A stretch of DNA of 64,000 bases from contig JAHHIB010000027.1 of NCBI GenBank assembly GCA_019359075.1, positions 1 to 64,000 of the forward strand. Direction: 5' to 3'. The notes under the pieces are model-generated. The model searched no databases. It was not told the DNA's origin and was given only the letters and a program-made list of their open reading frames with translations. Position 1 is the first letter of the stretch; each line of letters starts with the position of its first letter. Source of the stretch: Kalymmatonema hyalinum WJT4-NPBG1. Its GTDB lineage: Bacteria; Cyanobacteriota; Cyanobacteriia; Cyanobacteriales; Nostocaceae. A program made the position numbers and the translations under genes. This document shows positions 1-64,000 of the stretch, in pieces.

Positions 1-26
1 TCTTCATTGGAACTAACTCTGAGTGA

Positions 27-47
27 CGGTTGCGCTCTGCGCAACCG
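27..47. repeat. 9-bp inverted repeat near the window start
   Basis: The stem CGGTTGCGC pairs with GCGCAACCG around a TCT loop. It resembles the short GC-rich palindromes scattered through this genome. It lies just before an in-frame TAA (49-51) that cuts the downstream glycosyltransferase reading frame, so it may be part of a small insertion that damaged the 5' end of that gene. The reading is limited because the window begins only 26 bases upstream. Confidence 0.5.
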
Positions 48-114
48 CTAAATTGGCATTGGCGATCGCATTAATCTCAGACTGCGAAGCGCTCGAACTC
101 AGATAACCCGCAAC

Positions 115-774
115 TTGGGTTATTATGCCAACGCGCACACCATGGTAACTGCTGCCCAAAACCCTGTACTGGCAGAGGCGTTAGATCACAGTGATTTGTT
201 GTTGGCGGACGGGAGTGGAGTTCGCTGGGGTAGTGCTTTACTGGGTACACCGTTGGTGCATAACCTCAATGGCACCGACCTAGTTCCGGCTTTGTGCAAG
301 GATGGGGCGGCAAAAAATTTATCAGTTTATCTTCTTGGTGCTAAGCCAGGTATAGCTGAAGAAGCAGCAGCTAAGCTGAAGAAAGCGTATCCTGGTTTGG
401 TTATTGCAGGAACTCAACACGGCTATTTCTCTGATGCAGAAACTCCGCAGGTATTAGAGGCTATCCGGGCAGCTCGTCCGCACCTGCTGTTAGTGGCGAT
501 GGGAGTACCGTTACAGGAAATTTGGATCAATCAATACGCAAGCCTTCTGCCCGGTATCACTTGTATGGGCGTGGGTGCTCTGTTCGATTTTGTAGCTGAA
601 CGTGTATCCCGTGCCCCGTATGCAATTCGTGCTGTTGGTATGGAGTGGCTGTGGCGACTAGCAATGGAACCGAGCCGGCTATGGCAGCGTTATCTCATAG
701 GCAATCTTGTGTTCTTAAGTTTGGTGCTATCCTACGCCTTTGCTCCACGTCGTCAGGGCGAACCAACAACATAA
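115..774 (+). CDS. WecG/TagA/CpsF-family glycosyltransferase, 5' end missing or disrupted
   Basis: Members of this family move N-acetylmannosamine-type sugars onto lipid-linked intermediates at the inner face of the membrane, for teichoic acid, capsule or exopolysaccharide. Visible family features are YYANAHTM near the start, the catalytic-type Asp in LLADGSGVRWG (about residue 32), and the C-terminal QEIWINQ...GVGALFDFVAERVSRAP and EWLWRL segments. The tracked start is a TTG (115), but the in-frame codons just upstream (TRNLGYYANAH) still look like family sequence. Typical members carry about 30-40 more N-terminal residues. An in-frame TAA at 49-51, next to a palindrome, blocks such an extension. 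Either the true start lies in altered sequence or this is a recently damaged gene. The neighbours, a STAS protein and a priming sugar transferase, fit a polysaccharide locus. Confidence 0.75.
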   Translation: MGYYANAHTMVTAAQNPVLAEALDHSDLLLADGSGVRWGSALLGTPLVHNLNGTDLVPALCKDGAAKNLSVYLLGAKPGIAEEAAAKLKKAYPGLVIAGTQHGYFSDAETPQVLEAIRAARPHLLLVAMGVPLQEIWINQYASLLPGITCMGVGALFDFVAERVSRAPYAIRAVGMEWLWRLAMEPSRLWQRYLIGNLVFLSLVLSYAFAPRRQGEPTT

Positions 775-1112
775 GAACACAAAATTTACAGCCAAATCAC
801 ATTAGGCGACTTTAACTCTACCAAACTGCTCTGACTTTAAAAACAATTTCAATAGAACATACCCTCAAGCTGTTTAGGTAGATCCTGATAATCTCGACAT
901 AACCGTCTAGCATTTTTCTACCCACACAAAGCTGTGTTCAACCACCCATCACCAAGGTTCAATGACAAAGCTCTCTTGCAGTCGCAGCCTCAATTTAAGT
1001 AAACAAGCATAAGCATTTGCAGTGTAGCGAGCTAATACTCCTCAATAGCTTTTGCCTGCCAAGATTTTCTCAATCGTGCAATAGACATCTACCGGAATCA
1101 ATAGTAAAAGTT
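775..1112. other. Intergenic, no gene seen
   Basis: This AT-rich spacer lies between the glycosyltransferase and the STAS gene. No RNA gene or strong terminator was found. The ORF track extends the STAS reading frame back to 1017, but that extension has no family resemblance. Confidence 0.5.
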
Positions 1113-1451
1113 ATGGCTCTCACACAAGAATATAAACTGATTGTATTTCAGCCTCAAGGACGCTTAGATTTGCAGCATGGTAAGGTCTTGAGGGAACAGT
1201 TAGCTAGTTTAGTGCCTCAGTCCCAACATCTTTGGGTGATTGATTTAGCCAAAGTGGATTTTATGGATAGTTCAGGGTTAAGTGCCTTAGTAACGGGACT
1301 TTCCGCTGCACGTTCCAGTGGCTGTCGTCTTGTTATTTGCAACTTGCAAGCACCTATCCGGATAATCTTTGAACTAACTCAACTAGATTCAGTGTTTGAA
1401 ATTTTTGATAGTTACGACGCTGTGCTGACCAAGGTTAACACTCAGTCGTGA
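1113..1451 (+). CDS. STAS-domain anti-sigma-factor antagonist-like protein
   Basis: This 112-residue protein is a single STAS domain. The start was set at ATG 1113 (MALTQEYKLIVFQPQGRLDL) because the domain begins there; the upstream 32 codons of the tracked ORF do not match the family. The segment DFMDSSGLSAL carries the conserved Ser that is phosphorylated by anti-sigma kinases in SpoIIAA/RsbV-type proteins. Such proteins regulate by partner switching in the cytoplasm. It sits between two polysaccharide-type glycosyltransferase genes, so a role in controlling exopolysaccharide or envelope synthesis is a reasonable inference. No cognate kinase gene is in the window. Confidence 0.85.
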   Translation: MALTQEYKLIVFQPQGRLDLQHGKVLREQLASLVPQSQHLWVIDLAKVDFMDSSGLSALVTGLSAARSSGCRLVICNLQAPIRIIFELTQLDSVFEIFDSYDAVLTKVNTQS

Positions 1452-1626
1452 AGTATTGACCAAGGGTTTAAGACCCTTGTTGTCTAGCCAAGTTTTGGTC
1501 AATTGGTATTACCCATCCGCTTGCTTAATTGACCAGCTAATCCCATCAAAACCAAGCAAGTTGCTAAAAAGCCAGTCTTTTCAACTAATTAGCTTCTTAA
1601 ACTGACCCACTGAAACTGTGATTACC

Positions 1627-2328
1627 ATGTCTAATTCCTCTAGTTCCCACCCTATTTACCCCATTCATATACCAGTTCTGGATGGTGCTTACACTGTTCA
1701 TTTCGCCAGGCTTCCAGTTCATCCTTCTGTAACAAGCAAAGTGAAGCGTATGATTGACATCCTGGGTGCGCTTGTAGGGTTGGCTATTACAGCAGTCGTA
1801 GTGATTCCTCTTGCTATAGCCATTTACCTGGATAACCCTGGTCCGATCTTCTACAGTCAAATTCGCTGTGGTCTAAACGGACATTCCTTCCAGATTTGGA
1901 AATTCCGCTCGATGGTGGTCGGGGCTGATCGACTCAAGCATCTGGTCAATAATGAAGCCAAAGGTCATCATATATTCAAAAATAAGAATGACTCTCGCAT
2001 TACCCGTGTAGGCAAGTTTCTCCGCCGCACTAGCCTAGACGAACTCCCTCAGTTCTGGAACGTGCTGCTGGGGGAAATGAGCCTAGTCGGTACCCGTCCT
2101 CCCACTCCCGATGAAGTGATGCACTACTCAAGTCACCACTGGGAGAGGTTGAATGTCAAACCGGGTATGACAGGCGAATGGCAGGCTAATGGTCGCTCCA
2201 CCGTTAAGGACTTTGAAGATATTGTTCGCATGGATCTAAAGTATCAACGCAATTGGTCTATTGCCTACGATATTAATTTGCTGCTGAAAACCCTAAAGGT
2301 TGTGTTAAATAAGAACGGCGCTTGCTAG
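1627..2328 (+). CDS. Priming sugar transferase (WcaJ/RfbP/ExoY type)
   Basis: Enzymes of this family start exopolysaccharide repeat units by transferring a sugar-1-phosphate from a nucleotide sugar to undecaprenyl phosphate at the membrane. The protein is about 233 residues. It has one hydrophobic segment (IDILGALVGLAITAVVVIPLAIAIYL), then the family landmarks GPIFYSQIRCG, FQIWKFRSM, LRRTSLDELPQFWNVLLGEMSLVGTRPP and KPGMTGEWQANGRS. It is a short, single-TM-hairpin form. ATG 1627 is preferred to the tracked GTG 1618, as neither has a clear ribosome-binding site. The neighbouring WecG-like and STAS genes recall heterocyst-envelope or other polysaccharide loci, but the sequence does not show which polymer. 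Confidence 0.9.
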   Translation: MSNSSSSHPIYPIHIPVLDGAYTVHFARLPVHPSVTSKVKRMIDILGALVGLAITAVVVIPLAIAIYLDNPGPIFYSQIRCGLNGHSFQIWKFRSMVVGADRLKHLVNNEAKGHHIFKNKNDSRITRVGKFLRRTSLDELPQFWNVLLGEMSLVGTRPPTPDEVMHYSSHHWERLNVKPGMTGEWQANGRSTVKDFEDIVRMDLKYQRNWSIAYDINLLLKTLKVVLNKNGAC

Positions 2329-2404
2329 TAAAGTAATTGTCAGATTTATCGTAAAGAACCAAGACAGACCTGATTAGGACGTACCTGCCTAGCCTCAAAA
2401 AGAA

Positions 2405-2590
2405 GTTGTCAATCGACACCCCATCGAAGCGTGCCGATTGACCGCCTTACATCCCCACCCTGTAAGAGGGATGGGGAATTACGGCGCTTCGTTAAAGGGG
2501 AGTTCCTGCAAGCGTGCTGTTTAACGGCGAGTCGTTGAGCAAAGAATCTCCCAGGGCAATAGCTGCGGGGAGTGTCAACAGACATGATGA
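2405..2590. mobile_element. IS200/IS605-like end or non-autonomous remnant
   Basis: This non-coding stretch has a hairpin (TCCCCACCCTGTAAGAGGGATGGGGA) and ends in GCGGGGAGTGTCAACAGAC. From memory this resembles the right ends of cyanobacterial IS200/IS605 elements, which overlap the guide (omega) RNA of TnpB. No transposase or tnpB reading frame is present. It may be a small non-autonomous derivative or a remnant. Comparison with full-length copies in related genomes would settle this. Confidence 0.4.
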
Positions 2591-2797
2591 CAAAATATGT
2601 AATTTAAATAACATAAGTAAGTCCAATTATCTAGATAAAAAGAAAAAATTGCTTTTAAAGCAAAATCGATGAAAAATAGTAGCCATAAAAAATTAATATT
2701 ATTTTAAGCAAATCAACTTATCCTTAAATTGGGGTCAATTTTTGGTTGGCAACAGTCACTAATCCCTATCAGGGCTTGAAATTATCTGTAAAGATTT

Positions 2798-4084
2798 ATG
2801 AGTTACTACATTTCTCCTCGCTTTTTGGATAAACTTGCAGTTCACATCACTAAAAACTACCTTGATCTTCCTGGTATCCGAGTCCCCTTAATTTTGGGTA
2901 TTCACGGACGTAAAGGCGAGGGCAAGTCTTTTCAATGTGAGTTAGTCTTCGAGAGAATGGGTATCGGAGTGACTCACGTCTCTGGCGGCGAACTGGAAAG
3001 CCCAGATGCAGGAGATCCAGCACGTTTGATTCGTCTGCGCTATCGAGAAACAGCAGAACTCATTCGCGTACGCGGCAAAATGTGCGTGCTGATGATTAAC
3101 GATTTGGATGCAGGTGCTGGACGCTTTGATGAAGGCACTCAGTACACGGTCAATACTCAATTGGTCAATGCCACACTGATGAATATTGCCGATAATCCTA
3201 CCGATGTGCAACTCCCCGGTAGTTACGACTCAACGCCTTTACATCGCGTGCCGATTCTTGTGACAGGTAATGATTTTTCCACCCTTTATGCGCCGCTCAT
3301 TCGCGATGGTCGGATGGAGAAATTTTACTGGGAACCAGACCGCGATGACAAGGTGGGAATTGTCGGCGGGATTTTTGAACCGGATGGACTGTCACGCCGG
3401 GAAATTGAACAGTTAGTTGATACTTTCTCCCATCAATCAATAGACTTTTTCAGCGCTTTGCGTTCCCAAATTTACGACGAACAAATTCGTCACTTTATAC
3501 ATGAAATAGGAATTGAGCGCATATCTCAACGTGTGGTTAACAGCACCGAAGGACCGCCACAATTTAGAAAGCCTAATTTCAGCTTGTCTCACTTAATTGA
3601 GATGGGTAACTTAATGGTTGGTGAACAAAAACGGGTAGAAAATTCCCAATTGGTTGATGAGTACAATCGATTGAATAGAGGCGGAAATTATCAACCTGCG
3701 CCTCCAGTACCTGCTCCTGCAGCAGTACCCAATCAATCAACCAATAGCTCAAAGCCATTGGAAAGAAGCAATGGACACCAGAAACAGCAGCTATCAGATA
3801 CCCATTTAACTCTGGAGACACAAGAACAGATACGTGAAATTTTGTCACAGGGTTACAAAATAGCCATTGAACATGTAGACGAACGACGCTTCCGCACAGG
3901 TTCTTGGCAAAGTTGCCCGATTGGTACAATTGATGGCAAATCAGATGCTATATCCGCTTTGGAATCTTGTTTAACAGACTATAGCAACGAGTATGTGCGC
4001 TTGGTAGGAATAGATCCAAAGGCGAAGCGGCGGGTGGTAGAAAAGATTATTCAACGCCCGAATGGGAAAGTTGCTAGTCACTAA
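2798..4084 (+). CDS. rca: Rubisco activase with C-terminal RbcS-like domain
   Basis: Rubisco activase is an AAA+ ATPase that remodels inhibited Rubisco to release tight-binding sugar phosphates. The AAA+ core occupies about residues 1-290, with Walker A GRKGEGKS (about 37-44) and Walker [13 protein letters not shown] Pro/Ala/Ser-rich linker (about 295-335) leads to a RbcS-like (SSUL) domain of about 85 residues ([21 protein letters not shown]...[11 protein letters not shown]). The same module occurs in CcmM, where it binds Rubisco inside carboxysomes, so recruitment of this activase to condensed Rubisco is expected. The gene stands alone with its own hairpin terminator and is not next to rbcLXS here. 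The 428-residue length is normal for the cyanobacterial form. Confidence 0.93.
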
Positions 4085-4098
4085 AGTCCTGAGTTTAG

Positions 4099-4142
4099 AG
4101 TGCTGAGTACTGAGTAAAAATTACTCAGCACTGTTTTGGTGA
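4099..4142 (+). terminator. Hairpin terminator after rca
   Basis: The 11-bp perfect stem AGTGCTGAGTA / TACTCAGCACT is followed by GTTTTGG. It lies in the convergent gap between rca and the leftward PG-binding gene, so it could serve both directions. Confidence 0.6.
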
Positions 4143-4145
4143 AAA

Positions 4146-4706
4146 CTAATCTGGTAGCACAATCTTTCCAGCAGTTTCTTCTGAGACTCGCTCGATGTCA
4201 AAATTCTCAATATTGCCTTCAAAGCGATTAAAGATAATTCGGATTTCGTCGTAGCCTATCGCGGTAGATGCTCCTCTTGGTGTACTACACTTAACCCGCA
4301 TCAGGGTTTGGAAACCACCAAATTCTTCGTTGATATAAAAGCGTCTAGTGCAATCAAAACCAACAAAGTTTTCTAGTGCTACCTGATTCAGCGCAGCTAC
4401 ACCCAAGCGACTGTTAATTATTGCTTTAATTTCTTTTATCTCCTCTACTTCTGTCATCCGCCGCCATCTAGTTGCTGGCTGTTTGTTCAGTAGTTCATTC
4501 AATTTAGACCATGTTGTAGGACCAACAATTCCATCAGCAACAAGCCCTTGCGCCTGCTGAAATTTAATCACACCTGCTTTGGTCTGTGATCCAAAAACAC
4601 CATCAGCAGCACCAGAGTAAAAATTGAGTTTTTTCAATGCTTCTTGTAGCTTAGTGACTTCTGCTCCTCCTGAGCCTTCTTTGAGAATCACGGAAGTTGT
4701 AATCAT
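4146..4706 (-). CDS. PG_binding_1 domain protein with unknown C-terminal half
   Basis: This 186-residue protein begins with one peptidoglycan-binding (PGB_1) repeat (about residues 8-72: LKEGSGGAEVTKLQEALKKLNFYSG...GIVGPTTWSKLNELL). The repeat is a three-helix domain that usually anchors proteins to cell wall or other glycans. The remaining ~110 residues (MTEVEEIKEIKAIINSRLG... to DIERVSEETAGKIVLPD) are not recognised. No signal peptide is visible. It is one of three neighbouring leftward genes with near-identical PGB repeats, clearly local paralogues, each with its own spacer. The partner glycan and function are unknown. Confidence 0.8.
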   Translation of the reverse strand: MITTSVILKEGSGGAEVTKLQEALKKLNFYSGAADGVFGSQTKAGVIKFQQAQGLVADGIVGPTTWSKLNELLNKQPATRWRRMTEVEEIKEIKAIINSRLGVAALNQVALENFVGFDCTRRFYINEEFGGFQTLMRVKCSTPRGASTAIGYDEIRIIFNRFEGNIENFDIERVSEETAGKIVLPD

Positions 4707-4729
4707 GATACTTTCCTTTGTAAAAATTG

Positions 4730-4789
4730 TTTGTAGTGAGGACTTTAGTCCTGACGATAAATGAGGAAAAAAGTTCTCACTACGAACTT
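4730..4789. repeat. Dispersed imperfect inverted repeat
   Basis: TGTAGTGAGGACTTTAGTCC... and ...GTTCTCACTACGAAC form an imperfect palindrome. It resembles the common 'gtagtgaggacttaagtcctcactac' intergenic repeats of Nostoc-like genomes. It lies between the first two PG-binding genes. Confidence 0.55.
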
Positions 4790-4922
4790 ATGAAAACGGA
4801 TTGATAAAGAAAATCTTAAATAAGTAGGTGCGTAACAGTGAGTTAACGCACCATAGTAAAAGTCAAGGTTAGTCTTCACCCATTAAATGTACAACCTCTT
4901 TTTAAAAGACTATCCAAACTTC

Positions 4923-5423
4923 TTAGCAGGCTTCTTCAGAAAAAATTTGTGCAATTAGCTGATCTTCTGGAATGTCATGGGTAATCAGGGTGTATAAAGA
5001 CGCCCAAGTCAGTGGTCCCATCACTCCATCAGCCTTAAGACCTCTAGCCTTTTGAAAATCTGCAACCACAGCTTTGGTCTTCGGTCCAAAATTGCCATCA
5101 ATCTTAACTTGCTTGTAGTAGTTGCTCAAAAGTTCCTGCAAGTCTCGGACTTCATCTCCTTTTGAGCCTTCTTGTAGAGTCTTTTTCTTTGAAACCCATA
5201 CCGCATTGTCTAATGCGATCGCCGTTCTTGGTCCTACAATGCCATCAGCAGTCAGCTTGTTATTCTGCTGAAACTTGATCACAGCAGCTTTAGTTTGCGA
5301 ACCAAAAACTCCATCAGTTGCACCTGAATATAGCTTGAGTGTCTTTAAGAATCCTTGGATGACGGTAACTGGATGTCCGCTTGAGCCTTCTTTAACAGGC
5401 AGGATAGAAGTCGTGGTAGCCAT
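4923..5423 (-). CDS. Protein with two PG_binding_1 repeats
   Basis: This 166-residue protein consists almost entirely of two peptidoglycan-binding repeats. The first is at about 10-75 (VKEGSSGHPVTVIQGFLKTLKLYSGATDGVFGSQTKAAVIKFQQ), the second at about 82-147 (LQEGSKGDEVRDLQELL...FGPKTKAVVADFQKARGLKADGVMGPLTW). A short acidic tail follows. No catalytic domain and no signal peptide were seen, so a structural or adaptor role is inferred. A purine-rich RBS (AAAAGGAGAATATC) precedes the ATG. It is paralogous to both flanking PGB genes. Confidence 0.82.
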   Translation of the reverse strand: MATTTSILPVKEGSSGHPVTVIQGFLKTLKLYSGATDGVFGSQTKAAVIKFQQNNKLTADGIVGPRTAIALDNAVWVSKKKTLQEGSKGDEVRDLQELLSNYYKQVKIDGNFGPKTKAVVADFQKARGLKADGVMGPLTWASLYTLITHDIPEDQLIAQIFSEEAC

Positions 5424-5487
5424 GATATTCTCCTTTTAAAACTAAATTACTGAATTTTGCAAAACTTCAATCAACACTAACGGTCAG

Positions 5488-5718
5488 TTAACCGCCTATA
5501 CCCTCTAAATTACCTAAAGCCTTCAAAGTAGCTGTTCCCACAATTCCATCAGCCTCAAGACGATGATTTCGTTGAAACTGAACCACAGCTGCTTTGGTTT
5601 TCGGTCCGAAAATACCGTCAAGAGAACCAGAATAAAACCCCTGTCTGTTTAAGACGTATTGCAGGTTTACAACTTGTTGTCCCGTTGAGCCTTCCTTGAG
5701 AATTAGGGCGCTACTCAT
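5488..5718 (-). CDS. Minimal single PG_binding_1 repeat protein (76 aa)
   Basis: The whole protein is one PGB_1 repeat: LKEGSTGQQVVNLQYVLNRQGFYSGSLDGIFGPKTKAAVVQFQRNHRLEADGIVGTATLKAL. It has the same start context (CAGGAGAATATC before ATG) as the next gene downstream, which shows recent duplication of the upstream region as well as the coding part. Function is unknown. It may be a stand-alone wall-binding domain or feed the same complex as its two paralogues. Confidence 0.8.
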   Translation of the reverse strand: MSSALILKEGSTGQQVVNLQYVLNRQGFYSGSLDGIFGPKTKAAVVQFQRNHRLEADGIVGTATLKALGNLEGIGG

Positions 5719-6353
5719 GATATTCTCCTGCGTAACTCGTGTTCGGTCTAATTGAAAATGAATTGATGAGACAATGCACCCTACAATAACAAGGGCACGG
5801 GAAACGCAGCCGCTTGGTCGCTACATATCCGGATATACGCGTTGTTTCTCAGTTGACAAGGTATCAATGCGCTGTTGCACAGATAATGTGCGTCGCCAGC
5901 AATGAACTCAACAACGCTTGCCCAATGTATAAATTTATTTTGTATTAAAAGTTCAATTGTGACTACCGTAGTTTAGAAAATTACAATAAAATTTAACGTT
6001 GTTTTGCCATCATTTTCTCAAAACCCTATATGTGTAAAGGCTTAAGGATTTCTCCTGTTGAAAAAATCAGCTACAAAGAGTAGTGATTTTCCATAAAATT
6101 GGTAAAATTGTTATCTTCGGAATTCCAAAAACATTCTTAAGCTTGTAGTAAATATGTATGTTTTTATTAAGTACTAGTAAAAATACTGAAGATGGTGGAG
6201 CATCCGTATAGTGCCATGTTATTGGCGATGATTAGTCGCGAATAACATGGCACTTTTTCTAGTCTTTTTTCAAAATTGAGATGCTCCCTCGCTCTACAGC
6301 TTCATTTGTGTCTCTCCTGTTTAACGCCGACGATCATTTGCGTTCAGATTTTG
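5719..6353. other. 635-bp gene-free region with an orphan plus-strand terminator
   Basis: No convincing reading frame is present. The segment is AT-rich from about 5930 to 6200 and contains a strong plus-strand hairpin terminator (listed separately) although no plus-strand gene precedes it. A small RNA or an unannotated short transcript is possible. Confidence 0.5.
6210..6259 (+). terminator. Strong orphan intrinsic terminator
   Basis: A perfect 14-bp stem (AGTGCCATGTTATT / AATAACATGGCACT) with a 17-nt loop is followed by TTTTTCT on the plus strand. The minus-strand reading has no U-tract, so it does not suit the leftward gene ending at 6354. Nothing coding lies on the plus strand upstream. 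Confidence 0.75.
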
Positions 6354-7685
6354 TTAAGTGTTCAACCGAATTACCCGACTTTCTGCATTGGCATCTACAG
6401 TCAACCTATAAATAAAGATTCCAGGTTGTAAAGATTCACCCGCATCATTTTTACCGTCCCAGACAACTGATTTTTGACCAGCACTGGGATTACTTTCATC
6501 AACCAGGTTGCGAACATAAGCACCAAAATGATTCCAAATATCGAGCGTGACTTTTTGGGCATTCTCCGGTAACGTGTACTCAATCTTCACTGATTTCTCA
6601 AACTGCGCTGGCGCGTTTGTTGTCAGAAATCTTAAAGGTGCAACTCTCTCCACCAGAGGGGCTGTTACTGGTGCATCAGAATACTTGTAAACAGTCTTGC
6701 CTGAAGAATAACCGACAGTCACGGGATTACCAATAAATCGGAAGCGATTGATAAATTGTCCGATTTGGTTCGCATCTTGCCAGTTTTTGCCTCCGTCGTT
6801 TGTTTGGCTGCTTAAACCAGTGGGATTTCCTTCTTCAAAGTCATAGCCCCATCCACCGACCCAGCCGAGGTTCTCATCAACAAATCCAACCCCTTCGAGA
6901 TTTACATTCTCTTGAGGATCGTTGATGCGAAGTCTCGTCCAGGTTTTTCCGCCATCTGTTGTCTTGAGAATTGCACCTTGATTGAAATTTTCCAGAGAGA
7001 CAAAACCAACGCTCTCATTGAGAAACTGAATTTTCCAACCCCATTCTCCTAACGGAAAAGAGGAACTAATATCGGCGACTCGGTTTACCCAGGTTTTTCC
7101 CCCATCTTCTGTATAGAGAACCACTGGAATTACATTATCGCGAGTGGGATTAGTAATACTCTTGTCAGCTTTGCCACCAACAACCCAGCCACAATCCTCA
7201 TTCATGAAATAGTTATCAACTAAAAGTGTGGCATATTCGCTCATATCCCATGCAGTCCAAGTTGCCCCACCATCGACAGTCTTAACCATACGAGGAGGGC
7301 GATTGGGAAAGTTAGTCCCGGAAGCGTAAACAACCGATTCATTGACAACTGAAAGACCGCAAATCGCTGACGGGGCAAGTTCGGGAAGAATATTGTCTAT
7401 TAACTTCCAATTTTGACCGCCATCGGTAGTAGAGTAGAGGCGTTTCCCTGCGGTCAAAGTTCCTACCCATCCCTTTAAGGGATTAGCAAAACCAACACAC
7501 CTCAAGTAAATCCTATCCTGAAATTGTTGCTCCCAAGTATTGCCGCCATCGGTAGTTTTGATGATTTGACCATTGCTATTAACTGCCCAACCTACCAGAG
7601 GATCGATAAACCAAATATCATCAGTTCTCGAACTAGCGATTGGTGCATTTGTGGGAAACCATTGTAAGTTTGCAGGATTTGTCAT
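6354..7685 (-). CDS. BNR/Ycf48-like beta-propeller protein with FlgD-like Ig tail
   Basis: This 443-residue protein carries six TxDGGxxW-type blade motifs (TTDGGNTWEQQ, TTDGGQNWKL, TVDGGATWTA, TEDGGKTWVN, TTDGGKTWTR, TNDGGKNWQD). They are typical of BNR/sialidase-type and Ycf48/HCF136-type propellers. The last ~85 residues (VKIEYTLPENAQKVTLDIWNHFG... to LQPGIFIYRLTVDANAESRVIRL) match the FlgD Ig-like fold often found at the end of secreted proteins. No signal peptide is visible, so it is not a standard Ycf48. It opens a row of leftward genes with the ferritin-like protein 39 bp upstream. The ligand is unknown. Confidence 0.75.
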   Translation of the reverse strand: MTNPANLQWFPTNAPIASSRTDDIWFIDPLVGWAVNSNGQIIKTTDGGNTWEQQFQDRIYLRCVGFANPLKGWVGTLTAGKRLYSTTDGGQNWKLIDNILPELAPSAICGLSVVNESVVYASGTNFPNRPPRMVKTVDGGATWTAWDMSEYATLLVDNYFMNEDCGWVVGGKADKSITNPTRDNVIPVVLYTEDGGKTWVNRVADISSSFPLGEWGWKIQFLNESVGFVSLENFNQGAILKTTDGGKTWTRLRINDPQENVNLEGVGFVDENLGWVGGWGYDFEEGNPTGLSSQTNDGGKNWQDANQIGQFINRFRFIGNPVTVGYSSGKTVYKYSDAPVTAPLVERVAPLRFLTTNAPAQFEKSVKIEYTLPENAQKVTLDIWNHFGAYVRNLVDESNPSAGQKSVVWDGKNDAGESLQPGIFIYRLTVDANAESRVIRLNT

Positions 7686-7724
7686 GATAAATATTTCCTC
7701 TTGGTTATGGATACAGTATTCGGA

Positions 7725-9242
7725 TTAGTAGGGAAAATTACTATCTTTCCACTGCTTGAATAGGTTAATTCTTGCTTCTGTCCAAGGTCCTTCGGGAAGT
7801 AAAGGCATAGACTTGGAGGATACCGAGCCTAAAATTACATCTGCATTATTCTTCACAGTCTCATAATCACCGAGATTGACGGGAAATCTCGGTTGCGATT
7901 TCATATGATCTACATCCATCGGAGAGAATAATTGAGAAATCCCGTTAGTCCATGTTCCCCCATTGGGTTTGAGAGAAATGGTATGGGCGATGTTCTTCAG
8001 CGACACTGAAACCTCTGTTAAAGCTTGTTGCAATTTAGGATAGGGTTGGGTTCTAGAGTCGTTAATCAACGCGTCACAAGCTTGGGCAATTTCTTGCAGT
8101 CTCTCTTGGAAAAAGATCCAAGCACTAGTTATCTGCGGAAGCAACTGCACATCTGCATAAACTTCAAAACTTGGCCCTGCATTCATGCCTGAAAATCCTT
8201 CGCCTGCTGGTAATTGAGTGATTGCTTTGGCTAAGGGAGAAACGCCAAAAGGCATGAGATTAATAAACGCACTCTTGAGAACATACATTTGTTCTTCATT
8301 CTCCTCAGTATGTGCAAAGAAACGGAGGAGTATTTGCAACATCACCTCATAAAGAGCAACGAAGATCTCTACTACATCGCGACTCAAGGGATCGGTAATG
8401 ATGTTGGCACCAAGAATTGTATTATCTTGCTGAAGACTTAAGAGGGGATTTTCAATTACTGGACGAGTAGGTTGAAAATTGGGATCGTTCTGCAACTCTG
8501 CTAAATACTCTTGGCGAATTTTGGTGAATTTAGTAAAATGACTGTCATCTCTTTGCGCAGGAGAGCCTTCGCCCTGTACGATAATGAGATCGATCGCTTT
8601 TATTGCTGAATCTAAGTCTGTAACCTGGATCATCTCTCTAAACATCCCCATTGCTTGAGCTTCGGGCGGTCCAATAAATAGTTTTTGACCGATAGTTTGA
8701 AAGCCTTGGCGGATTAGTCCGTAGAGTTCTCCAATGGTGTTATACTCAAGTTTTCTCGGAACTAATGGTTGTGGTAGTACTGCCACAAGTCTTAGCAATT
8801 CTTCATCTCTGATTCTCTGACAAAACTGAGTCCAATTTCCTTTTTGTTCCTCAGTATCAAAGTTATTTGGTAATTCAAAACAAATATAGCGGTTCAGCGT
8901 GGTTTCATTGAAAGGAGCTAGTTTGAATTGAAGTTTTAAAGATGTATAGGTTTTAGCCTGGGGAAAATTTGCACGTCGAAAATATGGTGCTCCTCCTATG
9001 GCTGTGAGCAGATTGCTAGCCAGTGCTAGATGCAGCATTTCCTGTACGGCAATTCCATTAATTGTCCGCCGCCACCTATTAATCTTATTTAATTGAGCTT
9101 GAGAAATTCCTTCATCTGTAGATTCTTTTAAACTGAAGGCAGTAAAAAGATATTGGCAGGCAAGGGAATGTTCCAATTCTGATGCTTGGGAGAGAAGATA
9201 AAGTAAGTCTTCTCTAGTTTTGACTTGATTGTCTGTACTCAT
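7725..9242 (-). CDS. Ferritin-like domain protein (VioB/iminophenyl-pyruvate dimer synthase-like)
   Basis: The N-terminal ~250 residues show the ferritin-like four-helix pattern of the family that includes the dimer-forming domain of VioB: EDLLYLLSQASELEHSLACQYLFTAFSLK, then IAVQEMLHLALASNLLTAIGGAPYFRRANFP. The ELEHSLACQY and EMLH segments supply the Glu/His ligands expected for a di-iron or similar metal site. The C-terminal ~250 residues have no clear assignment. The start at ATG 9242 (MSTDNQVKTRED) is preferred because it sits directly before the domain; the tracked start 16 codons upstream has no better RBS. In an apparent operon with a haloperoxidase and two proteases, an oxidative tailoring role is possible but unproven. 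Confidence 0.7.
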   Translation of the reverse strand: MSTDNQVKTREDLLYLLSQASELEHSLACQYLFTAFSLKESTDEGISQAQLNKINRWRRTINGIAVQEMLHLALASNLLTAIGGAPYFRRANFPQAKTYTSLKLQFKLAPFNETTLNRYICFELPNNFDTEEQKGNWTQFCQRIRDEELLRLVAVLPQPLVPRKLEYNTIGELYGLIRQGFQTIGQKLFIGPPEAQAMGMFREMIQVTDLDSAIKAIDLIIVQGEGSPAQRDDSHFTKFTKIRQEYLAELQNDPNFQPTRPVIENPLLSLQQDNTILGANIITDPLSRDVVEIFVALYEVMLQILLRFFAHTEENEEQMYVLKSAFINLMPFGVSPLAKAITQLPAGEGFSGMNAGPSFEVYADVQLLPQITSAWIFFQERLQEIAQACDALINDSRTQPYPKLQQALTEVSVSLKNIAHTISLKPNGGTWTNGISQLFSPMDVDHMKSQPRFPVNLGDYETVKNNADVILGSVSSKSMPLLPEGPWTEARINLFKQWKDSNFPY

Positions 9243-9383
9243 ATTGCGTAATAGTTTAAGAAGGAATGGGTAGTGGCTAATCATATGCAATTAACAATTA
9301 CCCATTACGAAACAACTCTTGAGATCGTTCTTAAACAGATTTAAGATTAGGATGCTAATCCGTAATTCTTGGCTAGATTATCG

Positions 9384-11420
9384 TTAATGCTTATAAGCAT
9401 CACGTCGCTCCTTGATATCCTGTAACACTCGGTTGGTTACATTTCGAGCCGACAGGGTTTGCAGCAACTCATCTTGAACATTAACAGCACCTTGCACATC
9501 CCCTTGTTTCTGCAACCAGTCGCTAAAGCGGTCTACATAGTACTTATAGTCAATATGTCCAAGAGATTTAGCAGCCATTTTTGGCTGATCAGTCAAAGCA
9601 GCGGCAAATTCCTTACGCGCTTCCTCAACCTTGGGAGAAATCACCTTGATTTTGGGATGATTAGGATCGTCTAAGTCTAAGATTTTGTATTCCTTTGCCA
9701 TTGCGCTGGCTAGGGCTACCTCTGCATGGAAAGCAACTGCGCGATCGCTCAATTTTGCTGATACTTCTCTAAGCGTGTCGTTCCCGTTAGCCAGCACCTG
9801 ACTTCCATCAAATGTCAGAATACGTCCAACATCTTCAGAGAAAAAGTCCTGCGCTAGAAATTCTTCGTCGTAACCCCGTGGGGGCGCAATACGCAACCTC
9901 AGTGGGTTGGAAACCAAGTCTTCTTCGGTATCCTCTTGGTGTAAGGCTACTTGAATAGTATAGTAACCAGGTTCAGCAATTTGCCAACCACCCTTACCCA
10001 CAGAAGCAAACAGGGACTCGTATGTTGATTCTCCAGGCATCAAGACACGGAGTTGGGTTTTCCAGCAATACTGAGCATAGGGGGAGAACTGACGAGCGGG
10101 TTGACCATCTTTCTTGATAATCACAATCATGTGGTCAAGTTCGGACAGGAGTTTGTCACTGATCAGCATAGGTTGAGATGAAATATTGGTTAGCTTCAAC
10201 TCCAAGACCACTGGCTCTAGGAACTCGAATAGAGCTTGCTGACGATTAACACGCAATTCCAACTTAAGTGAGGGTTCAGCAGACAGGTTGAGCTGCTCAA
10301 AAGCGTGATCATCAAACCAATCAGCATTTCCTTGCTGCACAAATCGGAAAGGAGCGTGCCGCATGAACAGCAGTTCTGCCTCGCTGAACCGAAACTCAAA
10401 TTTGCTGAAAAATTGCAATTCCTGTGCCCTGCCGTCGCCCTGCTGTTGGCCTCGGGGATAATGGAAGGGATAGTTCATGAAACTCAATGCTTCTGGCTCG
10501 GCAGCCAAGGGAATCCAGCTTGCACCAAAAGCCTTGTGCCAAGAGTGAGCTAGGTTAAATGCGTGCCCCATTTCATGAACAGCAGTCCAAAAACGCATTC
10601 GATTCACCCATGCATCTGGAGCAGGGTCACCTGTTGGTGACTGCGAAATAAAGGAATTGTAAAAGAGTGCAGTTCCTTGTCTGTGATTGGGACCAATGTC
10701 ATCAAACATGACCCCACCTAAGCCTTGCCCCAGTTCATGGATAGATGCAAAGAGAACCCACATTGACCATTGAGGTCTATTTGCAAACCGCGACCAGTGA
10801 ATTTGCATGGCATCATGCATTTCATTGTCGCTCCACCTCGCATCTAGTCCCGGTGGAAGCCCAAGGGGTGTATCCCCCCCTGACTTAGTGACGGCAAAAC
10901 CAGTGCGCTGGAACACCGTCTCAATGGAGAGCGTTTCCTGAAGCAGTGTTGCAGGACGGTTGGGATGAGCGTGAGTGTCAATTGCAGTTAGTGGCGTGAT
11001 GCCTTCCTCAAAGTCGAACTCAAACTCCACCTCGTGGAAGTAGGGTGATTTGTACTTGTAAGCAAAGGTGTGATTGGATGCTCCTGCCACTGAAAAAGTG
11101 ACTGCGGCACTGCGTTGGTCGGGAAACTGACTGCGTTGCACCTCAATATTGACGTTTGTGTAGGGGAAAGAAGCTGTGTCTCCATCCTTGTACCAAATCT
11201 CACCAGTCCACGAATTTAAGCTAGTATTGGTGAGATTAGCAATCCAATGGGTTCTGGAAGCGATTGAAAAGAAAAATGTACCACTTGCTCTCATAAGTGG
11301 ATAGCGTCCATCCACATCCAATCGCAACTCTTGGGAAGATGCTGGTTCCGGGATGGCAGTAGGGTTGGGAAGATTTATCTCATTCCTCAACTCATAAAGA
11401 CCACTCACTAATTCGTCCAT
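9384..11420 (-). CDS. Zinc metalloprotease-like protein (HEMGHAFNLAH)
   Basis: This 678-residue protein has a metzincin-like zinc motif HEMGHAFNLAH at about residue 282 with a Met-containing turn candidate downstream (ALSFMNYPFHYP). The region before it (HDAMQIHWSRF..., MWVLFASIHELGQGLGGVMFDD) is probably part of the catalytic domain. The N-terminal ~150 residues are beta-rich, and the part after the protease contains a likely Ig-like module (LELRVNRQQALFEFLEPVVLELKLTNISSQPMLISDK). No signal peptide was seen. The family is not assigned with certainty. It lies 21 bp downstream of a small unknown gene and is probably co-transcribed with the haloperoxidase. Confidence 0.7.
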   Translation of the reverse strand: MDELVSGLYELRNEINLPNPTAIPEPASSQELRLDVDGRYPLMRASGTFFFSIASRTHWIANLTNTSLNSWTGEIWYKDGDTASFPYTNVNIEVQRSQFPDQRSAAVTFSVAGASNHTFAYKYKSPYFHEVEFEFDFEEGITPLTAIDTHAHPNRPATLLQETLSIETVFQRTGFAVTKSGGDTPLGLPPGLDARWSDNEMHDAMQIHWSRFANRPQWSMWVLFASIHELGQGLGGVMFDDIGPNHRQGTALFYNSFISQSPTGDPAPDAWVNRMRFWTAVHEMGHAFNLAHSWHKAFGASWIPLAAEPEALSFMNYPFHYPRGQQQGDGRAQELQFFSKFEFRFSEAELLFMRHAPFRFVQQGNADWFDDHAFEQLNLSAEPSLKLELRVNRQQALFEFLEPVVLELKLTNISSQPMLISDKLLSELDHMIVIIKKDGQPARQFSPYAQYCWKTQLRVLMPGESTYESLFASVGKGGWQIAEPGYYTIQVALHQEDTEEDLVSNPLRLRIAPPRGYDEEFLAQDFFSEDVGRILTFDGSQVLANGNDTLREVSAKLSDRAVAFHAEVALASAMAKEYKILDLDDPNHPKIKVISPKVEEARKEFAAALTDQPKMAAKSLGHIDYKYYVDRFSDWLQKQGDVQGAVNVQDELLQTLSARNVTNRVLQDIKERRDAYKH

Positions 11421-11441
11421 TTGAACTAACTCCTGTAAATT

Positions 11442-11744
11442 TCATAAGTATCTAAATCCCTGGTTTGACACATGGAAGACGATCTTGTCATCAGCAGTTA
11501 TCGAAACCCCCAAATAGGTCGGACCAGAGATTTCTAGAACAGTAGATTGGGCTAGCTTTTTATTTAGCAGTGTCACTTTCACATTGACCAAACCTTCTGG
11601 AACATTCGTTTCAAAAGAAGCTGCAAGTCCAATTTGAAATCTCGTTTTCACTTGCGATTCATGAAATGCTTCTTCACCATTGACTTGAATGATGACCTCA
11701 TCATTTAAAAAACCATCTTGCAAAGCAATATGAAGTAAGACCAT
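11442..11744 (-). CDS. Conserved small unknown protein (100 aa)
   Basis: The protein is not recognised. It is predicted all-beta, with alternating hydrophobic strands (VLLHIALQDGFLNDEVIIQVNGEEAFH...GLVNVKVTLLNKKLAQSTVLEISGPTYLGVSITADDKIVFHVS). This looks like a small Ig-like or lipid/carbohydrate-binding sandwich. It sits 15 bp from the haloperoxidase and 21 bp from the metalloprotease in the same direction, so an operon is very likely and it may be an accessory subunit of one of them. Confidence 0.6.
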   Translation of the reverse strand: MVLLHIALQDGFLNDEVIIQVNGEEAFHESQVKTRFQIGLAASFETNVPEGLVNVKVTLLNKKLAQSTVLEISGPTYLGVSITADDKIVFHVSNQGFRYL

Positions 11745-11759
11745 TAGACCTCTAGCTGG

Positions 11760-13109
11760 TTAAGCGGGAGTCGCTACCATCCTGAACACTTCTTGAGCGA
11801 TTTGCTCCCCAGACCGTGCTCCCACGGTGCCATCAAACCGCCAATGAACGCCCAAGAAGACGCGGCTTTCCAAATTATCTTGAATGGCTTTGTTAAGGAT
11901 AAAGGTCATAGGAACCCTCGGACGTGGGTCTCCATTGGTGTCCGTTGTTTCGCCATTCAACTCATCGGAGACAAAATCCTCAATCTCCATATCAGGATCG
12001 TATCCCTGCTCTTCGAGGAAGAGTTTGATGACTGTCATCGATGCCGTACCAAACGTTGCATGGCCAGATGTATAAGCCGGAAACGGCGGTGTAAAATCGA
12101 GGCCACGTGTTTCGCTGCCTGGCGGATTGTTGGATCGAGGAGAGCCAAGTGGTTGCCATTTTGGAACTTTGCGATTCGCGTCCATTTCGTTGCGGATGCC
12201 GACGATAGGACGCCAAAGATTATAGAAATATTTGGTGTCCCAACATTGAATCCCAGCATCTGCCATCGCCAAGTTGAGCAAAGCAAAATAGCGAGCGTTC
12301 TCTTTTTGGGAAAAGCCTTGGCTCTGTGCAATTACTCTTGCGAGTTGGTTGTAAAGACGAGGCGGTGTGCCGATCAGATTCGCGCCGTCATAAGCCCAGA
12401 ACAAGCCAATATAAGTTTCTTCTGGAGAGCGCGCCGTCCCCTGAATGGCTCCTTTGCTCTTCACCTCATCGAAGGCGTCTCGATACTCTTGGGAATCCAG
12501 CGCTGGAGGAGCCGGGGCGCGAAGATCATGAATGTTCTGGATGGCAAAAGGGCGAACATTACCCCATGTCGGAGCATAAAGTCCTTGATTTGGGTTCAAC
12601 GGATCGGGGGCGTGCATCCCCGGAGTTACCCCGGAACCATTTGCAGGTGTGCTAATTGTGTTTAGGAAGACACTTTCTCCACCGCCTCCACCGCTCGGTG
12701 GTCGATTTTCATCCGAACCGTCATCTCGCCGAGACTCGAAGATGGCAAGGCCGATCCTTTGGCCGAGATCGAAGCTGGACTGGTCAATACTTCCCACCTG
12801 CTGCCTGAACTTCTCAAGGGATTCGTTAAGGAAATCGGACTGTTGGGAGTAAAGTGCCATCAGTGTTGCCATAGCCGCTCCCGTAATAGCAGATTCTACA
12901 GAACTACCTTTCGGGATATCCTCAATCGTGTGATACGGCTTGTGAGTACGAGTAAACGAGTTGCTCGTGTCGTAGATTGCGGCGTGAACAATGGCCAATG
13001 CACGCGAGGTGAAAGTTGGACCACCCTGCTGTCCAGGTGCAGGGGAACCGGAGTGGTCGCTGGCAACCGCTTGAAGTGCCACTTCATTCCAGAAAAGAAC
13101 GCTGTCCAT
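11760..13109 (-). CDS. Vanadium-dependent haloperoxidase (PAP2 fold)
   Basis: These enzymes use vanadate and hydrogen peroxide to oxidise halides, which then halogenate organic substrates. The vanadate-binding residues are visible in order: K and R in KYFYNLWRP (spacing K-x6-R), SGH in FPAYTSGHATFG (about residue 349) with the axial region, and the distal R/H pair in SRVFLGVHWRFDG. The start at ATG 13109 (MDSVLFWNEVALQAV) is chosen because AAGGA lies upstream; the 57 extra N-terminal codons of the tracked ORF look like non-coding sequence. The length is about 449 residues and no signal peptide was found. Clustering with a ferritin-like protein suggests oxidative chemistry, substrate unknown. 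Confidence 0.88.
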   Translation of the reverse strand: MDSVLFWNEVALQAVASDHSGSPAPGQQGGPTFTSRALAIVHAAIYDTSNSFTRTHKPYHTIEDIPKGSSVESAITGAAMATLMALYSQQSDFLNESLEKFRQQVGSIDQSSFDLGQRIGLAIFESRRDDGSDENRPPSGGGGGESVFLNTISTPANGSGVTPGMHAPDPLNPNQGLYAPTWGNVRPFAIQNIHDLRAPAPPALDSQEYRDAFDEVKSKGAIQGTARSPEETYIGLFWAYDGANLIGTPPRLYNQLARVIAQSQGFSQKENARYFALLNLAMADAGIQCWDTKYFYNLWRPIVGIRNEMDANRKVPKWQPLGSPRSNNPPGSETRGLDFTPPFPAYTSGHATFGTASMTVIKLFLEEQGYDPDMEIEDFVSDELNGETTDTNGDPRPRVPMTFILNKAIQDNLESRVFLGVHWRFDGTVGARSGEQIAQEVFRMVATPA

Positions 13110-13725
13110 ATCCCGAAAGTCCTTAGAGTATGTTTGCAAACTACAAAATCGACGATTTTGAGCTTTAGGAGTCTTGCAAAAATAACTTGAACACTTTTGA
13201 TTGGGAAGTAAAGCTAACAGCCTATTCCAGATTAAATTTGTACAACTTATTTTTACATGATGCCTTAGGATATTAATCAAGGCTACACCTTTCTTTTTAG
13301 AAAGCAGGTCGGTTTTCGTAAAAATTCTTCACGAAATTGGGCGTTACTAGAACTTACGCCAAAATTTTGATTGTGTGGGAATTGCCATAGTGCATCTCTA
13401 CATAAATCACCTCAACTTAGTAGAGTTTTGAACTAGCGAGGACATAAGTCTTCATAGCTGTATTCTTAAGTAGGTGTAAGTGAAATTAACTTATGCACTA
13501 GCGGAAGATGGAACGTGGATTGTAGATAGCTGAAACATTTTGCCACCGCAGTGCAATTGATCCGCAAATACAGACAATGCTTCCCTCATGATCGCGGACG
13601 TTATGCATAATCCTGTCTTTTTGTACAGTGCGTAAGTCCTAGCCCAGACTTCAAAACGGCTGAAAGTTTAGCTAATTCCAAAACAAGCCAGCGAGTAGGG
13701 TGGGTACTGCCCACCCTGAAATCAT
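13110..13725. other. Intergenic region upstream of the haloperoxidase
   Basis: It contains the 5' region of the haloperoxidase gene and the 3' flank of the subtilase gene. A REP-like hairpin (AGGGTGGG / CCCACCCT, 13697-13717) lies just beyond the subtilase stop codon and could terminate it. Otherwise no gene is seen. Confidence 0.5.
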
Positions 13726-15744
13726 TTAAGAAATTCGCACAACCAATGCATATGATTGTGGACTTATGATTCGATAAGCACGCACCACGATTTCAACTTT
13801 GCCTGCAGGTACATCGGTCAAGACAACCTGCTCAACATTATTCCGGCGATCGAACTCAGTCGAGGATGGCGGCAGATTTCCGTGTCTCTCCTGTCCGTCT
13901 GGAGTTCGCACAATCAAATCCAAATCATTCTGAAGTGCTTCTCCAGGGAAATCGGTCCACACCAATGTCACCTTCACCAGCGAGTCTGATTCGCTGACTT
14001 CTACTTCAGTTTTTTCCTCTTCCCCAGTATCCAGTGCTGTGGCTTCATCCTTGAAAATGACCCGCTCGTTATCGCCTCTTGGTCCTACCGTTGCGGCTAA
14101 ATCAACTCGACCAAATCCTTCTGAGAAGTTGGGAATTTCTCCCGTTTCCGAGGGAACGTATTGACCGACAATATCCTTGGCTCCGTTGATCAGCATTGCC
14201 TTAACCAAAGCTGCACTTGGTTGTTGCTTCTGTTCGGTTTGGAAATACTCTCTCACCACCGCAGCGCAACCAGCTACCAGTGGTGTAGCCATGCTAGTAC
14301 CAGGCAGAAAGGCATAAAGGGGGTCTGTGGATGTGCCAAAGAATGAATCGATCTGGGCATCTCTTGAGCGAGTCGAGAGTATAGCAGTTCCAGGAGCAAC
14401 AACATCTGGCTTAATGCGCTCATTTCGAGTTGGTCCTCGGCTGCTGAAAGCCGCCATGCCTTCTGCGTTGTTGGACCACCCATCAGAGGCTATTGGCTCG
14501 ACTCTATACTGACCGAAAGTACTGTAGGGTTTGGATTGCTCTGGTCTGTTATTCTCTGTGGCTCCAACAGTGATACAATTCTTTGCAGTTCCGGGTGCGC
14601 CGATAGATCCATTATCGATCACCCCGTTGCCATTTATGTCAACGCCATCGTTGCCTGCAGCAAAGCAGATCACCATGTCTCGATGCTCCCAGACAAATTG
14701 GTCTACTTGCTGAGAATCTATAGTATATCGCCCAAATGCCGGACCTCCCCAGGAATTCGTATGAACGCGAGCGCCATCATTTTCATACGGGACTTTGAAT
14801 AAGTTGTTCAAGTCGTCAGCAAGCCCTCCCAACTCTCCTTGGCGATCAAGAATGGACTGAAACACAAGCTTAGCTTTAGGGGCAGATCCCCGGATGGGAC
14901 CTCCGATTGTCTCAGATTTGCCATCGCCAAGAACCGAACCTGCTACGTGGGTACCGTGTCCATTAGGGTCATTTGCGGTTGACCTTCCCAATGGGTAAAG
15001 CTTGACGACTCTGTCTGTGAACGCAGGATGAACGTCTGTGCTTGAACCTTTGTCGAAGCCAGTGTCGGCTACTGCCACAACTTGATTTTCTCCTTGGAGA
15101 TTGACCGTGGTGTGTGTCTTATCGGCATTGAGAATTCCGAGAGCCACATTGTTGAAAAGCTGGCGTGGAACAAACTCTTCAATGTGTCGCACCTCATCTA
15201 TTTTTGCCAAGTCCTCAAGAAACCGAGGTTGAACCGTGAGTTTTACGGCGTTATTACTGAATTGCAAATCTTCAGGGTTCAGTCTAGCAGCAGCAGCAAC
15301 GCGATCGCGAAGATTGTCGTCAATTGAGACATTATTATGAAACACCACTTCCACCCGTTTTGGCTGCTGCAATATTGGTGGTTCTACATCGCCTAGAGCA
15401 AGTAGATTATTCGTGTTTTTATTGACTTGTCCACTACGCAGCTGAGGTGGAATTTTGAAGCCCTCTAAATAGACGTTCGCCCACTCGACAAACGGCAGGT
15501 TGCGGATAGCATCGAGATTTGCTGGTTCGTAACGAGCGATGAAGGTATTTTCTGGTACGAACTCTAGGATTTCGACACCTAACGTTGCGAGTTGATTTTT
15601 CTGGTCTCGGTTCAGCGGTTGAGTCGTTTGGATGAGAATATAGTTTGAGGTGGAACTGTCGGGACTGATAAGACCAGCAACGCCCATCGCGTTCCTCTGG
15701 GCATCTGGGTCGATTGATACACCGTTGATGGTAATCTTAGCCAT
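13726..15744 (-). CDS. Subtilisin-like serine protease (S8)
   Basis: This 672-residue protease has the complete S8 triad: Asp in VAVADTGFD (about 225), His in NGHGTHVAGS (about 264) and Ser in LPGTSMATPLVAG (about 482). The first ~200 residues look like a two-part propeptide-type region (YILIQTTQPLNRDQKNQLATLG...PFVEWANVYLEGFKIPPQL). The C-terminal ~120 residues (VKVTLVWTDFPGEALQNDLDLIVRTPDG...) match the beta-sandwich P/pre-peptidase-type domain seen in many subtilases. No signal peptide is visible, which is unusual for an exported protease. It may be a maturation or regulatory protease for its cluster. It is separated from the haloperoxidase by over 600 bp. Confidence 0.9.
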   Translation of the reverse strand: MAKITINGVSIDPDAQRNAMGVAGLISPDSSTSNYILIQTTQPLNRDQKNQLATLGVEILEFVPENTFIARYEPANLDAIRNLPFVEWANVYLEGFKIPPQLRSGQVNKNTNNLLALGDVEPPILQQPKRVEVVFHNNVSIDDNLRDRVAAAARLNPEDLQFSNNAVKLTVQPRFLEDLAKIDEVRHIEEFVPRQLFNNVALGILNADKTHTTVNLQGENQVVAVADTGFDKGSSTDVHPAFTDRVVKLYPLGRSTANDPNGHGTHVAGSVLGDGKSETIGGPIRGSAPKAKLVFQSILDRQGELGGLADDLNNLFKVPYENDGARVHTNSWGGPAFGRYTIDSQQVDQFVWEHRDMVICFAAGNDGVDINGNGVIDNGSIGAPGTAKNCITVGATENNRPEQSKPYSTFGQYRVEPIASDGWSNNAEGMAAFSSRGPTRNERIKPDVVAPGTAILSTRSRDAQIDSFFGTSTDPLYAFLPGTSMATPLVAGCAAVVREYFQTEQKQQPSAALVKAMLINGAKDIVGQYVPSETGEIPNFSEGFGRVDLAATVGPRGDNERVIFKDEATALDTGEEEKTEVEVSESDSLVKVTLVWTDFPGEALQNDLDLIVRTPDGQERHGNLPPSSTEFDRRNNVEQVVLTDVPAGKVEIVVRAYRIISPQSYALVVRIS

Positions 15745-16079
15745 TGTTTTTCTCCTTAGTTTTATCTACTATCATCGATTTCAGCATTTCGGACTTACGC
15801 CTTGATACAAGTATAATTGTGTACAAATAACTTACTTGATTTGCTGAAGCTCAGTTAAGCCTTTTGATCTGAGCTTTCTGTATTGTTAATTGGTGTCAGC
15901 AAAATCAACTTATGCACCCAGGGGAGAGAAACGGAAAACAATGCCAGCTAATCCGTCACAGACTGAACACCTTTTAATACATACAATGCTTGATTTGTCA
16001 AGTATTTAACCCCTAAATATAACAACTCAAATCAAGTTTCTGAATCGCTTGTCATAAAAGCGATGTTGGGAAATTGTGA
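15745..16079. other. Intergenic, no gene seen
   Basis: This AT-rich spacer has one weak hairpin (AAGCTCAG at 15847 with CTGAGCTT at 15869) and no reading frame of note. Its text partly resembles the 13.4-13.5 kb spacer (for example AACTTATGCAC), so a degenerate repeat may be shared. Confidence 0.4.
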
Positions 16080-16502
16080 TTACCGAGAAGACAAATAATT
16101 CTGTAAATCTTTTGTACGTTGAGTTGTTAGGCGCTCTAGGCATCCATTACGAAAGATTTCATAACCTGTCCCACCACGGTTGCCATAAACTTCAAAATCA
16201 CAGTTGCGATCGCGAAACTTAATCCATGTTTGCTGTGCCGCAGTCAGTATTTCCTTCTGCTCACCATTTAAGCTAGATATAACTTTTTGATACACCTGAT
16301 TAAGTTGTCTATCTGCTGCTTGATACGACTGCTGAGAACAGTACTTCATTTCTGGTGTGGTGAGTGCTTTCTTGCAATCAATTTTTTGAGCAACAATCTC
16401 TTGTGCTGTCGCTAGTGCGGGAATACCTGATATTGATAAGGGTGCAATAGTTGTCAGGATGAAGCTACTTATCAATCTTTTATGGATGAATTTTCTTGAC
16501 AT
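16080..16502 (-). CDS. LprI-like (lysozyme-inhibitor family, DUF1311) secreted protein
   Basis: This 140-residue protein has an N-terminal signal (HKRLISSFILTTIAPLSISGIPALATAQE). The LprI/DUF1311 pattern follows: DCKKALTTPEMKYCSQQSYQAADRQLNQVYQKVISSL, QQTWIKFRDRNCDFEVYG and NGCLERLTTQRTKDLQNYL, with four cysteines likely forming disulfides. Family members can inhibit lysozyme in some bacteria, but most are uncharacterised. It faces the same way as the neighbouring unknown gene but is separated from it by 72 bp. Confidence 0.82.
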   Translation of the reverse strand: MSRKFIHKRLISSFILTTIAPLSISGIPALATAQEIVAQKIDCKKALTTPEMKYCSQQSYQAADRQLNQVYQKVISSLNGEQKEILTAAQQTWIKFRDRNCDFEVYGNRGGTGYEIFRNGCLERLTTQRTKDLQNYLSSR

Positions 16503-16574
16503 AAATAGAAGTTATTTTTGCAACTTTAAACTCACGATATTTCGGAAATTAGGGGAATTACAAAAATGACTTGC

Positions 16575-17081
16575 TCAAGGGCGCTTCCCATTTGACCTAG
16601 AAACATGAGGCATATATTGTGGGTGCTGCATCGTACCACAACAGCAACGGCGATCGGCATATAGACCAACCTGGGATAGATCCACAGGACCAGCTATGGC
16701 ATTTGCTCCCAATACTTGGCGAAATTCAAAGTGTTTCCGTATAAACTGAACACAGTCTTTCTTTCCGTCTGCCTCAGCTATTTCGATCATCGCGTTGGCA
16801 TCTGGAGTCACAGGATGGACACCCTGGATCGTAATTTGCGAATCGCTGGGACCTTCATTTACTTGAGTGTGAACGTAAACAGTTCTCGGCAGATTAAGTT
16901 CCTTCACAGAGGGGTCTTGCTTCCAAATCCGCATCTGTGAGCCAAATAAAGGCGGGTTCACATTTGCAGGCAATTCCACCATTTTGTCTGCTACGGCTTT
17001 CACCCGTCCCTTTTGGGCGACTGCCTTGTGGAATTCTTCCACAGAGTTCAATGGACTTGATTTAACTGATTTATTTGCCAT
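16575..17081 (-). CDS. Unknown protein with a CCCG-containing tail (168 aa)
   Basis: The protein is not recognised. The N-terminus is Lys/Ser-rich. The middle contains a beta-rich core (LPRTVYVHTQVNEGPSDSQITIQGVHPVTPDANAMIEIAE). The tail has a cysteine triplet (ADRRCCCGTMQHPQYMPH) that could bind metal. A clear RBS-like AGGGAAATAATT precedes the ATG. It is the last leftward gene of the accessory block. It may be a small secreted or particle-associated protein, but nothing in the sequence proves this. Confidence 0.55.
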   Translation of the reverse strand: MANKSVKSSPLNSVEEFHKAVAQKGRVKAVADKMVELPANVNPPLFGSQMRIWKQDPSVKELNLPRTVYVHTQVNEGPSDSQITIQGVHPVTPDANAMIEIAEADGKKDCVQFIRKHFEFRQVLGANAIAGPVDLSQVGLYADRRCCCGTMQHPQYMPHVSRSNGKRP

Positions 17082-17801
17082 AATTATTTCCCTTTTTATG
17101 GTTTTTTTGGTTGCGAATTACCACACCTGCTGGTTTAGGATCTGAATAATTTGACTAAGAATGCGTCTTCGCTAAGTAACTACTTCTTCAAAGTTCTCGA
17201 TTCCAAAAACAGAGCCATCTAAATTTCCATCCTTTGAAGTTCCTCACCCGCGCGATGGGCGATGGGCAAAGCCGCGCCAAGGGCGATCGCCACAACCAGT
17301 GATTTTTCCTGCCTATGTTTGGGCTGGGGAGCTAGACATCCAAACCTTTTAGGTGATAGGACAAAGGTGAGTTCGATACATTCTGCGTCTACGTCATCCG
17401 CTATAACCCTGGATGGCAAGACCTTGGTAAGTGGGAGTGCCGACAAGACTATCAAGATGCAGGCGAATGTCTTAGAGGGGGTGGGGTGTGACTCAACAGT
17501 GGCTTAGCAAGCAACGAGTGCAAGAAACAAACCAGCTAAACCTAAGAAAATTTCACAAATATATAGGTTTTGGATATAGGTTTTGGTACTGTGAATAGTT
17601 TATATTTACCGAGTAAGTGGCGTTAGATATGGGAGGAATCGCTGCACAGTTCTAACAATTCACCCTCTAGTATCATAATCAACAGACGTAGCCGTCACTT
17701 ACTGCATATAAAAAGTCATCATTTCTGCTAAATTGCAAGCGTTTGAGTCTAAACTGAAAAGTCCGTGTTCCGGAATACCTCTAGCTTTAACATCAGCAAT
17801 C
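17082..17801. other. Intergenic region with a WD40 remnant
   Basis: 720 bp without an intact gene. It holds HIP1-containing repeats (about 17250-17295), a degenerate WD40 blade (listed separately) and the serA upstream region. ORFs 17219-17455 (-) and 17262-17507 (+) are not genes. Confidence 0.55.
17397..17456 (+). pseudogene. Degenerate WD40-repeat fragment
   Basis: The frame reads SAITLDGKTLVSGSADKTIKMQ, close to the cyanobacterial WD40 blade consensus (AI-PDGKTLVSGSADKTIKLW). Only one blade is left, flanked by unrelated sequence. It is best read as a relic of a WD40-repeat gene, such as those of cyanobacterial signalling proteins. Confidence 0.65.
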
Positions 17802-19382
17802 ATGTCTAAAGTTCTTGTCTCCGATCCAATTGACCAGGCTGGGATTGATATTCTCTCCCAAGTCGCCACTGTAGATGTCAAAACAAATCTCAAACCAGCC
17901 GAACTCATAGAAATCATTGGTGAGTACGACGCGCTCATGATTCGTTCTGGTACCCGTGTTACCCAAGAAATTATTGAAGCTGGGACGCAGTTAAAAATCA
18001 TCGGTCGTGCTGGTGTCGGTGTGGATAATGTGGATGTCCCCACCGCCACGCGCAAAGGAATTGTGGTCGTTAACTCTCCAGAAGGGAACACGATCGCCGC
18101 CGCCGAACACGCGCTAGCTATGATGCTGTCTATGTCTCGCCACATCCCTGATGCCAACGCTTCAGTGAAACGCGGTGAGTGGGATCGCAAAAGTTTTGTC
18201 GGAGCCGAAGTATACAAAAAAACCCTGGGTATTGTAGGCTTAGGTAAAATTGGCTCCCATGTTGCCGCTGTTGCCAAAGCAATGGGGATGAAATTGTTAG
18301 CTTTCGACCCCTTCATTTCCACCGAAAGGGCAGAACAAATTGGCTGTCAATTAGTAGATTTGGATTTATTGATACAGCAAGCAGACTACATCACGCTGCA
18401 TATTCCCAAAACTCCAGAAACCACCCACTTAATTAACACCGAGAGATTGGCAAAAATGAAACCCACCGCCCGCATTATTAACTGCGCTCGCGGTGGGATC
18501 ATTGACGAAGAAGCTTTAGCAGTCGCTCTTAAAGAAGGGAAAATTGGCGGTGCGGCATTGGATGTGTATGAGACAGAACCCTTGGGCGAGTCCTCATTAA
18601 GATCACTGGGGAAAGAAGCTATCCTGACTCCACATTTAGGCGCTTCGACAACAGAAGCACAAGTCAATGTGGCAATTGATGTTGCTGAACAAATTCGCGA
18701 TGTGTTGCTGGGACTTCCTGCGCGTTCAGCGGTGAATATTCCGGGACTGAGTCCTGACGTGATAGAAGAACTCAAACCCTATATGCAGCTAGCGGAAACC
18801 TTGGGTAACTTGGTGGGACAGTTGGCTGGTGGACGAGTGGAATTGCTCAATATCCGGCTGCAAGGCGAACTGGCTACAAACAGGAGCCAGCCTTTGGTAG
18901 TAGCATCTCTCAAGGGTCTACTTTACAAAGCCCTGCGGGAACGGGTGAATTACGTTAACGCCAGCATTGAAGCAAAAGAGCGCGGAATTCGCGTTATTGA
19001 AACGCGGGATGCTGCGGTGAAAGACTACGCAGGTTCCCTGCATCTGGAAGCTACAGGTTCTTTGGGAACTCATGCTGTTACGGGTGCTTTGTTAGGTGCG
19101 GGGGAAATCCGCCTCACCAACTTAGACGATTTCCCTATTAACGTTCCCCCTAGCCCACATATGCTATTCACCCTGCACCGTGATATGCCAGGGATTATTG
19201 GCAAACTCGGTTCCCTACTTGGGAGTTTTAATGTCAATATTGCTAGTATGCAGGTAGGTCGCAAAATCATTCGTGGTGATGCGGTGATGGTTCTCAGCCT
19301 TGATGATCCCTTACCTGATGGGATTTTACCTGAGATTACTAAAGTGCCTGGCATTCGTGATGCATATACAGTAACTCTATAA
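17802..19382 (+). CDS. serA: D-3-phosphoglycerate dehydrogenase
   Basis: SerA catalyses the NAD-dependent first step of serine synthesis from 3-phosphoglycerate. The start is ATG 17802 (MSKVLVSDPIDQAGIDIL), giving 526 residues, the usual long cyanobacterial form. Visible parts are the Rossmann motif TLGIVGLGKIGSHVA, the catalytic Arg in NCARGGIIDE, the Glu region in ALDVYETEP and the catalytic His in LTPHLGAST. An allosteric-substrate-binding domain follows, and a C-terminal ACT domain (LFTLHRDMPGIIGKLGSLLGSFNVNIASM) binds regulatory amino acids. The tracked ORF starts 23 codons earlier without family support. It is followed by a hairpin and prmA. Confidence 0.96.
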   Translation: MSKVLVSDPIDQAGIDILSQVATVDVKTNLKPAELIEIIGEYDALMIRSGTRVTQEIIEAGTQLKIIGRAGVGVDNVDVPTATRKGIVVVNSPEGNTIAAAEHALAMMLSMSRHIPDANASVKRGEWDRKSFVGAEVYKKTLGIVGLGKIGSHVAAVAKAMGMKLLAFDPFISTERAEQIGCQLVDLDLLIQQADYITLHIPKTPETTHLINTERLAKMKPTARIINCARGGIIDEEALAVALKEGKIGGAALDVYETEPLGESSLRSLGKEAILTPHLGASTTEAQVNVAIDVAEQIRDVLLGLPARSAVNIPGLSPDVIEELKPYMQLAETLGNLVGQLAGGRVELLNIRLQGELATNRSQPLVVASLKGLLYKALRERVNYVNASIEAKERGIRVIETRDAAVKDYAGSLHLEATGSLGTHAVTGALLGAGEIRLTNLDDFPINVPPSPHMLFTLHRDMPGIIGKLGSLLGSFNVNIASMQVGRKIIRGDAVMVLSLDDPLPDGILPEITKVPGIRDAYTVTL

Positions 19383-19397
19383 AAAGAATGAAAAACC

Positions 19398-19440
19398 AAG
19401 GGTAAAGGATGAAGTAGGAATTTTTTCATCCTTTACCCTT
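19398..19440 (+). terminator. 16-bp hairpin between serA and prmA
   Basis: AAGGGTAAAGGATGAA pairs perfectly with TTCATCCTTTACCCTT around an 11-nt loop. No good U-tract follows, so it may be an attenuator, a processing site or a REP-like repeat rather than a full terminator. prmA starts 20 bp later. Confidence 0.55.
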
Positions 19441-19459
19441 CATACTTCATACTTTAGAT

Positions 19460-20383
19460 ATGGCAAACACTTGGTGGGAATTACAAATTTTATCTGATCC
19501 AGAGCTAGAAGATTCCATCTTTTGGCGGCTGGAAAATTTTGGTTGTCGCGGAATCGCTAGTGAGAGAAAAGGAAATAACTTGTTGATACGGAGTTATTTG
19601 CCGGAATTTCAAGCGCAGCTTTCTTCTTTAGATGAACTTTCACAGTGGCTGCGTCAAGATGCTCTTTCTATGGGATTTTCTATACCGACTGTGCAGTGGG
19701 AGTTGATTGATGAGCAAGATTGGGCAACTAGTTGGAAACAATATTGGCAACCCCAGGAGATAGGCGATCGCTTCCTCATCAACCCTGCATGGCTACCAGT
19801 ACCAGAAAATTCTGATCGTCTCGTTCTTCGTATGGACCCTGGTGTAGCATTTGGCACAGGCGACCATGCGACAACCCAGTTGTGCTTGGAATCATTGGAA
19901 AAGCAGTTGATTAACCCTCCTAACTCGGAAGGGGGTGTGGTCATTGCGGATATTGGTTGTGGTTCTGGTATCCTTTCGATAGGGGCGCTGCTGTTGGGAG
20001 CAAAGAAAGTCTATGCAGTAGATACTGATCCCTTGGCGGTAAAATCAACCGCAGAAAACCTCGCGCTCAACCTTATCAGTCCAGAAAGGTTAGTGGTGGC
20101 GGAGGGGAGTGTAGAGGTTTTGACAAAACTGATTGAACAACCAGTCGATGGTATCGTCTGCAATATTTTGGCAGATGTGATTATAAATTTGGTTCCACAG
20201 ATGAGTGCGATCGCCGAAGGCGGGGCTTTGCCCATCGCCAAACCCAGCAGTTGGGGTATCTTTAGTGGCATTTTAGTTGAGCAATCCAAAGCCGTCTGCG
20301 ACAGCCTAGAAAAACATGGCTGGGTTGTTGCAAGCGTGTTGCCGCGCAAAGAATGGTGTTGTATTAATGTGCGGCGTTCTTGA
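19460..20383 (+). CDS. prmA: Ribosomal protein L11 methyltransferase
   Basis: PrmA methylates lysines and the N-terminus of ribosomal protein L11 using S-adenosylmethionine. The 307-residue protein shows the N-terminal L11-binding domain, then [20 protein letters not shown], the SAM motif [28 protein letters not shown] and the NILADVI motif. Near residue 253 it contains [21 protein letters not shown], where relatives normally read AIAKP-SWGIFSG. The eight extra residues correspond to 24 bp with an inner palindrome (GGCGGGGCTTTGCCC) and an ATCGCC duplication, typical of a short repeat inserted in frame. The enzyme is probably still functional because the insertion is at a loop. Confidence 0.94.
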
Positions 20384-20755
20384 GCAGTCCTAAAAAAGGA
20401 CGGCAAAACCACTGTCCAATCAAGATGATATAGCCTTTTTCAATTGAGTGCAATACAGAAGGCAGTGCGTTGCGAGCAGCGCCCTTGGTAGGGCTTCGCC
20501 GTGAGCGCTCAGCCGAACGGTTTCCCGACCCAGGCGGCTGCGAGGTCTCCTCCGTTATAGCAACTGCCGTCAGGATTGTAGGGGCACGCCTTGCCGTACC
20601 CCTAAGAGTGGTGTACGCAACACCAGAACCGCAATAAATGCGCTTTTTTATGCTCCTTTCATTGAAGTTCGGTAATCATTATTTATTAGGTGATAAAAAC
20701 CGGATTATCACTCACTTTATTGTTCAATAACATAAGAATCAAAGCAAGTTAAACG
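20384..20755. repeat. Repeat-rich intergenic region upstream of the hsp20 gene
   Basis: From about 20460 to 20545 there is a GC-rich dispersed repeat (GCGTTGCGAGCAGCGCCCTTGGTAGGGCTTCGCC...). A second motif follows at 20575-20610 (TGTAGGGGCACGCCTTGCCGTACCCC), an imperfect palindrome. Neither is coding. The remaining AT-rich part (20640-20755) should contain the heat-shock promoter, but no CIRCE element was recognised. Confidence 0.5.
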
Positions 20756-20797
20756 CTGAATTAATTAAAGAAAATCCTATTCAGAGGAGAGAAAACA
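20756..20797 (+). promoter_or_regulatory. Possible RNA thermometer in the hsp20 leader
   Basis: The Shine-Dalgarno sequence (AGAGGAGAG) can pair with an upstream anti-SD: TCCT (20775-20778) with AGGA (20785-20788). An outer or alternative pairing is CTGAA (20756-20760) with TTCAG (20780-20784). Short anti-SD hairpins of this type control small heat-shock genes in some cyanobacteria. The stems are short, so this is a suggestion only. Confidence 0.4.
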
Positions 20798-21250
20798 ATG
20801 GCATTAGTTCGTTGGAATCCTTGGCAAGAAATGAACTCCTTACAACGTCAAATGAACAGCTTATTTGATGATATGCTCGTACCATCAGCATCTGTTGAAA
20901 GAAATTTCCCTAGAATTCCTGCTGCTGAGTTGCAAGAAACAGCAGAAGCTATCCATCTCAAGCTAGAACTTCCAGGAATAGAAGCTAAAGACTTGGATGT
21001 GCAAGTCACACAAAACGCTATTTCCATTAAAGGTGAGCGTAAGTCAGAAACCAAGACTGAAGAAAAGGGTGTTACCCGCAGTGAATTCCACTACGGTAAA
21101 TTCCAGCGCGTGATTCCTTTACCGGCTCGTATTCAAAATACCAATGTCACAGCAGAATACAAAGATGGTATTTTGAATTTGACACTTCCTAAAGCTGAAG
21201 AAGAGAAGAACAAAGTCGTCAAAGTTAACTTGGATCAAGCTGCTGCCTAA
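20798..21250 (+). CDS. Small heat-shock protein (Hsp20/alpha-crystallin)
   Basis: This ATP-independent chaperone holds unfolding proteins, and in cyanobacteria it also protects thylakoid membranes and phycobilisomes. It is 150 residues, the normal size for HspA/Hsp17-type proteins. The N-terminal segment (WNPWQEMNSLQRQMNSLFDDML) is followed by the alpha-crystallin domain (about 40-140), ending with the GILNLTLPKAEE motif and a short C-terminal extension. A strong RBS (CAGAGGAGAGAAAAC) precedes the ATG and a stem-loop terminator follows the stop. Confidence 0.95.
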   Translation: MALVRWNPWQEMNSLQRQMNSLFDDMLVPSASVERNFPRIPAAELQETAEAIHLKLELPGIEAKDLDVQVTQNAISIKGERKSETKTEEKGVTRSEFHYGKFQRVIPLPARIQNTNVTAEYKDGILNLTLPKAEEEKNKVVKVNLDQAAA

Positions 21251-21330
21251 TTGATTTTCAACAGTTATTAACTCCCTTTACCTTAAAGGCTATTTAACTT
21301 AAATGCACAGTTGGTTAGCCTAAAGGTAAC

Positions 21331-21364
21331 GCTCAGTCTCTTTTATGAGGCTGGGCTTTTTTAT
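21331..21364 (+). terminator. Intrinsic terminator after the hsp20 gene
   Basis: GCTCAGTCTC pairs with GAGGCTGGGC (two G-U pairs) around TTTTAT and is followed by TTTTTTATT. Confidence 0.75.
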
Positions 21365-21568
21365 TGACCAAAAAGCAATGCTGTACTCTTACCATGTGGT
21401 TTGTACTTTATGCAAATGACAAGCGCTGTAAGCTTGGATGTTGGAGTGTAAACTTTGACATTGCGATAATGCTTCTCAAAACCTTTAAAAATGATGTCTG
21501 CTAATGTAATCAGATAACTCAGTATATACGCTAAGCTAGCCAATGTAGCATAAAATCTTTGTGGACTT

Positions 21569-22933
21569 ATGGAATTTCAGGACTGGTTTTCTAGTCTTCC
21601 TCCTGCGTTGAGACCAGCTTACTCACTTGAAGAACCTAACCAAGCAATTCTACTTTACAAAGGAGAACTGGAAGTTGAGCAGCAGAATATAGTCACCAAA
21701 GGAAGCGGTACTGTTTACCTGAAATGGTTCCCTTACCCCCAAGTTGAATTCCATATGTCCAGCTATAACTTAGGTAGAATCGATACTGGTGAAGCTGATC
21801 TCAAGTTGTCAGAGACTGAAGGTTGGCTTAAGGTTGATATTTCGAGAATTAACGACGAGGAATTAAATCAAACCGAACATTCAATGCAAGTCTGGGGACT
21901 AACAAAACAACCTATCATCATAGGATCAGGAAATGGCTTGGCATATATAAAGTTTCACCTAACCAACTTTCATAAACTAATTGGTTCTTGTAAATCAGTA
22001 TTTATCCAAGAAGATTCCAGCAAGACTACGATTCAAAGAGTTGTCTTTGAGGCTGGGGGGTGGAGGGTAACGATAGATCAACTTGAGACAGTAAGTCAGA
22101 TATTGAATTCCCTCACCGCACAAGGAGGCTATGCTATAACTCACGTAGGAAAACTTGAAAGAACTGATGAGACGCCTTTTGCAGTAGATGAACCACGGGA
22201 CTTTTTAGAAGCTTTTTCTTACTTCCTTTCATTTATCCGAGGCTTTCAAGTTTCTCCCACTCTCCTGGTAGGCTACAATGCAAGTGAACAGCGAGTTTGG
22301 GAAGAGTGGAAATTATCGAATTCAGATCCTTGGTGGTCAGTATACTCATGGGCTTGGGGTTTAGACGGTAAGAACCTTGCAAATACTTTTCCAGGGTTCT
22401 TGAAATGGTGGCAAGATTGGGGTGAATCAGCCAAACTTGCTATTTATTGGTATCTAAACAGCAATAGAAATGTAAGCGCGATAGAAGGCTCAATTATTTT
22501 GGCACAAGCTGCATTGGAACTTATTGCATGGGTTTGCTTGGTGGAGAAAGGTAGCATTAGTGAAGAAGACTTTAATAAAAAACCGTTAAACACTACTTCA
22601 AAAAAAATAAATCGGCTTCTTGAGGAGTGTGGAATTCCTCAAGAGATTCCTTCTGATCTCACTAACTTAGCAGACTTTGAGTGCAAGCTAAAGAACAGTA
22701 ATAATGGACCGTATGCATTTGTTGAAATCCGAAATAGTATTACCCATTCAGCCCCCAACAATCGCAAAACATTTGTCAATACTTCCAGTGCAGCAACAGT
22801 TGAAGCTTGGATGCTTGGGGTATGGTATTTAGAACTTATTCTCCTAAAAATGTTCAACTATAAAGGGTCTTACTTCAAACGTAGACCAGGACATTGCTGG
22901 TATGGTGATGTAGAACCTGTCCCTTGGGTTTAA
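21569..22933 (+). CDS. HEPN-motif protein, possible defence or RNase protein (ApeA/YopA-central-like)
   Basis: This 454-residue soluble protein stands alone. The first ~170 residues are beta-rich and not assigned. The C-terminal third is helical and carries FVEIRNSITHSAPNN, which fits the HEPN ribonuclease motif R-x4-H (here R-N-S-I-T-H, with the usual polar residue after R). An upstream helix (GSIILAQAALELIAWVCLVEK) resembles the first HEPN helix of ApeA-type abortive-infection proteins. Similar cyanobacterial proteins are often annotated with a YopA central domain; I recall this but cannot verify it. No antitoxin-like partner is adjacent. Both the domain call and the defence role are inference. 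Confidence 0.55.
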   Translation: MEFQDWFSSLPPALRPAYSLEEPNQAILLYKGELEVEQQNIVTKGSGTVYLKWFPYPQVEFHMSSYNLGRIDTGEADLKLSETEGWLKVDISRINDEELNQTEHSMQVWGLTKQPIIIGSGNGLAYIKFHLTNFHKLIGSCKSVFIQEDSSKTTIQRVVFEAGGWRVTIDQLETVSQILNSLTAQGGYAITHVGKLERTDETPFAVDEPRDFLEAFSYFLSFIRGFQVSPTLLVGYNASEQRVWEEWKLSNSDPWWSVYSWAWGLDGKNLANTFPGFLKWWQDWGESAKLAIYWYLNSNRNVSAIEGSIILAQAALELIAWVCLVEKGSISEEDFNKKPLNTTSKKINRLLEECGIPQEIPSDLTNLADFECKLKNSNNGPYAFVEIRNSITHSAPNNRKTFVNTSSAATVEAWMLGVWYLELILLKMFNYKGSYFKRRPGHCWYGDVEPVPWV

Positions 22934-23088
22934 GAGTTTCATAAAGAGGAAAAAGTTGCTTTACTTCGACAAAGTGCTACTAACAACTAGAAACCTTATC
23001 CCCAGCTAATTGTAATATGTCTGAAACATAGACATAGTAGGTGTTTTCAGCAAAGTAGCACTTTTTTCTAGCTATCTCAGCTCAATCT

Positions 23089-24168
23089 CTAATAAAACCG
23101 CAAAGCATCACCTGATTGAATATCAAACCAGTGGATATTTTGGGGTGGTAAAGCCAATGTAATCTGCTGATTATTCCATTTTTGGTCTGGAGGTAACAAA
23201 GCACGCACGGTGAATGGTTCTGTTTCAGAACTTGCAACACGCACACTTACTAAATTGTGCATACCCAAGTTTTCCACCAGATAGACTTGACCTTGAATTT
23301 TCTGTGTATCATCTGGTTGTGGAATGCGGACGTGTTCTGGACGGATACCTAATATAATTTCCGGTGGTACTGTTGGTATATCTGGCAAAAGTATTTTTGC
23401 ATCACCAAGCATTGCATAACGTCCCTTACAAGGTAGCGTCAGCAAATTCATTTGCGGACTCCCAACAAATCCAGCGACAAATAAATTAGCTGGTTGGTTG
23501 TAGATGCGTTCTGGCGGGTCGAGTTGCTGGACAAGACCGTCATTGAGTACAGCCACTTTTGTGGAAAGTGTCATCGCTTCTGTTTGGTCGTGAGTCACGT
23601 AAACCACAGGGGCTTTTTGGGCGGCAAATATTTGCTTGATATCTGCACGGACTCGTTCGCGCAGAAGTGCATCTAGGTTACTGAGTGGTTCATCCAGCAA
23701 GTAAACTTGGGCGCGACGTACCAGCGCCCGACCAACTGCAACCCGCTGTCGCTGTCCCCCCGATAACTGACCAGGTTTGCGTTGCAATAATTCTTCTAAT
23801 CCTAGAAGTTTTGAAACTTCTGTGACTCGTTGTTCAATTTCAGCGCGAGGAGTTTTTTTCAGCTTCAGTCCAGAGGCTAGGTTTTCGTACACACTCATGT
23901 GAGGATAAAGTGCATAGCTTTGAAACACCATTGCCATATTGCGATCGCCTGGTCGCTTAAACGTAATATCCTCGCTTCCAAGAAATATTCGACCGCGAGT
24001 CGGTTCCTCTAACCCTGCAATCATTCGCAGTGTCGTAGATTTACCACAGCCACTTGGACCAAGTAAAGTCAGAAATTCATCTTCATCTACAGTTAAACTA
24101 ACGTCTTTAACTGGAATGACTTTGGCAGTATAGGTCTTATTTAAGTTTTTTAATTCAAGTGTCGCCAT
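23089..24168 (-). CDS. Sugar ABC transporter ATP-binding protein (MalK/UgpC/MsmK type)
   Basis: This subunit couples ATP hydrolysis to sugar import. It is 359 residues from ATG 24168 (MATLELKNLNKTY); the tracked start 25 codons earlier lies in a dispersed repeat and is rejected. Motifs are Walker A GPSGCGKST, signature LSGGQRQR, Walker B VYLLDEPLSNLDA and the switch His in VTHDQTEAM. The C-terminal ~120 residues form the MalK-type OB/TOBE region (LGIRPEHVRIPQP). It is the last gene of a leftward set made of a binding protein and two permeases, so it completes an importer. Confidence 0.93.
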   Translation of the reverse strand: MATLELKNLNKTYTAKVIPVKDVSLTVDEDEFLTLLGPSGCGKSTTLRMIAGLEEPTRGRIFLGSEDITFKRPGDRNMAMVFQSYALYPHMSVYENLASGLKLKKTPRAEIEQRVTEVSKLLGLEELLQRKPGQLSGGQRQRVAVGRALVRRAQVYLLDEPLSNLDALLRERVRADIKQIFAAQKAPVVYVTHDQTEAMTLSTKVAVLNDGLVQQLDPPERIYNQPANLFVAGFVGSPQMNLLTLPCKGRYAMLGDAKILLPDIPTVPPEIILGIRPEHVRIPQPDDTQKIQGQVYLVENLGMHNLVSVRVASSETEPFTVRALLPPDQKWNNQQITLALPPQNIHWFDIQSGDALRFY

Positions 24169-24204
24169 GATTTTTATTGCGGTTTGCAATTGGGTAAGGT
24201 AGAC

Positions 24205-24250
24205 CAAAGGAATAATGAACCACAGATGGACACAGATGAACACAGATAAA
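24205..24250. repeat. Dispersed 'cacagatgnacacagat' repeat
   Basis: The run ACCACAGATGGACACAGATGAACACAGATAAATAA is also found, extended into a palindrome, at 33325-33396. Such sequences are dispersed intergenic repeats in many filamentous cyanobacteria. Confidence 0.7.
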
Positions 24251-24289
24251 TAATTACTTCATTCAATTGAGTTGCGCTATATCTGTTGA

Positions 24290-25171
24290 TTATCCTTTAA
24301 CAGCACCAGCAGTAAGACCTTGAATAATCTTGCGCTGGAAGAACAAAACGAGTAAAACTAACGGCAATGTGCCGACAACAGTCGCTGCAGCAATAGGACC
24401 ATAGGGAATTTCAAAAGCTGAAGCACCGCCTAATTGTGCCGCTGCAACGGGAATAGTTTTCATGTCTTCACGAGTGATAAATGTGAGAGCAAAGATAAAC
24501 TCATTCCAGGCAAAAATAAATGTGAGAATTCCAGTCGTCACCAAAGCAGGAATCGTCATAGGTAGTAATATTTGCAATAGCATTTGCAAAGTGTTGTAGC
24601 CATCTACTCTTGCGGAATCTTCCAAGTCTTTTGGTAACTGCTGAAAAAAGCTGCGTAACACCAAAATTGTCAAAGGTAAATTAATAGCAGTGTAGGGAAT
24701 AATCAGCGCTAGATAATTGTTGCCTAAATGCAACTTTTGGATAATTTCCAATAGTCCTAAGAATAATAAAATTCCAGGGAATAAAGTCACAATCAGGATA
24801 GCTGCAAGGATGGCTTTTCCACCCCAAGGACGCAACCGTGCTAAAGCGTAAGCAGCAGGCGCACCCAGCGCTAAAGATAAAGCTGTGGAAATAATCGAGA
24901 CAAAGGCACTATTTAAGATGTAGCGCCAAAACGGACGACGAATAAATAATTCAATGTAGTGATTGAGGGTAATCCGCAAAGGAAAATAAACAGTGGGAAC
25001 TTTAGCAATATCCTGATTCAACTTAAATGAGGTCAGTAGTTGCCACATGACTGGTGCTAGGCAGAAAATGACTACTAAGGTAATTGCTACCCAAAACAAA
25101 ACGTTTTTCCCCGGATTCTTTACCTTCGTTTTTGGTTTAGGTGTGGTTAATTTTTCCTGAGTGACAGCCAT
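24290..25171 (-). CDS. Sugar ABC transporter permease (MalG type)
   Basis: This 293-residue membrane protein has six predicted transmembrane segments (for example NVLFWVAITLVVIFCLAPVMW and AILIVTLFPGILLFLGLLEII). It carries the EAA-type cytoplasmic loop (DLEDSARVDGYNTLQMLLQILLPMTIPAL) that docks to the ATPase. It forms the channel with the MalF-type partner encoded 26 bp upstream. Its place between the second permease and the ATPase fits a carbohydrate importer. Confidence 0.93.
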   Translation of the reverse strand: MAVTQEKLTTPKPKTKVKNPGKNVLFWVAITLVVIFCLAPVMWQLLTSFKLNQDIAKVPTVYFPLRITLNHYIELFIRRPFWRYILNSAFVSIISTALSLALGAPAAYALARLRPWGGKAILAAILIVTLFPGILLFLGLLEIIQKLHLGNNYLALIIPYTAINLPLTILVLRSFFQQLPKDLEDSARVDGYNTLQMLLQILLPMTIPALVTTGILTFIFAWNEFIFALTFITREDMKTIPVAAAQLGGASAFEIPYGPIAAATVVGTLPLVLLVLFFQRKIIQGLTAGAVKG

Positions 25172-25197
25172 AGAAATTTTAGCTTGGAAAATTGTAA

Positions 25198-26103
25198 TCA
25201 GTAAGAGGTATTGATTCGAGATTTGTTGAGTAAAAAACTAGCAATAGCAACGGTTACAATTAATAAAAGAAACGTCACCACCACGAGTGCAGCTCCATAC
25301 CCAAAATCCAAGTAGCGCATGACGGTAGAGTAGATATACAGTGATACCACTTCTGTTGCACCACCAGGACCACCTCCGGTCATCACAGCCATCAAATCGA
25401 AAACCCCAAAAGCCTGAGCAAACCGAAACAGCATAGCAATAAGAATTTGTGGCATTAAAAGGGGTAGAGTAATTTGATAGAAGCTTTGCCAACGTGTTGC
25501 GCCATCAATCGCGTGAGCTTCGTACAAGTCTGCTGAAATCGACTGCAAACCAGCTAGTAGTAAGATGCTAATAAATGGAGTCGTTTTCCACACATCTGCA
25601 ACTATCACGGCTATCATTGCCAATGTTGGTTCTCCCAACCAGTTAATTCCAGTTTGAATCAAACCCAGCCGCAACAGAAGGTCGTTGACAACCCCGAATT
25701 GGTCGTTAAAAATCCACGCCCAAGCAAGACCGATCAGGGCAGTCGGCAAAGCCCAAGGTAAAATGGCGATTGTACGCACCGCACCCCTGCCAAAAAACGG
25801 CTTGTTCAACACTAGGGCAATACCCAGTCCCAGCAGTAGCTCTAGCACCACTGTTGATAAAGTAAATACTGATGTTGTCCAAAAACTTTGCCAAAAACGA
25901 CCATCCCCCGCCATCCGCGCGTAATTTTCCAATCCAGAAAAGACGGGTTGCAGCTTCGTTCCCAAATTTTCTGTAAAGAAACTTAACCAAAAAGCACGGG
26001 CTATTGGATAGCCGAAGACAAACAACAGCAACAGCAAGGCGGGTAGTAAGAAAATCCACGCTGTTCGTTGTTCTCGACTTCGTATTGTTTGCATGTTAGT
26101 CAT
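25198..26103 (-). CDS. Sugar ABC transporter permease (MalF type)
   Basis: This 301-residue membrane protein has six predicted transmembrane helices and the EAA loop (DLYEAHAIDGATRWQSFYQITLPLLMPQI). The first hydrophobic segment (AWIFLLPALLLLLFVFGYPIARAFW) is typical of the MalF/UgpA group. It is short compared with E. coli MalF because it lacks the large periplasmic insert. It is co-transcribed with the binding protein 52 bp upstream and the MalG-type permease 26 bp downstream. Confidence 0.93.
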   Translation of the reverse strand: MTNMQTIRSREQRTAWIFLLPALLLLLFVFGYPIARAFWLSFFTENLGTKLQPVFSGLENYARMAGDGRFWQSFWTTSVFTLSTVVLELLLGLGIALVLNKPFFGRGAVRTIAILPWALPTALIGLAWAWIFNDQFGVVNDLLLRLGLIQTGINWLGEPTLAMIAVIVADVWKTTPFISILLLAGLQSISADLYEAHAIDGATRWQSFYQITLPLLMPQILIAMLFRFAQAFGVFDLMAVMTGGGPGGATEVVSLYIYSTVMRYLDFGYGAALVVVTFLLLIVTVAIASFLLNKSRINTSY

Positions 26104-26155
26104 GAGTCAATAGTTAATAGTCATTTGTAGAGAGGTTGCATACAACGTCTCTACA

Positions 26156-27469
26156 TTAGCCACTAGACTTTAGTAGTCGTCTCGTTTCATTAGCAGCAGC
26201 TTGCATTGCGCTTTCAGGAGTCATGCGATTTGTCAGTGCAGCACTGAGGTAACGTTGCAAAATATCTGATGCTTGAGCATATTGGGCGATAGGCGGACGT
26301 AAAACTGCCTGGTTCACTATCTTTAGTAACTGGGGATAGTGAGGGTATTTGCTGACGATTTGTGGGTCTGTAAATAATGAGCGTCGGCTTGGCACAAAAC
26401 CTGCATTTAAAATAAATTGGCGCTGTGCGTCTTCACTTGTAAAATATTGAATTGCTTTCCAAGCTTCTTGAGGATGTCTGGAAGATTTGGAAATTCCCAA
26501 ACCCCAGCCACCTAAACACGCTCCTCCACTGTTCCCAGGTGTACCAACCATTGGTTTTAGGGCAATTTTGCCTTTGATTGGCGAACTTTCTGCATTTGCT
26601 AAAGGCCAAAGATAGGGCCAACTGCGTATAAATGCGACTTGACCACTTTGAAAAATGCGCCTTGTTTCTTCTTCTTGATACGTTGTGACTCCCGGAGGAG
26701 AAACACGCTCAGCAATTGTATCTTTGAGAAAAGCGATCGCTTTTAATGTCTCGGGTTTATCTAGCCCAACTTCCAAGGTATTGGGATTCACCCAAAATCC
26801 ACCAAAACCTTGCAAGACTTCCACAAACATAGCAGCTAGTCCCTCGTACTGACGACCTTGCCAAACGTAACCCCAATTAATTTTTCCTTGCTCTTTTAAG
26901 GACTGAGAAATTTTCAGCAAATCTGCAAAGGTTTCTGGCGGTTGAAAACCTGCTTGCTTGAGCAAGTCTTCCCGGTAGTAGAGAACTCCAACATCACTCC
27001 GCATGGGAATTCTGTAGAGTTTGCCTTCGTAACGTCCCCCTTCTACGTCTTTGGGCGAGAATGCTGCTAACTCTTCTTTTGTCAGGCGATCGCTCAAATC
27101 TAACAACCATCCAGCAGCAGCAAACTTGGGTGTCCAAATCACATCCATATTGACCAAGTCATAAGGAGAATCACCCAAGATAAATGCCGAAGTATACAGG
27201 TCTTCCAGCAAATTTGTCGCATTTGGACCTTCAATAATATTGATGCGAATGCCGGGATTTTTTGTTTCAAAGTCTTTGATTATGCCTTGTCTCCAAGGTT
27301 GGGCATCAGGAGCAGTCATCAACATATTCAGGACTACTGGTTGCTGCGATAAAGCTTGCGCGATGGAAAATAAGATGATGCCCAGTAATACAACCAAAAA
27401 TATTCCTGTAGGAGATTTTATTTTTTGTAATATTTTTGGCTGTTGTTTTAGTTTTTTTAATTCAAACAT
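26156..27469 (-). CDS. Extracellular sugar-binding protein of the ABC transporter
   Basis: This 437-residue family 1 solute-binding protein begins with a single hydrophobic anchor or signal (GIFLVVLLGIILFSIAQAL). No lipobox Cys is evident, so it is either membrane-tethered or cleaved. Domain features include LNMLMTAPDAQPWRQGIIKDFETKNPGIRINIIEG, MRSDVGVLYYREDLLKQAGF, and GGWGLGISKSSRHPQEAWKAIQYFTS. It supplies substrate to the two permeases that follow. The substrate cannot be named; trehalose, maltose or glucosylglycerol-type sugars are usual for this architecture. Confidence 0.9.
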   Translation of the reverse strand: MFELKKLKQQPKILQKIKSPTGIFLVVLLGIILFSIAQALSQQPVVLNMLMTAPDAQPWRQGIIKDFETKNPGIRINIIEGPNATNLLEDLYTSAFILGDSPYDLVNMDVIWTPKFAAAGWLLDLSDRLTKEELAAFSPKDVEGGRYEGKLYRIPMRSDVGVLYYREDLLKQAGFQPPETFADLLKISQSLKEQGKINWGYVWQGRQYEGLAAMFVEVLQGFGGFWVNPNTLEVGLDKPETLKAIAFLKDTIAERVSPPGVTTYQEEETRRIFQSGQVAFIRSWPYLWPLANAESSPIKGKIALKPMVGTPGNSGGACLGGWGLGISKSSRHPQEAWKAIQYFTSEDAQRQFILNAGFVPSRRSLFTDPQIVSKYPHYPQLLKIVNQAVLRPPIAQYAQASDILQRYLSAALTNRMTPESAMQAAANETRRLLKSSG

Positions 27470-27479
27470 TCTTACCTAA

Positions 27480-27860
27480 AAAATCCTAGCAAGTAACAAT
27501 TTTTTTTAATATTTTTTTATTAGAACACTTTCCCGTTCAATATCATGCCTTTGTTTGAAATATTAACTAATTTTGTAATATTTTGAAAACTTTAGATGGG
27601 GGTTAGGCAGTCTCTCTCATTTCTGGAGACACCAGTTCAGAACGTCGCCAGATGGCACTTTGTCTATCTCATCTTGGCAGTTTTAAAACTTTCATTTTGT
27701 CATATATTGTGCGTCAATTCTGTTATATTATGATTATTAAAAATAAAACATTCAATTTGATAAGGTACGAAAACATCTCTAAAAATAAATACTTAATTTT
27801 ATTTACAAAAAATATTTTGCTTGATAATAAAATCCATCTTTAGGTAGATTTATAACTTTC
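27480..27860. other. AT-rich intergenic region
   Basis: Upstream region of the sugar transporter with an AT-rich tract (27720-27840). ORF 27652-27843 is compositionally biased and has no recognisable features. No RNA gene was seen. Confidence 0.45.
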
Positions 27861-28151
27861 TTTGGCTTCGGTCAAACACGCTTAGGATGGCTACAAACTG
27901 CGGCAAATGTTGAGATACCAGCACCACAAACTCAGCTACAACAGCGAATTGGCCAACTAACCGAGATGCTGATGGCAAAACAGAAACGCACAGGCGGCGA
28001 GCGCGCCATATCTGTTTGTCAGACAAGGGCTACTATCTTAGCACGCCGGGAAATGGGGGAATCTTTGCAAGATATCGCAACGGATTTAGAAATGCCCTAC
28101 GAAACCGTCAAAACCTACGTTAAATTGGCACGGAAAGCTTTAGTCGATTAG
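27861..28151 (+). pseudogene. HTH (sigma-70 region 4-like) protein, 5'-truncated
   Basis: The tracked ORF (27966-28151, 61 aa) contains a helix-turn-helix: RATILARREMGESLQDIATDLEMPYETVKTYVKLARKAL. The same frame stays open and protein-like for 35 codons upstream (FGFGQTRLGWLQTAANVEIPAPQTQLQQRIGQLTE) without any start codon. This suggests the 3' part of a longer DNA-binding protein whose beginning is lost. A short protein from ATG 27966 or 27972 could still be made. No partner gene is adjacent. Confidence 0.55.
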
Positions 28152-28178
28152 CTTCAGACAAGGTTCCCGATGAACTGA

Positions 28179-28260
28179 AAAGCCTACGCAGCCTTGCGTA
28201 AGCGTAAAGCGTGCCGCAGGCATATGCATAGCGTGGCGTGCGGGCTACTAAGAAGGCATA
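28179..28260. repeat. GC-rich dispersed palindromic repeat
   Basis: The text CCTACGCAGCCTTGCGTAAGCGTAAAGCGTGCCGCAGGCATATGC...GGCGTGCGGGC is a mosaic of short palindromes. Related words (GCGTATGCC, GGCACGCTTTGCGCTTACG) recur at 37950-38100. It is not coding. Confidence 0.65.
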
Positions 28261-28410
28261 GCAATCAGCCTAGGAGTGTGTCACATTTTTAACTCCTAAC
28301 TTCCAGAAGGTGACGCTTGCGTGATCACAGATTACACTGAGGATGATGTTAATCACTGGTTGCCTGTAGCAACACTTACATAAATTAAATGGCATAGTTA
28401 AGCATTCCTA

Positions 28411-31023
28411 ATGTGTAATTCTATATCAACATCAGTTATGTCAGTTCATCAACGTAATTACGGTCATACTGCCGATTTAATTATTAGTGTTGCCAGTCAA
28501 AAAACCCGCGAATTGCCTCAAGAAACCACTCGTGTGGGTTCTTGTGTCAAACGACAAGGAACGATATCTAGTTTTCTGGCTCCTCTGACCCAGGATACTT
28601 TTAAACAGGTCGTTACGGAAGTTGAACAAAAATTAAGAATTGTCAACCAAACCCTGTCCATGTTGGATTCTCAGGGTTTTGAAGCAATACTACACGAAAT
28701 GCTACAGTCAATTACTTTGAAAACAGGGGAATTACTATGTGCTGATCGCACTACTATATTTTTATTGGATGAAGAAAAAAAAGAACTTTGGTCAATATTA
28801 GCTGAGACAGAGGGCGATCGCTCGCTAGAAATCCGCATACCAGCAGATAAAGGCATTGCTGGCGAAGTTGCTACACATAAGAAAATCATCAATATTCCCT
28901 TTGATTTTTATAACGATCCGCGTTCGGTATTTGCCCAAGAGCAAGAAAAAAGAACTGGCTACCGCACCTACTCTATGTTGGCTTTGCCACTTTTAAACGA
29001 ACAAGGGCAATTAGTCGCAGTCGTACAATTACTGAATAAATTAAAATTGCCCAGCCATCCAAATGCTCCTCTTTCAGAGCGGATTGATACTAGGGGTTTT
29101 ACTGATACGGACGAAGAATTATTTCTGGAATTTGCTCCATCCATTCGGCTCATTTTAGAGTCCTCGCGGTCGTTTTACATAGCAACTCAAAAACAGAGAG
29201 CCGCCGCAGCCCTGATGAAAGCAATCAAATCGCTCAGTCAAAGTAGCCTAGATTTAGAGGACACGCTAAAGCGAGTCATGGCTGAAGCCAAGGAACTGAT
29301 GAACGCAGATCGCAGTACCTTATGGTTGTTAGACCGCGATACTGGCGAACTTTGGACGAAAATAACCCAAGACGACGGAGTAACCAAGGAGTTACGAGTA
29401 CCAATGGGTAAAGGCTTTGCTGGTATAGTTGCCCTCACTGGCAAGACGTTGAACATTCCGTTTGACCTGTATAATCATCCTGACTCGGATACTGCCAAAC
29501 AAATAGACCAGCAAAATGGTTATCGCACCTGTAGCTTACTTTGTATGCCAGTATTTAACGCCGATGGAGAATTGATTGGCGTGAGTCAGCTAGTCAATAA
29601 AAAGAAACCAGGGCATTTTCCCCCTTATCATCCCAGGTTGTGGCCCAAGGCTCCTGAATACTTTCAAGCGAGTTTTGACCGCAACGATGAAGAGTTCATG
29701 GAAGCTTTTAATATTCAGGCGGGGGTGGCGTTGCATAATGCCCAGTTATTTGCCACAGTCAAACAACAGGAACTTTTACAGCGAGACATTCTTCGCAGTC
29801 TTTCCAATGGGGTGATTTCTACTGATAAAGCAGGGTTAATTATCGCCGCCAATGAAAGCGCCAAACGCTTGCTAGGTGTGGAACCAGAAGACCGCTTGGA
29901 AGGTAAATTAATCACTGATGTTGTCTGCATCAAAGAAGGCGACTTTAGCAATTGGTGCCAAGCAGCCTTAAATCCAGCAGATTTAAGATACCGCGAGCAG
30001 TACTATCCGGATCGCACCCTACTGACGACTAGCAAAACACAGCACAGTGTGAATTTATCAATCAGCGCGATCGCAGACGCCAGCGACTCTCAGCAAGTGC
30101 GTGGGACGTTGGTTGTTATGGATGACATCAGCGATAAAAAGCGCCTCAAGAGTACAATGTATCGCTACATGACTCAGGAATTAGCAGAAGAGTTGCTGAA
30201 ATTGGATGACGCGAAACTGGGAGGCGATCGCAAAGAAGTTTCGATTTTGTTCTCTGATATTCGTGGCTACACCACTTTGACCGAAAAACTGCAAGCAGAA
30301 GAAGTGGTAAGTATGCTCAACGAATATTTTGAATCGATGGTAGAGGCAGTTTTTCAATACAAAGGTACCTTGGACAAATATATCGGCGATGCCATTATGG
30401 CTGTTTATGGTTCCCCCTTGCCTTTGCAACAACACGCTTGGATGGCTGTGCAAACCTCTATAGAAATGCGCCATCGCTTGCAAGAACTTAATGTCCGTCG
30501 TCAAGCAGCTAACAAGCCAAAAATTCATATAGGAATTGGTATTAATTCTGACATAGTTATTAGTGGTAATATTGGCTCAAGCAAGCGAATGGAATTTACT
30601 GCCATTGGCGATGGCGTTAATCTAGGCTCCCGACTGGAAAGCGTGACCAAGCAGTATGGCTGCGACATTATTATTAGTGAAAACACATATCAGCCTTGCA
30701 AAGAGTACATATGGGCGAGAGAACTAGATTACATTCGTGTCAAAGGGAGAAATGAGTCGGTCGCCATATATGAATTAGTCGGGTTGCGTTCCGACCCTAT
30801 TTGTAGCAAAAAAATGCAATTAATTGAGTATTATCACAGAGGGCGCGAATATTACTTGAGTCGCCAGTTTAGCCGTGCCCAAGCTGAATTTGCCAAAGTT
30901 TTAGAAATTGACGCTAAAGACTTAGCGACAATACTACATTTGCAGCGTTGTCAGTACTGGCTACAACAATCTTCATCAGATAGTAATTGGGATGATGGGG
31001 TGTGGACATTTAAGGAAAAGTGA
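28411..31023 (+). CDS. cyaB: GAF-GAF-PAS adenylate cyclase (CyaB type)
   Basis: Class III adenylate cyclase making cAMP in response to ligands of its sensor domains. Domain order over 870 residues: two tandem GAF domains (about 86-250 and 276-446), a PAS domain (about 456-576), the catalytic domain (about 606-790) and a short TPR-like tail. Metal-binding Asp residues are in LFSDIRGYT and LDKYIGDAIMAVYG. The Lys of LDKYIGD lies 40 residues after the first Asp, and EFTAIGDGVNLGSRLE has the Thr expected for class IIIb ATP specificity plus the transition-state Asn and Arg. In Anabaena CyaB1/CyaB2, which have this architecture and length, the tandem GAF domains bind cAMP and respond to sodium. The gene stands alone. 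Confidence 0.93.
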   Translation: MCNSISTSVMSVHQRNYGHTADLIISVASQKTRELPQETTRVGSCVKRQGTISSFLAPLTQDTFKQVVTEVEQKLRIVNQTLSMLDSQGFEAILHEMLQSITLKTGELLCADRTTIFLLDEEKKELWSILAETEGDRSLEIRIPADKGIAGEVATHKKIINIPFDFYNDPRSVFAQEQEKRTGYRTYSMLALPLLNEQGQLVAVVQLLNKLKLPSHPNAPLSERIDTRGFTDTDEELFLEFAPSIRLILESSRSFYIATQKQRAAAALMKAIKSLSQSSLDLEDTLKRVMAEAKELMNADRSTLWLLDRDTGELWTKITQDDGVTKELRVPMGKGFAGIVALTGKTLNIPFDLYNHPDSDTAKQIDQQNGYRTCSLLCMPVFNADGELIGVSQLVNKKKPGHFPPYHPRLWPKAPEYFQASFDRNDEEFMEAFNIQAGVALHNAQLFATVKQQELLQRDILRSLSNGVISTDKAGLIIAANESAKRLLGVEPEDRLEGKLITDVVCIKEGDFSNWCQAALNPADLRYREQYYPDRTLLTTSKTQHSVNLSISAIADASDSQQVRGTLVVMDDISDKKRLKSTMYRYMTQELAEELLKLDDAKLGGDRKEVSILFSDIRGYTTLTEKLQAEEVVSMLNEYFESMVEAVFQYKGTLDKYIGDAIMAVYGSPLPLQQHAWMAVQTSIEMRHRLQELNVRRQAANKPKIHIGIGINSDIVISGNIGSSKRMEFTAIGDGVNLGSRLESVTKQYGCDIIISENTYQPCKEYIWARELDYIRVKGRNESVAIYELVGLRSDPICSKKMQLIEYYHRGREYYLSRQFSRAQAEFAKVLEIDAKDLATILHLQRCQYWLQQSSSDSNWDDGVWTFKEK

Positions 31024-31266
31024 CATCCTCCCTGAGTCATCGTTGGGGCTATAGTCAGGGATTCCAAAATTGTATTCTGTGTTCTGCGTTTTTCTTTAAT
31101 ATGTCCACTTACTGATTAAAGACATTCTTTAGATAGAAGATGGAAGAAAACATTAGCAGTTACCGTACTTAATCAGAGAGAAAATGTTTTGGCTCTTTCT
31201 TCCAAAATAAAAAAAATTATAAAGCTTGGCTGCTTTTTTTACTTTTTGGAAACTGAGATATTTAAT

Positions 31267-31947
31267 ATGACTTCTACAAAACCGTCTAATTCTGACAAAG
31301 GTACTCTTCTCAATTCGCATCAACAACCTAAAAAGACAACTTCCAGCGTAGCTCATAAAACAGCACCACCCGAAAAGATATCTTATAGCGTTGCCCATGC
31401 AATTCCTGGACGTATTCGTTTTCGTATTCCTCGGCTAGTCAAAGATTCTGAGTATGCCAATAAACTCAAGCTGGTGATAGAATCTGACTCTAGGACTACG
31501 GATGTCCGTGTTAACCCGACAGCTGGATCGATTGTCGTCACTTATCAACCAGGCGTCATTTCAGACCAGCAAATGCGCCAGCATCTGGTCAATCTTATTC
31601 AAACCGCCCCAAATATAGTTTTGCCAAAGCAAGCAACGGCAAAATCAATTCTGGGAGCCATCTTCGATGCTGTGATCAACCTACTTGACAGTACACGTAA
31701 CATCAACAAAGCGCGTACCGCCATTGTGTATGGACAGCCCAAGACAGACATTTGGGAACGATTGCTCTCGACCACGGAAAGTATGATCAAGAGGCTAAAA
31801 TCTGGCATCATGTTCATCTTGCCCAACAAGCGATTGCAAGCGCGGAGTGCGCCCAAAGAAGTGGGGTTGCAGCTCGAAAGGCTGCAAGCTGCTGGCGTAG
31901 ACGCCCGTAGCGGAGGTAGCGACATGGGCGAGGCTGTGGCGACTTGA
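31267..31947 (+). CDS. HMA_2-like domain protein with repeat-derived C-terminus
   Basis: The start is placed at ATG 31267 (MTSTKPSNSDKG) rather than the tracked TTG. A low-complexity N-terminus is followed by a ferredoxin-like HMA_2 domain (YSVAHAIPGRIRFRIPRLVKDSEYANKLKLVIESDSRTTDVRVNPTAGSIVVTYQPG). This is the same type as in the next gene and in N-termini of some cyanobacterial P-type ATPases. The usual CxxC metal site is absent. The last ~30 residues (LQLERLQAAGVDARSGGSDMGEAVAT) are encoded by a GC-rich dispersed repeat, so the original stop has probably been replaced. Function is unknown; metal or membrane homeostasis is a guess. Confidence 0.7.
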   Translation: MTSTKPSNSDKGTLLNSHQQPKKTTSSVAHKTAPPEKISYSVAHAIPGRIRFRIPRLVKDSEYANKLKLVIESDSRTTDVRVNPTAGSIVVTYQPGVISDQQMRQHLVNLIQTAPNIVLPKQATAKSILGAIFDAVINLLDSTRNINKARTAIVYGQPKTDIWERLLSTTESMIKRLKSGIMFILPNKRLQARSAPKEVGLQLERLQAAGVDARSGGSDMGEAVAT

Positions 31948-32020
31948 GGAGCTTTTCGCCTGCGGGGCTTTCCCCCGGCCGTGCGACTGGCGTCGGCTAC
32001 TCTACGAGTAGCCGACGCTG
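31860..32020. repeat. GC-rich dispersed repeat ending in a 13-bp hairpin
   Basis: A repeat region (GGCGTAGACGCCCGTAGCGGAGG...) covers the 3' end of the HMA_2 gene. It continues to a perfect hairpin GCGTCGGCTACTC-TAC-GAGTAGCCGACGC (31990-32018). The hairpin may also end transcription, although no U-tract follows. Confidence 0.65.
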
Positions 32021-32104
32021 TGTAGCCTATACCGACATTACCATTCACATCGTTTCCGCTAAGATATTCACAGCCTGGAAGGTTTTAGGCAGCTAAGTAG
32101 AAAA

Positions 32105-33238
32105 ATGGGCACTCCTAACTTCAATCAACTCCGCAATGAGAATCCTTTGGTTCGGGCAATACATACCGCTGTCAAAGGAAGAGCTAGATATAAAGTCAGT
32201 GGACTTCATTATTCGGAAGATCTCAAAAGATACCTTGAATCGCGATTGTCAGAGGAAGAAATCATCGCGCAAGTTCATGCTAACCATATCACAGGAAATG
32301 TTCTTGTGATTTTCCATCCAGAAAAAAGCCCAAATGCGATCGCCTTACTCCTTCAAGATATTGTCTTAGATTACAGAAAACAGGTCAGAAAACTACCTGT
32401 AACGACAGCTTATATCAGTACAGCAAAAGAAACAGCCAAAAATTTACCTATAAATAAAGGAGAATTAAATCAGCCTAAAGCCGATGCTGACAAACAAAAT
32501 GGCAAAGCTCTACTGCCCCAAACGCATACAAACAAACAATTAGACCAAGCGAGCAATCAACTTGTTCTGGTATCAGGGGTTGTTTCCAGCCTTGTCCTCT
32601 GTACCGCAGTGCTACATAAATATAATCTTGACACAAGCATTTTACTAGCAATTCAGAAACTGCACACGCCACTTCTTGATCGCATCATGCTTGGTATCAC
32701 TTCTCTTGGCGATCCAACGGTTTTGCTGTTGGTTTCTTTGGGATTGGGATTTGGACTTATATATCATAACCGTCGCTTTCAAGCAACTACCTTGGGCATA
32801 GCCGTCGGTGGTGCAATCTTGCTAAATTGTTTGCTGAAACTGCTGTTTGGTAGAGCACGTCCAGCACTGTGGGACCGACTCATTCATGTAGGTTTACACA
32901 GTTTTCCTAGTGGTCACGCAATGGTGTCAATCGTGATTTACGGCTTTATCGGCTATATTCTGGCAAAGCAATTTCCTCAATGGCGGGGACGGATTTTTGC
33001 TTTGACCTTTGTCTTAATTCTGGCGATCGGTTTTAGTCGGCTTTATCTTGGCGTACACTGGCCTACTGATGTCGTCGCTGGCTATGCTGCAGGTTTAGTG
33101 TGGTTGATTGCTTGTATTCAGAGGTTGGAACTACGACAAAAATATAACTCGTTAGGTAAACATTTACAACAGGAGCCTGAAGCATCGAACAAGATGTTAG
33201 AACTTACGCCAGAAACTGGCTATGTGTTTTCAAGCTAA
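32105..33238 (+). CDS. HMA_2-like domain fused to PAP2 phosphatase
   Basis: This 377-residue protein has an N-terminal HMA_2-like module (IHTAVKGRARYKVSGLHYSEDLKRYLESRLSEEEIIAQVHANHITGNVLVIFHPEK), a polar linker, and a membrane PAP2 domain from about residue 155. The phosphatase signatures are complete: KLLFGRARP, FPSGHAMVS and SRLYLGVHWPTD, embedded in about five transmembrane helices. PAP2 enzymes remove phosphate from lipids such as undecaprenyl diphosphate or phosphatidic acid. Fusion to an HMA-type module is uncommon and, with the upstream HMA_2 gene, suggests a two-gene unit. The substrate is unknown. Confidence 0.85.
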   Translation: MGTPNFNQLRNENPLVRAIHTAVKGRARYKVSGLHYSEDLKRYLESRLSEEEIIAQVHANHITGNVLVIFHPEKSPNAIALLLQDIVLDYRKQVRKLPVTTAYISTAKETAKNLPINKGELNQPKADADKQNGKALLPQTHTNKQLDQASNQLVLVSGVVSSLVLCTAVLHKYNLDTSILLAIQKLHTPLLDRIMLGITSLGDPTVLLLVSLGLGFGLIYHNRRFQATTLGIAVGGAILLNCLLKLLFGRARPALWDRLIHVGLHSFPSGHAMVSIVIYGFIGYILAKQFPQWRGRIFALTFVLILAIGFSRLYLGVHWPTDVVAGYAAGLVWLIACIQRLELRQKYNSLGKHLQQEPEASNKMLELTPETGYVFSS

Positions 33239-33320
33239 AATTTGAGTTACTCTAGATTTCCTAGCTAAGTGTGCATCTGGTGCAAATTAATAAACCTCTT
33301 GCAAAAGCCAATTTTATGAA

Positions 33321-33397
33321 AAAAAAACCACAGATGGACACAGATGGACACAGATAATTTATCTGCGTTTATCTGTGCCCATCTGCGGTTCTAAATA
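33321..33397. repeat. Palindromic 'cacagatggacacagat' repeat
   Basis: ACCACAGATGGACACAGATGGACACAGATAA is followed by ATTTATCTGCGTTTATCTGTGCCCATCTGCGGTT, giving an imperfect hairpin of about 30 bp per arm. It matches the sequence at 24205-24250. It ends just before the transporter start codon and could influence its leader. Confidence 0.75.
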
Positions 33398-33400
33398 TCC

Positions 33401-34927
33401 ATGAATCATACTTTTGCAAGAAGTCTAATGAACAAACGCAAAGTATTGGTATTTCTGCTGCTATTTACAGCAACGGTAGCAATAAGTACTATTGCGGGGC
33501 ATCGCAATCCCCTATATGCAGCTTCCTCAGTTGGCAAAGACACGCTGACGATGATCACCTCGCCGGACTATCCCCCTTACGAGTATTACGACACTCAGGG
33601 CGGTGAAAGGAAAATTGTTGGCTTTGATGTTGATATCGCCAATACCATTGCCAAGGAACTGGGGTTCAAACTCAAGGTGATGGAGTCGGATTTTAACGGC
33701 TTGATTCCCGCACTTCAAGCAAATCGTGCTGACTTTGTGATGGCTGGGATGACTCCTACAGCAGAACGGCTCAAAAACGTCGATTTTTCCATCATCTATT
33801 ATCAAGCGAAAGATACAATTGTTGCTCCCAAGAGTAGTAACCTAAAAAAACCAGAAGATTTATCTGGGAAAAAAGTTGGCGTTCAACTGGGCACAATCCA
33901 GGAGCAAAATGCTCAGAAATTAGCCAAAAAAATTCCCGGAATTCAGCTAAAGCAACTCAACAAAGTCCCTGAAGTCATTCAGGAAATTAAATCTGGGCGA
34001 ATTGATGCTGCTATCGTCGAAGATACGGTTGCTAAAGGATTTGCTCAAGCTAACTCGGATTTAGAATTTAACGTTATTCCTTCATCACAAGAGGGTACAG
34101 GTTCGGCGATCGCCTTTCCCAAAGGTTCAAATCAAGTAGAACCCTTTAACAAAGTCCTTCAGCAAATGAAGGACAGGGGCGAACTGGAAAAACTAGCGAC
34201 GAAGTGGTTTTCCCTCAACAGCGCTGCCAACGCGGCATCCTCAACAGCACCTGCTCCTCAAGGTGGACTGAATCTAGATTTTAAGAGAATCCTTCCAGAT
34301 CTTCCCTTTATTCTCCGGGGAATTCCCTTAACTTTGTTGTTCACTGTGTTATCAGTATTCCTGGGTTTAATTTGGGGAACATTCCTATCTCTATTAAAAA
34401 TTTCAGGTATAAAGCCACTAGGTTGGTTAGCCAACGCTTACACCTCTGTATTTAGAGGCACACCATTGCTGTTGCAGTTGGCGTTGGTTTACTACGCAAC
34501 ACCCCAGCTAACTGGTTATGATATACCTGCATTGCAGGCAGGAGTACTCACATTTACTCTCAACTCTGGGGCTTATATGTCAGAAACTATCCGGGGTGGG
34601 ATTCAAGCAGTAGATAAAGGACAGAGTGAGGCGGCAATGTCTATGGGTGTTCCCTACGCGTTGATGATGTGGGACATCATTTTGCCCCAAGCATTGAAGA
34701 ACATTCTCCCCGCTTTGGTAAATGAAACGATTGGACTTTTGAAAGATTCCGCTTTGGTTTCAACTCTTGGTGTGGTGGAAATTTTACGCAGTGCCCAAAT
34801 TGTCGGAGCTAACAAGTATATCTACTTTGAACCCCTGCTGTTTGCTGGGTTAATCTATTACGTTTTGGTCATGGGTTTAACTAGGGGCGCATCCACACTT
34901 GAAAGGAGGTTGAGGCGAAGTGAGTGA
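33401..34927 (+). CDS. bgtB: Amino-acid ABC transporter, fused binding protein and permease (BgtB-like)
   Basis: This 508-residue fusion has a signal peptide (KVLVFLLLFTATVAISTIAGHRNPLYAA) and a family 3 solute-binding domain (about 45-275; LTMITSPDYPPYEYYD...FDVDIANTIAKELGFKLKVMESDFNGLIPAL). A HisMQ-type permease follows (about 300-505) with the EAA-like loop (KGQSEAAMSMGVPYALMMWDIILPQAL). In Anabaena and Synechocystis, BgtB has this architecture and serves basic amino acids and glutamine with BgtA. The start could also be Met10. The downstream ATPase gene overlaps by 8 bp, so translation is coupled. The symbol rests on architecture, not on a search. Confidence 0.85.
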   Translation: MNHTFARSLMNKRKVLVFLLLFTATVAISTIAGHRNPLYAASSVGKDTLTMITSPDYPPYEYYDTQGGERKIVGFDVDIANTIAKELGFKLKVMESDFNGLIPALQANRADFVMAGMTPTAERLKNVDFSIIYYQAKDTIVAPKSSNLKKPEDLSGKKVGVQLGTIQEQNAQKLAKKIPGIQLKQLNKVPEVIQEIKSGRIDAAIVEDTVAKGFAQANSDLEFNVIPSSQEGTGSAIAFPKGSNQVEPFNKVLQQMKDRGELEKLATKWFSLNSAANAASSTAPAPQGGLNLDFKRILPDLPFILRGIPLTLLFTVLSVFLGLIWGTFLSLLKISGIKPLGWLANAYTSVFRGTPLLLQLALVYYATPQLTGYDIPALQAGVLTFTLNSGAYMSETIRGGIQAVDKGQSEAAMSMGVPYALMMWDIILPQALKNILPALVNETIGLLKDSALVSTLGVVEILRSAQIVGANKYIYFEPLLFAGLIYYVLVMGLTRGASTLERRLRRSE

Positions 34928-35654
34928 AGCTATCATTCGTACGGAGTTCTTGTGTAAATCTTTTGGCAAGCTTGAGGTTTTGAAAGATATTTCGACTGAG
35001 ATTTACAAGGGTCAAGTCGTAGCCATTTTAGGTCCAAGTGGGTCAGGTAAGTCAACTTTCCTGCGATGCATGAACTTGTTAGAACGCCCCACCAAAGGAC
35101 GAGTTTACTTTAAAGAAAATGAAATTACCGCTCCCAAGGCAAATATCGCCAAAGTTCGCCAGCGCTTGGTGATGGTGTTTCAACACTTCAATTTATTTCC
35201 CCACATGACGGCGTTGCAAAATGTCACCTACGCCCCCATTAAGGTGAGGGGAATCAATCAGGAACAGGCAACGCAAAAGGGGTTAGAGTTGCTTGGTAAG
35301 GTAGGTTTGGTGGAAAAAGCCCATGTGTACCCCGCAAAACTATCCGGCGGACAAAAACAGCGAGTTGCGATCGCCCGCGCACTAGCAATGGAACCGGACA
35401 TGATTTTGTTTGATGAACCAACTTCTGCCTTAGACCCAGAAATGGTTAAAGATGTGCTAGAGGTGATCAAAGCTTTGGCACAAACTGGCATAACAATGGC
35501 GATTGTGACTCATGAAATGGGATTTGCCAGAGTTGCTGCTAGTCGAATTATGTTCCTCGATCAAGGGCGTTTGGCAGAAGACACCACACCAAGCGAATTT
35601 TTCAACACTCCTGGGTGCGATCGCGCTAAGCAGTTCTTAGAAAAAATGCTGTAG
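34920..35654 (+). CDS. bgtA: Amino-acid ABC transporter ATPase (GlnQ/BgtA-like)
   Basis: This 244-residue ATPase has Walker [10 protein letters not shown], signature LSGGQKQR, Walker [15 protein letters not shown] and switch His in IVTHEMGFA. It is a standard polar-amino-acid type ATPase. It begins with GTG 34920 preceded by a near-perfect Shine-Dalgarno (GAAAGGAGGTTGAGG). The first 8 bases overlap the end of the fused permease gene. It powers that transporter, the two genes together making a complete importer. Confidence 0.92.
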
Positions 35655-35712
35655 CTTAAGAGTGCAGATATTTGCTGTCCACTACAGCTATATACGCACG
35701 TGTAGGAGGATG

Positions 35713-36273
35713 TCAAAAAAACCTAGGACCGAAGTTGTAAAATTGCAGCCTTCCATAACCAAGAAATTGACCATGAGCTTGCTCTCCTGGTGGAAACGCC
35801 GTGACTCCAAATAAATACACGCCAGCAACTTGAGGGTTTTGCACGGGCTTGAGAGCTATTGTGATGGTTCTACCTGGAGAAACTGGCGGGTCAAATGTGA
35901 GCGATATTGTTTTCGTCTTGCGATCGCTTGTCGCATCTTTCAAAGCAAGTTTTTGACCTTTGTTGGAACGCGTCCCTTCAAAGGCGGAAGTGTCTTTCAA
36001 GTCAAAGCGTACACGGTCTACTCCCTCACGCTGGTTAATCGTTATGCGTTGCAGTGGTTCTCCAGCGTTTTCTGGCAGACCAATCGTAAAGTAATACGTT
36101 GCACCCCATACATAAGTGTCCTTGTAGGTCGTCACTACATCACCAAGGCTCGGCGGTTGGACAAAATAGACTTTACCATCTCGTAACTGAACTGCTTGAC
36201 TCAAGTCCGCAGTGTATCCGCCTATCACTGCTGTGCAAGCAATCGCTGTACTTAACAAAAATCTTACACGCAT
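35713..36273 (-). CDS. DUF2808 secreted protein
   Basis: This 186-residue protein has a signal peptide (RVRFLLSTAIACTAVIGGYTADLSQA). The cyanobacteria-typical DUF2808 beta-rich domain follows: VQLRDGKVYFVQPPSLGDVVTTYKDTYVWGATYYFTIGLPENAGEPLQRITINQ... to GVYLFGVTAFPPGEQAHGQFLGYGRLQFYN. Family members are small exported proteins of unknown role. It is convergent with the amino-acid transporter operon and forms its own unit. Confidence 0.88.
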   Translation of the reverse strand: MRVRFLLSTAIACTAVIGGYTADLSQAVQLRDGKVYFVQPPSLGDVVTTYKDTYVWGATYYFTIGLPENAGEPLQRITINQREGVDRVRFDLKDTSAFEGTRSNKGQKLALKDATSDRKTKTISLTFDPPVSPGRTITIALKPVQNPQVAGVYLFGVTAFPPGEQAHGQFLGYGRLQFYNFGPRFF

Positions 36274-36550
36274 TGCTGTGTATACCTGGATCTATCGCAG
36301 GTGACAAACTTATCCTATGATTCAATTTTACAATTTCCCTTTCAATGTTCTGCATTTTTACTCAACTAACTTTTGATTATTCTTAACAATATTTAAATAA
36401 CATTAATTATTTGAGCGTAATCAGGCAACAAATACTGAAATCGCTTTACAAAATAGCAACAGATTTGTAAAAGATAATTGATATTTGTTGTCAGAGTGCT
36501 TAAGTTAAGTTAGAAGTGAGAAGTATAAAGATACGCAATTATTCAAAATT
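36274..36550. other. AT-rich divergent promoter region
   Basis: The 277-bp gap between divergent genes is strongly AT-rich and should hold both promoters. No specific operator or RNA gene was recognised. Confidence 0.4.
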
Positions 36551-37036
36551 ATGAATGCTATTTCTAGCGTTGAACTTAAGCGACCGATTTGGCAAAGTAT
36601 TGCCTTGTTAACTTTAGGCTTTTGGCTCAGTGCCAGCCTCTTGTTAGATTGGGTAATTATGCCTAGTTTGTATGTTTCTGGCATGATGACTCAAGCGAGT
36701 TTTGCCTCAGCCGGCTATGTCATTTTCTGGAATTTTAATCGGCTCGAATTATTGTCTGCTGGTTTGGTATTAACTAGCGTGTTAGCTATGTGCAACAGCC
36801 AATCTAAGTGGCGTCGCAGTGCAATTATTTTATCTATGCTATTGCTCGCTATAGCTTTGGTTGATACTTACCTGTTAACTCCGCAAATGTCTGCAATCGG
36901 GCTTGAACTGAACCTCTTTCAGACAACTGTTGAAACTCCAGCAACTATGGATGTACTGCATGGTGGTTACTGGATTTTGGAAGCAGTAAAACTATTGGCA
37001 GGCGGCACACTTTTGGGCTGGTGCTGGCGACGTTAA
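36551..37036 (+). CDS. Four-helix membrane protein of unknown function (161 aa)
   Basis: This small integral membrane protein has about four hydrophobic segments (SIALLTLGFWLSASLLLDWVIMPSLY, ASAGYVIFWNFNRLELLSAGLVLTSVLA, SAIILSMLLLAIALVDTYLLTP, LEAVKLLAGGTLLGW). The pattern resembles DUF4149-like membrane proteins, but the assignment is weak. No catalytic motif is visible. It converges with the Mn-exporter pair across a shared hairpin. Confidence 0.6.
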   Translation: MNAISSVELKRPIWQSIALLTLGFWLSASLLLDWVIMPSLYVSGMMTQASFASAGYVIFWNFNRLELLSAGLVLTSVLAMCNSQSKWRRSAIILSMLLLAIALVDTYLLTPQMSAIGLELNLFQTTVETPATMDVLHGGYWILEAVKLLAGGTLLGWCWRR

Positions 37037-37046
37037 ATCACTACAT

Positions 37047-37099
37047 GAGGAATGATGAATGATACAAAGCTTCAGAATGCATGATTCATCATTCATCAG
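37047..37099. terminator. Palindromic hairpin between convergent genes
   Basis: GGAATGATGAATGAT and ATGATTCATCATTCATC form an imperfect stem in the gap of two convergent genes. It overlaps the end of the leftward UPF0016 gene and may act in both directions. Confidence 0.45.
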
Positions 37100-37388
37100 C
37101 TTCCGGCGAAGCTTCCTCATTGTTAAAAAATAGTAGGCGTACCGCGAGTATGGCAAATCCTACGGCGGCGATCGCTTTCAACAGCCTTGTAGGTAATAAC
37201 TCTGCCACTGCTCCCCCAGCTAATGCTCCTAACAAGCTCGTCAACAGCAGTGCGCCAGCTGCCCCAAAAAACACCGCATGCGGAGATTGAGAACGACCTG
37301 AAAGAGCGATCGCCGCTAACTGACTTTTATCACCCAATTCCGACAAAAAAACTGTAATAAAGCTCAATCCTAAAAGATGCCAGTCCAT
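37089..37388 (-). CDS. Half-size UPF0016/GDT1 (Mn exporter-like) subunit, downstream gene
   Basis: UPF0016 (TMEM165/GDT1/Mnx) proteins export Mn2+ or exchange Ca2+ using two copies of the motif E-x-G-D-K-(T/S). This 99-residue protein holds one copy (FLSELGDKSQLAAIALSG) and about three transmembrane helices. The start at ATG 37388 (MDWHLLGLSFITVF) is chosen over the tracked start 40 codons upstream because those residues overlap the previous gene and do not match. It lies 17 bp after the stop of a second half-size gene, so the two probably form a heteromeric transporter. Confidence 0.85.
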   Translation of the reverse strand: MDWHLLGLSFITVFLSELGDKSQLAAIALSGRSQSPHAVFFGAAGALLLTSLLGALAGGAVAELLPTRLLKAIAAVGFAILAVRLLFFNNEEASPEADE

Positions 37389-37405
37389 AGTTAATAAATC
37401 CAAAT

Positions 37406-37831
37406 TCAAAATTGTGCCACATCCCAAAAAAGCATCACGGAAATCACCAACAACATTATTCCTGCTGCTTTTTCTACGATTTTCGGAGAGAACCTGGTAG
37501 CCATCCAACTCCCTAACACCACACCTAGTAAACTAGTCGTGACGAGCGCTGCTGCAGATCCAAAAAACACCACCCACGGAGATTGTGATTGCGCACTCAT
37601 TAACAAGGTGGATAGCTGTGTCTTGTCACCAATTTCTGCCAGAAAGATGGTCAAGAACGTAGTGGCGAAAATGACTCTTGGGGTTTGCGGCTTCTGAGGT
37701 TTGTCAGAAATCAAAGGTGACGACAGTTCAACTAAGGCGGTTGTAGAATTGCAGTCTACTTCATCTTTTAGCTCTAGCTGGCTTTCAGTCTCAGATGTGG
37801 AAAAGTTCAAAGGCTTGGCGTCAAGTTTCAC
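37406..37831 (-). CDS. Half-size UPF0016/GDT1 (Mn exporter-like) subunit, upstream gene
   Basis: This 141-residue protein has a polar N-terminal extension (about 50 residues with an acidic stretch). One UPF0016 unit then follows with the ion-binding motif TIFLAEIGDKTQLSTLLMS and three predicted helices. Full-length homologues such as Synechocystis Mnx carry two such units in one chain; here they are two adjacent genes. The pair would protect photosynthetic cells from excess manganese in the cytoplasm, by analogy. The long N-terminus may be partly untranslated if a later start is used. Confidence 0.85.
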   Translation of the reverse strand: MKLDAKPLNFSTSETESQLELKDEVDCNSTTALVELSSPLISDKPQKPQTPRVIFATTFLTIFLAEIGDKTQLSTLLMSAQSQSPWVVFFGSAAALVTTSLLGVVLGSWMATRFSPKIVEKAAGIMLLVISVMLFWDVAQF

Positions 37832-38611
37832 AGGTAGTATTTTTTTCGCTAAGTTGTTTTCATATTTTTCTCATTTTCTCAATATTTTTGACAAATGGCA
37901 AGCCAGGGTTTACGAAAGCTTGTTATTATCGCCCTTCTCCTGTCGGAGACGCTACGCGTATGCCTAGCGGCACGCTTTGCGCTTACGGGCAAGGCAGAGG
38001 GCAGGAGGGAAGAACTTTTTTGATGTAAGCCTTCGCTGCCTTCTGCCCTCGCGGTGCGGCACGGCGTAGCCTGCCCTGCGGACAGGCTACGCCAACACAA
38101 TGCATTTTCTACTCGTTGCATAAGTCAAAAACCCGAAGGAAGCCGCGCTTTGTAGGAGTGCGAGTTCTGAACCGATGTGATGCCTGCTCGTTAAAGTAGC
38201 CGCTGTTAGGCATGCATCCACTAAAAGGAATAGTTACAATCGTATAGCCAATCACTTTTTGCTCAAACAATCAAGAATTACTTTTAGTAGCGGGTATTGG
38301 ACGAGCGAAAAACTGTAGAGCAAAGCCGCCTTTAAGTATTGAAACTGCAGCTGGAAGATAACTAGAGACAATTCAACTATTAAAAGGCGCGCGGGATGGT
38401 GTCAAAGATTGATTTGCTTCCTCTTACAAAGGAAGTCGAGTCGTTGCACCAAACAGTTTATTTGTTCCAAGTTCAATGAATTCAACAATTGCAGCATTTA
38501 GAGGAGATTGTGCAAGTAAATATTATTATCAACAAGCAATTTGTAAAGTTCTACTGTTGAGAGTCCGGTTCAAATTCGACTCTTTTATCATGAATTAGAG
38601 AGGATAGAAAA
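37832..38611. repeat. 780-bp gene-free region with dispersed palindromic repeats
   Basis: From 37935 to 38100 there are GC-rich palindromic repeats (GGAGACGCTACGCGTATGCC, GGCACGCTTTGCGCTTACG, GCGTAGCCTGCCCTGCGGACAGGCTACGCC). The last contains an 11-bp hairpin GTAGCCTGCCC-TGCG-GACAGGCTACG with near-perfect arms. From 38110 to 38600 the sequence is mixed, with no intact ORF or recognisable gene. A weak GAGTC...GACTC hairpin lies near 38560-38583. The end carries the RBS (GAGAGGATAG) of the dioxygenase gene. Confidence 0.55.
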
Positions 38612-39418
38612 ATGGTTCAAAGTATAGGTTCAACTAACTATACGGCTACTGACTTAGACCGATTCGCACAAGAGCTAAATCGAGACGGCATTTGTGTGAT
38701 TCGCGCTCTTTTTGACAGAAAACTGGTTTCAGAATGGGCACAAGCTTTTGAAAAGTTATTTCGAGAGCGCCAAAATCAACCAGGTGGGCTGGCTCCTCGT
38801 GAACTTGCCCGCTACTATTTGACGTTGCCTTGGGTTCCCCCGTTTGCCAATGCGGAAGTTTTCGCCAATCCCACAATCTTGGGTGTCCTAGATCGCGTGT
38901 TCGCTCAGGAATACCTGATGGTTCAGTTAGGGGCTGATATCCCGGTGCAAGGCTCAGATTATCAAGAAACCCACCGGGATTTTCGCCCTCTGTTCTCGGA
39001 TCAAATAGTAACGCCACTCTATGCCCTAGCGGTCAACTTTCCACTGGTTGAAGTAACGCCAGAGAATGGACCATTCCAGATGGCGCGTGGCACGCATGTC
39101 TTACCGCGTGATGAAGCCCTCTTTAAGATTGCAAGGGGCGAAATTCCCATGGAATCTTTTTATATGCAACCAGGTGACGTGATTATCCGAACACCCCTCG
39201 CGCTGCACCGAGGTTCACCAAATAGGACTTGCCAGGCGAGACCAATGGTAGTCATGGGCTACGTTATGCATTGGTTGCACACAGCGAAAGTGGATTTGAC
39301 TCTCCAGCGAGACTATTATGAGAGCCTGCCAGAGAAGATAAAGCAGTTGCTGCGGTGTCAGGTGGTGGAGCAGTTGCCAAAGGAAAAAGTTGAAACTTAC
39401 GTGAATTTCAAGTACTAA
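38612..39418 (+). CDS. Phytanoyl-CoA dioxygenase (PhyH) family protein
   Basis: PhyH-type enzymes are Fe(II)/2-oxoglutarate oxygenases that hydroxylate or otherwise tailor small molecules. The 268-residue protein shows the facial triad as H-x-D in THRDFRPLF (about 120-122) and a distal His in ALHRGSPNRT (about 198). The Arg just after it is placed to bind 2-oxoglutarate. GDVIIRTPLALHRGS is a typical family segment. RBS GAGAGGA is 7 bp before the ATG. No biosynthetic cluster surrounds it, so the substrate is unknown. Confidence 0.85.
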   Translation: MVQSIGSTNYTATDLDRFAQELNRDGICVIRALFDRKLVSEWAQAFEKLFRERQNQPGGLAPRELARYYLTLPWVPPFANAEVFANPTILGVLDRVFAQEYLMVQLGADIPVQGSDYQETHRDFRPLFSDQIVTPLYALAVNFPLVEVTPENGPFQMARGTHVLPRDEALFKIARGEIPMESFYMQPGDVIIRTPLALHRGSPNRTCQARPMVVMGYVMHWLHTAKVDLTLQRDYYESLPEKIKQLLRCQVVEQLPKEKVETYVNFKY

Positions 39419-39488
39419 AAAGACAGTGTGCTAAAAAAGCACTGCTAAAAAAGCTAAGTGCTTTGGAAATCTTGCATCGTCACATCGC

Positions 39489-39541
39489 CATTTGTCATTA
39501 GTTATTTGTTCAAATTAAGTAGAAATGATTAATGACAAATG
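39489..39541. repeat. 12-bp inverted repeat after the PhyH gene
   Basis: CATTTGTCATTA (39489-39500) pairs with TAATGACAAATG (39530-39541) across a 29-nt loop. It may contribute to termination or be a dispersed repeat. Confidence 0.5.
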
Positions 39542-39739
39542 ACGACTTTGATGAGGAAACGTGTAACTTACAATGCACTTGCAGCTTAGAAATTTTCCCA
39601 CCTTCTCTGAAAAAAATAAAGCCAGGAACAAGCACAAAGATAGAGGTTTAAGGAAGAAAAACCGAGGAAGATTTGTTATCGTCATCCTAATTATTCCATA
39701 GCACCATCTTGTTGCAGTTGCACTTCTTAGGGAACTACG

Positions 39740-40795
39740 ATGTCTCAGATTGAGCCAACACCCGAAGCCGGGATCCAGACACGCACCTACACCAATCCAG
39801 TCTACGAAGGTTATTTCGCCGATCCCTTTGTCTGGGAGTACCAGGGCGTATACTATGCAATTGGAACTGGTGCGGCGGAGGCCCAAGGACAGGTAGACGA
39901 AATCGCGGAGGCGTCAGGCGTTGACTCCACTAACAAACTGCGTGTCTTTCCTCTGTTACGCTCCCTCGACTTTCTAAATTGGCATTTTGTTGGTAACGCG
40001 CTGATGCGACCAGATCCTGCCCTCGGCGATAACTTTTGGGCACCCGAAGTTGCTTACTGCGATGGCAAGTTCTACCTTTACTACTCAGTGGGGCATGAGG
40101 ACAAGAATCATCAGTTGCGCGTTGCAAAGAGCGATACTCCATTAGGTCCCTATGAGGATGTTGGAGAGCCGCTAGTAGATCCTCAGTCTTGTTCCTTTGC
40201 CATTGACCCGCACCCATTCCGTGATGACGATGGACAGTGGTATCTGTTCTACGCCCGTGATTTTTTAGACACTGAGGGCGGTGTGCGTGCTGGTACTGCG
40301 CTTTTTGTAGACCAACTCCAAAGCATGACGAAGCTCAAAGGCGTTGGGAAAGTCGTCTTGCGTGCGCGTTCCGATTGGCAGCGGTTTTTAGCCAACCGTT
40401 TGATGTATGGTGAAATTTTTGATTGGCATACTTTGGAAGGTCCTTGTGTCCGCAAACATGGAGGTCAATACTACTGCTTTTATAGCGGTGGGCGCTGGGA
40501 GACAGAAAACTACGGTGTGGATTATGGAGTTGCTAATAGTGTGATGGGACCTTACTCTGATGCGGGCAACGAAACGGGACCACGGGTGCTGAGGTCCGTT
40601 CCTGGTCGTGTTTTAGGACCTGGACATAACTCCATCGTTCTTGGTCCGGACGGTCAGACTGAATACATCGTCTACCATGCCTGGGGAATAAAGATGGCTG
40701 CGCGGCAAATGTGCCTAGATAAGCTCATCTGGACGCCAGATGGACCGTGTTGCAATGGTCCTACTTGGACGCCGCAGACCATCACCAGCAAATGA
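39740..40795 (+). CDS. Glycoside hydrolase family 43-like enzyme
   Basis: GH43 enzymes are five-bladed beta-propellers that cleave arabinose, xylose or related residues. The 351-residue protein shows the catalytic Asp base in YFADPFVWEYQG (about residue 28), the pKa-tuning Asp in IDPHPFRDDDGQWYLFYARD and the general acid Glu in HTLEGPCVRKHGGQYYCFYSGG. GPGHNSIVLGPDG supplies the conserved late His. No signal peptide is present, so it acts in the cytoplasm or is released otherwise. GGGAA lies before the ATG. The neighbouring genes do not suggest a polysaccharide locus. Confidence 0.87.
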   Translation: MSQIEPTPEAGIQTRTYTNPVYEGYFADPFVWEYQGVYYAIGTGAAEAQGQVDEIAEASGVDSTNKLRVFPLLRSLDFLNWHFVGNALMRPDPALGDNFWAPEVAYCDGKFYLYYSVGHEDKNHQLRVAKSDTPLGPYEDVGEPLVDPQSCSFAIDPHPFRDDDGQWYLFYARDFLDTEGGVRAGTALFVDQLQSMTKLKGVGKVVLRARSDWQRFLANRLMYGEIFDWHTLEGPCVRKHGGQYYCFYSGGRWETENYGVDYGVANSVMGPYSDAGNETGPRVLRSVPGRVLGPGHNSIVLGPDGQTEYIVYHAWGIKMAARQMCLDKLIWTPDGPCCNGPTWTPQTITSK

Positions 40796-40912
40796 GTGAC
40801 AACTCTCACCCCTAACTACAAGTACTGTAGCGGGAGCATCTCAAGGTACGAAATGAGACTTGCTGCATCAATGGCTGAGTAACCTCTAAGCCTCCGCAGC
40901 CAGAAATCGGTA

Positions 40913-41128
40913 GTCCAACCGACCCAAGTTTTAATTGCTACTGGTGCTAGCAATCGAGAAATTGCAAAGTCTCTTTATATTGCTGAGAGAACAGTGAAAA
41001 ATCACGTCACGAGTATTTTGGGTCGGTTAAATCTACGCGAGCCTCCTTCAGAGGAGCAACGCTTACGCACTCAAGCTGCAATTTTTGCCAATTCCTTTGT
41101 GTCGTTGTTGGATAATTCTCCAAAGTAA
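40913..41128 (+). pseudogene. LuxR/NarL-type response-regulator fragment
   Basis: The frame reads QVLIATGASNREIAKSLYIAERTVKNHVTSILGRLNLREPPSEEQRLRTQAAIFANSFVSLLDNSPK and a stop. This is the DNA-binding half of a NarL/FixJ-type regulator, with the receiver domain absent. The helix-turn-helix is intact (IAKSLYIAERTVKNHVTSIL). The normal LNLRDRTQAAIFA stretch is interrupted by about ten foreign residues (EPPSEEQRLR) from a short GC-rich repeat. No start codon with RBS precedes it, so it is treated as a relic. Confidence 0.8.
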
Positions 41129-41156
41129 AAGAAATCAGGCAAAAGTCCAGATTTTC

Positions 41157-41507
41157 TCAAATACCCACTGCTCGGTCGAAGCGTAACATTTCCAGACTTC
41201 TATCGCCATACACCCCCTCTATCTGCTGATAACAGCAGTCTATGGCAAAATCGTTCAACTCTTCAGGGTAAATACCGTACATCTCCTCAAACACCTCTGG
41301 TTCCACACGGCAAAATCGCGGACGGTTTGAGTAAATCCGACATTCTCGCGAATCTTTGTCGAAATTCACACACCATCCCCCTTCGCCTACCATACTCAGA
41401 TACAATTCCAGTTCCTCAGGTGATAAATACTCATATATATCTGGACGATCTGCTGGATCAAGATGACAGCAGGCTCCACATTCCTTAACACATTGCCAAG
41501 TTGCCAT
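41157..41507 (-). CDS. YkgJ-family cysteine-cluster protein
   Basis: This 116-residue protein has the YkgJ/UPF0153 pattern: CVKECGACCHLDPADRP near the N-terminus, then CRIYSNRPRFCRVEPEVF and IDCCYQQIEGVYG. The conserved cysteines probably bind zinc or an iron-sulfur cluster. The family is widespread in cyanobacteria and of unknown function. It is divergent from psb30, whose start codon lies 147 bp away. Confidence 0.85.
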   Translation of the reverse strand: MATWQCVKECGACCHLDPADRPDIYEYLSPEELELYLSMVGEGGWCVNFDKDSRECRIYSNRPRFCRVEPEVFEEMYGIYPEELNDFAIDCCYQQIEGVYGDRSLEMLRFDRAVGI

Positions 41508-41653
41508 GACTAAAACCTGTTCTAAACGGTGCTATTTTTTTAATTTTTATAGTTTTTTCTATAATTTTGTTAAGTAAATTAAAGAGAGTGGGCGATCGCC
41601 GGATATGATCAATTGCGGGGTTTGTAGTTATATCATTTCCTTTGGGAGGAAAA

Positions 41654-41785
41654 ATGGAAGCTTTAGCCAATACTCTAGGCAATATTCATTGGGAAGTTAT
41701 TTTCCAGCTCGTTTCTGTCGCACTCATCATGTTAGCCGGTCCTGCGGTCATTTTTGTGCTGGCATTTCGCAACGGCGACCTGTAA
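41654..41785 (+). CDS. psb30: Photosystem II reaction-centre protein Psb30 (Ycf12)
   Basis: This gene is too short for the ORF track and is hidden inside a spurious ORF (41605-41802) in another frame. The 43-residue protein [43 protein letters not shown] matches Psb30/Ycf12: one transmembrane helix with LAGPAVI and a C-terminal NGDL. The protein sits at the edge of the photosystem II core near cytochrome b559 and helps stability at high light. A perfect Shine-Dalgarno (TTTGGGAGGAAAA) lies 4 bp before the ATG. Confidence 0.92.
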
Positions 41786-41960
41786 GAGTGCTGAGTAGCT
41801 AGGGGCGCAAGGCATTGCGCCCGTGCGTATTGAGTAGAAATGATTCGCAACTCATACTAATTTGAAAAAAGAATGCGACAGATACACAGTCTCAAAGCCT
41901 TGTTCTATTTGGCTTTGTTAATGCCGTACCTTATGAATGAGCGTTCTTAGTGAATTGGTA

Positions 41961-44096
41961 TCAGTACTCGTTGCTCAGAACGGATAAAGCTTGAAGCGCA
42001 GTTTGAATAATCATGTTGTATTCGGGTTGAGAAACATCAACCTCCATAGCCTCTTGACGATTGGTTCCTAATAAGGCGATGGTATGTCCTAGCTCAACAG
42101 CTAAAATTTTGCCTTCGGGATATCCAATTCTTAATTCTGGTACAGAGCCATTTTTATAAATACCACAGTTGTAGTGGCGTTGATTGTACTCAATGGTGGT
42201 TCTTAACGGCGTTGGTGGTGAAGCAAAAAAAATGTGAGACTGGGTTGGGAGCCTAACGCCAACTAACTCCAACTCGATGGAAGTATTGCCATTAAAGTGA
42301 TTTTCTCGTAATTTGTAAGCAATATCAAGTCGCGGTGGTAGAGGAAAATAGTCACGCCAGCGCCAAGCGATCGCCTTAATTTTGGAGGGGAAATCATCAA
42401 TAGTTTGTGATACAGTCAGCTTGATATGACCCTTGCCCACAGTTTGTTGCTCAAGGATTTGAACATTCGGTGTCCAAAAGACTGGATCTGGGTTTTCGAT
42501 ACCACAAGGCTCTAAAACATTAAGCTGTTGATAAAGCTGGTAATGAATTTGATTGAGGTTGGCTTGAGTGTCAATTTTCAAAAGTGGTTTGAGGTGCTGG
42601 AGTTCAAGACATTTGTTAGCGAACTCACTCAGACGCGATCGCAAGCCCTCCAAATTCTCTGATAACAAAGAAAATCCCCCAGCAGCCTTGTGTCCGCCGA
42701 ATTTGCCAAGCAAGTCCTGACAATATTCCAAAGCATCAAATATATGGAACTCTGGAATTCCACGCGCTGAACCGCGAATGTGCGTCTCATTCTCGTAAGT
42801 ACCAATAAACACTGGCACTCCGTAACGTTCCACCAAGCGAGAAGCAACAATACCAATCACACCGTGGTGCCAGTTATGTTGCACAATGACTAGTACACGG
42901 TCTTGTGGTAGAGAAGCAAGGTATTCTGTTTCTACGATTTCTATTGCCTCTTGCTCAATTTGCTCGCACATTTCCCGACGCTGGCGGTTAATGGCTTCGC
43001 ACTGCATAGCCCTTTCCAGCGCTATTCCCATATCGTCAGTCGTTAGCAATTCTATAACAATTTGTGGATCAGCAATCCGACCAATTGCATTAATTCGCGG
43101 ACCCAACCGAAAGCCAATATCCTCCGGCTTGAGAGAAGACGCGGGGACGCGGAGAGGGGGAGAGGGGGAGACAGTTGCATTTAAATTCCCCGTGTCCCCG
43201 TGTCCTCCTTTTGCCCCACTCGCCTGCACCCCAGACATTTGAATCAGCGCCTGTACTCCAGCAAGCTTGGATTTGGGTAACTGCTGCAAACCACTTTTCA
43301 CCCAGTGACGGTTTACGCCAGTCAACGGTGCTAAATCCGCAATGGTTCCTAATGTAAACAGTTCCAGCATCGAAGCTAATATGTCATCGTTAGCTTGTCC
43401 TAGTTTTTGGGCGAGGGACACAGCCAGAATGTAGGCGACACCAACACCAGCAATACCGCGATAAGGTGAAGATTCTCGTATGAGTTTCGGATTGAGAATA
43501 GCGTGTGCTGGGGGTAATTGTTGAGGAATGTCGTGGTGGTCAGTGATAATGACTTTTAGACCAAGTTCTCTAGCTCTGGCAATTGGTTCAAAGGCTGAGA
43601 TGCCATTATCCACAGTCAGAATCAATCCTACGCCTTCGCTATGGAATTCTTCAATAATGCGTTTATTGATACCGTAGCCTTCATGCATCCGACTAGGAAT
43701 AGCATAATCGACTTGAGCGCCCAACCAACGCAGACTACGCAAAAGTAAAGCAGTGCTTGTCATCCCATCAGCATCGTAGTCACCGCAGATGGCGATTTTT
43801 TCTTCTTTGGCGATCGCCCAATCCAACAATTCCAGACTGATTTCCAAATCAGGAAAGTCGTCCAAGGGCGAAGGTAATACCAAGTCTCCTGAATTTAAAA
43901 AAGCTTGGGCTTGTTCTTTTGTTTCAATACCCCGGTTTATCAACAATTGGTTGATTAAGGGCGGTAAATTTGTAACTTCCGCCAGCTTTTGTGCCGATTC
44001 TGTTTTTTGAGGGGAAATTTGCCACCTTTGATCAGGTAGTCGTTGACGAAGACGGGAAAATTCAGGCGTGGATTGGTTTGACACAGTATGAATCAA
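41961..44096 (-). CDS. recJ: Single-stranded-DNA exonuclease RecJ
   Basis: RecJ degrades single-stranded DNA 5' to 3' in recombination and mismatch repair. The 711-residue protein has the DHH-phosphoesterase motifs: ICGDYDADGMTSTALLLRSL, LILTVDNGISAFEPI, VIITDHHDIPQ and the FGGHKAAGGFSL motif of the DHHA1 domain. Near residues 288-322 there is an unusual segment (GAKGGHGDTGNLNATVSPSPPLRVPASS) just before LKPEDIGFRLGPRINAIGRI. It is encoded by an AG/CT-rich palindromic repeat (GGGGACGCGGAGAGGGGGAG... / ...CCCCGTGTCCCCGTGTCC) and looks inserted in frame. The activity is probably kept because this region is a surface loop. Confidence 0.94.
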   Translation of the reverse strand: MIHTVSNQSTPEFSRLRQRLPDQRWQISPQKTESAQKLAEVTNLPPLINQLLINRGIETKEQAQAFLNSGDLVLPSPLDDFPDLEISLELLDWAIAKEEKIAICGDYDADGMTSTALLLRSLRWLGAQVDYAIPSRMHEGYGINKRIIEEFHSEGVGLILTVDNGISAFEPIARARELGLKVIITDHHDIPQQLPPAHAILNPKLIRESSPYRGIAGVGVAYILAVSLAQKLGQANDDILASMLELFTLGTIADLAPLTGVNRHWVKSGLQQLPKSKLAGVQALIQMSGVQASGAKGGHGDTGNLNATVSPSPPLRVPASSLKPEDIGFRLGPRINAIGRIADPQIVIELLTTDDMGIALERAMQCEAINRQRREMCEQIEQEAIEIVETEYLASLPQDRVLVIVQHNWHHGVIGIVASRLVERYGVPVFIGTYENETHIRGSARGIPEFHIFDALEYCQDLLGKFGGHKAAGGFSLLSENLEGLRSRLSEFANKCLELQHLKPLLKIDTQANLNQIHYQLYQQLNVLEPCGIENPDPVFWTPNVQILEQQTVGKGHIKLTVSQTIDDFPSKIKAIAWRWRDYFPLPPRLDIAYKLRENHFNGNTSIELELVGVRLPTQSHIFFASPPTPLRTTIEYNQRHYNCGIYKNGSVPELRIGYPEGKILAVELGHTIALLGTNRQEAMEVDVSQPEYNMIIQTALQALSVLSNEY

Positions 44097-44286
44097 TGAT
44101 TGTGTTGCAAAAACCTCTTGAGGACACGATAACTACTTTACAGGGAGTAGTTATGCAGAAGATTACCATGTTCCGCTACCTAAGAAGTAAGGAGGAATCA
44201 TGTATCGAATAAAAAAGGAATAGAGCCGCACAAGCAGACGATTAGCTGGGTAATATAATTTTTATCTTTCAACTGTACAAAAACTA
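44097..44286. promoter_or_regulatory. Presumed promoter region of the conflict-system operon
   Basis: This is the 190-bp divergent gap between recJ and the Trypco2-like gene. A TATAAT-like box (GGGTAATATAATTTTTATC, around 44251-44268) lies about 20 bp before the first start codon. No operator or riboswitch was recognised. It is the only sizeable gap upstream of the next seven co-directional genes. Confidence 0.4.
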
Positions 44287-44706
44287 ATGTCTGAAAACGA
44301 TAAAAGCCCGATTGAATTGGCTGAGCTGATCCAACAGGTTAAAGAAGACCTTCTCTCCGTGACACCTGGAAAAGATAAGGATGCGCCTTTCCTGTTTGTT
44401 GAATCTGTGGAACTGGAACTACAAGTCACTGTCAAGCGAACTGGTAAAGCAGGTGTCAAGGGAAATATCAAAATTAATGTGCTAGGGAGTGGAGGCGAGG
44501 TTGGTGGTGAAATTGGTGGCGATCGCGCTCAAGATAGAACTCATAAAGTTAAAGTAAAACTATCTCCACTTTTTGATAAGGAGCGTTTAGTGAAGTTTTA
44601 TGAGCAGGTGTATTCGGAAAATATGCCAGCGACGGTGAAGAACAGTATAACGGGACTCTTCAAAGGTGATGAGGAAAGCAACCTGAATGAAGACCTCGGT
44701 GACTAG
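44287..44706 (+). CDS. Trypco2-like (trypsin-co-occurring) domain protein
   Basis: This 139-residue protein fits the Trypco2 family, small accessory domains found near proteases and CHAT or TIR effectors in conflict systems. The pattern is IELAELIQQVKEDLLSV then an amphipathic beta meander (FLFVESVELELQVTVKRTGKAGVKGNIKINVLGSGGEVGGEIGGDRAQDRTHKVKVKLSPLF). The tail is acidic. It is the first gene of the operon, 28 bp before the CHAT-TIR gene. The molecular role is unknown; guarding or regulating the neighbouring peptidase is an inference from co-occurrence. Confidence 0.7.
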   Translation: MSENDKSPIELAELIQQVKEDLLSVTPGKDKDAPFLFVESVELELQVTVKRTGKAGVKGNIKINVLGSGGEVGGEIGGDRAQDRTHKVKVKLSPLFDKERLVKFYEQVYSENMPATVKNSITGLFKGDEESNLNEDLGD

Positions 44707-44734
44707 TACTCAGACCAATAGGTAAAGGGGTAAA

Positions 44735-46786
44735 GTGAAACTGCTGGAGCTGAGGTTCTATCCAATTGAACGGAAGCAGGATTGCTTCAAAGTGAGTGTG
44801 GAGGGTTCATCAGGAGAAGTCCATCATGAACCACCTCTACCTTTTCTAGATAGTGAGACTCCCGATGTGCAGGACAGGCGTTTCACAGTAGTCAAGATAT
44901 TAGAGTCAACAAAGTTTAATCAGAAGGACTTTTCGCAAGAAGAACAAGCATGGATGGTGCGCGAGCAACTTCTGTTGTCGGAACAGAATGCTTTTCAGCC
45001 TCAATGGTTGGCTACTATTGGGCGTAGACTTTACCAAATATTAGGTCAAAACATTCAGCAGGTGATTGAGGCGGCGGTAGCAGATGCTAAGCGCTTGAGC
45101 ACTTGGTTGCATATTCGCCTAAGGTTTCCAGCAGACGATCCCAAATATGTTCGCTTAACCGATTATCCTTGGGAGTTGCTCCATAACGATTACGGGTTTC
45201 TAGCGCATCAAGGAGTGACTTTCTCGCGCTATATTGCTTATAAGAGTCCTCGTCCCAACTTACCGAGTGTTGAACGGCTCAATGTTTTGTTGATTTCTTC
45301 TGGAGCAGGTGATGATAGAATCGGACTGAAATCATTACCTTCTGATGAGCGAGAAGCGATCGCCCAAGGACTGCAACACGCCCGAGAGCAGGGAGCAATT
45401 CAATTAGAAATTTTAACTCCTCCAACATTAAATACGCTCCGCAGGCGGTTGCTAGAACGCCAAACTGCTGCGGTTCCTCACGTTCTGCATTTTGATGGTC
45501 ATGGCTTTTTCGGTAAGCGCTGTAATGAAGCAGGATGCAGGAAAGCTTATAAACAGAGTAAACAAGAGTGTGAATGCGGTGCAACCTTGGGAGAAGCCCA
45601 AGGTTATTTGGTATTTGAGCAATCAAATGGAACTGCTGATTATGTAAGTGCTCAAGAACTTGGCGAACTGTTGGGTAATTTGGGGCGTCGAGAGCAACCC
45701 AACTCAGAGCAGGGAATTGCATTGGTTGTTCTGAGTAGTTGCAAAAGTGGAATGTCTCGTTTAAGTGATTCTGTTTTCAACGGGGTAGCTCAGAATTTGA
45801 TTGGTCGGGGTATTCCGTCTGTGGTGGCAATGCCGTATTCTATCAGTGTGGCTGCTGCGAGTGCTTTTGCAGAAGATTTTTATCGTTCGCTTGGGCAAAA
45901 AGAGTCACTGGCGATCGCACTACGGCGGGGACAAAGTGCAATGGGAATTGAAGGAAATCAGTGGTATCGTCCTGTGCTGTATCTGCGTTGGGAGGATAAT
46001 GACGGAGGACAACTCTTTGATCAGGTTGTACGAGCGATGAACGAGGAATTTGTAAATCCATTGGCACAGAAGGAACAAAATCTGATCTGGAAAGATACTC
46101 ATATGACAGCGACATATGAATATGATGTATTTATTAGTCATGCAAGTGAAGATAAGGAAGATTTTGTAAGACCTCTAGCTAAAGAGCTACAAAATAGAGG
46201 TTATCGAGTCTGGTATGATGAAATTTCTTTGAGTTGGGGAGACAACCTAAGTAGTTCAATTGATAAAGGTATTTCACAATCAAAGTTTGGAATTATTGTA
46301 CTCAGTCAAAATTTCTTTAAAAAGAAATGGACAGAGCGTGAGTTAAATGGATTTGTTTCCAAAGAAGTCAATGATGAAAAAGTCATACTTCCTATTTGGC
46401 ATCAGGTATCAAAAAAGGAAGTTTTAGCTTTTTCTCCAACTCTTGCTGGTAAAATTGCAATCGATTCTTCTCAAGGAATTGATTATATTGTTAATAAATT
46501 TGTTGATATCATGACCCAGAACGATGTCCCTCATTCTAAGCCTATAGACAATTTTCCCGAAAACTCACCATCATCAAATTCTCCTCAGATATTACCAAGG
46601 ATAAAATCATCACGTCAGCAACTTCGTCTTCAAGAGGAACTTACAGATTTACGAGAAGAAAGGGAGGCTTGTAACAACCAATATCGTTCAGCAATAGATG
46701 AAGCTCAACGAGTTCGTTTAAAAAGAAAACTTGATGATTTAGACAATCAAATAGATAACATAGAGCGTCAACTAGATAATATGTGA
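44735..46786 (+). CDS. CHAT protease - TIR protein with C-terminal coiled-coil adaptor
   Basis: This 683-residue multidomain effector has a GTG start with AAGGGG upstream. CHAT (caspase-like) domain: about 180-430 with catalytic His in VLHFDGHG (about 256) and Cys in VVLSSCKSG (about 335). Between them lies a four-Cys zinc-ribbon-like insert (KRCNEAGCRKAYKQSKQECECG). TIR domain: about 458-590 with YDVFISHASEDKEDF and the probable NADase Glu in KKWTERELNGF. The last ~55 residues form a charged coiled coil (LQEELTDLREEREACNNQYRSAIDEAQRVRLKRKLDDLDNQIDNIERQL). This coil is nearly identical to the N-terminus of the next protein, pointing to homotypic recruitment. CHAT may cleave proteins and TIR may deplete NAD when the system is triggered; both activities are inferred from intact motifs. 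Confidence 0.88.
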   Translation: MKLLELRFYPIERKQDCFKVSVEGSSGEVHHEPPLPFLDSETPDVQDRRFTVVKILESTKFNQKDFSQEEQAWMVREQLLLSEQNAFQPQWLATIGRRLYQILGQNIQQVIEAAVADAKRLSTWLHIRLRFPADDPKYVRLTDYPWELLHNDYGFLAHQGVTFSRYIAYKSPRPNLPSVERLNVLLISSGAGDDRIGLKSLPSDEREAIAQGLQHAREQGAIQLEILTPPTLNTLRRRLLERQTAAVPHVLHFDGHGFFGKRCNEAGCRKAYKQSKQECECGATLGEAQGYLVFEQSNGTADYVSAQELGELLGNLGRREQPNSEQGIALVVLSSCKSGMSRLSDSVFNGVAQNLIGRGIPSVVAMPYSISVAAASAFAEDFYRSLGQKESLAIALRRGQSAMGIEGNQWYRPVLYLRWEDNDGGQLFDQVVRAMNEEFVNPLAQKEQNLIWKDTHMTATYEYDVFISHASEDKEDFVRPLAKELQNRGYRVWYDEISLSWGDNLSSSIDKGISQSKFGIIVLSQNFFKKKWTERELNGFVSKEVNDEKVILPIWHQVSKKEVLAFSPTLAGKIAIDSSQGIDYIVNKFVDIMTQNDVPHSKPIDNFPENSPSSNSPQILPRIKSSRQQLRLQEELTDLREEREACNNQYRSAIDEAQRVRLKRKLDDLDNQIDNIERQLDNM

Positions 46787-46845
46787 ATTACAAGCTTTAT
46801 TGGTGAAGATATATTAATTAATATTAAAAGATAAATTTTAGCCAA

Positions 46846-47808
46846 ATGTTATTTGATAGTGAGCGTGAAAAGCTTCGCAAAGATTATGCAGATTGTATTG
46901 TTGAACGAGAGGTTTGTAATAATCAGTACCGTTCGACTATAGATGAAGCTCAACGAGTCCGTTTAAAAAGGAAACTTGATGGTTTTGACAAACAAATAAA
47001 TGAACTGGAACGTCAGCTATCTGGACAGGATTTAACTGCAGATGCTAATCGTCGCTCTCGTGCCTTAGAAGAGAAGCTTCCCAAAATAGACTTTAAAAAA
47101 CAAATAGGGATTGTAAAAGATATTTTGGAGCAATTTGCAGAATATGGGGCTGCTCTCTTTTTTATAAACGATAGCTTCAACATGGCAGGAGATTTATTTA
47201 GTTTAGAATTAAAAAATTGCTTAAAAGATGAGACAACAGACTTAAAGCATTATGAGATAGCCTTCTCAGTTGACAGAAGATTGGACGAAATAGGTTTTCT
47301 CCAAGGATTGGGAGGTTATTTGGGTATTGATGAAATCAATAGTAAAGAAGAATACTCAAAAGTTATTGAAAAGTTTTTTGGCTTTATAGAAAATGGAAGT
47401 ATTGTTTTTATTGAACTGAGAAAAATTGACTTATTAGATGATAAAGAAAATTTCTTGTCTTGGTTGGTAGACTTTTTCTGGAAATCATTAGTTGAAGAAT
47501 TACCTTTAATTTGCAAAAATAAAGATATTGAACAAGTAAAGTTTATAATTCTTGTGACTTCAGATGATGATATTTTTGATGAATGTTCCAGTTTGCCATT
47601 TTTTTGTCATGAAGAATCCTTTGATATCTATCAAATTTTTGCAATTCTCTTGACGGAGTGGAGTGAAAAAGAAATTCATCTTTGGCTGACAAAACACTCA
47701 GGATTACCTAAAAAGAAAATTACTCCAATCGCTAAGAGTGTTTATAAGTCAAGTCGTGGTGGTACTCCTAAACTTATCTGTGATGCACTAAAAAATAAAC
47801 TGAATTAG
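46846..47808 (+). CDS. Adaptor coiled coil plus STAND-like (iSTAND?) domain protein
   Basis: Residues 1-58 (REVCNNQYRSTIDEAQRVRLKRKLDGFDKQINELERQL) repeat the C-terminal coil of the CHAT-TIR protein, about 28 of 35 core residues identical. The remaining ~250 residues look like a P-loop-type regulatory domain of the inactive STAND kind. Regular alpha/beta alternation is visible (ALFFINDSFNMAGDLFS, GSIVFIELRKIDLLDD, VKFIILVTSDDDIFDE), with helices near the C-terminus (RGGTPKLICDALKNKL), but no proper Walker A. Being between the effector and the MoxR gene, it probably links signal sensing to CHAT-TIR recruitment. The STAND assignment is tentative. Confidence 0.6.
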   Translation: MLFDSEREKLRKDYADCIVEREVCNNQYRSTIDEAQRVRLKRKLDGFDKQINELERQLSGQDLTADANRRSRALEEKLPKIDFKKQIGIVKDILEQFAEYGAALFFINDSFNMAGDLFSLELKNCLKDETTDLKHYEIAFSVDRRLDEIGFLQGLGGYLGIDEINSKEEYSKVIEKFFGFIENGSIVFIELRKIDLLDDKENFLSWLVDFFWKSLVEELPLICKNKDIEQVKFIILVTSDDDIFDECSSLPFFCHEESFDIYQIFAILLTEWSEKEIHLWLTKHSGLPKKKITPIAKSVYKSSRGGTPKLICDALKNKLN

Positions 47809-47837
47809 TTTTTTTACGTTTATTTCTGGAGTAGCTT

Positions 47838-48815
47838 ATGAATTTGCCTGCTAAATTGACTTTTGAAAACAATCCCAATCGGCGTCCCGAAAATCCACAT
47901 AAACATTCACCAACGCGCCCAGAGCCATATGTCGTTTCTTCAGAATTAAAGAAAGCTGTGAATTTGGCAATCTATCTCAGGCGACCATTATTATTAGAAG
48001 GAGACGCCGGGTGTGGTAAGACTCGTCTTGCTTCGGCTGTTGCCTATGAGTTAGGACTTCCTCTTTATCGTTGGGATATCCGTTCCACTACTAAAGCGCA
48101 GGATGGACTCTATGAATATGATGCTATCCTCAGATTGCATGATGTGCAAACACAGAAAGTAGAGCAAATACAGTCAGTAGATGAAGCAGAAACTGACGAG
48201 GAGGAAGATGAGGAAAGAGTCAATCATAATCCTGCTAACCCCAAACATTACCGTAAATTTGGAGCTTTAGGAAAGGCATTTCAGCTAAAGAATCACCCAG
48301 CAGTTGTACTGATTGATGAAATTGACAAAGCAGATTTGGATTTCCCGAATGATTTGTTAACAGTTTTAGATGAACCTTGGGAATTCAAAATTAAGGAAAC
48401 GGGGGAAACGATTCGCGCTACACACAAACCAATTGTCATTATTACCAGTAATAAGGAAAAAGGTAACTTACCTGCGCCATTTCTGCGTCGTTGCCTGTAT
48501 CATTATGTAGACTTCCCAAACGATGCGAAACGGTTGCAGGATATCGTCGAGAAGCATTACCAGATTCGTGAGGAAGAATCACCGCCTCCTAATTTGGTAA
48601 ACACAGCAATTGAGCGTTTTCTAAATGTGTGGAATGAAGGCGGACTTTTCAAGAAACCAGGAACCAGCGAATTTCTCGATTGGCTGAAAGCACTCCATAC
48701 CTTTGAGCCAAAACCTTACAGCGCGACGCAACTGAAAAAAGACAAGTTGCTTCCCTACCGAGAGTTATTATTTAAGCTGCAACAGGACTGGAAGAAGTAT
48801 GCCAAAGCCTCATGA
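47838..48815 (+). CDS. MoxR-family AAA+ ATPase
   Basis: This 325-residue AAA+ protein has Walker A EGDAGCGKTRLA (about 55-62), Walker B AVVLIDEIDKADLDFPNDLL (about 155), sensor-1 IVIITSNKEKGNLPAPFLRRC and an acidic insert (DEAETDEEEDEERVNHNP). MoxR proteins remodel vWA-domain partners. The stop overlaps the next start as ATGA (48812-48815), so translation with the vWA gene is coupled. MoxR-vWA pairs followed by a third VMAP protein are known as NTP-dependent ternary conflict systems; this gene supplies the ATPase. Confidence 0.92.
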   Translation: MNLPAKLTFENNPNRRPENPHKHSPTRPEPYVVSSELKKAVNLAIYLRRPLLLEGDAGCGKTRLASAVAYELGLPLYRWDIRSTTKAQDGLYEYDAILRLHDVQTQKVEQIQSVDEAETDEEEDEERVNHNPANPKHYRKFGALGKAFQLKNHPAVVLIDEIDKADLDFPNDLLTVLDEPWEFKIKETGETIRATHKPIVIITSNKEKGNLPAPFLRRCLYHYVDFPNDAKRLQDIVEKHYQIREEESPPPNLVNTAIERFLNVWNEGGLFKKPGTSEFLDWLKALHTFEPKPYSATQLKKDKLLPYRELLFKLQQDWKKYAKAS

Positions 48816-49906
48816 ATTCCTTTAATCCACAAGGTTTGATTGTTCGCGCTTTCATTCGTTTGCGCCAAAGTGGTTTTCAGCTTGGCGTCGGAGAACTTTT
48901 GGCAGCACGGCAAGCGGTTGAGGGGGGATTTGGGGAAAATGAAGAAGCACTGGCAGAGACATTAAAGATTTTATGGTGTCACTCCCCATCCGAACAAAGC
49001 CAGTTTGACCCCATCTGGGAGTCTTTGCTGATGAGTTCGACTCCCAAACAATCCGAAAAACCTCCTCCAAGAGAACCAAAGCTTGAGCCTCCTCATCAAG
49101 AGCGGATGGAGGAACCGCAGAAACCATCGTCACCGCCTCCCGAAGAGGCTGTAACTGAGATCAAGTCTAAACCAGAACTGGCATCGCTCCCGATTCGGGC
49201 ACCTTTTACACCAGTGGAAAACGAGGATACATCTACATTACAGGCATATTATCCCATCTCCCGTCGTTCCATGGTTTATAGTTGGCGGTATCTACGGCGA
49301 CCTGTTGCTGATGGTCCATTAGATGTGCTAGATGTCAATGCAACCATTGAGCAAGCCACCCGCCAGGGATTTTACTTAACTCCAGTCTACCGCAGACGAG
49401 AACAAAATAATGCTCATCTGTTGTTGCTGCTCGATCAAAATGGCTCAATGACGCCGTTTCATCGCTTCACTCGCGATTTAGTGGAAACAGCAATCTACGA
49501 AAGTTGTCTGCAACCGGAAAAGGTAAATGTATTCTATTTCCATAACGTTCCTGCTGCGAGTGTTTACAAAGACCTTTACCTGACAGAACCAATTGCCTTA
49601 CAGACAGTATTAGAAACCTGCGATAATGAAACTAGCATATTGATTGTCAGCGATGCTGGGGCAGCACGAGGGTATCGGAAGTTAGAGCGAATTCGAGCGA
49701 CTACGAGTTTTTTATTTCAACTAAAGCGGTACACTTCTTTGATTGCTTGGTTAAATCCGATGCCGGAAGAACGTTGGATTGGCAGTTCGGCAGAAATTAT
49801 TGCCAATTTGGTGCCAATGTACCAGATGGATAATAATGGCTTAAGTAATGCTATTGATATTGTGCGCGGGCAACCCCTACAACACTTACATTCACCTTTT
49901 TCATGA
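48812..49906 (+). CDS. vWA-like partner of MoxR
   Basis: This 364-residue protein has a CoxE-like N-terminal region (NPQGLIVRAFIRLRQSGFQLGVGELLAARQAV), a proline/glutamate-rich linker (KPPPREPKLEPPHQERMEEPQ) and a vWA-like domain from about residue 198 (AHLLLLLDQNGSMTPFHRFTRDLVETAI). The metal-site motif is D-x-N-G-S instead of the classical D-x-S-x-S, so ion binding may be altered. SDAGAARG follows at the expected second-loop position. It overlaps the MoxR gene by ATGA on one side and the VMAP-FGE gene by ATGA on the other, giving a tightly coupled three-gene unit. Confidence 0.85.
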   Translation: MNSFNPQGLIVRAFIRLRQSGFQLGVGELLAARQAVEGGFGENEEALAETLKILWCHSPSEQSQFDPIWESLLMSSTPKQSEKPPPREPKLEPPHQERMEEPQKPSSPPPEEAVTEIKSKPELASLPIRAPFTPVENEDTSTLQAYYPISRRSMVYSWRYLRRPVADGPLDVLDVNATIEQATRQGFYLTPVYRRREQNNAHLLLLLDQNGSMTPFHRFTRDLVETAIYESCLQPEKVNVFYFHNVPAASVYKDLYLTEPIALQTVLETCDNETSILIVSDAGAARGYRKLERIRATTSFLFQLKRYTSLIAWLNPMPEERWIGSSAEIIANLVPMYQMDNNGLSNAIDIVRGQPLQHLHSPFS

Positions 49907-51885
49907 CAACTGTGGCTGATGACAAGCAATGGGGAGAACAGGCAAAGCAAGCAGTAGAACGGTTTGTTGGGCGTTTTGATGAGTCTTATCGGCTGCTTTT
50001 GTATCATGCTGCATTACCTTTGGTGCTAACTCCAGAATTAGTAAACTACTTACGCAATAAGTTCTTGCGAGGTGAGCAAGTTCCTTGGGTGGCGGAGGTT
50101 GACTTGTTGCTGTCTGACTTATGCAGTCAAGTGGGGTACGAACTTTACGCGATGGATACCCATGTGCGAGCATATCTGCTGGAGCAAATGAAGAAAGACT
50201 GTGGCGAACAGCGAATGCAGGAAGTTGCGCAAGTTTTAATCAGCTATGTGAGCTATCTGAGTCGGCTGAATCCGGGGCGACGGCAACAGGAATTAGAAGC
50301 GCAACGATGGGCGGCAATGGTATTTTTGGGGGATGAACAGTGCAAAGAAGCAGCACGAGAGATTGCCAAGCGGCTCCAAGAGACTAGTAGTGGAACGGGT
50401 TCCGAAAACCGTACTGAGTCAGGAATTCGGGCGGAATTAGCGCGATTGACACGAATTACCTCTGAGCTATCAGCCCAGTTACAGCAAGAACCAATCTTGC
50501 TGGAGTTGGCAAGCCTGATCCAGCGAATCTTAAGAACGCCAGAGACAGTTAATCCGGCAGAACTGAATCGTTCCTATCGGATAGGTGATGAGGAACTCAC
50601 AATCCCAGATAGATTATTGCCAGAAGGTTTGCGCTTAAGGGCGATGTCATCTTCTAGGCAAACAGTTGCTGGGCTTGAAGGGTTACCGCCAGTACAGACT
50701 TTTGAGTTTGAAGTAGCAACTATCACTATCTCTGATGGAGCAGAAACTTCTCTAAGTATCAACCTGCAACCTTTTGAATTTGAAGTCGCACTTATAGAGG
50801 TTAATGAATCTGCTCAAAACACTACAGGTAGTCCTCTCGAAATGGCAAATGAGATGATTTTTACGAAAACAGGAAAACATCTCAATGATATTGAACAGTT
50901 AATACTACAAGGAACATTCGCCAATCAAACCTACGAGCAAATTGCAGCAGCGTCAGCACAATACTCTGCACGTCATCTAAGCAATGTTGCTCTCAAGCTG
51001 TGGGAAGTTTTATCACAAGTGCTTGGTGAAAAAGTCACCAAAAAAAATCTTCAAAACGTCCTCCAGCGATGGACTGCTCGTCGTCTAACCATTCATCGTC
51101 GTCGTCAGCAAGCTCAGGAGTTTATCGAAGATTTAGGGAATGGAGTGCAGCTAGAAATGGTAGCTATTCCTTCTGGAAGCTTTGTGATGGGATCTCCAGA
51201 AGATGAACCTGAGCGCTCAAGCGATGAAAGCCCTCAGCATACAGTCACGATTAAATCTTTCTTTCTAGGCAAGTATCCTGTAACTCAAGCACAATGGCAA
51301 GCAGTAGCTTCTCTCCCACAAGTTAACCGCGAACTTGACGCTGAGCCATCTCATTTTAAAGGAGAAAATCGCCCAGTTGAGCAAGTTTCGTGGTATGATG
51401 CTGTTGAGTTTTGCGATCGCCTGTCTCAACACACTGGTAAACCCTACCGTTTACCAAGTGAAGCCGAATGGGAATATGCTTGTCGTGCGGGTACGACGAC
51501 TCCATTTCACTTTGGTGAGACAATTACATCTGAGTTGGCAAACTATAACGCTAACTACACGTATGGTGCTGGTGTCAAAGGGGTTTACCGCGAGGAAACA
51601 ACACCTATAGGTAGCTTTGGTGTAGCGAATGCCTTTGGACTATACGATATGCATGGCAATGTCTGGGAATGGTGCACTGACCATTGGCATAATTCTTATG
51701 AAGGAGCGCCCACAGACGGAAGTGCATGGTTAGATGATAATGATAATTATAATGATAATCGTATGCTGCGTGGTGGTTCTTGGCTCCTCAATCCTGAGGA
51801 CTGCCGTTCGGCGTATCGCGGCAACGACGATGCGGGCCTCAGGCACTACGCCGACGGTTTTCGTGTTGTGTGTGCTGCTGCGTGA
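49903..51885 (+). CDS. VMAP-type protein with C-terminal FGE-sulfatase sensor, DGR target 1
   Basis: Third member of the MoxR-vWA unit (660 residues). The first ~230 residues are a helical region not assigned (AVERFVGRFDESYRLLLYHAALPLVLTPELVNYLRNKF). Residues about 312-395 match the helix-turn-helix-like N-terminal segment of cyanobacterial VMAP and NTPase proteins (LNDIEQLILQGTFANQTYEQIAAAS...LWEVLSQVLGEKVTKKNLQNVLQRW). Residues about 405-660 are an FGE-sulfatase/SUMF1 domain of C-type-lectin fold (GNGVQLEMVAIPSGSFVMGSPEDE, YPVTQAQWQAVA, YRLPSEAEWEYACRAGT, NVWEWCTDHW). The final 40 residues are encoded by variable region 1. The protein is probably a ligand sensor, not an enzyme, with a hypervariable binding face. 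Confidence 0.85.
   Translation: MTTVADDKQWGEQAKQAVERFVGRFDESYRLLLYHAALPLVLTPELVNYLRNKFLRGEQVPWVAEVDLLLSDLCSQVGYELYAMDTHVRAYLLEQMKKDCGEQRMQEVAQVLISYVSYLSRLNPGRRQQELEAQRWAAMVFLGDEQCKEAAREIAKRLQETSSGTGSENRTESGIRAELARLTRITSELSAQLQQEPILLELASLIQRILRTPETVNPAELNRSYRIGDEELTIPDRLLPEGLRLRAMSSSRQTVAGLEGLPPVQTFEFEVATITISDGAETSLSINLQPFEFEVALIEVNESAQNTTGSPLEMANEMIFTKTGKHLNDIEQLILQGTFANQTYEQIAAASAQYSARHLSNVALKLWEVLSQVLGEKVTKKNLQNVLQRWTARRLTIHRRRQQAQEFIEDLGNGVQLEMVAIPSGSFVMGSPEDEPERSSDESPQHTVTIKSFFLGKYPVTQAQWQAVASLPQVNRELDAEPSHFKGENRPVEQVSWYDAVEFCDRLSQHTGKPYRLPSEAEWEYACRAGTTTPFHFGETITSELANYNANYTYGAGVKGVYREETTPIGSFGVANAFGLYDMHGNVWEWCTDHWHNSYEGAPTDGSAWLDDNDNYNDNRMLRGGSWLLNPEDCRSAYRGNDDAGLRHYADGFRVVCAAA
51763..51884 (+). 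other. DGR variable region 1 (VR1)
   Basis: Aligned by eye with the template repeat (54492-54613), VR1 differs at 16 of 122 positions, and all 16 are adenines in the template. The altered codons are AAC or GAA codons of the template (for example AAC AAC to CTC CTC; AAC to GGC, GAC, CTC, CAC, TAC, GCC). Non-adenine positions are all identical. The last 29 nt (GGTTTTCGTGTTGTG...GCGTG) have no adenine and are the likely initiation-of-mutagenic-homology region. Six further adenines changed only in VR2 remain unaltered here. Confidence 0.95.
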
Positions 51886-52137
51886 ATTCAGTAGCCCTTT
51901 ATACTTTTACTCTTTTGCCCTTTACCGTTTTTTCTTTTTTCTTGCGAGCGGAGCGAGCAGAATTTTTTAGAGAAAGTATTAGCTCACAAAGTTTCTCTGT
52001 AAACTGCTAGGATACCAAGACGCAAAGTTTTTTTGGTTAATGAGTGCGATGCTTCAACAATAATATCATATTTTGGGAATAGCTCAATCATCACAAACAA
52101 AGTATTCAGAGAGGGACAATCAAGCAGGTAAGAATCA
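51886..52137. other. Gap between the two DGR target genes
   Basis: The first ~80 bp (TCAGTAGCCCTTTATACTTTTACTCTTTTG...GCGAGCGGAGCGAGC) are nearly the same as the flank after VR2 (52974-53045), so the 3' flank was duplicated together with the gene end. The rest is non-coding as far as can be seen. A minus-strand ORF here (51984-52250) is not supported. Confidence 0.6.
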
Positions 52138-52980
52138 ATGCCAAAAATAGTCATTAACCGTTCAGGGCGGACAGCGCAATATTTTATAGAAGACTTGGGC
52201 AATGGAGTTGAACTAGAGATGGTGCTGATTCCTGGGGGTAGTTTTCTCATGGGGTCGCCAGAAGATGAAATTGGGCACGATGAATCGGAAAGTCCTCAAC
52301 ACTTAATAACCATTAAACCCTTTTGTATGGGTAAGTATCCTGTCACTCAAGCACAGTGGAAGGCAGTAGCTTCTTTCCCACAAGTGAACAGCGAACTCGA
52401 TGCTGATCCATCTGAATTTAAAGGAGAAAATCGCCCCGTTGAGGAAGTTTCTTGGCATGATGCTGTCGAATTTTGCGATCGCCTATCCTCACATACCAAA
52501 AGACCTTACCGTCTACCGAGTGAAGCCGAATGGGAATACGCTTGTCGTGCTGGAACGACCACTCCATTTCACTTTGGTGAGACGATTACAACTGATTTAG
52601 CAAATTATCGAGGTACAGATAACGAAGAGTATAAATGGTCAGGTTCCTATGGTCAAGGTCCGAAAGGGATTTACCGCGAGGAGACAACACCTGTAGGTAG
52701 CTTTGGTGTAGCGAATGCCTTTGGGCTATATGATATGCACGGGAATGTATGGGAATGGTGTGCTGACCATTGGCACGAAAACTATGAAGGAGCGCCCACA
52801 GACGGAAGTGCATGGTTAGATGATAATGATAATAATAATGATAATCGTATGCTGCGTGGTGGTTCTTGGGACAGCCTTCCTGAGGACTGCCGTTCGGCGT
52901 ATCGCGCCTACGACGTTGCGGGCGGCAGGAACCTCAACTTCGGTTTTCGTGTTGTGTGTGCTGCTGCGTGGACTCAGTAG
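52138..52980 (+). CDS. Stand-alone FGE-sulfatase-domain protein, DGR target 2
   Basis: This 280-residue protein consists only of the FGE-sulfatase (C-type-lectin fold) domain after a short lead (MPKIVINRSGRTAQYFIEDLGNGVELEMVLIPGGSFLMGSPEDE). It is very similar to the end of the preceding VMAP protein (YPVTQAQWKAVASFPQVNSELDADPSEFKGENRPVEEVSWHDAVEFCDRL, NVWEWCADHWHENYEGAPTDGSAWLDD). The repeated DNDNNNDN stretch precedes the variable part. The C-terminal ~45 residues come from variable region 2. It lacks the helix-turn-helix and N-terminal regions of its paralogue, so it may be a secondary or decoy sensor. Its start codon follows a ~250 bp gap. Confidence 0.88.
   Translation: MPKIVINRSGRTAQYFIEDLGNGVELEMVLIPGGSFLMGSPEDEIGHDESESPQHLITIKPFCMGKYPVTQAQWKAVASFPQVNSELDADPSEFKGENRPVEEVSWHDAVEFCDRLSSHTKRPYRLPSEAEWEYACRAGTTTPFHFGETITTDLANYRGTDNEEYKWSGSYGQGPKGIYREETTPVGSFGVANAFGLYDMHGNVWEWCADHWHENYEGAPTDGSAWLDDNDNNNDNRMLRGGSWDSLPEDCRSAYRAYDVAGGRNLNFGFRVVCAAAWTQ
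52849..52970 (+). other. DGR variable region 2 (VR2)
   Basis: Aligned by eye with the template repeat, VR2 differs at 17 of 122 positions, all at template adenines (for example AAT to CTT, AAC to GCC, TAC, GGC, CTC, TTC, GAT to GTT). The pattern differs from VR1, so the two were diversified independently. Together 22 of the 30 template adenines are changed in at least one VR. The reading frame then continues to GCG TGG ACT CAG and a stop, whereas VR1 ends directly in GCG TGA. Confidence 0.95.
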
Positions 52981-53064
52981 CCCTTTATACTTTTACTCTT
53001 TTGCTCTTTATCCTTTTTTCTTTATTCTTGCGAGCGGAGCGAGCTGAAAAATTTTTTTGAACAA

Positions 53065-53415
53065 ATGGACGAATTACCAATTATCCAAAAAACCTATGAT
53101 TTAATCAAATGGTACGTGCCAATCCTCAACCGTCTGCCACGAGATCATAAATTTATGCTGGGCGACCGGATGATTACTGGACTGTATGATTTGTTAGATG
53201 GTTTAATTATAGCTAAATATGCTCCCGATAAATTAGCGAAATTACAATCGTTGAACAGCAAGTTAGACATTTTACGCCATCAAACCCGTCTTTTATTAGA
53301 CTTTGAACTCATTAAAGTTCAACGCTACGAATATGCGGGACAACTTATCAACGATATTGGGACAGACTTGGGAGCATGGATTAAACAACAACGCAAGCGG
53401 CAAACATCTCCATGA
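53065..53415 (+). CDS. avd: DGR accessory protein Avd
   Basis: Avd is a small basic four-helix-bundle protein that forms a pentamer, binds the DGR reverse transcriptase and template RNA, and is needed for mutagenic retrohoming. The 116-residue protein matches: [50 protein letters not shown] then [50 protein letters not shown]. The stop overlaps the reverse transcriptase start as ATGA (53412-53415), so the two are translationally coupled. Confidence 0.92.
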
Positions 53416-54470
53416 AGCGTTACGGCAATCTTTGGTCTCAAGTGATTGATTTTGAGAATATAATGCAAGCAGCCCGTCAAGCGCAACGGGGAAAGCGGTT
53501 CCGAGGAAATGTTTTAACGTTCAACTATAACTTAGAACAAGAACTAGCGCGACTCAAGACAGAATTAGAAACAAAAACCTATCAACCAGGCGCTTATCAT
53601 ACCTTTGAAATAGTAGAGCCTAAGCGGCGAATGATTTCTGCTGCACCGTATCGGGATAGAGTAGTGCATCATGCTTTGTGCAACATCATAGCCCCAATTT
53701 TCGAGCGCACATTTATTGGCGATTCTTATGCCAATCGGGTAGGTTTTGGGACTCATCGCGCTTTACGCAGATTCACAAGCTTTGCTCGTTCCAGCCGTTA
53801 CATTCTCCAGTGTGATATCCGCAAATATTTCCCCAGTATCGACCACGAAATTCTCAAATCTCTCTTGCGCCGTAAGCTGAAATGCAAGGAGACACTGTGG
53901 TTAACCGATACAATTATTGATAACAGCAACGAACAAGACCCAGTTTTAGACCATTTCCCTGGAGATGATTTGCTCACACCGCTGCAACGTCGGCGTGGCT
54001 TACCAATAGGCAATCTCACCAGTCAGTTTTTCGCTAACATTTACCTCAACGGATTTGACCATTTTGTCAAAGAGCATCTCAAAGCAGCGAAGTACGTTCG
54101 CTATGTCGATGATTTTGCCTTATTTTCAGACGATTGGGAATTTCTTGCCGAAGCACGAGTGGCAATAGAAAATTATTTAGTCGGATTAAGACTGAAAATT
54201 CATCCGGTCAAAAGTCAATTATTTGAAACGCGACACGGAGCTAATTTCTTAGGTTTTCGGATTTTACCCGACCGTATCCGAGTACGGACAGAGAATTTAA
54301 GACGCGCTAAAAGACGACTCAGGCGAATGCAACGAGAGTATGCTCAAGGTAAGATGAGAGAGCAAGAAGTCTCGCAATCGATTCAAAGTTGGGTCGCTCA
54401 TCTAGAACACGGCGATACTTGGAAATTGCGCCAACAGATATTCGCTACTCTGGTCTTTTCCAGAGGGTGA
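53412..54470 (+). CDS. DGR reverse transcriptase
   Basis: This 352-residue reverse transcriptase of DGR type makes adenine-mutated cDNA from the template RNA. Motifs in order: [35 protein letters not shown] (catalytic Asp, about residue 136), the DGR hallmark [18 protein letters not shown] (IGNLTSQ, about 199, instead of the Q-G form of retroviral and group II RTs), [15 protein letters not shown] (YVDD, about 231) and a thumb region ([27 protein letters not shown]). It has no maturase or endonuclease domain, as expected. The template repeat begins 21 bp after its stop codon. Confidence 0.97.
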
Positions 54471-54491
54471 AGACGGGACAGGCACCCCCGA

Positions 54492-54613
54492 ATGCTGCGT
54501 GGTGGTTCTTGGAACAACAATCCTGAAAACTGCCGTTCGGCGTATCGCAACAACAACGATGCGGGCAACAGGAACAACAACAACGGTTTTCGTGTTGTGT
54601 GTGCTGCTGCGTG
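54492..54613 (+). repeat. DGR template repeat (TR)
   Basis: The TR lies directly downstream of the reverse transcriptase gene. It has 30 adenines, mostly in 11 AAC codons plus one AAT in the target frame. AAC is the codon whose adenine mutations give the widest amino-acid range without creating stop codons. The tracked ORFs here (54492-54782, 54499-54777, 54398-54768) are only the translation of the TR and its flank and are not genes. TR adenine 54491 also differs from both VRs, so the repeat may extend a few bases upstream. Confidence 0.96.
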
Positions 54614-54760
54614 CACTCTTCTGTACCAGAACTGGCGGATGGGAATTCGTCGGGCGTGTCGAAGAAGAGTCCAGACCTGTTCCGGTGATGTCGGTGAGTC
54701 AGCGCTGCGGGAGGGTTTCCCTCCGCAGGCGACTGCGAACCCGAAGGGTGACGGCATCCA
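54614..54760 (+). ncRNA. Probable structured spacer of the DGR template RNA
   Basis: Downstream of the TR is a region without coding signal that ends in a GC-rich hairpin: TGCGGGAGGG (54706-54715) with CCCTCCGCA (54719-54727) around TTT, with one bulge. In characterised DGRs, sequence 3' of the TR is required for cDNA priming, so this is a likely functional part of the template RNA. The hairpin also resembles a dispersed repeat of this genome, so the boundary is uncertain. Confidence 0.5.
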
Positions 54761-55010
54761 AAAATCAAACAGGATGAGGTAGCTTAGTAAGCTTGCTGAA
54801 CGGTTGCCTCGTCATCAAACTCCTCATCATTACAGCGCTTATTCTTATGAATAGACCACAAATCTTCTGGTGGTCATTACCTATGAAAGCCTATATGATG
54901 GACATCTGAGATATTGGTTGGCAATGCCTACCCTACTCAAATTCAGAATTCTGAATTTAAAATTTAAAATGCTTATACCATAAGGTTTTCATCTATATTA
55001 AATAATAGCT
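54761..55010. other. Intergenic, no gene seen
   Basis: This is a convergent gap between the DGR and the CoiA-like gene. It contains an AT-rich stretch (CAGAATTCTGAATTTAAAATTTAAAATG) of a kind often seen in cyanobacterial spacers. No feature is assigned. Confidence 0.4.
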
Positions 55011-55937
55011 TTATTTCTGCCGTGCTGTAGTAGCCTCCTCAAGAAGATCCATTTCATTTTGGTCGAGTACTTTGGGCTTCATTTGGTGTAGGTCATTCAG
55101 CACATTTTTGGCATTTTCAGTATTGAATTTGTAGTATTCTGTCAAACTTCCAATCTTGTGATTGAAATCTTGATAGCGGTGCTTGAAATACTTCTCTACA
55201 TTCCCTCGATGTTCCCAAGTTCCTAGCACTTTGATATCAACACTTTGGTAATGCTCAAGTAAATCCATTTCTACTTCTGCTACTCGTTTTCTAATAGATC
55301 GCTGGGTGACTCCAATTTTGTACAAAAGCTCCTTGTTTGTTTGAATTTCTAAAAAATAGAGAGTGCAGGATAGGACTCGTTTGAGTTGAGCACAATACAG
55401 TTTTAAATCTGTTAATCTGTAGCCCAAATCAGGAGCATTTTTATGTTTGGCGTGTTCTACGGCTAACTCTAACTTCAGTAATTGTTTAAGTAATAACGGC
55501 TCTTGTACTTCATTAAATAGCATTAACGAGAGTGATCCAACAGGGATTTTACCCAGATTGGTGAATTCATATTGATGTGGAAAAGTAAAAACATTTTTTT
55601 GTAATAATCCTGCTCGAATTAGACCAGAAGGAACTAGGTCAGGACTTATAAAGTAATTTTTGGAACCATACTCTTGCCAGAGTAGTTTCAATTGCTTTAA
55701 ATCTTTACCTGATAAATGAATGTTGAAGTTGTCATAGAGTGGTAGAACTGGAAAATCACGGGTTGATATCGGACGGCAGGTTTCGACCGCATGGGCAAAA
55801 TGATGTTCTTTTATCTTGCCTTTTTTGGCAGTCAGCTTGCAATCGCAATAAGGACACTTAAGTGAGGTTTTTCCCTTGGTAACATCTTCAATACTTACCA
55901 GTATGCCATCTTCATCTACGCCAAATTTTAGCCACAT
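55011..55937 (-). CDS. CoiA-like zinc region plus GIY-YIG/T5orf172-like protein
   Basis: This 308-residue protein begins with a segment like the zinc-finger part of competence protein CoiA (TSLKCPYCDCKLTAKKGKIKEHHFAHAVETC). The middle (about 75-190) is not assigned. The C-terminal part has the start of a GIY-YIG-type nuclease domain (LYFLEIQTNKELLYKIGVTQRSIRKRVAEVE, then HRGNVEKYFKHRYQDFNHKIGSLTEYYKF). A role in DNA processing, perhaps of incoming DNA, is an inference. It is convergent with the DGR and does not appear to belong to it. Confidence 0.7.
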   Translation of the reverse strand: MWLKFGVDEDGILVSIEDVTKGKTSLKCPYCDCKLTAKKGKIKEHHFAHAVETCRPISTRDFPVLPLYDNFNIHLSGKDLKQLKLLWQEYGSKNYFISPDLVPSGLIRAGLLQKNVFTFPHQYEFTNLGKIPVGSLSLMLFNEVQEPLLLKQLLKLELAVEHAKHKNAPDLGYRLTDLKLYCAQLKRVLSCTLYFLEIQTNKELLYKIGVTQRSIRKRVAEVEMDLLEHYQSVDIKVLGTWEHRGNVEKYFKHRYQDFNHKIGSLTEYYKFNTENAKNVLNDLHQMKPKVLDQNEMDLLEEATTARQK

Positions 55938-56866
55938 TGAAAAATCTTTGTTGCTGTAACGAAACTAGAATTATCTAAGATAAACGCTGATGCAAAACCA
56001 TTACCACTATCAATAGAAGTAGAGAATTTGATAAACAGAAGATGCAATATATTGAGAATATATTGCTCTATTCGCTTTCTCCGGTTTTTAGCAAGCGGTA
56101 GATTACTCTTACGAGTGGGGTGAATGAAGATTATTCTTGAAATGAAAAGCTTGAAATGAAAAGCTTTTCTGCCGTTCTTGCACGGGGCGACAAAGACTGC
56201 TTCTGGGGATTCAACTCGCTTCCACGTACGCAATGCTTCTTTGAGGTAGGCGATCGCCTGAACCTGCAGCACGGTACTGCGCTCCGCGCGATTGGCTTTG
56301 CCACTGCCCCTTGGGCGATCGCCCCCGCTACATTTCGCCCCTATCTTGTTGACAACCGCCATCATCTCTTGACTGAGGCGAAAGGCTGGTGTACATGGTA
56401 AGTAGGTGGATAGAATTTTTTGTAGGATGCGGTCTTCCTTGGCTAACGCATCAATCGCAAAGGGCAGCATGGGTTACGCTTCGCTAACCCATCTTACATT
56501 TATTCATGTCGAGCTACTTATTTGACGCAGTTGGTTGCAAAAATGCAAGCCTTATGACGCTTATAAGACAAGGGTTTTAAGATTGTTAAGAAAGATCCGG
56601 GTAACGCATAGCCTTATAGGGAAGAGGGCTGGGGAGTTAGGTTTCGCGTTCGTTTTTCCACATAACGTGAGCTCATATCTTGCACCTCACCGTAGGAACC
56701 GAGGCTATGTAAAAAGCAGCGCGATAAAGTTACATTACTTTTTTGGAATGTTCCCGCTAAATTGAGGGATTTAGGCTTTATATTGAGTGATAAAATTACA
56801 TAATTTTTTCTTGGTACAAAATATCAGTAAGCCAAAACTTATTCTTTTACTGAAGATTTAATCTCT
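55938..56866. other. Large gene-poor region
   Basis: 929 bp between a leftward gene and a rightward glycosidase. It contains dispersed GC-rich repeats with HIP1 sites (56230-56330). The 180-aa minus-strand ORF (55928-56470) is compositionally odd, crosses these repeats and has no recognisable domain, so it is not accepted as a gene. A possible promoter for the glycosidase lies in the AT-rich part (56770-56866). Confidence 0.5.
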
Positions 56867-59338
56867 ATGAAAAAACAAAAAACACTTGCTTTAAAAGTCT
56901 GCTTGAGGTACTTAGGGCGAAGTTTACTTGTAGGATTTTTGTGCTTATTATTAAGTCTAAAAAGTTATAGCTATGCACAATTACCTCCAAGGTACACTGG
57001 CTTAGCTCCCAATTCTCCCTTCGGTTTAGAATTTGGTTATAGTGATCCAAAGATTGTCGGTCCAGTATCTCAAGAACTTGGAGTCAAATGGGTTCGTGGT
57101 ATACAAGTGGAATTTGACCGTTGGAATGGTGATGTTAAAAGCCTGAGAAATAGGATAAATACCTTAAAAAGTTATGGGGTATCTACATTACAAACTCCTT
57201 TTTATCCATCTCCTTGGAAAGAGGACAAATTAGGCCCTCCAAAAAATATGGATGCTTATATACAAAAGTTTTATGATTGGGTAGCCGCTACCCATGATTT
57301 GATGCCTAATTATGAGCACTGGAATGAACCGTGGGTTGATGAATGGGCATGGAACGGTGGAACAGCGGAAGAATACAGAGACATGATTAAACGAATTTGG
57401 AAAAAGGTAAAAACTGATTTTCCAAATGTTAATTTAATTGGTGGAGGTTCTGTAGCCTATAACAGGGATATTATGTATGGTAAAGGGAATGATATAGGGT
57501 ATGTGGATGGCTCTGTAAACCATGCATATGCTTTTCCTAGTCCCAGTGCCTTCCATAGTACATTGATGCAATTAAAATTAGATCAAAAATTTTCTAAGAC
57601 ACAAGGTAAGGCAGGAGCGTGGCAAACAGAGTTTGGAACATATACTGAAATGTTCTCCTCAGATAAAGACATCTGGGTAGCTCGTACAATACCCTCCAGT
57701 TACCTCCTACATATGCTAGCTGGTCATTATGCTCAAAGACCCGTAAGAGCTTTTTGGTTTAACTGGAGTGGACATGGAATGCACGATATAAAAAACAATA
57801 ATGCTGCGAAGGATGCATATAAAACTATGACTCGGGTTTTGGAAGGAACCAAAATAGTAGATGATGTATTTCCTAATTCAAAATCAATGTGGGGAATCGT
57901 TTTTGAAAACGATTATTCAGCAGATAAGCGTGCTAGAGCAGCGGTATTTGTCAATGGTCCATTTTATGGTGATAGAGGTAATCCCTGGAATCCCAATGGA
58001 GGTAGTCAGGCGAAAGGAAATCTTCCTTCTGATGAGTATTCTGGGACTATGTCTATGAATGGCGCAGGTGTACAAGCCTACGATTACAGAGGAAATAGAA
58101 TCAACAATTTGAATAACATTCCTTTGAATCCAGTAGAAGTTGTATATATAGTAGCTGATATGCCAGCTTCCAAGTTAAAGCAGATATTGCAGAATGCGAA
58201 TTTTCAATTAAAAACGGAAGTCAAAGTCACACCATTATCTTTATCAGGACCTGTTATCAAAGGTAGAACAATTGATATAAAATTAGAGAATGTCGTCAAT
58301 AAACCTCGTAGCGGAAAGTTAACAATAACTCCACCCACTGGATGGAATTTATCTACAAAAAATATAGAATTTGAAAATTTACAACCAGGCGAACAAAAAA
58401 TTATTAGTTTTCCAATCAATTCCTTTTCAACCAATAACGATAATAATTACAACATTAGCTACTCTTTATCAATCAATGGAAAATCATCACCGCAAACAGG
58501 CTCTTGGAAAATACAATCAGCGTATGCTCCAAAGAAGACGATAAATATAGATGGGAATTTGAATGACTGGTCTGATGTCATTGCCACAACTATGGGTGAT
58601 GGAGCATATAAATTCAAAGTAGCATGGGATGCGAATAACTTGTATTTTGCTGGGCAAGTTGCAGACGATAATCATGCGCCATTTCCTGCATTTAATCCCA
58701 GTTTTGAATGGTTCAGAAAAAATCGAGTTGATGGCGCTAAAGGTGATGATAATAGAGATGGATTATTTCTTAATATCGATTGCATGAAAAATAATCCTGA
58801 TGACTTGCTAAAAGGTCACTCGCATTATGAAAAGGCTTTAGCTGCAGATGTAGATTATGAATTTTTTGCTACGTATAGTACGGGAAATAACAGTGAGTTG
58901 TGGAGATATCGTGCTCCTGGTACAAATCATCAGGGATATTATCCAACCAATGCAACTCTGAATCCGCCTCTGATGAAAATGAATGCTACTCCATCAGGTG
59001 CACCTGAAGGAAAGATACAATTTAGTCGTGCTGGTAATCAGACGATTTATGAGGGAGCGATTTCTTTGAGTGCAATCCCCGAATTAAAGTCACAATTAAA
59101 CTCCTTAAAATCAGGAGATTATTATTTCCCTAACCTTGCATGGCGTGTCAATGGAGGAAATAAAGGTAAAAAATTCTGGACGATTGAGTCAGGACAATGG
59201 GAAGAAGGGGGCTATGGCTTTGTACCACAATGGTTATCAGGAGGCTTAGAAAACGGAGGACGAGTGATTAGTCGTTGGGCTTTTGTAAATGGAGATGGAA
59301 AGACATTGCCAGATGCAGCGACAGTGTTGCAAAAATAG
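56867..59338 (+). CDS. Secreted multi-domain glycosidase (GH-A clan like) with CBM9-like tail
   Basis: This 823-residue exported protein has a signal peptide (RYLGRSLLVGFLCLLLSLKSYSYA). A TIM-barrel glycosidase-like domain spans about 40-380, with a probable acid/base Glu in YEHWNEPWVDEW (about 154) and a nucleophile Glu in GAWQTEFGTYTEM (about 254), as in clan GH-A families such as GH39. A NEW3-type Ig-like domain (about 445-545; GKLTITPPTGWNLSTKNIEFENLQPGEQK) precedes a CBM9-like domain (about 565-790; INIDGNLNDWSDVIATTMGDGAYKFKVAWDANNLYFAGQVADDN). It probably degrades or remodels external polysaccharide; the substrate cannot be named. It ends with a strong hairpin terminator. Confidence 0.8.
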   Translation: MKKQKTLALKVCLRYLGRSLLVGFLCLLLSLKSYSYAQLPPRYTGLAPNSPFGLEFGYSDPKIVGPVSQELGVKWVRGIQVEFDRWNGDVKSLRNRINTLKSYGVSTLQTPFYPSPWKEDKLGPPKNMDAYIQKFYDWVAATHDLMPNYEHWNEPWVDEWAWNGGTAEEYRDMIKRIWKKVKTDFPNVNLIGGGSVAYNRDIMYGKGNDIGYVDGSVNHAYAFPSPSAFHSTLMQLKLDQKFSKTQGKAGAWQTEFGTYTEMFSSDKDIWVARTIPSSYLLHMLAGHYAQRPVRAFWFNWSGHGMHDIKNNNAAKDAYKTMTRVLEGTKIVDDVFPNSKSMWGIVFENDYSADKRARAAVFVNGPFYGDRGNPWNPNGGSQAKGNLPSDEYSGTMSMNGAGVQAYDYRGNRINNLNNIPLNPVEVVYIVADMPASKLKQILQNANFQLKTEVKVTPLSLSGPVIKGRTIDIKLENVVNKPRSGKLTITPPTGWNLSTKNIEFENLQPGEQKIISFPINSFSTNNDNNYNISYSLSINGKSSPQTGSWKIQSAYAPKKTINIDGNLNDWSDVIATTMGDGAYKFKVAWDANNLYFAGQVADDNHAPFPAFNPSFEWFRKNRVDGAKGDDNRDGLFLNIDCMKNNPDDLLKGHSHYEKALAADVDYEFFATYSTGNNSELWRYRAPGTNHQGYYPTNATLNPPLMKMNATPSGAPEGKIQFSRAGNQTIYEGAISLSAIPELKSQLNSLKSGDYYFPNLAWRVNGGNKGKKFWTIESGQWEEGGYGFVPQWLSGGLENGGRVISRWAFVNGDGKTLPDAATVLQK

Positions 59339-59386
59339 AGAAAAGTCGTGAACTCATAACTTAAAACATGTTGACTTAGTAGTTTA

Positions 59387-59418
59387 CGTTCCCAGGGGGA
59401 GCCTGGGAACGAGTTTTT
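59387..59418 (+). terminator. Hairpin terminator after the glycosidase
   Basis: A perfect 10-bp stem CGTTCCCAGG / CCTGGGAACG with a 5-nt loop is followed by AGTTTTT. Confidence 0.8.
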
Positions 59419-59445
59419 GGATGCTCTGCATCCAGATTAGTTGTC

Positions 59446-59980
59446 TTAGAAAGTCTTTACAAACTCAATTAACGCTCTCTTATCTTCATCGGACAGTTCT
59501 GAGCCAAAAGTATGACCCTTGTCCTCAATGAAGTCGGGAGACTTATTTGCCCTTAAAAGCACCCGTCCAAGCTTACCCTTAAGTCCACCTTCAGGTTTCA
59601 AGTCCTTGAACAGGTTTACGAGATTAAGATCTGTGACCGCCTCTCTGGGATTAATGTTTGCCAGCAAGTTAACAGGCATTCCTTTAGGAACGGGAATTTT
59701 AATAATTCCCCGCTGAGAAAGCGCCAATGTGCTTTTCTGAGTTGTTCTGCTGATAATTCCCTCACGTTTGTCAGACCACAGCAGTTTTTCCATGGCATCG
59801 TTGTAGGCATCTATACGTCCTTCAACTGATGGATCTTCATTGTATTTTCCTAAAGCGTTGTTGTGAAGAAATGGTGCTGTTGCCCACACGCTTACAAGCG
59901 AAGGTGTGCGGTAGTATCCCACACCGCCAGAAGCCACCTCAAATTCGATGGGTTTGCTTTTGTCGAAGGGATTATGGCAG
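59446..59980 (-). pseudogene. C-terminal fragment of a c-type cytochrome (RoxA-like/di-heme family)
   Basis: The frame carries typical C-terminal sequence of a multi-heme peroxidase-like cytochrome: FDKSKPIEFEVASGGVGYYRTPSLVSVWATAPFLHNNALGKYNEDPSVEGRIDAYNDAMEKLLW to FGSELSDEDKRALIEFVKTF. In-frame sequence extends past the tracked start to a PCHNPFDK segment before a stop, so only the last ~175 residues remain. Upstream heme-binding CxxCH and the signal peptide are absent. The fragment abuts, tail to tail in opposite strands, another truncated gene, which indicates a rearrangement near 59980. Confidence 0.8.
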
Positions 59981-60235
59981 GGAAAGGTTTTTTACCGAGA
60001 GCAAGGGTTCTTGCTCAATCGGCTCACTCCCGTTGGACTCAAGTTAGTCAAAGCCAAAGTCTACAGAGGAGAAAGCTGGCTTTGCGATGGAGAATCTATC
60101 ATCCTGGACTACTCCAAAACCTCATTTGTCGCCCAGAAAATTCGGGATGAAATCCGTGAGGTTGCTCCTAACATTTATCTGGGTCAGGCTTATTGGGACC
60201 AAACGCGGGTACTGTGTTTCGCGCTTGAATTCTAG
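59970..60235 (+). pseudogene. C-terminal fragment of an unknown protein
   Basis: The plus-strand frame reads GLWQGKVFYREQGFLLNRLTPVGLKLVKAKVYRGESWLCDGESIILDYSKTSFVAQKIRDEIREVAPNIYLGQAYWDQTRVLCFALEF and a stop. It looks like the complete C-terminal end of a soluble globular protein. I do not recognise the family by name, although similar cyanobacterial sequences are familiar. The N-terminal part is lost exactly where the opposite-strand cytochrome fragment begins. Confidence 0.65.
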
Positions 60236-60675
60236 TGATGGAGGTAGCTTGAGCCATACCTCTTTGAGGTTGGTTTAAGAAGATGTCACTTATATTTCTA
60301 TCCCAGAAGTGCAGAAGTTGATTTTGCTGACAGCTATTAACAAAACTAGGCGATCGCCCAATAGTGATAAATGTCGCGGCAAAAATCCATCTCGCGCCAA
60401 GAAGTAACAGAGTCTGGGAAAATCTGCATAGCTGGTATTGGCAGCTAAAAGTAAGATTAACAGCGTAACAACTTGGACAAATTACTTAATCGTTCTTCAG
60501 CATGAGCGCTTGTAGGTAAAGTTTTACCGAGTAAAAATTCCTTAATCTGTGGGTAGAGGGACATAGAAAGTCCACCTGGCAAGTATTTTTGGCATCGCTC
60601 CCCAGTAATAAAAATTACCTACTGAGCATCCAATATTACAATTTTGCCAGATTAATCAGCAATTAATCTTAAATT
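60236..60675. other. Degenerate region with a transporter remnant
   Basis: 440 bp without an intact gene. It contains HIP1 (GGCGATCGCC at 60352) and an N-terminal remnant of an amino-acid permease (listed separately). The flanking parts are unassigned. Confidence 0.5.
60457..60564 (-). pseudogene. N-terminal remnant of an APC-type amino-acid permease
   Basis: The minus-strand frame from ATG 60564 reads MSLYPQIKEFLLGKTLPTSAHAEERLSNLSKLLRC and a stop. The segment FFLGK-LPTSAHAEERL is typical of the start of cyanobacterial APC-family amino-acid permeases, which continue with a transmembrane helix that is missing here. It has only 35 residues and is a relic. Confidence 0.7.
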
Positions 60676-61983
60676 TTACAGTAGAGGAAGCTGAGTCTCT
60701 CTACCGCCTACCGACAGATGATTCTGGGATTGCTCATTCGTTGCTCCTTCTAGCCATACTTCCACATCATTCGCTAGGAGATTGTGCGCTGCTTCCAGCA
60801 TTGATGCTGCAATGTCCTTGAGGTCTTCGCGGTTGTTCAAATATGTTTTCAACGCTTCCATTGGGTCGATGCTGTTACTCGCGCTCAATTCAGGAATGCG
60901 GGGTCGAGCCAACTGGCTGACCAATTCTGGTTGAATGGTGTAAGTATGCGCTGGACTTAAAGCGCTATGTACCTCGGTGCTATCAATTAAATCCAACTGC
61001 TCTGAGCGAAGTTTGTAAATCAACCGCACGACCGCATCTTGGATATCGCGTTTGGCTAAGGCTTTGATGATCGCCGCCTGCGGGTCTTCAACCTTAGAAA
61101 CATCCACCTCAATCGTATGGAAAGCCCGGACTGGCAAAGGACAAAATTCCCACTCGGCGCGACCTTTTTCCAGTTCTAGCATTACATAGCCTTTGTCTTC
61201 CTTTTCTTCGCTAAAATCTACCCGTTCAATACTCCCTGGATAAATCACTGGGGGGTCATTAGATTTATTCAGGTTTTGATGGCGATGAACGTGTCCCAAC
61301 GCTACATAGTCAAAGCAAGGTCGTGTCAGCAAAGATAAGGGAAGCGTAAAGCCTTTACCAACAGCTAAAAAGCGTTCGGCTCCCAAGCTAGCATTGTCCG
61401 TCATCAAGTGACCCAAAAGAACAGTGGGCACATTGGGGTCAAGGCGGCGAATTTCTCCTTCTAGGACAATCCGCAGACGTTCAGTAAGCAGTTGGCTGAC
61501 TTCAACCATAGATAAACTTTCGGTTTCCTGGCGAGTCATCAAAGTGGAACGGGTTAGCCAAGGGAGGGTGATAACCTGCACGCTTCCATTGCAGGTTTGG
61601 ATGCTATGAGTGGTTAAAGTATCACCGACGACAATTCCCGGAACTCCCAAGGCGCGGTAAATACATAGACTGGCTCCACCTTGTCCTTGGGAATGTTGGT
61701 CGTGGTTCCCCACCAACAGGACTGTAGGGATATTTGCATCTACAAGGCGGCGAAACTGACCAGCAAAGGCTTCTTGTACGTAGGGCGGCGGTGTCGCATC
61801 TGGAAAAGCATCACCGCCAAATAGAACCAAATCTACTGGTTCTGCTAGCGCTCGGTCAATACATTTGGACAGACTATTGACAAAATCCTCCAATCGTGTA
61901 TTTAATCCAGTTTCGGGATTGATGCGTCCGTGGGAGAAACCGCTTCCCATGTGGATGTCGGAGAGGTGGAGGATTTTAATCAT
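60676..61983 (-). CDS. sbcD: DNA-repair exonuclease SbcD/Mre11-type subunit
   Basis: SbcD is the metal-dependent nuclease subunit that, with the ATPase SbcC, opens hairpins and processes DNA ends. The 435-residue protein has the calcineurin-like phosphoesterase motifs: LHLSDIHMGSG, LVLFGGDAFPD, LLVGNHDQHS, VLLGHLMTDN and VALGHVHRHQ. C-terminal capping sequence follows (PVRAFHTIEVDVSKVEDP). sbcC is not next to it in the window. The gene stands alone on the minus strand and ends close to the debris region. Confidence 0.9.
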   Translation of the reverse strand: MIKILHLSDIHMGSGFSHGRINPETGLNTRLEDFVNSLSKCIDRALAEPVDLVLFGGDAFPDATPPPYVQEAFAGQFRRLVDANIPTVLLVGNHDQHSQGQGGASLCIYRALGVPGIVVGDTLTTHSIQTCNGSVQVITLPWLTRSTLMTRQETESLSMVEVSQLLTERLRIVLEGEIRRLDPNVPTVLLGHLMTDNASLGAERFLAVGKGFTLPLSLLTRPCFDYVALGHVHRHQNLNKSNDPPVIYPGSIERVDFSEEKEDKGYVMLELEKGRAEWEFCPLPVRAFHTIEVDVSKVEDPQAAIIKALAKRDIQDAVVRLIYKLRSEQLDLIDSTEVHSALSPAHTYTIQPELVSQLARPRIPELSASNSIDPMEALKTYLNNREDLKDIAASMLEAAHNLLANDVEVWLEGATNEQSQNHLSVGGRETQLPLL

Positions 61984-62031
61984 AAGGGAATCGGGGAGTC
62001 GTGGAGGAAACTAGTTTGTCTCCCCATCATT

Positions 62032-63060
62032 TTATATCTGTGATGATAAAGATGGAATTGAATTGAGGCTGTCTGGATACCATGCATAGTTTTTCATGTC
62101 GCTTGGCCATGATACTTCATTGGGTGTGGCAATTTCTAGGGTGCTGGAATTGAGTTTGTTATATAAACCAGCAAAATCACCAACTTCAATCTGATTTTTT
62201 TCAAAGGTTTGGCGAAGAAGTTCGATTGTAAACATCATGTTATGGGCTTCAAAGCTGCCTTTAGGAAACAAACGCGGAAATATCAGAAACTTTATATCGT
62301 CTCGTTTTTGCTTAATAGCTCTTTGGGGTGTCATTCCAAATTTCTCTGGTAATTGATCGCCTTGAATGAAAACCATAATGTAATTTGGACCTAGTACCCA
62401 TTTTCGATAGCCGTTTCCGAAGGTGAAGACATTAATGAGTTGACTAGTGCGCTGCTTCCACTTCTGTTCTTGAATTCGTCGTTGTCTGAAGTCAAACACC
62501 CTGGCGCGTCCACTGATAAAGTTTCTTTTAGCAACCTTAATAGCTCTAGCCAAGAAAATTGTTCCAAGACTATCGCCTGATAAATTGAGAGTTACCCTGT
62601 TGTTTACGGCATAAGTAATCAAAGTTGCCGCATTTTCAATGACTGGACTACCAGATAAACCTAGATAGTCAAGAACTGCATTAATCCAGTCAAGGTATCG
62701 GTTAATGAAAGCGATAATTGGACGTTGTTTAAGAAAAGTGGAGTTATTTATATTGGCGATGCCAGTTAAGAGAGTAGTAGCATACCTACGGCTCCTTTTT
62801 GAAGATTCTGACTCACGTTGTCCCAGCCCAGAGATAAAAATTGCAAAAAGTTCACCTTTATCGTTTTCTGGATAATAGACGATGTCAGATGCAATCGTGG
62901 TGATTGGGTCAACAGATGCCATCACCGCGTCAAAATCAAAAACCTGTTCGCTGCCTGGATTTTGAAATTGTCCATCAAATTTTTTATCAGGGAATAAAGT
63001 TTCAAGAGGCCAGCGCCACCAGGGAGATACGATTAGTTTTGCCTTATCTGATCTCTTCAT
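62032..63060 (-). CDS. Alpha/beta-hydrolase-like protein with GDSLG motif
   Basis: This 342-residue protein carries a lipase-type nucleophile elbow (VTLNLSGDSLGTIFLARAI, GDSLG at about residue 160), which suggests a serine alpha/beta hydrolase. A clear His/Asp partner cannot be assigned by eye. EAHNMMFTIELLRQ near the C-terminus is a candidate His region. No signal peptide or transmembrane helix is obvious. It sits 48 bp upstream of sbcD on the same strand, so the two may be co-transcribed, but no functional link is known. Confidence 0.55.
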   Translation of the reverse strand: MKRSDKAKLIVSPWWRWPLETLFPDKKFDGQFQNPGSEQVFDFDAVMASVDPITTIASDIVYYPENDKGELFAIFISGLGQRESESSKRSRRYATTLLTGIANINNSTFLKQRPIIAFINRYLDWINAVLDYLGLSGSPVIENAATLITYAVNNRVTLNLSGDSLGTIFLARAIKVAKRNFISGRARVFDFRQRRIQEQKWKQRTSQLINVFTFGNGYRKWVLGPNYIMVFIQGDQLPEKFGMTPQRAIKQKRDDIKFLIFPRLFPKGSFEAHNMMFTIELLRQTFEKNQIEVGDFAGLYNKLNSSTLEIATPNEVSWPSDMKNYAWYPDSLNSIPSLSSQI

Positions 63061-63514
63061 AAAAGATCTTCCTAAAGTACTGCATTATACACTAAAAAGT
63101 GCAAGCGTGAGAAAAGCTATGTATTTGTACAAGTATAAAAAGAAAAGGAGCCTGTCTTTGAAACAGACTCCTCGGACGGTGAGTCAGAGAAGGATCACCC
63201 TTGTGACTTCAATAACGACCGACGCAATATTGTATTAAAGATTAAAGAATATTTACGCGAGTTAGGGTTGCAAGCAACAAAATCCAGAAGCGATCGCTCT
63301 ATTCAATTATGCAACGACCCTTGCCACCAATTGACGTAGCAACAGAGGCTGAATTAGCAGATTTGGAACACCTTTTTAACCAAAATACTGGCTAAACTTG
63401 CTTACAAATTATTTTATCTCACCGCACAAGCACAGAGTAAGTAGAGGAGAGAGGGCGAGGGGGAGAGTTATGGGAAATTCTTATTTTCCTCCACTCCCCA
63501 CTCTCTACTCCCTC
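63061..63514. other. Intergenic with an AG-rich palindrome and a hairpin
   Basis: A hairpin-like sequence (AAAGGAGCCTGTCTTTGAAACAGACTCCTCGG, around 63147-63180) lies upstream of the GDSLG gene. An AG/CT-rich imperfect palindrome (GAGAGGGCGAGGGGGAGAG... / ...CTCCACTCCCCACTCTC, 63445-63510) lies next to cysH and is of the same kind as the repeat inside recJ. A 28-codon ORF (63309-63395) has no recognisable features. Confidence 0.5.
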
Positions 63515-64000
63515 TTAAATATGAATTCCGCACTCAGTCTTACCAGTTCCCCGCCAACGTCCAGCGCGTTCATCTTCACCTTCGCCTACTGGAGTCGTGA
63601 TCGGTTCATCGCCAATGCTGGCATAACCTTGGTCATGCAATGGGTTGTAAATCACGCCGTGTTCAGCTACATACTTCCAGCTTTTTTCGCGTGTCCAGTT
63701 AGCTAGGGGATTGATTTTTAGGCGATTGTTGCTATCTAGTTCAAATACGGGCATATTGGCACGGGTGACGGCTTGGTCGCGGCGACGTCCAGTGATCCAA
63801 GCGATAGTTTCGAGTTCAGCTAAACCCCGTTGCAACGGTTCAATTTTGGTGAATTCGTGGAATTTAGCAATATCTTTGTCCCAAAGTGCTTCACCGTATT
63901 TTGCGGCAAAGGCTTCGCGAGTCTCTACATCTGGAGTTTTGTAAACTTTCAAATCCAGATTGTAAACTTCTTTAGCCTTAGCAACCAGTTCTAGAGTTTG
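63515..64000 (-). CDS. cysH: Phosphoadenylyl-sulfate (PAPS) reductase, partial at window end
   Basis: CysH reduces PAPS to sulfite in assimilatory sulfate reduction. Only the C-terminal ~160 residues are in the window; the reading frame continues beyond base 64000 and the tracked Met is not the start. Features are AWITGRRRDQAVTRANMPVFELD, KINPLANWTREKSWKYVAEHGVIYNPLHDQGYASIGDEPIT and the C-terminal redox Cys in GTGKTECGIHI. The reading frame stays open and protein-like up to the window edge (QTLELVAKAKEVYNLDLKVYKTPDVETREAFAAKYG). Confidence 0.95.
   Translation of the reverse strand, partial: QTLELVAKAKEVYNLDLKVYKTPDVETREAFAAKYGEALWDKDIAKFHEFTKIEPLQRGLAELETIAWITGRRRDQAVTRANMPVFELDSNNRLKINPLANWTREKSWKYVAEHGVIYNPLHDQGYASIGDEPITTPVGEGEDERAGRWRGTGKTECGIHI

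Follow-up and report, generated by a model that had tools for sequence, protein, structure and literature searches.

MoxR-vWA ternary conflict systems of the iSTAND type were described by Kaur et al. 2020 (PMC7159879), and a split form, a minority in which vWA-L has a gene of its own, was reported in a 2021 eLife paper (PMC8195603). DGR-diversified ternary systems have been presented as putative antigen sensors by Dore et al. 2024 (PMC10907252; clades 5A and 5E), whose text does not name iSTAND and reports a VMAP domain for some clade 5E loci only. In Nostoc punctiforme, Npun_F4885-F4892 (PMC12691664) comprises CHAT, MoxR, vWA, two targets, and RT. Co-expression and adenine-specific mutation were observed for these genes, with diversification in culture barely above detection (PMC12691664).

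The window analyzed here is a 64,000-nucleotide stretch of Kalymmatonema hyalinum WJT4-NPBG1. A plus-strand block at 44287-54809 carries genes for Trypco2, TCAD3-CHAT-TIR-EAD9, EAD9-iSTAND, MoxR, vWA, vWA-linker-FGE (with VR1), a lone FGE protein (with VR2), Avd, and the reverse transcriptase (RT), followed by TR (Table 1). A preliminary description had proposed one such block joining effectors, a MoxR-vWA unit, and a DGR, and all of the genes it listed are present in that order. The two ATGA overlaps it reported among MoxR, vWA, and target 1 were located at 48812-48815 and 49903-49906, and the Avd/RT junction is a third (53412-53415). Promoter and terminator scans of the locus returned matches no more than chance. 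PADLOC detected only generic TIR, RT, CHAT, and AAA models in the locus, and iSTAND, vWA, FGE, and Avd had no defense-family match. A HetR homolog is present in the genome, which fits a filamentous organism.

Table 1. Features of the DGR-bearing ternary locus (positions in the window).
Feature	Position	Strand	Supporting data
Trypco2 protein, 139 aa	44287..44706	+	Pfam PF19631 E 2.4e-18
TCAD3-CHAT-TIR-EAD9 predicted effector, 683 aa	44735..46786	+	Pfam TCAD3 5.9e-26, CHAT 3.8e-26, TIR_2 7.9e-23, EAD9 2.4e-9
EAD9 copy 1, adaptor at C-terminus of CHAT-TIR protein	46622..46777	+	36/56 identical to copy 2
EAD9-iSTAND, 320 aa, third ternary component	46846..47808	+	Pfam iSTAND 1.1e-12, EAD9 4.5e-9
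MoxR-type AAA+ ATPase, 325 aa	47838..48815	+	Walker A GDAGCGKT, Walker B VLIDE
vWA protein, 364 aa	48812..49906	+	Pfam VWA_CoxE 1.6e-10; MIDAS-like DQNGS at 208
DGR target 1, vWA-L + STAND-type N-terminal module + FGE/C-type-lectin	49903..51885	+	FGE 1e-56
VR1	51763..51884	+	16/16 mismatches at TR adenines
DGR target 2, stand-alone FGE/C-type-lectin protein, 280 aa	52138..52980	+	FGE 1.5e-56
VR2	52849..52970	+	17/17 mismatches at TR adenines
Avd accessory protein, 116 aa, full-length	53065..53415	+	NF033474 E 5.4e-41, above curated cut-off
DGR reverse transcriptase, 352 aa	53412..54470	+	RVT_1 6.1e-22; YVDD at 231; IGNLTSQ at 199
TR (template repeat), 122 nt	54492..54613	+	30 adenines, 29 at codon position 1 or 2
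Structured 3' element of TR RNA	54616..54809	+	covariance model match 130 bits

EAD9-iSTAND takes the place of the third component, and the vWA component is divided over two genes, its C-terminal half being the FGE protein (vWA-L-FGE); the locus is therefore an iSTAND ternary system in the split vWA-L form. The preliminary description had named a MoxR-vWA-VMAP unit with a variable region in the sensor domain of VMAP; MoxR, vWA, and the position of the variable region in FGE were borne out, and the VMAP assignment was not. No VMAP-C or VMAP-M was found by Pfam in any window protein, while the same search found VMAP-C in four comparison loci (L010, L012, L025, and L027; L numbers denote the loci compared), and a VMAP identity was ruled out for both the third component and the FGE protein. 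By sequence inspection, MoxR has no Trp before Walker A and thus no VMAP-type N-terminal WxhapG/PsWRxa motifs. A motif search for GxxxxGK[ST] found no P-loop in the EAD9-iSTAND protein, and the MIDAS-like motif of the vWA protein is non-canonical, with Asn replacing the first Ser. Target 1 consists of a helical vWA-L region (~1-220), an inserted STAND-type N-terminal module (about 311-394), and the FGE/C-type-lectin region (418-656). The structure model of vWA-L was helical (pLDDT 86.5) and had no significant match in PDB (best E 0.8), and the full-length target 1 model was poor in its VR part. A single collinear ORF encodes vWA-NTE-FGE in L111, L118, and L121.

Gene order was compared across 292 sampled genomes of the phylum, which contained 29 iSTAND loci. 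MoxR adjoins iSTAND in nearly all of the cyanobacterial iSTAND loci; vWA-L lies downstream in 20 of the 29, and Avd lies 4-5.5 kb downstream in 10. The order iSTAND, MoxR, vWA, vWA-L-FGE, (FGE), Avd, RT, TR is kept in many cyanobacteria, across families. The window and L014, L015, L021, L034, and L054 all have iSTAND, or a diverged form of it, as their third component. The preliminary description had named as counter-evidence homologous loci that never keep the DGR with the MoxR-vWA genes; the comparison contradicted this, as MoxR was present at 23 of the 36 RT loci having enough upstream sequence, and the combined order of DGR, MoxR-vWA, and effector genes recurs in relatives.

The locus resembles the iSTAND ternary systems (PMC7159879, PMC8195603) in having iSTAND beside MoxR and vWA, an EAD on both iSTAND and a signaling enzyme, and FGE on vWA-L. 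It differs from them in that the EAD9 partner is a CHAT-TIR fusion with Trypco2, that a second, stand-alone FGE target is present, and that an extra STAND-type module is inserted in vWA-L-FGE. With the systems of Dore et al. 2024 it shares a DGR in a multicellular bacterium, C-type-lectin targets (one long and one short) beside MoxR, an adapter (Trypco), and TIR/CHAT effectors, whereas its third component is iSTAND. On published gene content and order, Npun_F4885-F4892 matches it in CHAT, MoxR, vWA, two targets, and RT. VMAP ternary systems with a DGR use the same scaffold (L012 has Trypco2 and a CHAT fused to VMAP), but the window lacks a VMAP domain. The remark in the preliminary description that DGR targets occur near NTPase systems in multicellular bacteria is matched by published work (PMC10907252), and its suggestion that the combination may be new was mostly wrong, this kind of system having been published in 2020-2025. 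Within this known kind of locus, the predicted fusion of a protease with an NAD-cleaving domain is an unusual effector.

All 33 mismatches of VR1 and VR2 combined sit at TR adenines (hypergeometric P 3.5e-12 for the 16 in VR1 and 4.7e-13 for the 17 in VR2). At non-A sites, both VRs equal TR at 92/92 positions despite only 84% identity (536/640) of the flanking FGE DNA between targets 1 and 2, which points to recent rewriting of both VRs from TR. The RT carries the DGR-type IGNLTSQ and YVDD motifs, Avd scores above the NF033474 cut-off, and the targets have a C-type-lectin fold, with the FGE part of target 1 matching TvpA (2y3c; E 9.8e-30). Adenine-only mismatches, intact RT motifs, and the Avd match agree with the earlier claim of a complete DGR with two variable FGE targets. 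Stems of 7 bp occur at 51874-51895 and 52960-52981 and are candidates for the DNA hairpin that BPP-1 has just 3' of its VR; among the loci compared they were kept only in L006, and conservation of such a hairpin was rejected. A third, remote VR lies on another contig (C29), inside a frameshifted EAD1-FGE gene.

A structured RNA element extends the DGR to 54809. Its window copy, which has an insertion in one loop, is the only one in the genome, and 24 of 32 pairs showed compensatory change across 28 loci. This strongly covarying structure just 3' of TR is common to nearly all of the cyanobacterial DGRs examined and has no entry in Rfam 15; we report it in passing as new.

The CHAT-TIR protein is predicted from its sequence to be an effector combining a caspase-like protease and an NAD hydrolase. 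Its CHAT His/Cys active-site motifs are intact (HFDGHG at 252 and SSCKSG at 334), and a TIR WxxxE motif is present (WTEREL at 532). The TIR domain matches the Acinetobacter NAD hydrolase AbTir (PDB 8g83/7uxu; E 1.3e-45 to 8g83) with the catalytic Trp and Glu aligned; unlike in AbTir, it is fused behind CHAT and before EAD9. Genome-wide, only one EAD9 above cut-off was found besides the two copies in the locus, and EAD9 copies best matched their own locus partner in four of five loci. What is particular to the window is a CHAT-TIR fusion whose EAD9 matches the copy on iSTAND and ties it to the core. On the same scaffold, the effector slot is swapped among relatives, holding trypsin-EAD9 and Trypco1 (L165 and L174; trypsin-EAD9 also in L167), CHAT-EAD9 and Trypco2 (L023), or, in the window, CHAT-TIR-EAD9 and Trypco2. 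Trypco1 adjoins trypsin in some 20 of the loci sampled but CHAT in none; Trypco2 adjoins trypsin or trypsin-NB-ARC in L185-L189 and CHAT in others, which rules out a strict pairing of Trypco1 with trypsin and Trypco2 with CHAT.

We assign a probability of roughly 0.6 to the reading in which a filamentous cyanobacterium carries, on its chromosome, a MoxR-vWA ternary conflict system of the iSTAND type that has a DGR of its own, and in which ligand sensing by FGE leads to arrest or death through CHAT-TIR. As the sequence pattern suggests, RT and Avd would copy TR RNA with adenine errors, and the cDNA would rewrite the 3' ends of the two FGE genes; each VR could in theory yield as many as about 10^17 protein variants. 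Homology suggests that a ligand, most likely an invader's, would be bound by the FGE face that target 1 carries on vWA-L and by the stand-alone FGE of target 2. Binding may then act through vWA and ATP hydrolysis by MoxR to remodel the complex with EAD9-iSTAND, whose EAD9 would cluster or release the EAD9-tagged TCAD3-CHAT-TIR; the match between the two EAD9 copies supports this step. The caspase-like CHAT protease and the AbTir-like TIR NAD hydrolase would arrest or kill the cell, sparing its filament neighbors, with Trypco2, the predicted partner of the protease, probably tuning it. A role in phage defense or as an adaptive receptor is offered as a hypothesis. For a cyanobacterial member, the papers searched reported neither a ligand nor a phage phenotype nor NADase/protease activity, and they contained no phage-protection experiment on this family. 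The non-canonical MIDAS-like motif, the low level of diversification in cultured N. punctiforme, and the lack of defense-family matches by PADLOC for iSTAND, vWA, FGE, and Avd also count against the main reading. We consider it unlikely that the locus is an adaptive immune receptor in the full sense, with variants of two DGR-diversified lectin receptors arising within one filament, being selected during infection, and triggering caspase-like and NAD-destroying death via MoxR-vWA-iSTAND/EAD9 clustering. In that reading, an EAD1-FGE receptor encoded at another place in the genome, next to an EAD1-trypsin gene, may in the past have been a further target of this DGR.

Kaur et al. 2020 (PMC7159879) and the 2021 paper (PMC8195603) argued that FGE is an effector, such that iSTAND would sense the invader (e.g., its nucleic acid), MoxR-vWA would switch, and diversified FGE released by the protease would bind and block or contain invader molecules. 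On the vWA component, FGE does stand in the effector position, where sister systems have many unrelated effector domains, and in some relatives vWA-L ends in something other than FGE (L175, L177, L179, and L180 have NTE but no FGE). A second, binding-only effector is however less needed in the window because the enzymatic CHAT-TIR effector is already joined to iSTAND through EAD9, and diversified lectin-fold proteins elsewhere, such as the BPP-1 tail fiber, are ligand binders; we regard an effector role of FGE as possible but doubtful.

The signals detected might instead be unrelated to phage, such as self/non-self recognition between filaments or stress or developmental cell death (the view of Vallota-Eastman 2020). 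Signaling domains are found on cyanobacterial DGR targets. CHAT proteins such as HetF also act in cyanobacterial development, but the matching of TIR/CHAT/EAD modules and the rapid exchange of effectors are characteristic of conflict systems, and we consider non-phage signals improbable. That the DGR and the ternary genes are merely unrelated neighbors seems very improbable: 13 of the 36 RT loci have a DGR without MoxR and 19 of the 29 iSTAND loci have no nearby Avd, but the order is kept across families with short spacing on one strand, and the fusion of the DGR target to the vWA component or its linker already refutes the strong form of this idea.

The apparent absence of VMAP from many cyanobacterial DGR loci could be explained by iSTAND standing in its place, together with the split vWA. 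The conserved RNA beside TR provides a handle on the working of cyanobacterial DGRs and a means of finding them in genomes. The locus is compact, its catalytic motifs are intact, both of its targets appear to have been rewritten recently, and it has only one matched effector, which makes it well suited as a test case. Should the published hypothesis hold, multicellular cyanobacteria would possess an anticipatory receptor that diversifies itself and is coupled to cell death.

Domain searches of the proteins encoded in the plus-strand block at 44287-54809 returned Trypco2, TCAD3-CHAT-TIR-EAD9, EAD9-iSTAND, a MoxR-type AAA ATPase, VWA_CoxE, Avd, and a reverse transcriptase (RT), together with an FGE domain at the C-terminus of a 660-aa protein (target 1) and a second FGE protein of 280 aa (target 2). 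All parts listed in the preliminary description were recovered, apart from the VMAP label. The parts and order of the operon are established, its catalytic motifs are intact, and its adaptors are matched. A minus-strand gene with a CoiA-like N-terminus and a T5orf172/MUG113 (GIY-YIG-like) domain adjoins the operon.

Features of the operon and the adjoining gene
Feature	Position	Strand	Basis
EAD9-iSTAND protein, third component	46846-47808	+	Domain search
Variable repeat 1 (VR1)	51763-51884	+	16/16 differences from TR at TR adenines, P about 1e-12
Variable repeat 2 (VR2)	52849-52970	+	17/17 differences from TR at TR adenines, P about 1e-12
Template repeat (TR)	54492-54613	+	TR/VR comparison
Structured RNA element, immediately 3' of TR	54616-54809	+	Covariance model
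CoiA-like/T5orf172 gene	55011-55937	-	

VMAP, originally named as the third component beside MoxR and vWA, was ruled out: no window protein carries a VMAP domain, and the same library detects VMAP-C in four comparison loci (L010, L012, L025, and L027). The EAD9-iSTAND protein fills that role, and MoxR directly follows iSTAND in nearly all iSTAND loci sampled from the phylum. The 660-aa FGE protein was excluded as third component by fusions in L111, L118, and L121, where a single ORF of 898-934 aa encodes a vWA domain, then a target 1-type N-terminal region, then FGE. A helical linker, vWA-L, is separately encoded in a minority of iSTAND systems (eLife 2021, PMC8195603). In an AlphaFold model, target 1 residues 1-240 are mostly helical (pLDDT 86.5), matching expectation for vWA-L; position and helical content, rather than profile comparison, suggest that this region is the vWA-L of PMC8195603. 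A profile built from iSTAND proteins recognises the third components left unnamed by Pfam in L014, L015, L021, L034, and L054 (E 1e-13 to 1e-22), indicating that DGR-bearing iSTAND systems are commoner than Pfam suggests. A target 1 module at about 50833-51084 (residues 311-394), missing from ten aligned homologues, resembles an N-terminal segment of NB-ARC/STAND proteins present in many sampled cyanobacterial genomes. The source genome has a second iSTAND locus (L184, G000:C135, 8568-11181, minus strand), whose products are a caspase-like protein ending in a coiled segment, iSTAND, and a MoxR that is truncated; this locus looks decayed.

As read from the DNA, both VRs show adenine-specific rewriting. 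VR1 and VR2 are identical to the TR at all 92 non-adenine sites, whereas the FGE DNA upstream of the VRs is just 84% identical between the two targets, the pattern expected from recent rewriting off the TR. Codon position 1 or 2 holds 29 of the 30 TR adenines. The 17-mer TTGCGAGCGGAGCGAGC occurs downstream of both target genes (51942-51958 and 53028-53044) and nowhere else in the window; it probably stems from target duplication. A remote VR lies in an EAD1-FGE gene (G000:C29:28411-29552; L005 8912-10049) adjoining an EAD1-trypsin gene, and differs from the TR at 22 sites, 15 at TR adenines and seven elsewhere. This gene is frameshifted immediately before its VR; it looks like an old remote DGR target, perhaps a dead one, unless the frameshift is an assembly error.

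Immediately 3' of the TR lies an element that cyanobacterial DGRs conserve in both sequence and structure. Its alignment contains 32 pairs with 95.7% of cells paired, and compensatory changes were found in 24 of them, versus a shuffled mean of 12.5. The covariance model has a single match in the source genome, exactly at this site, and matches nearly all complete cyanobacterial DGR loci examined, including loci outside model building; it also weakly matches L049, from an endosymbiont MAG of gammaproteobacterial type, and L047, the DGR of a planctomycete. In the window's copy, one loop carries a GC-rich insertion. An Rfam 15 search returned no match, and no description of the family was found in the literature searched. 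TR flanks belong to the DGR ribonucleoprotein (PMC12691664), and the element is probably part of the RNA bound by RT and Avd.

The effector retains the His and Cys motifs of its CHAT part, and its TIR part matches the NAD hydrolase AbTir (E 1.3e-45) in an alignment that pairs both the Trp and the Glu of the WxxxE motif. Its EAD9 is identical to that of the iSTAND protein at 36 of 56 positions, and for four of the five loci compared, the highest-scoring match to the effector EAD9 is the EAD9 of the iSTAND protein encoded beside it; this pairing fits the published homotypic-adaptor idea. Trypco2, described together with trypsin (Kaur 2020, PMC7159879), adjoins CHAT proteins in the window and in L012, L023, L191, and L192. 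Trypco1 was observed beside trypsin only.

An RT-query scan of GTDB genomes yielded 56 loci, cyanobacterial almost without exception, the nearest RT (91%) being from a Scytonema MAG; about 40 loci yield TR/VR pairs with adenine-specific differences. The proposed coupling of DGR and MoxR held up in relatives, being kept in 23 of 36 RT loci with sufficient upstream sequence. Among 29 iSTAND loci from 292 sampled genomes of the phylum, vWA-L lies 2.4-3.3 kb downstream on the same strand in 20, and Avd 4.1-5.5 kb downstream on the same strand in 10. L023 has the window's content minus TIR, with RT/Avd inverted. The effector slot is filled by Trypco1 and trypsin-EAD9 in L165 and L174 and by trypsin-EAD9 in L167.

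On the published record, the operon belongs to a known kind. Systems of this class, and their connection to DGRs, were described earlier (Kaur 2020, PMC7159879); diversified antigen sensors were later proposed, and clade 5A was noted to have one long and one short target (Dore 2024, PMC10907252). A Nostoc punctiforme locus (Npun_F4885-F4892) shares the window's gene order across CHAT, MoxR, vWA, its two targets, and RT, with co-expression and adenine mutation detected (PMC12691664). What sets the window apart is its CHAT-TIR-EAD9 effector, accompanied by Trypco2, together with the inserted module of target 1.

FGE has been interpreted both as a sensor (Dore 2024, PMC10907252) and as an effector (Kaur 2020, PMC7159879). 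We favour the sensor because iSTAND already carries an attached enzymatic effector. In the inferred mechanism, the FGE face would bind ligand, MoxR would drive switching, and EAD9 would mediate recruitment; cell death would follow through protease activity and NAD loss, and neighbouring cells may benefit.
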